The notes beneath the pieces were generated by a model. That model was not told the DNA's origin and did not search any database. It saw nothing but the letters and a program-made list of their open reading frames with translations. 21,782 nt of DNA from a virus. The stretch spans positions 1 to 21,782 of the IMG/VR virus record IMGVR_UViG_3300044633_001348; one strand, given 5' to 3'. A program made the position numbers and the translations under genes. Positions 1 to 21,782 of the stretch are shown here, piece by piece (position 1 is the first letter of the stretch; each line of letters starts with the position of its first letter).

Positions 1-2
1 CG

Positions 3-248
3 CCGAACACGGTGAGCGCTACGAACCTGTTTCTAGGTCTGCCCGAGAACGGTACGCGAAACTGCGGCATAGCCAAGGACGGCACCGGCTGGTATCTGAT
101 TCAGTGGCAGATGGACGCGGCCACTGCTCTGAGCGGTGCAACGCTCGGCACGGCATCGCTTGAGTTCAGCCGCATCAACGTGGCATCTCTTGGCACTGCA
201 ACGACTGTTTCCATTGCTGTCACCACCTGCTCAACGGCGGCATCCTGA
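3..248 (+). CDS. Partial unknown protein, C-terminal end
   Basis: The frame is open from base 3 to the TGA at 246-248, so the gene probably begins outside the window; a GTG at 12 could also start a 78-aa protein, but no clear Shine-Dalgarno sequence precedes it. The visible part is rich in Ala, Thr, Ser and Gly with alternating hydrophobic residues, as in beta-rich phage surface or tail proteins, and has two cysteines. I do not recognise the family. Its stop overlaps the start of the next gene by one base (TGATG), so the two are translationally coupled. The coding call is fairly safe; any structural role is inference. Confidence 0.55.
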   Translation, partial: PNTVSATNLFLGLPENGTRNCGIAKDGTGWYLIQWQMDAATALSGATLGTASLEFSRINVASLGTATTVSIAVTTCSTAAS

Positions 249-679
249 TGGCACTCGTAGTGGACGGCGGCGGGCTGGTGAACAAAAGCGGTTCCCTCGG
301 CACGGGGGCGGCGTGTTGCTGCAATAAGTGCTCTGGCCCGTGCGACGAGGAGAACCCGTGCGGCGAAGGCTGCACGTGCATACAAGGGCAATGCTTTCCA
401 AATTGTGCCTTGGTGGGCAACGGATGCCCTGAAGGATACGAATGTTGCTCGCAGTTAGTTGGAGTAGTCAACAATACAGCGGTGCTCGCAAACGTCTGTT
501 TGCCGGTGTATCTAGATGGCCCAGAAGGGCAGTGCTGTTTCAATTTTGGTGCGAACTGCAATCCAGCTTCTAGGACGTTTGCTGACTGCTTTTGTACGCA
601 TCCATATCCATACAACAACGAAACCGTGTGGATTGCTGGCCTGTCGTGCGATGATCCTTGCGGCAACCCGTTCCCATGA
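248..679 (+). CDS. Cysteine-rich small protein
   Basis: A 143-aa protein with 21 cysteines, including a CCCNKC cluster near residue 23, two further CC pairs, and spacings of the kind C-x3-C and C-x-C between residues 26 and 52 that resemble EGF-like or granulin-like disulfide knots. No transmembrane segment or clear signal peptide is visible, so it is either a disulfide-rich virion or exported protein, or a metal-binding one. The start is fixed by the TGATG overlap with the upstream gene, and its end overlaps the next gene by ATGA. I cannot name a family. The cysteine density is far above that of every other protein in the window. Confidence 0.75.
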   Translation: MALVVDGGGLVNKSGSLGTGAACCCNKCSGPCDEENPCGEGCTCIQGQCFPNCALVGNGCPEGYECCSQLVGVVNNTAVLANVCLPVYLDGPEGQCCFNFGANCNPASRTFADCFCTHPYPYNNETVWIAGLSCDDPCGNPFP

Positions 680-1176
680 TTTCAGGTAACGCCAAATTGT
701 TTGCTGCACGATGTTCCCAGCGTGGCTACACGCTGGACGAAGTGCGCGCCTGCATCGTCAGCCAAGACGGCGACCAGATCACGGTTGACGAGACGCACCC
801 GGCGTACCCGCGCGAGCCGAAGCCGGGATTCGTGCCGCCACAAGCAATGGCCGCACAGCAACCGCCAGCACCAACCCACGGCCCCGGCGTGGAACTCAAG
901 AAACTACTCAAGCTCATCGGCATCACGGCCACGCCCAACTGCTCCTGCAATGCCCGTGCCCGCAAGATGGACGAGGAGGAGGCCAAGGAACCCGGCTGGT
1001 GCACCGCCCACCTAGACGAGATCGTCGGCTGGCTCCGCGAGGAAGCCGAGAAGCGGAAACTGCCGTTCCTTGACGCTGCCGGTAGGGTGCTGGTTCGCCG
1101 TGCGATTTCCAACGCCCGCAGGGAGCAGGCCCGTGCCACGCAAGCCGCCACAGCCGAAGGCAGCGAAGCCACCTGA
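676..1176 (+). CDS. Unknown phage protein with C-x-C motif
   Basis: A 166-aa protein starting at the ATG at 676, which overlaps the preceding stop as ATGA; a longer version from 658 is less likely. The N-terminal 60 residues are followed by a Pro/Ala/Gln-rich linker, then a segment with Cys89-x-Cys91 and Cys109 in the context NCSCNARARKMDEEE and GWC, followed by an amphipathic helix (EIVGWLREEAEKR). Small phage late proteins often carry a similar Cys-x-Cys plus helix block, but I know of no assigned function. The C-terminus is Arg/Ala-rich and overlaps the next small gene. The function is unknown. Confidence 0.7.
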   Translation: MISGNAKLFAARCSQRGYTLDEVRACIVSQDGDQITVDETHPAYPREPKPGFVPPQAMAAQQPPAPTHGPGVELKKLLKLIGITATPNCSCNARARKMDEEEAKEPGWCTAHLDEIVGWLREEAEKRKLPFLDAAGRVLVRRAISNARREQARATQAATAEGSEAT

Positions 1177-1324
1177 GTTCGACGCTTCGCCGCTCGACGA
1201 GGAAGACGACGCACCCGCTGGCGGCGGCATCCCCGATGACGATGGCATGGTGTACCTGCGGCGCTCGGTCAAGAAGCCGACGAAAGGAGCCAAGCGTGGG
1301 AAGGGCAAAGACAAGCCTGCTTGA
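1133..1324 (+). CDS. Small charged protein, unknown
   Basis: A 63-aa protein from a GTG at 1133 with GGGAGCAG just upstream. It overlaps the previous gene by 44 bases and the next by 29. It starts with a Pro/Lys-rich stretch, has an acidic middle (PLDEEDDAP and PDDDG) and ends in a Lys-rich tail (KKPTKGAKRGKGKDK), so it is low in complexity and probably disordered, perhaps nucleic-acid or scaffold binding. No family is recognised. The frame continues the run of tightly overlapping genes, which is the main reason to accept it. The start is uncertain. Confidence 0.5.
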   Translation: MPRKPPQPKAAKPPEFDASPLDEEDDAPAGGGIPDDDGMVYLRRSVKKPTKGAKRGKGKDKPA

Positions 1325-1550
1325 TGACGTGCTCGCGCGGGCGTCGAACAACCGGCCCGGCTTTCGCACTTGGTTCGAGCGGTTGCCCGCTGATGCCCAG
1401 GCGGAACTCGACGCGGTGCGGCAGTCGTTCAATCACAACACCCACCAGGCGAAGGGCTTCGCTTTGGCAATCATGGAGGCGGCGCAGGAACGTGGCTGGG
1501 AAACCGGTGGCGTTCAAGCCGTGATAGCGTGGCTGCAAAAAAGACGCTAG
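1296..1550 (+). CDS. Small unknown phage protein
   Basis: An 84-aa protein from a GTG at 1296, preceded by AAAGGAG at good spacing. It reads as a compact helical domain: SLLDDVLAR, then a Trp-containing segment (FRTWFERLPADAQAEL), then a helix and a C-terminal VQAVIAWLQKRR. The layout suggests a small DNA-binding or packaging-related helical protein, and position ahead of a metallophosphoesterase is compatible with a phage late operon, but there is no motif that proves a function. It overlaps the next gene by 22 bases. Confidence 0.65.
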   Translation: MGRAKTSLLDDVLARASNNRPGFRTWFERLPADAQAELDAVRQSFNHNTHQAKGFALAIMEAAQERGWETGGVQAVIAWLQKRR

Positions 1551-2698
1551 CCGCAAGCGTGGCGGCGAAACTCCCGCCACCGAAACCCGCTGCCGACGCG
1601 GAGCAGGTGACGCAGAGGCAGGACGGCGACACGCTTGAAGCCCGCAGCACGTCGCGGCGTATCAAGACCGTGGAAGATTTGCTGCGGCACATCGAAGCGG
1701 ACATGAGCCGATTTGAGATCGCGGCCAGCGAAGCAACGAAGTGGGAGACGGGCGACGGCGACGGCGGGAGCATTGAGTTGCACCGCGTGTTCGTGCGGCT
1801 CAAGCCCAAGGGCGGGCCGACGACGATGGCGTGCGTCGAGGCGATGATCGACGCGGCGAAGAAGGAACTGCGGCGGCCCTTGACCAAAACTGTCAAGGCT
1901 CCCAAGCGTGACGGGCTGTGGCAAGTGTTGATTGTGGCCGATTGTCATTTCGGAAAGTATGCGTGGGGGCGAACTACCGGCGGCGATGACTACGACATTG
2001 ACCGTGCCGAGCGGCTGGTCGGAAGCGCGGGCCGCGAACTGCTGGCGGTGGGAGATTCCCACAAGCCCACTCGCCGCACGATTGCGTTCTTGGGCGACCT
2101 CTTCCACTACGACACGCCAACGGGAACGACGACCAGCGGCACGCCGCTAGAGCGGGACGGGCGATTGCAGAAGATGATTCAAGTCGGCTGCGACACGTTG
2201 CTGGCGATTGTCGAGCGATCAGCCGAGACGACGCCCACCGACGTGGTGATTGTGAACGGTAACCACGACGAGGTGCTGACGTGGACTTTTCAACGCATCC
2301 TGCTGGAGCGGTTCCGCAACGATAAGCGGGTCACGGTCAAACGAGATTTCACGGGCAGGCAGTATCTCGCCGAGGGAAAAACGCTGCTCGGCTTCGCGCA
2401 TGGTCACAAGGCAAAACGCAAACTGCCGCAGATCATGGCACTAGAGGCGGCGCAGCAGTGGAGCCAGTGCCCGTACCGCGAGTGGCACACCGGGCATTTC
2501 CATTCGCAGGCTGCGGAGTGGCAGCGACCGATTGAAACGCTCCAAGGCGTGATTGTGCGAACGGCCCCGGCCCTCTGCCCGCCAGATGATTGGCACTCCG
2601 TGAACGGATTCATCGGAAGTAGACAAGCGTGCGAAACCTTTATCTACAGCCCCGATGGTGGGCTGAGTTCTATGCACGTCAGCGAAGGGAAATCATGA
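1529..2698 (+). CDS. Calcineurin-like metallophosphoesterase
   Basis: A 389-aa protein with the full set of metal-ligand motifs of the calcineurin-like phosphoesterase family: D138-x-H140 (ADCHFG), G189-D190 (FLGDLFHYD), G243-NHD (residues 244-247), His291/His293 (FAHGHK) and GHFH at 322-325. Such enzymes bind two metal ions and hydrolyse phosphodiesters or phosphomonoesters; the substrate cannot be told from sequence. Residues 1-125 are an extra N-terminal region without a recognised fold, with a basic Ala/Lys start and a helical middle. Phage members occur in late and DNA-processing operons and may act on DNA ends. The GTG start at 1529 lacks a strong ribosome site and relies on overlap with the preceding gene. 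The family call is firm; substrate and role are open. Confidence 0.9.
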   Translation: MAAKKTLAASVAAKLPPPKPAADAEQVTQRQDGDTLEARSTSRRIKTVEDLLRHIEADMSRFEIAASEATKWETGDGDGGSIELHRVFVRLKPKGGPTTMACVEAMIDAAKKELRRPLTKTVKAPKRDGLWQVLIVADCHFGKYAWGRTTGGDDYDIDRAERLVGSAGRELLAVGDSHKPTRRTIAFLGDLFHYDTPTGTTTSGTPLERDGRLQKMIQVGCDTLLAIVERSAETTPTDVVIVNGNHDEVLTWTFQRILLERFRNDKRVTVKRDFTGRQYLAEGKTLLGFAHGHKAKRKLPQIMALEAAQQWSQCPYREWHTGHFHSQAAEWQRPIETLQGVIVRTAPALCPPDDWHSVNGFIGSRQACETFIYSPDGGLSSMHVSEGKS

Positions 2699-3018
2699 CA
2701 CCGGCAACCGTTCACCCAACGTCGCAAGCGTTCTTTGACCTATGCGACTCGCTCAAGGAAATGCACCGCAGGAAATCAAGCGACTACGGCTGCCCATCGG
2801 GCACTGATCCGCTGGCAAACATCCGCAACGGTGCGAAGTTTGTCGGCATCCCAAGTTGGAAGGGCGCGATGGTGCGACTCTCCGACAAGGTGACGCGGCT
2901 GGCGTCATTCAACGTGACGGGGCGGCTAGAGAACGAGTCGCTTGAGGACAATTTATTCGACCTCGCATCGTATTCGCTTCTGGCACTTCTGTTGCACAGG
3001 GAGTCACGCGATGACTGA
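2695..3018 (+). CDS. DUF1599 / Nmad1-like protein
   Basis: A 107-aa protein starting at the ATG at 2695 that overlaps the metallophosphoesterase stop (ATGA). The block KSSDYG...DPLANIRNGAKFVG..., then VRLSDKVTRLASF and ESLEDNLFDLASYSLLALLL, matches the pattern of DUF1599, also called nucleotide modification associated domain 1: a small all-alpha family with acidic residues in the last two helices, probably metal-binding and related in style to MazG-like nucleotide pyrophosphatases. In phages it is usually linked to nucleotide metabolism or base modification. The acidic Asp/Glu positions of ESLEDNLFDLA are intact. Family call moderately firm; activity inferred. Confidence 0.75.
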   Translation: MTPATVHPTSQAFFDLCDSLKEMHRRKSSDYGCPSGTDPLANIRNGAKFVGIPSWKGAMVRLSDKVTRLASFNVTGRLENESLEDNLFDLASYSLLALLLHRESRDD

Positions 3019-3229
3019 CGCCAAGATTCCGTATACCGACGACGAGGCAGACGAAGCGTGGCTGTTTGTTGGGCGGTTCGGGCCGTCGAACTCATGGACT
3101 GCGACCAACGGCACCGCCGCACGCATGATCGGGCGTCTGCTGGAGGAGCGGGAGCGACTGACGGCGATGCTTGCAGCACGGGATAACATGATTCCGATAC
3201 ACAACAAAGACTTTGACCGCTTCATGTGA
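3011..3229 (+). CDS. Small acidic protein, unknown
   Basis: A 72-aa protein from the ATG at 3011, with GGGAG eight bases upstream; it overlaps the DUF1599 gene by eight bases. The N-terminus is acidic (YTDDEADEAW), the middle is a helix rich in Arg/Glu (GRLLEERERLTAMLAARD) likely to form a short coiled coil, and the end is polar. It is the last gene of this operon, with the terminator 7 bases downstream. No family recognised. Confidence 0.65.
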   Translation: MTDAKIPYTDDEADEAWLFVGRFGPSNSWTATNGTAARMIGRLLEERERLTAMLAARDNMIPIHNKDFDRFM

Positions 3230-3235
3230 GCGCGG

Positions 3236-3291
3236 CGGCGGGTAGAGCAGCGTCGGTTCCCTTCCTCCCGACGCTGCTCCCCGCCGTTTTT
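3236..3291 (+). terminator. Strong rho-independent terminator
   Basis: A long two-part hairpin: outer arms CGGCGGG (3236-3242) and CCCGCCG (3280-3286), inner arms GAGCAGCGTCGG (3245-3256) and CCGACGCTGCTC (3268-3279), followed by five T. It ends the plus-strand operon. The T tract runs into the stop codon of the convergent integrase gene, so the hairpin also lies just downstream of that gene, but on the minus strand there is no T tract. Confidence 0.9.
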
Positions 3292-4147
3292 AGTTGATCG
3301 CTGGCAGAATGTCGCACGGTGCCGGGCCGCGATCAGTCAGCCGACGATCCAGATACCATCGCTGCGTAATTCGCGGGCTGGAATGATCAAGCAGAGCCGT
3401 GGCATCGCCGCCCAACGCTTGAAAGTGCGAAGCCGAAGACCTTCTTAGTTGATGAAACGAAAGATGCCGACCACGCCCTAGCCCTGCCCTTGCAACAACG
3501 TCGGCGTAGTGCTTCCACAGGTGCGTGCGGCAGAGCGGCCACTGGAAAATTCTTTTCTCGCCGCACGCCTGCTGAACAAGACCGCACGTTCGGGCGGAAA
3601 GCGTGTAGAGTTTTTCGCGCTTTGACCCTTTGCGGTACTCGGCCAGCACAAGTAGGTGCGGAGTGACGAAATCCCCCGGCCTGCACTCCAGCACGGCACC
3701 GATTCGCTCTGCGGTTTCCCACAGCACGGAGATCAGAGCGGAAAACCAGACGCTGGCCGGGACGTGACCGATGCTGCCGCGTGTTGCAGCAGCCGAACGC
3801 ATCAGCCCGTGGAGTTGCTCAACTGTCCACGCGTGCGGTATGCGGTCTGGCAACGGTGCTGGGGGGACGCACGGCATGGCGTCGAGAATTCGCCGCTCAA
3901 AAGCGAACCGCGCAAGCGACATTAGTTGCGTCCGCTCTTTCTCGGCAGTGTAGGGACTGCGTGTTGCTGCCCTGTGGTCGAGATACCGCGACACAACGAG
4001 GTCGGACAGGTCGTCAATCGTCGGTTCGTATCCCAACCACTTTCCGAATGCGCGGATTGTGCAGCCGTAGAGTCTGGTTGTATTGGTTGACCGCCCGCGC
4101 AACCGGAGCGGACGGTAGTAATCGTTGAACAGTGTCTGCAAAAGCAT
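3290..4147 (-). CDS. int: Tyrosine recombinase / phage integrase
   Basis: A 285-aa tyrosine site-specific recombinase that would join attP and attB. With the start at 4147, the catalytic set is visible: Arg148 (TAERIGAVL), His232-x-x-Arg235 (HQLRRSSASH), His255 (LLDHSSPRIT) and the nucleophile Tyr265 (QRWYLDR); basic residues near 173-177 (RKGSK) probably supply the conserved Lys. Residues 1-100 form the SAM-like core-binding domain (KWLGYEPTIDDL). I prefer the ATG at 4147 because GAGGAGGAG lies at ideal spacing, although the frame stays open to a TTG at 4294. The gene is divergent from the HTH genes and convergent with the upstream operon. There is little extra N-terminal arm-binding domain, so arm sites may be simple. 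Confidence 0.92.
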   Translation of the reverse strand: MLLQTLFNDYYRPLRLRGRSTNTTRLYGCTIRAFGKWLGYEPTIDDLSDLVVSRYLDHRAATRSPYTAEKERTQLMSLARFAFERRILDAMPCVPPAPLPDRIPHAWTVEQLHGLMRSAAATRGSIGHVPASVWFSALISVLWETAERIGAVLECRPGDFVTPHLLVLAEYRKGSKREKLYTLSARTCGLVQQACGEKRIFQWPLCRTHLWKHYADVVARAGLGRGRHLSFHQLRRSSASHFQALGGDATALLDHSSPRITQRWYLDRRLTDRGPAPCDILPAIN

Positions 4148-4231
4148 GGTGAACTCCTCCTCGGAGAGTAGGTCACGCTTCGTGCGTATGCGTCCCGTCT
4201 CTAGCGGGGAATCCTGTCCCCGCCATTCGAC

Positions 4232-4258
4232 GCCACCCCTCCGACGTGGAGGGGTGGC
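4232..4258. repeat. Perfect 11-bp inverted repeat between int and HTH gene
   Basis: Arms GCCACCCCTCC (4232-4242) and GGAGGGGTGGC (4248-4258) flank the five bases GACGT. It lies in the 146-bp divergent spacer between the integrase start and the HTH gene start, with no T tract on either side, so a terminator is unlikely. It could be an operator that controls both directions, or the core site of attP, since tyrosine recombinases bind inverted arms around a short overlap. The sequence alone does not decide. Confidence 0.7.
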
Positions 4259-4293
4259 CGTCTGTTTGTCTCGATACCACGGGAATCGGAACA

Positions 4294-4515
4294 ATGCAAA
4301 AACCCCCCGATTGGATTTCGGTGCCGGTCGCAGCGGAAATGCTTGGCTGCACGGATGTTTGGGTGATAAAGATGCTCCGCTCTGGAACGCTTGAAGGGTT
4401 TCGCTTGAACGGGCGGGCGTGGGCCGTCAGCCGCAACTCGGTCGTGGCGAACCTCAAGGAATATCTGCACCGCGACCCGACGCTTTCGGGACGCAAGCGT
4501 TCAAAAATCGGATGA
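4294..4515 (+). CDS. Excisionase-like helix-turn-helix protein
   Basis: A 73-aa protein from the ATG at 4294. Residues 8-50 fit the MerR/excisionase-type winged helix: ISVPVAAEMLGCTDVWVIKMLRSG, where a first helix, a turn and a recognition helix are followed by a short wing (LEGFRLNGRAWAVSR) and a closing helix (NLKEYL). Such proteins bind DNA and either steer integrase toward excision or repress promoters. Its position, divergent from integrase across an inverted repeat, supports a recombination-directionality or lysogeny role. A GTG at 4246 in the same frame would put its start inside the inverted repeat and is less likely. HTH call firm; excisionase role inferred. Confidence 0.75.
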   Translation: MQKPPDWISVPVAAEMLGCTDVWVIKMLRSGTLEGFRLNGRAWAVSRNSVVANLKEYLHRDPTLSGRKRSKIG

Positions 4516-4564
4516 CCCCACTTGTTTCCTATTGTCCGCATGTGTACGAATAGAGGTGAACGGC

Positions 4565-4807
4565 ATGGAGAGCAAACCTGTGGTCTATTTCACAAGTGCG
4601 GAAGCAGCAGAGAAACTTGGTTGCTGCGTCAAGACCGTGACGCGAGCAGCGCGGCGAGTGAATCGCGGCGTGTTCGTCCACGGTGGCAAGCGGCTGGCCG
4701 CGTTGGCGGCGGCTGACCTGACCGCGTTGCGGTCGGCGATCAACGACACGGTTGGCAATCCCGATTGGATCGCCGCCGCGAAGACGAAGAGCCGCAAGCG
4801 GGCTTGA
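4565..4807 (+). CDS. Small helix-turn-helix DNA-binding protein
   Basis: An 80-aa protein from the ATG at 4565, preceded by GAGGTG at good spacing; an earlier start at 4532 is possible but less well placed. Residues 9-31 (YFTSAEAAEKLGCCVKTV) look like a MerR/Xis-type HTH followed by a basic stretch and a short beta wing, then a helix and a basic tail (KTKSRKRA). It follows the other HTH gene by 49 bases and may be its partner or distant paralogue, for example a Cro-like regulator of the element that starts immediately after it. Function inferred from fold and place only. Confidence 0.65.
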   Translation: MESKPVVYFTSAEAAEKLGCCVKTVTRAARRVNRGVFVHGGKRLAALAAADLTALRSAINDTVGNPDWIAAAKTKSRKRA

Positions 4808-5046
4808 CCCCTGTTCCCTACTCTATGGGGATTTTTCACTAGGGCAAAAAGTTGTTCGCCGCGTCCCGGTTTTCGCGGCAGCGACGGCTAACGCTTTGCG
4901 GTGCAAGTGTTTAGACGCCCGTGAAAACGCCCGCGAAAATACTTCTAGCCGATACTTTTTCTGCGTGCTCCACTCATCGCGGACTTTTTGCCCCCCGTCC
5001 GTGTTGTAGGAGGCCCTTATATATAAAGGGATTTGACGCCCCGGCG
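4808..5046 (+). repeat. Long noncoding element, copy A
   Basis: A gene-free stretch that shares ordered blocks with copy B at 16306-16560. Shared blocks are 22 identical bases beginning TCCCTACTCTATGGGG (4815-4836) ending in five T, AAAAAGTTGTTCG, CGGTTTTC-x-CGGCA, GCGAAAA-type repeats with ACTT-x-TCT, CGCGGACTTTTT-x-CC, and GAGGCCC followed by TTATA and AAGGG just before the downstream gene. The first block, right after the upstream stop codon, may act as a weak terminator (CCCTA/TA-GGG with T tail). CCGCGAAAA-like boxes occur in both orientations. It could be an operator array, an origin, or a regulatory RNA; no open reading frame in it is convincing. Confidence 0.75.
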
Positions 5047-5301
5047 ATGATTGGCGGCATGGCACGCACGATCATCCACGTCAACCAGCACGTCGTGAGG
5101 AAGAACGGCAAGACCGGTTCCCGCGATCCCTGCTTGACCGTGAAGCAAGGGCGGAAGAACACCTACGCGACCGCTGCGGAGGTGCTTGGCCCGTGCCGGG
5201 TCGTCTACTCCCCCGACTGCCCGCTTTCCTGCGGGGCAAAAGTCTGGATTGAAACGGATTCCGAGGTGCGGCTGGAGGGCGTCGCCCCGCCCCCCGGCTA
5301 A
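5047..5301 (+). CDS. Small conserved-looking unknown protein
   Basis: An 84-aa protein (80 aa if the ATG at 5059 is used). The body has a KNGKTGSRDPCLTVKQG segment, RVVYSP and LSCGAKVWIETDSEVRL, which reads as a small beta-rich fold with three cysteines. No ribosome site is obvious for either ATG; AAAGGG lies 16 bases upstream of the first. It directly follows element A and so is the gene that element controls or borders. I do not recognise a family with a known function. Confidence 0.65.
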   Translation: MIGGMARTIIHVNQHVVRKNGKTGSRDPCLTVKQGRKNTYATAAEVLGPCRVVYSPDCPLSCGAKVWIETDSEVRLEGVAPPPG

Positions 5302-5319
5302 AAAGCCCTCGTTTCCCCC

Positions 5320-5383
5320 GCGAAAACCGCCCAAAAATAATTTTGGGTAAAGGTATTGACACACTCTGGACGAATGATAAAAT
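5320..5383 (+). promoter_or_regulatory. Promoter P1 (first of three matching modules)
   Basis: A -35 box TTGACA (5356-5361) and a -10 box TAAAAT (5378-5383) with 16 bases between, preceded by an A/T-rich UP-like stretch (AAAAATAATTTT) that here forms a CCCAAAA/TTTTGGG hairpin, and by the box GCGAAAACCGCCC (5320-5332). The spacer contains CTGGACGA, which recurs in P2 and P3 and may be an operator or activator site. It would start RNA near 5390 and drive the run of small genes from 5437 to 7704. Confidence 0.85.
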
Positions 5384-5394
5384 ACAGGGGTCAA

Positions 5395-5410
5395 CGCGGC
5401 GGACACCGCG
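5395..5410 (+). promoter_or_regulatory. 5'-terminal leader hairpin of P1 transcript
   Basis: CGCGG-CGGACA-CCGCG, a 5-bp stem with a six-base loop, starting about five bases after the predicted transcription start. The same hairpin, base for base, sits at the same place after P2 and P3. It may protect the RNA 5' end or act as an RNA signal to polymerase or a protein. Confidence 0.75.
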
Positions 5411-5436
5411 AGACGCCTGAAAACGGAGAACGAACG

Positions 5437-5634
5437 ATGAACGCTTCAAAGACTTGGGTTGAACGGGCCACCGAAGACTTCCGGCTCGCGGGCTTGTGGC
5501 TGATGAAGGCCGAAGCGAATCTTGCCAAGGGCTACACGCTGCACCGGCTTGAGGAGAAGGTTGCGGCGCAGCAGGCTTGCGAGCGAGCCAAGAGGCGGTT
5601 GGCGAAAGAGATCATGGAAAGTACCGCCCGCTGA
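5437..5634 (+). CDS. Small helical unknown protein
   Basis: A 65-aa protein from the ATG at 5437, with CGGAGAAC upstream, the ribosome site shared by all three P-module operons. It is nearly all helical: ATEDFRLAGLWLMKAEANLAKG and a second charged helix rich in Lys, Arg, Glu and Ala. It is the first gene of the P1 operon, and its TGA forms the first three bases of the TGATTGTTCGG motif. No family recognised. Confidence 0.65.
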   Translation: MNASKTWVERATEDFRLAGLWLMKAEANLAKGYTLHRLEEKVAAQQACERAKRRLAKEIMESTAR

Positions 5635-5704
5635 TTGTTCGGCTACCCAACCCCGCCGCACAGTGCGCCGGGGTCTACGACTCAAGACACAAGGAGAACG
5701 AACG
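5632..5704 (+). repeat. Intergenic cassette, copy 1
   Basis: A 73-base unit that starts with the stop codon of the preceding gene: TGATTGTTCGGCTACCC, then a GC-rich hairpin (CCCCGCCGC / GCGCCGGGG, one mismatch, loop ACAGT), then CTCAAGACACAAGGAG and the next start codon. Copy 2 (5987-6059) has the same length and nearly the same sequence; copy 3 (8704-8775) keeps the two ends with a different hairpin. Confidence 0.9.
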
Positions 5705-5989
5705 ATGGCAACGATCAGCAACAACGACGGCTCCTGCAAGCAGCGGGTCTGCTTTGTTGACGGCAGGTGGATTCACTACAGCGAGATCATCGCCAAGACG
5801 AGCGAGCGGATTCTCGGTCTGCTTTCAGACGGCCACAAGACTCGCCGCTACCTCGGCGGCAGCATCGGCGGCGACGCGAAGTTCATCGATGCCGCCCTTC
5901 GCAGCCTTGCGAAGTCTAACCGCGTGGCGGCGTCGGTCGGCCCAGTTCTGAACTGCCGTCGCGGAAGGGTCTGGACTCTGCTTGATTGA
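5705..5989 (+). CDS. Unknown protein, possible winged-helix fold
   Basis: A 94-aa protein from the ATG at 5705, with AAGGAGAAC upstream. After a short polar N-terminus with two cysteines it has helix-like segments (SERILGLLSDGHKTRRYLG, DAKFIDAALRSLAKSNRV) and a terminal beta pair (GPVLNCRRGRVWTLLD). The order helix-helix-helix-strand-strand would suit a small winged-helix DNA-binding domain, so it could be a regulator, but this is only a reading of the pattern. It sits between two copies of the intergenic cassette. Confidence 0.65.
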   Translation: MATISNNDGSCKQRVCFVDGRWIHYSEIIAKTSERILGLLSDGHKTRRYLGGSIGGDAKFIDAALRSLAKSNRVAASVGPVLNCRRGRVWTLLD

Positions 5990-6059
5990 TTGTTCGGCTA
6001 CCCAACCCCGCCGCACAGTGCGGCGGGATTCACGGACTCAAGACACAAGGAACACGACG
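5987..6059 (+). repeat. Intergenic cassette, copy 2
   Basis: Starts with the TGA of the preceding gene as TGATTGTTCGGCTACCC, then a perfect 8-bp hairpin CCCGCCGC (6007-6014) / GCGGCGGG (6020-6027) with loop ACAGT, then CTCAAGACACAAGGAA and the next start. There is no T tract after the stem, so it is not an ordinary terminator. The difference from copy 1 inside the stem restores pairing. Confidence 0.9.
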
Positions 6060-6266
6060 ATGACCAAGTACGTGACAACATTTGAGAAGCACGCCTCCGG
6101 CAAGGCGACGATCTACCGCGTTGGTGTGTGTGAGCGAGGACGACCGGGACTGTCGATGCAGCAAGAGTTCTACGGCCTCAAGAATAAAAAGCGTGCCGAG
6201 GATTATGCCGCGTGGCTTCGCCACTTGCTCAACCTGGAAGCCGCAGCGATGGCTTCGGCTAACTGA
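6060..6266 (+). CDS. Small unknown protein
   Basis: A 68-aa protein from the ATG at 6060, preceded by AAGGAACACGACG. The first half reads as beta strands (TKYVTTFEKHASGKATIYRV and related), the second as a helix (KNKKRAEDYAAWLRHLLN). It resembles small beta-beta-alpha phage accessory proteins in layout, but no family is recognised. Its TGA again opens the TGATTGTTCGG motif. Confidence 0.6.
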   Translation: MTKYVTTFEKHASGKATIYRVGVCERGRPGLSMQQEFYGLKNKKRAEDYAAWLRHLLNLEAAAMASAN

Positions 6267-6299
6267 TTGTTCGGACACACAACCAACGGAGGACTGACG
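6264..6299 (+). repeat. Short stop-associated motif
   Basis: TGATTGTTCGGACACACAAC begins with the stop codon of the preceding gene. The hairpin found in the three full cassettes is absent here, and a ribosome site (ACGGAGGAC) follows directly. This shortened form shows that the 11-base motif is kept without the hairpin. Confidence 0.85.
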
Positions 6300-6527
6300 A
6301 TGGGACTCAGGATGACTTTGCAAGGTGCTCTGCTGCTGATCGACTCCGAGGCCCGCGAGTACCGCGTGGCCTACGCGACGGGCAACGGCGAGTGGGACGT
6401 GGTGGATCGCTTCCTAGCACTGAGCGACGACGCTGCCAATGCCTACGCGGAGCGGTACTTCAACGGCGACGAGTGGTACGTGCTGGACAGCACGGGCCGG
6501 AACATCAACGGAGGGGATCAAGAATGA
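6300..6527 (+). CDS. Small unknown protein
   Basis: A 75-aa protein from the ATG at 6300, with ACGGAGGAC as ribosome site. It is acidic and beta-rich (LLLIDSEAREYRVAYATGNGEWDVVDRF), followed by a helix with a YAERYFNGDEWYVLD segment. It would suit a small beta/alpha accessory protein. It is coupled to the next gene by an ATGA overlap. No family recognised. Confidence 0.6.
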   Translation: MGLRMTLQGALLLIDSEAREYRVAYATGNGEWDVVDRFLALSDDAANAYAERYFNGDEWYVLDSTGRNINGGDQE

Positions 6528-6853
6528 AACCTCAGCAACTCATGGCGACGGGCGAGTGGTCACGCAGTGGCGAGTGGCCCGGATACGCAGGGGATGGGCC
6601 ACGCTACGAACACGGCACGCTGGATATCGTGCTGCAAGGTTTCGCAACGCATCGCAACTCGCGGCGGCGGGCAGGGCGTGGAATCACTAAGGTGCGTTCG
6701 TGGGTGCTGACCGTCAACGGGCAGCCGGTGTCGCGTGACTCGCGGTTTGCCCTGCTCGCGAATCAAGCCGCAGTGATTGCCACGAACTCCGCCACCGGCT
6801 GCAACAACGCGACGGTCGTCACAGCACGGCAACGGCAGGAGGTGCGGTCATGA
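6524..6853 (+). CDS. Small unknown protein
   Basis: A 109-aa protein from the ATG at 6524 (ATGA overlap with the gene before, and again with the gene after). It has a Trp/Gly-rich N-terminus (EWSRSGEWPGYAGDGPRYEHG), a basic middle (HRNSRRRAGRG) and a C-terminal part rich in Ala, Thr and Val. No conserved active-site pattern is visible. It is accepted for its tight coupling on both sides. Confidence 0.6.
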   Translation: MKPQQLMATGEWSRSGEWPGYAGDGPRYEHGTLDIVLQGFATHRNSRRRAGRGITKVRSWVLTVNGQPVSRDSRFALLANQAAVIATNSATGCNNATVVTARQRQEVRS

Positions 6854-7059
6854 GCAACACAACCCTGCACCGCGTCTGCTGGAGTTGCCCCGACATGGGC
6901 AACCGGCAGGAGTGGTTCACGACGTGGAACAAGGCGATGTCTTTCGCTCGACGTGAGCGAATCGCCGACAACGCACACTTCGATCAAGTCCAGATACCGA
7001 AGACCCGGCTCGGCTTGTGCGAGTGGCTGAACATAAACTGCAACACGGCCAATGGGTGA
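6850..7059 (+). CDS. Small unknown protein with Cys pair
   Basis: A 69-aa protein from the ATG at 6850, ATGA-coupled to the upstream gene. It has CWSC near the N-terminus, a helix (WNKAMSFARRERI), and two more cysteines near the end, so it might bind a metal ion, but the spacing (C-x2-C and C-x6-C) is not a standard zinc ribbon. It overlaps the spacer before the next gene by a few bases. No family recognised. Confidence 0.6.
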   Translation: MSNTTLHRVCWSCPDMGNRQEWFTTWNKAMSFARRERIADNAHFDQVQIPKTRLGLCEWLNINCNTANG

Positions 7060-7063
7060 CGCT

Positions 7064-7567
7064 ATGCAAACCTTTCTCCCCTATCCATCGTTCCGCGACT
7101 CGGCCCGGTGCCTCGACGTGAAGCGGCTCGGCAAACAGCGCGTCGAGTGCAAGCAGATTCTGCTCGCGCTCGGCGTGCCGGTTGGCGAGCATCAGCCGAA
7201 GCGGTCGTCGTGGCTGAATCACCCGGCGGTTCAAATGTGGCGACGGCATGAGTTGTCGCTCGCCCTCTACGGGCAAGTGGTCTGCCGCGAGTGGCGTGAG
7301 CGTGGCTACAAGGACACGCTGCTCGACCAGTTCAAGGCGGCGTACGATTGGCTTCAAGAACTTCGGTGGGATGCAGACGCCGGGCGATACGTGTACGGCG
7401 TCAACGGCCATATCACGTATCCCAACTGGATCGGCTACGACGCCTTCCATGCCAGCCACCGCAGCAACTTGCTCCGCAAGGACGCCAAGCACTACGGTCA
7501 GTTCGGTTGGCAGGAGCCTGCCGACCTTCCGTACTGGTGGCCGGTCGAGAAGGGGGTGGCGGCATGA
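7064..7567 (+). CDS. Pyrimidine dimer DNA glycosylase-like protein (MSMEG_6728 type)
   Basis: A 167-aa protein from the ATG at 7064, which gives the typical start MQTFLPYPSFRDSARCLD; the ATG at 7052 would add four residues. The pattern DVKRLGKQRVECKQIL, NHPAVQMWRRHE, EWRERGYKD, FHASHRSNLLRK and YWWP matches the family annotated as MSMEG_6728 or pyrimidine dimer DNA glycosylase/endonuclease V-like (Pyr_excise related). T4 endonuclease V cuts the glycosyl bond at UV-induced dimers in DNA; whether this distant group keeps that activity is not settled. Its length is normal. A repair role early in infection would be natural. ATGA-coupled to the following small gene. Confidence 0.8.
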   Translation: MQTFLPYPSFRDSARCLDVKRLGKQRVECKQILLALGVPVGEHQPKRSSWLNHPAVQMWRRHELSLALYGQVVCREWRERGYKDTLLDQFKAAYDWLQELRWDADAGRYVYGVNGHITYPNWIGYDAFHASHRSNLLRKDAKHYGQFGWQEPADLPYWWPVEKGVAA

Positions 7568-7704
7568 AGATCAATTGGAACAACGCTATCGTGGCCCTGA
7601 CGCTGGTTCGCTTCGGGCAGGAGTTGGGCACCGGGGGGCGGCTGGCCCCGATTGTGGCAGAGGCCATCGACGCCGCCCTGCGGCTGATTGGGGGGCTGCG
7701 ATGA
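7564..7704 (+). CDS. Very small unknown protein
   Basis: A 46-aa protein from the ATG at 7564, which overlaps the preceding stop as ATGA. It reads as one long, mostly apolar helical stretch (NNAIVALTLVRFG, then APIVAEAIDAALRLIGGL) with few charges, so it might associate with a membrane or a partner protein. It closes the P1 operon; the next promoter module begins three bases after its stop. Too short to name. Confidence 0.5.
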   Translation: MKINWNNAIVALTLVRFGQELGTGGRLAPIVAEAIDAALRLIGGLR

Positions 7705-7706
7705 AA

Positions 7707-7784
7707 CCCCCAAAAACACCGGGGAAAACGGGGTAAAATTATTTTGAATAAACCAATTGACACGAAACGGACGATAGGTATAAT
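7707..7784 (+). promoter_or_regulatory. Promoter P2 (second module)
   Basis: TTGACA (7757-7762) and a perfect TATAAT (7779-7784), 16 bases apart, with ACGGACGATAGG in the spacer, an A/T-rich UP-like stretch (AAATTATTTTGAATAAA) directly upstream, and the box GGGGAAAACGGGG (7721-7733). A CCCC/GGGG hairpin precedes it (7707-7724). It drives the amidoligase and glutamine amidotransferase genes. This is the strongest-looking promoter of the three. Confidence 0.9.
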
Positions 7785-7794
7785 AGTGGCATGA

Positions 7795-7810
7795 CGCGGC
7801 GGACACCGCG
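7795..7810 (+). promoter_or_regulatory. 5'-terminal leader hairpin of P2 transcript
   Basis: CGCGG-CGGACA-CCGCG, identical to the hairpins after P1 and P3, beginning ten bases after the end of the -10 box, so near the 5' end of the RNA. The predicted leader to the start codon is about 49 bases, as in P1 and P3. Confidence 0.75.
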
Positions 7811-7839
7811 ACTAAGACTTTCAAACGGAGAACTGAACG

Positions 7840-8706
7840 ATGAACGCAAACGAAATGACCTTCGGCGTCGAAATCGAAACCCACATGCCCGCCGGTTCGG
7901 TTGCCCCCGGCGTCCACGGCAACGGCCGTCAGGTGGAGTGGCTGCCCGCTGGCTGGCTGGCTGACGAAGACCCCTCAATCATTGTCCCGTCCTACAACCG
8001 CGTGCCGTGCGAGTTTGTTTCGCCGATCTTGAAGGGTGCCGAAGGCCTTCGCCAGTTGTGCGAAGTGGTTGCTGAAATCAAGCGTCGCGGCGGGCAGATC
8101 AACGCTTCGTGCGGGCTGCACGTCCACGTCGGCTACGACCAAACGAACACCGCCGCAGTCGGCCGGTTGATCTCGCTGGTGGCAAACCACGAAAAAGCAC
8201 TGTACGCGACGACCGGCACGCGTGGCCGCGAGCAGGGCAACGGAAGCCGTCGCGGGACGTGCTGGTGCAAGTCGATCAAGCAGTACGGCAACAAGAACAA
8301 CGCACAGCGACACGCCAGCCGCGACCGATACCACCTCCTGAACCTTGTCACGCGGAAGCCGACCGTCGAGTTCCGCGTGTTCGGTGCCTCGCTCAACCCG
8401 GTGAAGGTGGCCGCGTACGTTCGGCTGTGCGTGGGGCTGTGCGAAAAGTCGCTGGTCACCAAGAAGTCGGCCGCGTGGGTTGCTCCTCGCAAGGCCGACT
8501 CCCGCTGGAACCACTACTGCCGCGCAAACGCTGGCGAAGGCTTGATCGAGGTCACGCGGTTGCTCTACGCCATCGGCTGGAGGACGCGGGTCGGCGGTCA
8601 GCAGAAGTTCGGCGTGATTGAAGGCGAAGGCGTCCCGTCGCTGGATGCCGCCCGCAAGGAACTGGCCCGCCTTGCCGACAAGTACGACGCCGCCCCGGCG
8701 GTCTGA
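7840..8706 (+). CDS. Putative amidoligase (Amidoligase_2 family)
   Basis: A 288-aa protein with the markers of the putative amidoligase family (PF12224): FGVEIET at residues 8-14, CEFVSPIL near 57-64, GLHVHVG at 92-98, a Tyr-His-Leu-Leu-Asn segment near 163-167 and VEFRVF at 175-180. The family shares the carboxylate-amine ligase fold of glutamate-cysteine ligase and glutamine synthetase and is predicted to use ATP to join a carboxyl group to an amine. The acidic residues expected to hold metal (Glu11, Glu13, Glu58) and the His pair are present. The next gene is a class II glutamine amidotransferase, the known genomic partner of this family. The substrate, which may be a peptide, protein or cell-wall stem, is unknown. 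ATG at 7840 follows ACGGAGAAC. Confidence 0.85.
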   Translation: MNANEMTFGVEIETHMPAGSVAPGVHGNGRQVEWLPAGWLADEDPSIIVPSYNRVPCEFVSPILKGAEGLRQLCEVVAEIKRRGGQINASCGLHVHVGYDQTNTAAVGRLISLVANHEKALYATTGTRGREQGNGSRRGTCWCKSIKQYGNKNNAQRHASRDRYHLLNLVTRKPTVEFRVFGASLNPVKVAAYVRLCVGLCEKSLVTKKSAAWVAPRKADSRWNHYCRANAGEGLIEVTRLLYAIGWRTRVGGQQKFGVIEGEGVPSLDAARKELARLADKYDAAPAV

Positions 8707-8775
8707 TTGTTCGGCTACCCAAACCGGCGGCAATCGTGCCGCCGGTCAACACCCTCAAACACAAGGAACGAAATC
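8704..8775 (+). repeat. Intergenic cassette, copy 3
   Basis: Begins with the amidoligase stop codon as TGATTGTTCGGCTACCC, then a perfect 10-bp hairpin ACCGGCGGCA (8723-8732) / TGCCGCCGGT (8737-8746) with loop ATCG, then CTCAAACACAAGGAACGAA before the next start. Length 72 bases against 73 in copies 1 and 2, with a wholly different stem, so the shape and not the stem sequence is kept. Confidence 0.9.
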
Positions 8776-9408
8776 ATGTGCGGAATCTTTGGATACGTTG
8801 CGAAGAACGACAGGCCGGTGAGCATGGGAATCCTTCGGCAGATTGCCGCGACGACGGAGACGCGAGGCCCGCACGCGTGGGGCATGGCGTGGGTTGGAGC
8901 GAACGGCAAGATGCGTTCGTACAAGCAGACCGGGCGAATCGTGGACGCGTTGGCTTTGCTCTCGATGGCGAAGGACGCGCGGCTGCTGATTGGGCACTGC
9001 CGGTGGGCGACGCACGGCTCCCCCGACGACAACACGAACAATCATCCGCACGACGGCGGCGATTCGTGGGTTGTTCACAACGGAGTGATTGGGCACTACC
9101 GAACGCTGGTGGCGAGGCACTCGCTGCGGATGCACACCGACTGCGACTCCGAGGTGCTGGGGTTGATGCTTCAGAAGTTCCCCGGCAAGCCGATTGCCCG
9201 CGCAGCAAAAACGGCCCGCGAAGCAATGGGCGACTCGCCGTTTGCGATGATGGCTCTTTGGCCTGACAGGTTGGTAGCCGCCCGTGCGAACGGCCAGCCG
9301 CTGCACGTTGGAGAAACGCCCGACGCGTACTATCTCGCGTCTTTGAAGCCGGGACTGCCGGGCTGTGTGTCGGAGTTTGTCAGAGACGAAATTGTGGAGT
9401 ACGCGTGA
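8776..9408 (+). CDS. Class II glutamine amidotransferase
   Basis: A 210-aa N-terminal-nucleophile glutaminase domain with no synthase domain attached. The start at 8776 is fixed by MCGIFGY, which places the catalytic Cys at position 2 after Met removal. Other markers are RGPHAWG (residues 33-39), GHCRWATHG near 77-85 and WVVHNGVIGHY near 100. It hydrolyses glutamine to glutamate and passes ammonia to a partner. The coupled amidoligase just upstream is the obvious acceptor. Members of this size (YafJ/GAT-II type) occur alone or beside amidoligases. Expressed from P2. Confidence 0.92.
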   Translation: MCGIFGYVAKNDRPVSMGILRQIAATTETRGPHAWGMAWVGANGKMRSYKQTGRIVDALALLSMAKDARLLIGHCRWATHGSPDDNTNNHPHDGGDSWVVHNGVIGHYRTLVARHSLRMHTDCDSEVLGLMLQKFPGKPIARAAKTAREAMGDSPFAMMALWPDRLVAARANGQPLHVGETPDAYYLASLKPGLPGCVSEFVRDEIVEYA

Positions 9409-9410
9409 TG

Positions 9411-9635
9411 CTACCGCAGGAGTTCATCATCAACCGGATCGAACGGCTGACCGGCAGCGTTGACTGCAAACGTCAGTGCGATTTCAAACGGTTCGCCGAA
9501 GACGTTTTTGACGACGGTGCATTTGTCGCACTGGAACACGGGGCACTCGACGCCATCGGCTTCGATGGCTCCGGTGGACTCCAGAAGCGCGGAACACTTC
9601 GGGCAATGGTAGGTAGCGATTGGTTCAGTCATGCG
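9411..9635 (-). CDS. Small zinc-ribbon protein on the opposite strand
   Basis: A 74-aa protein reading MTEPIATYHCPKCSALL and, later, CPVFQCDKC, so two pairs of cysteines with zinc-ribbon spacing, followed by a beta-rich end. It faces the glutamine amidotransferase and ends two bases from that gene's stop. A TATACT box ends six bases before the ATG with no ribosome site, which would give a leaderless message; the -35 (TTGGGG) is poor. The plus-strand frame over the same bases runs into promoter P3 and is rejected. It may be a moron-like gene or a small regulator. Coding moderately supported. Confidence 0.6.
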   Translation of the reverse strand, partial: RMTEPIATYHCPKCSALLESTGAIEADGVECPVFQCDKCTVVKNVFGEPFEIALTFAVNAAGQPFDPVDDELLR

Positions 9636-9661
9636 GGCAGTATACGCACCGGCACCGGCAA

Positions 9662-9740
9662 CCCCCAAAACACTGGGGGAAACGGCCCGAAAATAATTTT
9701 GAATAAACCTTTTGACACACACTGGACGATAGACTAAGAT
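9662..9740 (+). promoter_or_regulatory. Promoter P3 (third module)
   Basis: TTGACA (9712-9717) and TAAGAT (9735-9740), 17 bases apart, with CTGGACGATAG in the spacer, AAAATAATTTTGAATAAACC upstream (nearly the same as in P2), the box GGGGGAAACGGCCCG (9675-9689), and a CCCCC/GGGGG hairpin (9662-9679). It drives the genes from 9795 on, including the DUF932 gene. The -10 box is weaker than in P2. Confidence 0.85.
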
Positions 9741-9750
9741 GCTTGTACGA

Positions 9751-9766
9751 CGCGGCGGACACCGCG
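9751..9766 (+). promoter_or_regulatory. 5'-terminal leader hairpin of P3 transcript
   Basis: CGCGG-CGGACA-CCGCG, the third identical copy, ten bases after the -10 box. The leader then continues to AACGGAGAACACGACC and the ATG at 9795, giving about 48 bases of leader. Confidence 0.75.
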
Positions 9767-9794
9767 GCCAAGAAACGAAACGGAGAACACGACC

Positions 9795-10106
9795 ATGGCC
9801 CGCAAAATCAAAAACCCGGTAGTTGTGACGCTGACCCGTGCCAGAGCGGAGGACTTGTACTCCGTGCTCTGCCGCAGCGGCGACACTCGGCTCATCAACC
9901 TCGTCGGCAAGGAGATCGACGGCCAAGCGGGCCGCTACGTTGTCCTCTCGCTGTCGCGCAAGGACGCACTGATGGCACAGGGCAAGGCGCTCAACGACGT
10001 GCAGCCGGGCGGCAACCGAACGCTGACCATCCGCTACTACACGGCGATTGAAAAGGCTTTCCTCGACGCCTACACGGCTCGCCTTCGGGCCAGCGTTGGC
10101 GAGTGA
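9795..10106 (+). CDS. Small unknown protein
   Basis: A 103-aa protein from the ATG at 9795, with ACGGAGAAC upstream, first gene of the P3 operon. It is basic and mixes strands (NPVVVTLTRARAEDLYSVL, GRYVVLSLSRKDALMAQG) with a C-terminal helix (AIEKAFLDAYTARLRA). No known motif. Its stop codon opens another copy of TGATTGTTCGG. Confidence 0.65.
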   Translation: MARKIKNPVVVTLTRARAEDLYSVLCRSGDTRLINLVGKEIDGQAGRYVVLSLSRKDALMAQGKALNDVQPGGNRTLTIRYYTAIEKAFLDAYTARLRASVGE

Positions 10107-10199
10107 TTGTTCGGATACGCGACTTGCGGCCCGGCCACGTTGGCCGTACCGCTGGACTGATTGTTTAGGTTCTTAAACTCTTGAACGGAGACGACGACA
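10104..10199 (+). repeat. Stop-associated motif, hairpin and second degenerate motif
   Basis: The spacer opens with TGATTGTTCGGATACG at the stop codon, followed by a hairpin CGGCCA (10132-10137) / TGGCCG (10141-10146) extended by GCGG/CCGC arms, then a second, degenerate motif CTGATTGTTTAGG at 10157-10169 and a ribosome site AACGGAGACG. It looks like two intergenic units fused, as if a small gene between them had been lost. Confidence 0.75.
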
Positions 10200-11204
10200 A
10201 TGGCTCACGAAATTGACTTCTCGACGCAGGCCCAAGGCTCGGCGATGTTTGCCTACCAGCCCGCATGGCACGGTTTCGGCACGGTAGTCTCGGAGGCACA
10301 GACCAGTGCCGACGCGCTGCGGATTGCCGGTCTTGATTGGGACGTGCGGCTGACCGACCTTGCCGCGATCATGCCCGACGGCACGCACCAGCAGATCGAC
10401 ACGCACCGGGCGACGATGCGGGCCGACACAGGCAAGGCTCTCGGTGCGGTGGGGTTGCGATACCAGCCGCTCCAAAACCGGGAAGCGTTCAACTGGATGG
10501 ACGAAGTGGTCGGCGGCGACGAGTCGCTTGCAATGTGGCACACCTGCGGCTCGCTGCGGCAGGGCCGCAAGGTTTGGATGTTGGCGAAGATGCCCGGCCA
10601 CGTCGAAGTCACCGACCGCGACGTGCTGGAAAAGTACGTGCTGATCACGAACAGCCACGACGGCACCGGGGCGGTGCGGTTGTTCCCGACGAGCGTGCGT
10701 GTGGTCTGTGCGAACACGCTGCGGCTGGCTATCGGGATGGCCGACCGGGCAAAGAACTCCGACGGGTTGCCGCTCGGCCTCAAGTTGTTTCACACGGCGG
10801 GCGGTTTGTCCCGCCGCGTGGAGAAAGCCCGCGAGTGCCTTGGCGTGATTGCCAACGCTCACGAAGGGTTCGGCCTTGCGGCTCGGCAGATGATGGCGCA
10901 GCAAGTCTCGTCGCAGCAAGTCGGCGACTACTTCGGCACGCTGGTGGAAAACCGCAGCGACCGCAGCCGGGGCAAGGTGCTGACTCAGTTGTGGGATCGG
11001 TTCGCCTTGCCGACGAACGAGGGCGGGCACGGTGCCAACGTGTGGACGGCATACAACGCGGCGAGTGAGTGGGCTGACCACGAACTCCGCGTGACCGGCA
11101 AGGGTGATGTTCGTGCGGAGCGGAAGTTCCGCAGTGTGTTGTTCGGTTCGGCTCACTCCTTCAAGGAGCGGGCTTGGGCTAACGCGATGGAGATGGCGGT
11201 CTAG
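10200..11204 (+). CDS. DUF932 phage/plasmid-like protein
   Basis: A 334-aa protein that fits DUF932 (also TIGR03299, phage/plasmid-related). Markers are the N-terminal PAWHGFGTVV, then YQPLQNREAFNWMDEV, LRQGRKVWMLAKMPG, KYVLITNSHDGTGAVRLFPTSVRVVCANTL and a late HSFKERAW segment. The family is about this length and common in phages, plasmids and islands; its biochemical role is not established. The ATG at 10200 has GGAGACGACGAC upstream. It ends the P3 unit, with a strong hairpin terminator 31 bases after its stop. Confidence 0.9.
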   Translation: MAHEIDFSTQAQGSAMFAYQPAWHGFGTVVSEAQTSADALRIAGLDWDVRLTDLAAIMPDGTHQQIDTHRATMRADTGKALGAVGLRYQPLQNREAFNWMDEVVGGDESLAMWHTCGSLRQGRKVWMLAKMPGHVEVTDRDVLEKYVLITNSHDGTGAVRLFPTSVRVVCANTLRLAIGMADRAKNSDGLPLGLKLFHTAGGLSRRVEKARECLGVIANAHEGFGLAARQMMAQQVSSQQVGDYFGTLVENRSDRSRGKVLTQLWDRFALPTNEGGHGANVWTAYNAASEWADHELRVTGKGDVRAERKFRSVLFGSAHSFKERAWANAMEMAV

Positions 11205-11235
11205 TCCCCCGTCAGACGCCGCGCAAGCGGCAGTC

Positions 11236-11285
11236 ACCGGGGCGGGCGGTTACTCCGTTCTCCCGCCCGCCCCGGTTCTTTTTTT
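11236..11285 (+). terminator. Strong rho-independent terminator
   Basis: A perfect 14-bp stem: ACCGGGGCGGGCGG (11236-11249) and CCGCCCGCCCCGGT (11263-11276), followed by a T-rich tail. It lies between the DUF932 gene and the next gene, only 28 bases before a good ribosome site, and no promoter is visible in between, so genes downstream need readthrough, antitermination or RNA processing. Confidence 0.92.
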
Positions 11286-11312
11286 CAAACGAACGGCACA
11301 GGAGGACAAACG

Positions 11313-11600
11313 ATGGACAAAGGAACGACGGTTTACCAAGCGTATATGTGCGTTTCACCGGGGGAGTTTTGGATCAACGATGGCACCGTGACCGGCATCG
11401 TGTCTGACGGTGTGCCGCTGGTGCTTCACGGCGGCGTGATGGTGCCGCTTGACGCGACGTGGCACCGCACCAAGACCGAGGCGAAGCGTGACGCACAGGC
11501 GCAACTGGTGCGGCAGATCGGCAGGCTGCAGGCCAAGGCCGACGCGCTGCACGACGAGATTCTCCACGAAGTACTGACCACCGAGGAGGTGGCGGCATGA
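11313..11600 (+). CDS. Small unknown protein
   Basis: A 95-aa protein from the ATG at 11313, with AGGAGGAC at good spacing. The first 50 residues are beta-like (TTVYQAYMCVSPGEFWINDG, VPLVLHGGVMVPLD), the rest a long charged helix (KTEAKRDAQAQLVRQIGRLQ) that may form a coiled coil. No family recognised. ATGA-coupled to the next gene. Confidence 0.65.
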   Translation: MDKGTTVYQAYMCVSPGEFWINDGTVTGIVSDGVPLVLHGGVMVPLDATWHRTKTEAKRDAQAQLVRQIGRLQAKADALHDEILHEVLTTEEVAA

Positions 11601-11836
11601 TCACGGCAGTCGAGGTGCCCGACGCGGACGGGGAGCCGGTGAAGGTGCTGGTTCGGTACACGGTCAACGAAGCCGAGCCAGCCTGCTACCGGGACTCGAA
11701 CGGCGACGGGCACCCCGGCTGGCCGAGGTCGGCAGAGTTTGTTTCTGCGACACCGTGCGACGAGTGGATCACGGCATGGATTGAAACGCATTGGGACGAC
11801 ATCGAGCAGGAGGTACTTGAAAATGGCATGGCATGA
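11597..11836 (+). CDS. Small acidic unknown protein
   Basis: A 79-aa acidic protein from the ATG at 11597 (ATGA overlap). It has strands at the start (TAVEVPDADGEPVKVLVRYT), two cysteines and a terminal helix (DEWITAWIETHWDDIEQEVL). The end overlaps the helicase gene by 14 bases, and the helicase ribosome site (AGGAGG) is inside it. Function not recognised. Confidence 0.6.
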   Translation: MITAVEVPDADGEPVKVLVRYTVNEAEPACYRDSNGDGHPGWPRSAEFVSATPCDEWITAWIETHWDDIEQEVLENGMA

Positions 11837-13238
11837 TTCCTTTGATCGCATGAAAATGAGGCCGCACGTTCTGGTCGTGTGTCCGCAGGCCGTCGCTCCC
11901 GCGTGGGCGAAGGTGGTGGCGGGTGCAGCACGCGGCGACTTTAAGCCGTGGCGGCATCAGAGCGAGGCGGCGGCGTGGGCCGCGATCCGGCACGCGTCGA
12001 TGCTGGCCCTCGATATGGGGTGCGGCAAAACCTTTTGTGCGCTCTTGGCCCTTGGGTTGATGGCGATTGGCAAGAGCCTTGCCACGGTGCTGATTCACAA
12101 CGGGGCGTCGAAGCAAAGGGCCGAAAAACTCCAGCAGGCTTTGCAGACGGCGGGGAACCAGACGCTGATCGTCGTCGTGAATTACGACTCGGTGTGGCGT
12201 GGCGAGTTGGGCAAACTGATTGAGGGCACGAAGTGGGCGGCGATTGTGCTGGACGAGTCGCACAGGATCAAGTCACCGGGCGGCAAGGCGAGCCGGTGGC
12301 TGGCACGGCTGGCGGCGAAGCACCCGCACGCGAAGCGGCTTTGCCTCACCGGCACGCCGATGCCGCACTCGCCGCTCGACCTCTATGGGCAGTTCCGATT
12401 CCTTGACGGCAACGTGTTCGGTTCGTCTTACACGCGAATGCGGGCACGGTACGCCGAGTGCGACGTGCGGTTCCCCAGCAAGGTGAAGAAGTGGAGGAAC
12501 CAAGACGAACTGGCAGCGAAACTCGACGCCCATTCGTGGCGAGTCACCGCCGACGAAGTGCTCGACTTGCCCGATGCAATCCACGACACGATCCCGGTGC
12601 CGCTGTCACCGGCAACGCTGAAGTTCTACCGGTCGCTTGAGAAAGAAATGACTGCCCAAATCGAAGCGGGCACGGTCACGGTCAGCAATGCGCTGACCAA
12701 ACTGCTGCGGCTGCAGCAGGCGACCGGCGGGTACGCCCGCACCGAGGAAGCGGGCACGGTGTTGATCGACGGGATGCCCACGAAGCGGGCCATCCTTGAG
12801 GATCGTCTCGACGACCTTCCCGTGACCGAGCCGGTGGTCGTGTTCTGCCGGTTCCGCTCCGACCTTGACGACGTGCAGGCTGCGGCCCGCACGTTGGGCC
12901 GCGAGTATGCGGAGGTGTCGGGCGAACGGAAAGACCTTGAACGCTGGCAGGCTGGCGATGCCACGATCCTTGGCGTGCAGATTCAATCGGGCGGCGTCGG
13001 CATCGACCTGAGCCGCGCGGCGTACGCCTTCTACTACTCGCTTGGCTTTTCGCTGGGCGACTACGAGCAGAGTCTTGCCCGGCTGCGGCGACCGGGGCAG
13101 ACGCGGTGCGTGCGGTACTACCATCTGGTGGCGACCGGCACGGTTGACGAGCAAGTGTACGCGGCACTGAGGGAGCGTCGAAGCGTTGTCGAAGCGGTGC
13201 TGCGGAATCTTTCGCCGAGAACGGAGAGTGTGGCATGA
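11823..13238 (+). CDS. SNF2-like superfamily 2 helicase/ATPase
   Basis: A 471-aa protein from the ATG at 11823, with AGGAGG upstream. Motifs in order: a Q-like element KPWRHQ (41-46), Walker A DMGCGKT (64-70), DESH (144-147), LTGTP (175-179), then in the C-terminal half VVVFCRFR, QSGGVGIDLSRA and the arginine-finger motif QSLARLRRPGQ. This is the compact SNF2 type of phages, which moves along double-stranded DNA with ATP and supports replication or recombination. Its two RecA-like lobes are complete, without the long insertions of eukaryotic remodelers. Residues 15-30 (HVLVVCPQAVAPAWAK) look like a copy of motif Ia, placed ahead of Walker A. ATGA-coupled to the next gene. Confidence 0.93.
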   Translation: MAWHDSFDRMKMRPHVLVVCPQAVAPAWAKVVAGAARGDFKPWRHQSEAAAWAAIRHASMLALDMGCGKTFCALLALGLMAIGKSLATVLIHNGASKQRAEKLQQALQTAGNQTLIVVVNYDSVWRGELGKLIEGTKWAAIVLDESHRIKSPGGKASRWLARLAAKHPHAKRLCLTGTPMPHSPLDLYGQFRFLDGNVFGSSYTRMRARYAECDVRFPSKVKKWRNQDELAAKLDAHSWRVTADEVLDLPDAIHDTIPVPLSPATLKFYRSLEKEMTAQIEAGTVTVSNALTKLLRLQQATGGYARTEEAGTVLIDGMPTKRAILEDRLDDLPVTEPVVVFCRFRSDLDDVQAAARTLGREYAEVSGERKDLERWQAGDATILGVQIQSGGVGIDLSRAAYAFYYSLGFSLGDYEQSLARLRRPGQTRCVRYYHLVATGTVDEQVYAALRERRSVVEAVLRNLSPRTESVA

Positions 13239-13684
13239 GCATTGAACTGGAGATTGCAGGGCAGATCGAAGACAGCCAGCAGTTGGCGAAACTGCTGGAG
13301 CGTGTGTCCGAGTTGCAGGCTGAGAAAGACCGGCTGGCAACGGAGGCGGCGCGCGTGAACAAGTCGTTGAAGGATGCCGAACAGTTGGCGGTCGAGCGGC
13401 TTGCCGTGTCGGGCCTCGACGGCGTGCGTGCGGCGGGGAAGTCTTGGTTTGTCCGCGAGTTCTTTTCGGTGTCGGTTCCGACCGCGAACCGGGAAGCCGT
13501 GGTCGAAGCGGCGAAGGATGCGGGGTTGGAAGACTTGATTGCTGTGAACACATCCACGCTCAAGGCGTGGCTGATAGAGCAGCGGGCTGCGGAGGGCGAC
13601 GCCGCGTTGGCGGATGGCACTCCGTTCGCAGGGTTGTTGACTGAGTTTCGTGAAATGCGGCTGTCGCATCGCACGTTGGGTTGA
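13235..13684 (+). CDS. Coiled-coil phage protein, unknown
   Basis: A 149-aa protein from the ATG at 13235 (ATGA overlap with the helicase). Residues 15-55 form a clear heptad-like coiled coil (LAKLLERVSELQAEKDRLAT), followed by a globular part with strands (KSWFVREFFSVSV), a helix-turn segment AGLEDLIAVNTSTLKAWLIEQ and a final basic strand. Similar layouts occur in phage replication/recombination operons, but I cannot give a function. Its stop codon opens a copy of TGATTGTTCGG. Confidence 0.7.
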   Translation: MSIELEIAGQIEDSQQLAKLLERVSELQAEKDRLATEAARVNKSLKDAEQLAVERLAVSGLDGVRAAGKSWFVREFFSVSVPTANREAVVEAAKDAGLEDLIAVNTSTLKAWLIEQRAAEGDAALADGTPFAGLLTEFREMRLSHRTLG

Positions 13685-13724
13685 TTGTTCGGGTATGTTT
13701 CCATTTCTTGAAAGGAAGTAAGTT
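13682..13724 (+). repeat. Short stop-associated motif
   Basis: TGATTGTTCGGGTATG starts with the stop codon of the coiled-coil gene. The rest of the 40-base spacer is less GC-rich than its surroundings and holds the ribosome site GAAAGGAAG for the next gene. The hairpin seen in the full cassettes is absent. Confidence 0.85.
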
Positions 13725-14489
13725 ATGACTCCGACAAGTGAGATGATTACGGGTTCGGCTGGCAGCAAGTTTCTCGCGCTGCGGCCCGACTCCGACGTGC
13801 GTGAAGCACTGATGGCAAACCTTGGGCCGGGCGAGACGCTTCTGGCGTCCGACTTGCCACGGGTTTCGACGCCCGCCGCGGGCGGCAAGGTGTGGAGTTG
13901 GACGGACTCTGGCAACAACGAGCAGAGTGCCAAGTCCATCGACGGCATCCTCGTCTACTACGGTGTGCGTGGCACGCTGTGGGGCAGCGAGGAGCCGCAG
14001 GGCAAGGCGTCACCGGTGCTGGTGTCCTACGACCTCATGAACGCTGTGAGGGTCAACGAGGACATCGGCGACCTTGACGCAGAGGTGCTGGAGTCGTGCC
14101 GCACGGGCGACCGCACCTACGACTGGACTCGCCTGCCGTACAACCAGTACGGAACGAGCAAGTCCGGTCGCGGGAAGCGGTGCAAGGAGTCTCGCCTGCT
14201 GGCGATTCTCCGAGCCGACGAAGCGTGGCCGCTGCTGGTGACGGCTGGCCCCGGTTCGCTGAAGACCGTGACGCCATTCGTGAAGCGGCTCAGTGTGCCG
14301 CACTACCGGGCGGTCGTGAGCCTCACGCTCGACAAGGTGGAGAACGCGGGGGGCCAGCCCTACTCGCAGATCGTGCCGAAGTTTGTCGGCTCGATCACGA
14401 AGGAAGAAGGCGACATCGTGCGGAGGCTCTACACCGAGCCGCTGTCTCGCGTCGCCGCGCAACTCGACGTGCCGCAGGATGCGGCCTGA
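13725..14489 (+). CDS. Unnamed 254-aa phage replication-module protein
   Basis: From the ATG at 13725, with GAAAGGAAGTAAG upstream. The N-terminal half has strand-rich segments with GGKVWSWTD and DGILVYYGVRGTLWG, a middle loop with two cysteines and many Lys/Arg (NQYGTSKSGRGKRCKESRLL), and a C-terminal part with repeated strands (AVVSLTLDKVENAGGQPYSQ). Similar proteins sit in phage replication and recombination clusters. Position between the helicase and the primase would fit a single-stranded DNA-binding or annealing protein, but no motif proves it. The function is unknown. Confidence 0.7.
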   Translation: MTPTSEMITGSAGSKFLALRPDSDVREALMANLGPGETLLASDLPRVSTPAAGGKVWSWTDSGNNEQSAKSIDGILVYYGVRGTLWGSEEPQGKASPVLVSYDLMNAVRVNEDIGDLDAEVLESCRTGDRTYDWTRLPYNQYGTSKSGRGKRCKESRLLAILRADEAWPLLVTAGPGSLKTVTPFVKRLSVPHYRAVVSLTLDKVENAGGQPYSQIVPKFVGSITKEEGDIVRRLYTEPLSRVAAQLDVPQDAA

Positions 14490-14509
14490 GAACGGATGCT
14501 CGTCGGTTC

Positions 14510-14550
14510 GCCCCCGCGTCGCGTGGAGACGCGGCGCGGGGGCATCTTTT
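14510..14550 (+). terminator. Strong rho-independent terminator
   Basis: A 15-bp stem, GCCCCCGCGTCGCGT (14510-14524) and ACGCGGCGCGGGGGC (14529-14543), with one G-U pair and loop GGAG, followed by ATCTTTT. It lies in the 85-base spacer before the primase gene. No promoter is visible between it and the primase start, so it probably acts as an attenuator or is read through. Confidence 0.88.
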
Positions 14551-14574
14551 ACACACACGAAACACGGAGGCAGG

Positions 14575-16305
14575 ATGGATATGGCTACGCATCATGGGGT
14601 CGCCGCGCTCGCGGCGACATACGCCGCACGCGGCTGGAAGATCGTTCGGCTGTACGGTTCGCCGTCGCCGGGGGTTTGCACTTGCTGGAAGGGCCGGGAC
14701 TGCGGCACGCCGGGGAAGCACCCGCAGGGCGAAGCGTGGCACCTGAGTGCCACCGATGACGAGGAAACGGTGCTGTCGTGGTTTGAGGCGGGCACGCCGG
14801 TGAACATCGGCTTGCTGCTTGGCCCGGCATCCGGTGTCGTGGACGTTGAACTTGACGGCGACGATGCGAAGGCGGCGTGGGCTGCTCTTGGCCTTGGCGA
14901 AATCTGGACGCCGACTTACACGGCAGGCCGGGGGCCTCATCGGCTGTTCCGGTGGGACGAAGGATTGCCCGCCACGGCGGTGCGGAAGGTCAACGGCATC
15001 GAAGTGCGGATCGGCAACGGCGGCGCGGCGGCGCAGTCGGTCATTCCCCCGTCGGTTCATCACACCGGAAAAATCTACGAGTGGGTGCCGGGAATGAGTC
15101 CCGACGACGTGGAGTTGCAGCCGCTGCCTGAGAAGTTGGTCAACTTACTTTGGAACGACGACGGCACGGGGCAGCGGATCGGCACGGGGCGAAAGCCCGC
15201 TCGGGCGTTGCTGCACGAACCGGTGAAGGAAGGCGGCAGGAACGAGGAGGTGTATCGCTTCGCAGTCCGCGAGGCGTTTCGTTCGGGGCCAGACCTTGAC
15301 GACCAGACCGAGCAGCAGGATTTGCTGGCGAAGATTCGGATGCTCAACACGGTGCAGTGCAAGCCGCCGATGGCCGACGACGAAGTGGTGGCGATCTTCC
15401 GGTCGGCGATTGGGTACGTTCGCAAGACCCGTTCGGCTGGCATGGATCAAGCAGCGGCGATTGCTCACGCCGAGGCAACCAGTGCGAGGGAGTGTGCGAA
15501 ACTCAAGCCGATCAAGGCAGACGCGGCTAACAGCGGGGTGCGGCTGTTCACGGCAACCGGGCTGTCCTTCACCCCCATCGTGCCAGACGCTGACCCTGAG
15601 TGGGGGCCGGGCGAGTGGCGGCTGACGGTCGTGCACTCCGACCCGCTGGAGTACCGGCTGCACGTTCCGGCGTGGAAGCAGTGGACATCGAACGGCACGG
15701 GCAACATCTCGCTTTCGGTTGACCAGTACCGCAGTGCCACGAAGGTGGCGGCGGCGGTACTGAGTGCGACCGGCGTGGTGATGCTCGACAAAAAGCCGGG
15801 CGATTGGAAGCGGATTTGGGACGGCGGCTACAAAGTCAAGAACAAGCAGGGCGACGCGACCGCCAAGACTCGAACCGCCGACGGAGTGAAGGCAAAACTT
15901 CTCGACAACGTGGAACACGAATGGCCGGGAGCAAGTAGCCTGCGGTACGTGCTTCTGGCCTCATGGCTCTATGACCGGCTGGCGCAGGCATCCCAGCCGT
16001 CGGACGATGACTTGCCCGACCCGACCGGGCGGGCGGCGTGGCGGCAGGACGGGACGCTCTGGTTCGGCTGGGGCAAAGTTTGGGAGGACATCGAGCGGCA
16101 GCACCGCGTCAACGACGGCGAGAGGCTTGCCCTCAAAAGGCGTCTATTAGCCCGTCTGGAGGGCGAGAAGGATTTCCGGCACACGGAACACAGGCACCTC
16201 GGCGGTGCCCGCAAATCGTACGTGGTGTGGACGCAGCGGGAGTTCGCGGTGCTGGAGGAGATTGCGACGATGGATGCCACGCCGCCGCAGGGGGCCGACG
16301 CCTGA
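14575..16305 (+). CDS. Bifunctional DNA primase/polymerase (prim-pol) with PriCT-like region
   Basis: A 576-aa protein. The N-terminal 195 residues match the prim-pol domain: ATYAARGWKIVRLYG (14-28), a Cys/His-containing GTPGKHPQG, WHLSATDDEETVLSWF (55-70), NIGLLLGPASGVVDVELD (77-94) with the metal-binding Asp90-x-Glu92, RGPHRLFR (119-126) with the conserved His, and QSVIPPSVHHTGKIYEW (154-170). Residues 220-283 (RNEEVYRFAVREAF to FRSAIGYVRK) match the primase C-terminal 1 domain. About 290 further residues form a region I cannot name. It would make primers and perhaps extend them during phage replication. ATG at 14575 or 14581; GGAGG is 4 or 10 bases upstream. Confidence 0.9.
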   Translation: MDMATHHGVAALAATYAARGWKIVRLYGSPSPGVCTCWKGRDCGTPGKHPQGEAWHLSATDDEETVLSWFEAGTPVNIGLLLGPASGVVDVELDGDDAKAAWAALGLGEIWTPTYTAGRGPHRLFRWDEGLPATAVRKVNGIEVRIGNGGAAAQSVIPPSVHHTGKIYEWVPGMSPDDVELQPLPEKLVNLLWNDDGTGQRIGTGRKPARALLHEPVKEGGRNEEVYRFAVREAFRSGPDLDDQTEQQDLLAKIRMLNTVQCKPPMADDEVVAIFRSAIGYVRKTRSAGMDQAAAIAHAEATSARECAKLKPIKADAANSGVRLFTATGLSFTPIVPDADPEWGPGEWRLTVVHSDPLEYRLHVPAWKQWTSNGTGNISLSVDQYRSATKVAAAVLSATGVVMLDKKPGDWKRIWDGGYKVKNKQGDATAKTRTADGVKAKLLDNVEHEWPGASSLRYVLLASWLYDRLAQASQPSDDDLPDPTGRAAWRQDGTLWFGWGKVWEDIERQHRVNDGERLALKRRLLARLEGEKDFRHTEHRHLGGARKSYVVWTQREFAVLEEIATMDATPPQGADA

Positions 16306-16560
16306 TCCCTACTCTATGGGGATTTTTATCATGCCTAAAAAGTTGTTCGGAGCCGCTCGGTTTTCCCGGCAAGGTGCGATCCGTGCTTGTTTTTACGTGG
16401 TGAAACGTGCCGCGAAAACCGCCGCGAAAACTTTTCTGCAAGAGGGTGTTTTCTCGAATCGTCGTCAAACGGTGGGTCGGAGTGCCCGTGTTACGGATCA
16501 ACGCGGACTTTTTACCGGCGTCGGAGTTTTTCTGAGGCCCAATTATAAGAAGGGTGTTTC
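16306..16560 (+). repeat. Long noncoding element, copy B
   Basis: A gene-free stretch that begins at the base after the primase stop codon and ends at the GTG of the next gene. It keeps the same blocks in the same order as copy A (4808-5046): the 22 identical bases at 16306-16327, AAAAAGTTGTTCG, CGGTTTTC-x-CGGCA, two CCGCGAAAAC-type repeats (near 16410-16430), CGCGGACTTTTT-x-CC, GAGGCCC and TTATA with AAGGG. It is 16 bases longer than copy A and diverged between blocks. A short plus-strand frame crosses it but has no ribosome site or recognisable product. Confidence 0.75.
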
Positions 16561-18207
16561 GTGCAAATCGCCAGACTGATCGGTGCCGCCGGGAGCGGCA
16601 AGACAACCGAGTTGCTGAACATCATGGAGGCGGCGTTGCCCAAACTGGGGAACGACCCGCTGCGGCTGGGCTTCGCATCGTTCACCCGCGCGGCCCGTGC
16701 CGAGGCGGTGAGCCGGGCGGCAGCGGCGTGGGGAGTTCCGCACACCCTGCTCGACGGCGACGGCTGGTTCCGCACGGTTCACTCCACCGCGAAGCGGTGC
16801 CTCGACGTGGGGCAGGGCCAACTGATCGGCAGCAAGGCGGCCGACGTGGAGTGGATCAGCAACGCTCTCGGCGTGCGGGTCTCGACCAGCATTGACGAGG
16901 ACACCGGGCGGCAGAAGTTTGTCGGTGGTCAAGAGGGGGCGGCACTCAACGCGTGGGATCACGCCCGCAACACGCTCTTGCCGCTGGCCGAAGTGGTGCG
17001 GCGGGCGCGGCGGCTGGACGACGACGTGCCAGACTATGCCGCCGTTGTTCGGGTAGCCGAACGATACGAGATGGCGAAGCGTGTCGGCGACCGGCTCGAC
17101 TTCTCCGACCTCCTGCTCCGCTTCACCGGGCTACGCGTGGACACGACCGAAGGCGTGAGCCGCGTCGAACCGGAGGGCTACTTGCCGCCGGTATCGGCGT
17201 GGCTGTTTGACGAGCAGCAGGATGCCTCGCCGCTGCTCGACGCCGCCTGCAAGCGGCTGGTATCGGCACCGACGGTGCGGTGGTGCTACGTCGTGGGCGA
17301 TCCGTTCCAAGCGATATTTGGATTCGCCGGGAGCAGTGCCGAGTGCTTCCTTGGCTGGCCTGCGGAGAAGGAAAGGACAATGCCGAAATCGTACCGCTGC
17401 CCGAAGCCGATTTTGGAACTTGGCGAACGGTGCCTGCGGCGGATGCACAAGGGGTACTTCGACCGTCGCGTATCTCCTGCGGATCACGAAGGGCAAATCT
17501 TCGACACCGAGACAGAGGTGCCGCTGTCGCGGGCACGACCCGACGAGGATTGGCTGTTCATCGCCCGCTCGAACTTCGACGCGGGGCGGCTGCACGCTTC
17601 GCTCAGTGCGGCGGGCAAGCCGTCGCGGTGGGTCAAGCAGACAGACGGCTCGACGGTTCGCGGGCAGGGGCTTGCCGCGCTCTACGCGTTGGAGAAGGGC
17701 AAGCCGGTGAGCGGCGTTGCGTGGGGTCGTGCGATTGAGTTGCTGCCCACGATCAACAAGCACAAGGAGCCGATGCTGTCTCGCGGCATCAAGACCGGAT
17801 GGGCGAGGCAGCACGCCAGCAAGATGGACGTGGTGTTTCCGAACGAGTTGGAGAAGGTCGGCGCGACCGCACCTTTGATCGCCAGCATCCGCAGCGGTGC
17901 GTGGTGCGGGCTGGTGGATCGTGCGGAAGGCTGGCGGCGGCACGCTGAACTGTGGGGCGAGGAACTGGCGTCCAACTCCCGCATCCGCGTGGGCACGATT
18001 CATTCGGTCAAAGGGATGGAGGCCGACAACGTGGCCTTGCTTACGACGGTTGCCAAGCGTGTAGAGCAGGGCCGCGATGACTGCCCCGCACAACATGACG
18101 AGGAGTGCCGGGTGGCCTACGTCGGCGTGACGCGGGCACGGCGGAATCTGTACATCGTCAACGAGGGGCGGCACGGCAAGCCGGTGCCCCGCATGGAGGT
18201 ACTGTGA
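16561..18207 (+). CDS. UvrD/Rep-like superfamily 1A helicase
   Basis: A 548-aa protein from the GTG at 16561, with AAGAAGGGTG just upstream. Motifs: Walker A GAAGSGKT (8-15), motif Ia FASFTRAARAEA (39-50), DEQQD (217-221), GDPFQAIFGFAGS (from 246), YRCP (motif IV), TIHSVKG (479-485) and VGVTRARR (521-528). These are the full SF1A set for ATP-driven 3'-to-5' unwinding. It is shorter than bacterial UvrD (about 720 aa), mainly because the 1B/2B insertions are reduced. It would unwind DNA in replication or recombination. It is the first gene after element B and couples by TGATG to the nuclease-like gene. Confidence 0.93.
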   Translation: MQIARLIGAAGSGKTTELLNIMEAALPKLGNDPLRLGFASFTRAARAEAVSRAAAAWGVPHTLLDGDGWFRTVHSTAKRCLDVGQGQLIGSKAADVEWISNALGVRVSTSIDEDTGRQKFVGGQEGAALNAWDHARNTLLPLAEVVRRARRLDDDVPDYAAVVRVAERYEMAKRVGDRLDFSDLLLRFTGLRVDTTEGVSRVEPEGYLPPVSAWLFDEQQDASPLLDAACKRLVSAPTVRWCYVVGDPFQAIFGFAGSSAECFLGWPAEKERTMPKSYRCPKPILELGERCLRRMHKGYFDRRVSPADHEGQIFDTETEVPLSRARPDEDWLFIARSNFDAGRLHASLSAAGKPSRWVKQTDGSTVRGQGLAALYALEKGKPVSGVAWGRAIELLPTINKHKEPMLSRGIKTGWARQHASKMDVVFPNELEKVGATAPLIASIRSGAWCGLVDRAEGWRRHAELWGEELASNSRIRVGTIHSVKGMEADNVALLTTVAKRVEQGRDDCPAQHDEECRVAYVGVTRARRNLYIVNEGRHGKPVPRMEVL

Positions 18208-18629
18208 TGCTCAACCCTGCAATCGCCGGGGAGTCTTGGGAGCAGGAGTTCGTTGCTCTCGCAAAGGGCAACGGCCTCAAGGCGAGACGCGTGCCCGGCT
18301 GCCGACCGCACGACGCGGTGGTGAACGGGCTGAAGGTGCAATGCAAAAACATTACCAGCGACGCCGACGGTCGTATTCGCGTGGGCAAGTCCTACGGCAA
18401 AGGCGGCACGCGGCGGTATAAGCGAACGGACTTCGATGTGCTGGCAATAAACTTTAAGGGCACGCGGCTTTTCATTCCGGCACAGATGCTATGCGGCTCG
18501 CGTGGACGCTGGCCGAACAGCATTGTGGTTCGCCGCTACTGGCGATGCCGAGACAACTGGGCCGTTTTCACGACCGGCGGCAGTTGCGAAGAGGCGATCC
18601 AGCAAACGCTGTGGGAGGGCTGCGCATGA
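18207..18629 (+). CDS. PD-(D/E)XK nuclease-like protein
   Basis: A 140-aa protein from the ATG at 18207, coupled to the helicase stop as TGATG. The N-terminus GESWEQEFVALAKGNGLKARRVPG is followed by the motif HDAVVNGLKVQCK, where Asp36, Gln45 and Lys47 fit the PD-(D/E)XK core in its D-Xn-Q-x-K form, as in several phage and resolvase-like nucleases; Glu12 or Glu14 may be the helix-alpha acid. A second part, YKRTDFDVLAINFKGTRLFIPA, resembles the following core strands. It may cut branched or end DNA with the helicase. Fold call likely, activity inferred. Confidence 0.7.
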   Translation: MLNPAIAGESWEQEFVALAKGNGLKARRVPGCRPHDAVVNGLKVQCKNITSDADGRIRVGKSYGKGGTRRYKRTDFDVLAINFKGTRLFIPAQMLCGSRGRWPNSIVVRRYWRCRDNWAVFTTGGSCEEAIQQTLWEGCA

Positions 18630-18976
18630 TCGTCTTTCACCCACACCCCGAACCCTGCTATCGCTGCGAGGCAACGGCATGGGAAGCAATCGACACCCGC
18701 ATGGTGCGGGAGCGTGGCCGCAGCGTGCCGCACGACGTGGTGGAGTGCTGCTTCTGCGGCGTCATGGTGCTGGCCGCAGCCGCACCCCGGCCCGCCGTGG
18801 CAGAGCCGCAGGCCAACCGGCCCGAGTTCCGCTTTCAGTTCGGGCGGTTCGAGGGCATGACGTTTGCCGAGGCTGACGGCGAGACAAACGGGCGGGCGTA
18901 CCTTGAGCATCTGCGGGACACGAACGAGAAACTCCGCGACCGGATCGCGGAATACCTGACGGCGGCTACCGCTTGA
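18626..18976 (+). CDS. Zinc-finger protein with ExoX-C-like region
   Basis: A 116-aa protein from the ATG at 18626 (ATGA overlap with the nuclease-like gene). C-x2-C at 11-14 (CYRC) and CCFC at 41-44 fit one zinc site. Residues 69-110 (RFQFGRFEGMTFAEAD, then AYLEHLRDTNEKLRDRIAEYL) resemble the short C-terminal domain of exodeoxyribonuclease X, which occurs in phage proteins fused to other parts. A DNA-binding helper role beside the nucleases is likely but unproven. Confidence 0.6.
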   Translation: MIVFHPHPEPCYRCEATAWEAIDTRMVRERGRSVPHDVVECCFCGVMVLAAAAPRPAVAEPQANRPEFRFQFGRFEGMTFAEADGETNGRAYLEHLRDTNEKLRDRIAEYLTAATA

Positions 18977-18997
18977 CAGGTCTGGTCAGGTGGCCGC

Positions 18998-19720
18998 ATG
19001 AGCGTTGCCACTCTCGCCCGCAAGCCGCAGGGCCACGAAGACGAATTACACGACGGCGAGAATCCGTTCTCGACCAACAAGGTCACGGGGCACAGTCTCA
19101 ACTTCCCGATCATCGGAACGTGCCGCCCGACGACGGTCTGTGCCGATACGTGCTACTTCGCTGCCGGGCCATCGACGTGGCGGCAAAGCCTCGACAAGCA
19201 GCACCGGCTGCTCAACTCCCTGCGGGCTGACCCCGCACGGCTTGCCGCCCGCATCGTTGAGTGGACGCAACGGCTGCGGCTGACGTTCGTGCGGTGGAAC
19301 GGGGGCGGCGACTTGGTGGAGGAAACGCCCGCGTGCATCGCGGCGGTTGCGAACGAACTGCCGTTCATGCCGCAGTGGGTCGTGACGCGGAGGCCAGAGT
19401 TGGCTGCAAAGATAACGCCCGCACGAAACGTGTTCGTTCACTTCTCCGTAGACAAGGCATCATGGGCAAGGCTGGAAGAGTTTCGCGGCATCGCTCCCGC
19501 TGGCTTGCAGTGGTTTCATTCGTACCAATGCGACGACGGCGAGGTGCCGCCAGCAGCGATAGCACCGGTCGTGTTTCGCAACAAATATGACCTTGACGGA
19601 TCGGCCCCCATCGAGGACGATTGCCCCCTTAACTTGAACGAGTCGATTGTTCGGGTATGCGAATCGTGCCGCCGCTGCTTCAACGGCGACGCCGTAAAGA
19701 GGGCAAAGGAATGCCGCTAG
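18998..19720 (+). CDS. Gp88-like phage protein with clustered cysteines
   Basis: A 240-aa protein from the ATG at 18998, with AGGTGG upstream. It matches the style of the phage gene product 88 family: VTGHSLNFPIIGTC, then C42-x5-C48-x3-C52 (GTCRPTTVCADTCYFAAG), FVRWNGGGDLVEETPACI, a TRRPELAAKI segment, and a C-terminal cluster of cysteines at 209, 221, 224, 227 and 239. These proteins recall radical-SAM-like barrels, with cysteines that could hold an iron-sulfur cluster, but the classic C-x3-C-x2-C is not present and the activity is unknown. The last nine bases overlap the next gene start. A copy of the TTGTTCGG motif lies inside the coding sequence at 19644. Confidence 0.65.
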   Translation: MSVATLARKPQGHEDELHDGENPFSTNKVTGHSLNFPIIGTCRPTTVCADTCYFAAGPSTWRQSLDKQHRLLNSLRADPARLAARIVEWTQRLRLTFVRWNGGGDLVEETPACIAAVANELPFMPQWVVTRRPELAAKITPARNVFVHFSVDKASWARLEEFRGIAPAGLQWFHSYQCDDGEVPPAAIAPVVFRNKYDLDGSAPIEDDCPLNLNESIVRVCESCRRCFNGDAVKRAKECR

Positions 19721-20040
19721 AGTCCGCTATCGTTGCGTCGATTGTTCGGCTAGCAAAACAGCAAGGCTGGTGGGTCATGAAGATTCACGGCGGGCCGTAC
19801 CAGTTGGCGGGCGTGCCAGACTTGTTGTGCCTGCAGCACGGGCGTGCGGTGTTCCTTGAGGTGAAGCAGCCGGGGAAGAAGCCCACCGAGATTCAACGCA
19901 GGCGGATGAACGAGATTGAGACACAGGGAGGAGCCGTGTGTCACGTTGTCACAAGCAAGGAGGAAGCAGATGCGTGCTTACGAACTGACCCGAAAGGTGG
20001 CTGTTGGCCCGCTGTCGATCAAGTTGCGGATCGACGCTGA
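19711..20040 (+). CDS. VRR-NUC domain nuclease
   Basis: A 109-aa protein from the ATG at 19711. It is a single VRR-NUC domain of the PD-(D/E)XK superfamily: Glu4 (PLESAIV), Asp37 in GVPDLLCL, Glu50-x-Lys52 in VFLEVKQPGKKPTEIQ, with Gln61 in the following helix. Such stand-alone phage VRR-NUC proteins cut Holliday junctions or other branched DNA. The length is typical. The ribosome site is AAGAGG eight bases upstream. Its end overlaps the next gene by 71 bases. It carries a TTGTTCGG copy at 19739. Confidence 0.9.
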   Translation: MPLESAIVASIVRLAKQQGWWVMKIHGGPYQLAGVPDLLCLQHGRAVFLEVKQPGKKPTEIQRRRMNEIETQGGAVCHVVTSKEEADACLRTDPKGGCWPAVDQVADRR

Positions 20041-20221
20041 CGAGTCGCAGTGCGACCACTGCCAAGAGATGGCAGACGAGATCGCCATGCTGGTATCGAC
20101 CCTTGCCACCGACGAAGACGAGCCGCTGGTGCTTGCCGAAAAGATCATGAACATCTTCGCCCCGATCACTTCAGTCGAGGTGACCGATGACGAAGGCAAC
20201 GGCGGGGTGGTGCGTCAATGA
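19970..20221 (+). CDS. Small acidic protein with Cys pair
   Basis: An 83-aa protein from the ATG at 19970, preceded by AAGGAGGAAG, one of the best ribosome sites here, which argues for it despite the 71-base overlap with the nuclease gene. A short basic start leads to strands (GPLSIKLRIDAD), a CDHC pair at 29-32, a long helix (EMADEIAMLVSTLATDE) and an acidic end. No family recognised. ATGA-coupled to the next gene. Confidence 0.65.
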   Translation: MRAYELTRKVAVGPLSIKLRIDADESQCDHCQEMADEIAMLVSTLATDEDEPLVLAEKIMNIFAPITSVEVTDDEGNGGVVRQ

Positions 20222-20382
20222 CAATCGAACAAGTGGTATGCGTCTGTCTTGGTGCGGTGTTTCAGACAGGATGGTTCCTGCTTGGCATCGCGGTAGGGGT
20301 GTCGTTCTCTCGAAGGGAAGCGAAGAATGTCAGCAGCAACAAAGACTCAAAAGATTACTGGCACAACATTGAACGCCGGTGA
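20218..20382 (+). CDS. Very small membrane protein
   Basis: A 54-aa protein from the ATG at 20218, which overlaps the preceding stop as ATGA. Residues 5-30 (VVCVCLGAVFQTGWFLLGIA and onward) form one apolar transmembrane segment with two cysteines, followed by a polar, charged tail (SRREAKNVSSNKDSKDYW). It overlaps the start of the clamp gene by 56 bases in another frame. The overlap and hydrophobic content support it as real, but it is short. It could be a small membrane anchor or accessory protein. Confidence 0.55.
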   Translation: MTIEQVVCVCLGAVFQTGWFLLGIAVGVSFSRREAKNVSSNKDSKDYWHNIERR

Positions 20383-21436
20383 AGTGAAAGCGGCCTTGCA
20401 GTTGGTCAAGGACGCGGTGCCAACGCGGACGCCGAACGCGGTGCTGTTCAACGCACTGATCGGCGGCGGGTTCGTGACGACGTGCGACGGCGACCTTCGC
20501 GTGACGGCACCGCTGGATGGCTTCAACGCGGCACCGATGCTTGTGCCGCACGCGCGGCTCATGGCGATCTTGAACGCGGCGGGGTCTACGAACGTGACGT
20601 TCACCGGGCGTGATACTTCGTGCACCGTTGCGGCTGGTGCGGGGACGTGGACGCTGCCGACCGAAGACGTGGCGGCGTATCCGGCGTGGGACGTGACCGG
20701 TGCAAAGCCCCTGCCCCGCATCCCTGCTGACCAGTTCGTGCGTGCGGTCAACTCGGTCGTGTCTGCGGCAGACGATGCCAGCAACCGGTTCGCTATGGGC
20801 GGCGTGCTGATCGACGTTCACGAAGACACCGTGACGTTCGTGGGTACGGACGGGCGGCGGCTTTCCACTGCGGAGATCGAGCACGACTTCGCCGTTGACG
20901 ATTCGCTGACGCTGGTTCCGGTGCGGGCCATCAAGGCTATGGCGAGGATCGCGGCCATGTGCGGCGACGAAGGCTCGGTGCAGATGGAGGCGACGAACAA
21001 TGAGGTCGTGGCGTCAATCGGTCGCATGACCGTGACCGCCCGGCTGCTGGGTGGCAAGTTTCCGAACTGGCGGAACGTCGTGCCAGAAGGCGGGGCCGAC
21101 CCGACGACCGTAACGATTGACGACTTGCTTGGGGCAACGCGTGCCGCTGCGATTTGCACCAGCGATTCGAGCCGGGGCGTGGTGTTCACGTTCACGGACA
21201 ATGCCGTGCTGCTGCGGGGGCAGAGTTCGGAGGCGGGGCAGTCGGAGGTTTCGTGCCCGCTGGTGGAGTTTGGTGCGGAGTGTACGGTCAAACTCGATCC
21301 GGCCTACGTCAGCGAATGGCTGGCCGGGTTGCCCGCCGACGGCGAGCCGACCGTCAGCGTCGTGACGCACGGCAGCGGCGGTGCGTTCATCATGCGAACT
21401 GATTGCCACATGGGGCTGGTGATGCCTCTTGAGTAG
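20327..21436 (+). CDS. dnaN: DNA polymerase III beta subunit (sliding clamp)
   Basis: A 369-aa protein, the normal length for bacterial DnaN. Features are GTDGRRLSTAEIE in the second domain (the usual TDGHRLA-type loop), FPNWRNVVPE (typical of the FPDY..VIP loop) and the C-terminal GLVMPLE, close to the MPM/MPL end of most beta clamps. The protein forms a ring that holds the polymerase on DNA. AAGGGAAGCG is the ribosome site for the ATG at 20327. No polymerase is encoded in the window, so the clamp may capture the host polymerase or serve one elsewhere in the phage genome. Confidence 0.95.
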   Translation: MSAATKTQKITGTTLNAGEVKAALQLVKDAVPTRTPNAVLFNALIGGGFVTTCDGDLRVTAPLDGFNAAPMLVPHARLMAILNAAGSTNVTFTGRDTSCTVAAGAGTWTLPTEDVAAYPAWDVTGAKPLPRIPADQFVRAVNSVVSAADDASNRFAMGGVLIDVHEDTVTFVGTDGRRLSTAEIEHDFAVDDSLTLVPVRAIKAMARIAAMCGDEGSVQMEATNNEVVASIGRMTVTARLLGGKFPNWRNVVPEGGADPTTVTIDDLLGATRAAAICTSDSSRGVVFTFTDNAVLLRGQSSEAGQSEVSCPLVEFGAECTVKLDPAYVSEWLAGLPADGEPTVSVVTHGSGGAFIMRTDCHMGLVMPLE

Positions 21437-21474
21437 TTGTTTGGGTTCCCGTTCTTTTCATCAAGGAGGATGCG
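21434..21474 (+). repeat. Degenerate stop-associated motif
   Basis: TAGTTGTTTGGGTTCCCG begins with the clamp stop codon. It differs from TGATTGTTCGG by a few bases, mainly because the stop is TAG. The spacer goes on with a pyrimidine-rich stretch and AAGGAGGATGCG before the next start. Confidence 0.6.
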
Positions 21475-21774
21475 ATGCGTTTTGCTTTTGCTCTGCTGAT
21501 TGCTTCGGTTGCCACGTTTGCTGTGGCTGATGGCACGGTTGTTGTTCGTCGCGGCGGCTCTGTGATTACCGCGCAGGATCACGCGACGATCATTGCCCGC
21601 CGTGGCTCACTGGTTCACAGCCAGTGCAGCCAGACGGAGGGGATCGGTATGGGCAGCACGCCCGAAGCAGCCCGCCGCGCGTGCTGCTACTTCGGTCGGA
21701 AGACGATCATCGAGGAGGGCATCGCCTACTCCCCGGTTCGTCGCATGTACTTCGCGGTGATTCGCTACCGCTAG
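21475..21774 (+). CDS. Small secreted protein
   Basis: A 99-aa protein from the ATG at 21475, preceded by AAGGAGG. Residues 1-19 form a classic signal peptide (MRFAFALLIASVATFAVADG, cleavage after ALA-like AVA). The mature part is basic with a VVVRRGGSV strand, then SQCSQTEGIGMGSTPEAARRACCYFG and SPVRRMYFAVIRY. The pattern EGIG-x-STPEAA-x-R-x-CCYFG resembles small exported proteins of planctomycetes. Its role is unknown; in a phage it could change the host surface. It is the last gene, with its stop five bases from the window end. Confidence 0.75.
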   Translation: MRFAFALLIASVATFAVADGTVVVRRGGSVITAQDHATIIARRGSLVHSQCSQTEGIGMGSTPEAARRACCYFGRKTIIEEGIAYSPVRRMYFAVIRYR

Positions 21775-21782
21775 CCCGCCCG

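Follow-up and report, generated by a model that had tools for sequence, protein, structure and literature searches.

Phage P4 has two separate cis-acting sites, ori and crr, which contain related repeats and are used by a primase-type initiator, the alpha protein, in which primase and helicase are fused. Phage HK022 carries two similar put RNA antiterminator elements, located in the same sense at the starts of operons. Replication of the crenarchaeal plasmid pRN1 requires a stem-loop of about 100 nt that begins 54 bp behind the Prim-Pol gene; this stem-loop works when moved and needs the symmetry of its stem, its structure is conserved although its sequence is not, and the authors of that study propose the same arrangement for some phages (PMC4234260). 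Repeats are also found directly downstream of the initiator gene in the SaPI origins and in the Cch2 site of SCCmec (PMC7581432). Our literature searches turned up no account of a replication origin in a planctomycete phage.

The window, which is the entire 21,782-nucleotide stretch of viral DNA analysed here (IMG/VR record IMGVR_UViG_3300044633_001348), contains two related noncoding elements, A and B. The elements, their parts and the genes next to them are as follows.

4565..4807, + strand: HTH (HTH_17-like) gene, which precedes A
4808..5046, + strand: element A, the second copy, between the HTH gene and the gene at 5059
4816..4836, + strand: A box1, CCC-TACTCTAT-GGGGATTTTT (family consensus CCCTnnTATATAGGGA)
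4846..4858, + strand: A AAAAAGTTGTTCG block, within which AAAAAGT can pair with box5
4867..4880, + strand: left arm of the A dyad (P1)
4881..4916, + strand: centre of the A dyad, CTAAC...TTGCGGTGCAA...GTTTAG
4917..4930, + strand: right arm of the A dyad (P1')
4932..4951, + strand: extra arm-motif copies of A, direct then inverted (P3)
4978..4989, + strand: A box5, CGCGGACTTTTT
5013..5030, + strand: A box6, GCCCTTATATATAAAGGG
14383..16305, + strand: Prim-Pol gene (Prim-Pol, a weak PriCT_1 and a predicted C-terminal winged helix; the real start may be downstream)
16306..16560, + strand: element B, the copy between the Prim-Pol and helicase genes
16307..16327, + strand: B box1, same sequence as A box1
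16337..16349, + strand: B AAAAAGTTGTTCG block
16358..16371, + strand: left arm of the B dyad (P1), starting 52 nt past the Prim-Pol stop codon
16372..16407, + strand: centre of the B dyad, with its loop in both orientations among relatives
16408..16421, + strand: right arm of the B dyad (P1')
16423..16442, + strand: third (direct) arm-motif copy of B and the remnant of an inverted copy
16502..16513, + strand: B box5, CGCGGACTTTTT
16537..16554, + strand: B box6, GCCCAATTATAAGAAGGG
16561..18207, + strand: UvrD/SF1-type helicase gene

The likeness of A and B is extensive. They are identical over 22 nt (TCCCTACTCTATGGGGATTTTT, starting at 4815 in A and at 16306 in B), have a 75-nt ungapped block in common that is 80% identical (BLAST E 6e-14), and share further blocks in the same order, namely AAAAAGTTGTTCG, CGGTTTTCsCGGCA, two copies of a CGCGAAAA-type motif, CGCGGACTTTTT, and GAGGCCC...AAGGG. 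Their local alignment scores 73, compared with 23 or less for random windows from the same contig (n=473). Element A is bounded by the TGA at 4805-4807 and, on its 3' side, by the next gene (ATG 5047 or 5059), and B by the TGA at 16303-16305 and the GTG at 16561. Integrase and HTH genes adjoin A, the integrase gene lying about 0.5 kb away, and the Prim-Pol and UvrD-type helicase genes flank B. A prior sequence-only reading of the window had described ordered blocks with an identical 22-nt start, elements running from a stop codon to the next gene start, and the placement of one by lysogeny genes and of the other in a replication module; the alignments and coordinates bear this description out.

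A conserved peptide, one of the findings that the same reading had named as refuting it, is rejected for both elements. The A frame contains stops, as do many of the B copies in frame, and the core varies from 85 to 87 nt in length across the phages, so that reading frames break. Where the B frame is open, differences at codon positions 1/2/3 number 2/9/5 between the window and locus L004 and 13/15/16 between the window and L005, with no third-position excess, in contrast to the helicase gene (4/1/12 and 26/18/72, respectively), where such an excess is clear.

The core of each element is an imperfect dyad of about 64 bp, accompanied by extra copies of the arm motif and flanked by CCC-TATATA-GGG boxes. 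The order from 5' to 3' is box1 (of the CCC-TATATA-GGGA type), an A-rich block with TTCG, the dyad, arm-motif copies 3 and 4, box5, and box6. The dyad arms are GGTTTTCCCGGCA and TGCCGGGAAAACC, with a second palindromic zone in the dyad centre, and to the right of the dyad there is a third arm-motif copy in direct orientation and often a fourth that is inverted. Box5 is CGTGGACTTTTTG, box6 (GCCC-TATATA-AAGGG) follows about 28 nt after it, and in what are GC-rich genomes the TATATA-GGG boxes hardly occur outside these elements. A-type dyad centres have the form CTAAC..TTGCGGCGCAA..GTTTAG, and the B elements of distant relatives have a related AAGT...ACTT centre. In several A copies inspection by eye shows a possible long-range pairing between box2 and box5, which would form an outer helix (P0). 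The B loop is present in both orientations among relatives (CTTGTTTTTACG and CGTAAAAACAAG; CTTGTTTTTCAG and CTGAAAAACAAG), and the orientation, called by eye, changes at least five times on the helicase tree. The B loops of L006 and the window are exact reverse complements, as are those of L028 and L025. Box1 resembles a T7-type start, and a promoter for a single-subunit RNA polymerase was considered and set aside. None of 17 records had an RNA_pol match, but since the controls gave no signal either, this is weak evidence.

Using the helicase gene downstream of B as a query, 41 related viral loci were fetched, and a homologous element is found at the Prim-Pol/helicase junction in nearly all of them; in all, such an element occupies this junction in 37 related phage records. 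As suggested in the sequence-only reading, a covariance model was used; this model, R1, was built from 31 copies, with the window's A included and all other second copies left outside. It matches 37 of the 37 records, the B copies by construction, and gives a second match in about 19, on the same strand and 9-14 kb from the first; apart from the window's A these are independent finds. Over a range of 26-96% identity to the Prim-Pol of the window, phage Prim-Pol genes have element B directly behind them, and in the A-bearing phages examined A is preceded by the same small HTH gene. Four genomes (G007, G011, G031 and G033) contain the HTH gene with no A element behind it, which together with the R1 results identifies B as the general site and A as one limited to some lineages, and there are at least three changes of state in the presence of A on the helicase tree. 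B is probably the primary site, and A a second copy found only in some lineages. This conservation in dozens of phages supports the proposal that the elements are a selected noncoding unit. In L042, L043, L111 and L118 (upstream of 10001) the Prim-Pol frame runs through box1 and the left dyad arm, such that gene and element overlap. The source is a probable planctomycete phage, and the sole host clue found, which links the family to Planctomycetes, is L103 (33,863 bases, from a Planctomycetaceae MAG), which has the same size and match range as a viral IMG/VR contig (L103/L110).

Two same-sense copies at operon starts are what would be expected of a structured RNA leader acting in cis, such as a put-like antiterminator or another phage RNA. 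The stem is conserved, with 61 cells changed on both sides as against 33.6 in shuffled alignments (0 of 500 shuffles), and the possible box2/box5 pairing would also suit an RNA. However, it is the Watson-Crick pairs that exceed shuffles (435 vs 396 in P1, 199 vs 148 in P2), and G.U pairs are enriched in none of the helices (22 vs a shuffle mean of 27.7 in P1, 43 vs 46.9 in P2, and 7 vs 11.4 in P3), being about equal in number to A.C in P1. Moreover, the folding energies of the elements are no better than those of shuffles (z of -1.0 and -0.2), an Rfam search returned 0 matches above the gathering threshold, the loop is found in both orientations, and direct repeats replace the hairpin in at least one distant relative (L103). 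The excess of Watson-Crick pairs without enrichment of G.U favours a DNA palindrome, either a protein site or a cruciform, over an RNA helix, and the two loop orientations are as when DNA between inverted repeats flips. These patterns favour an element that would act as DNA, and we consider an RNA leader improbable.

The two copies within a phage are not independent throughout. Among 15 two-copy phages, the left block (box1 to P1) of A has a similarity of 0.75 to its own B, compared with 0.63 to other B elements and 0.64 to other A elements, an own-pair excess with a permutation p of 0.0002; the dyad centre has no own-pair effect in the same 15 phages. Either gene conversion or a phage-specific factor common to both copies would account for this concerted evolution of the left block. 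The sequence-only reading had held that the pair is not a recent duplication, which stands insofar as the pair is old, but needs amendment for the left block, which evolves in concert within each phage.

A phage-specific left block that is matched between A and B is also as expected for a shared regulator, and the main rival to an origin is that A and B are shared operator/promoter regions, in which a phage regulator (e.g. the HTH protein next to A) would bind the dyad and repeats and co-regulate two operons, the early one after A and that of the helicase after B, with box5 and box6 as the promoter. Both elements are at operon starts in the direction of transcription, the HTH gene is ahead of A in the A-bearing phages, and the spacing of about 28 nt between box5 and box6 is kept, the pair turning up once more in G001, at a third place that lacks the dyad. 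Nonetheless, the HTH gene persists without A in the four genomes named above, no -35 motif fits the boxes (by eye) and sigma70-like promoters are available nearby, and the association of the dyad element with Prim-Pol holds in phages lacking A as well. We regard a shared operator as possible but on the unlikely side.

The third place in G001 is at ~53621 (in the B-forward orientation; locus L156 is the first 20 kb of this contig on the other strand), where the 3' end of an HNH gene lies close to the end of the contig. The box5 at this site is coding, as part of the HNH gene, and G005 has a lineage-matched box5-like HNH tail. The box5-box6 module may be a separate promoter-like part that falls outside the origin explanation. 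The match to the HNH gene end and the absence of A from some lineages could also point to a repeat that is mobile or parasitic, either of MITE type or a trace of an HNH homing gene, and that serves no function for the phage. Against this, B keeps its place between one and the same pair of genes across deep divergence, and there are two copies rather than a scatter; we consider this reading very improbable. Attachment, partition or packaging sites are brought to mind by the integrase gene about 0.5 kb from A, but with two copies, one of them fixed in the replication module behind Prim-Pol, we find a role of this kind similarly hard to credit.

The window contains other repeats as well. At six gene junctions (5633, 5988, 6265, 8705, 10105 and 13683) the TGA stop codon is the exact starting point of the motif tGATTGTTCGG(cTACCCAAc), and in three of the six a GC hairpin and a ribosome-binding site come next. 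Three 73-nt repeats (5304-5376, 7705-7777 and 9660-9732) resemble promoters of the sigma70 type whose upstream part is AT-rich; ACGCGGCGGACACCGCG follows each of the three, and several relatives have such a sigma70-like promoter directly behind A.

The gene in front of B encodes a protein with a Prim-Pol domain (Pfam Prim-Pol, E 9.7e-24), for which an AF2 model with 45 homologues has a mean pLDDT of 88. The best structural match of the catalytic domain is pRN1 ORF904 (Z 12.2, rmsd 3.6, 164 residues), with the Prim-Pol of phage NrS-1 next. In the AF2 models the C-terminus has the order of elements of a winged helix, and for the isolated C-terminal domain and for residues 458-580 winged-helix folds predominate among the leading structural matches, one of them TcpK bound to oriT, with weak Z scores of 4-6. 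There is no helicase domain within the Prim-Pol protein (SF3 is absent), and the UvrD-type helicase is a separate gene. Co-evolution of the arm motif with the C-terminal domain was not supported, the motif tracking this domain no more closely than other Prim-Pol regions (partial r -0.07); region 331-480 gave a partial r of 0.32 with a p of 0.012, uncorrected for several tests.

We propose that A and B are two copies of a putative Prim-Pol-dependent replication-initiation site, a reading to which we give about an even chance. As a cis-acting DNA site, each element would be a place at which phage replication starts: the palindromic core and extra arm motifs would be bound, probably by Prim-Pol via its C-terminal winged helix, the dyad would extrude or melt, Prim-Pol would synthesise primers on the strand thus exposed, and the helicase, whose gene lies just downstream of B, would then enter, with the CCC-TATATA-GGG boxes acting as easily melted or promoter-like accessory sites. 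The comparisons show the conserved anatomy, the DNA-type covariation, the position and the copy pairing, and the structure of the Prim-Pol domains is predicted; binding by Prim-Pol, melting and origin activity are inferred. In favour of an origin are the fixed location of B behind Prim-Pol, the paired copies, the Watson-Crick dyad, the TATATA-GGG boxes, the ORF904-like Prim-Pol, the lineage-specific repeats at the same junction in more distant relatives, and the precedents of pRN1, SaPI and SCCmec; against it, both copies are located exactly where a regulatory region would be, the arm motif does not track the C-terminal domain in particular, and the comparisons of repeat content given below for the window's own B and for three isolate phages also count against it. 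Cumulative GC skew, which had been put forward as a way of recognising an origin, shows a monotonic rise, with no switch at either element, and lends no support. Among the options listed in the sequence-only reading, paired origins are the best fit, a regulated promoter or operator comes in as the possibility weighed above, and a structured RNA is disfavoured. A more elaborate and rather unlikely form of the proposal, which we offer tentatively, is a two-site origin in temperate phages, where an initiator site behind Prim-Pol is paired with a co-evolving copy at the lysogeny control region and where initiation, or co-binding by Prim-Pol, would couple the lysogeny switch to replication, combining a P4-like ori/crr pair with a pRN1-like dyad.

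More distant Prim-Pol/helicase pairs (~26-48% identity) keep a noncoding element at the junction with different repeats. These are lineage-specific and both direct and inverted, e.g. GCGGTAAGTGCGGTAATCGCGGTA in L103, three copies of TGTGGTTTT in L106, and GTGTGCGCG in L134; direct-repeat arrays are clear in L103, L106, L124 and L134, whereas the window's B has only two direct copies. By k-mer repeats many distant junctions are repeat-rich relative to dinucleotide shuffles; the enrichment is much weaker relative to real windows of their own contigs, where 14 of 28 distant junctions fall in the top 5%. In the window's clade the effect relative to real windows is modest and mainly due to inverted repeats, and the repeat content of the window's own B is unexceptional, the same level being reached by 13% of the contig's other windows. 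The isolate phages Sucellus, C7 and Opt-169, which have distant Prim-Pols, contain no comparable repeats behind the Prim-Pol gene.

If A and B are initiation sites, the idea that a stem-loop behind Prim-Pol is an origin would extend from archaeal plasmids to widespread phages in which Prim-Pol and helicase are separate proteins, would provide a defined sequence of about 90 bp to clone and test, and would raise the question of why one phage group keeps a second copy at its lysogeny region.

Several patterns emerge from comparison with the known systems. First, the layout of B is like that of pRN1, with a dyad 52 nt behind Prim-Pol (54 bp in pRN1), pairing that is kept as sequence diverges, and a catalytic domain closest in structure to ORF904; a C-terminal winged helix is predicted, with structural matches at weak Z. 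It differs in that a separate UvrD-type helicase gene follows B in place of a fused SF3 helicase, in that one group has two copies per genome, and in the presence of additional motif copies, TATATA boxes and a dsDNA phage context; because the fused SF3 helicase is absent, we do not class B as a pRN1-family origin despite the similar layout. Secondly, short repeats directly downstream of an initiator gene are shared with SaPI and SCCmec, although here they are lineage-specific, the SaPI and SCCmec initiators are helicases, and the window's clade has mainly a dyad with few motif copies. Thirdly, A and B are two separate sites as are ori and crr of P4, whose initiator, unlike Prim-Pol, is fused to a helicase. 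Finally, A and B resemble the put elements of HK022 in being in the same sense at operon starts, but the covariation in the dyad is not of the RNA type.
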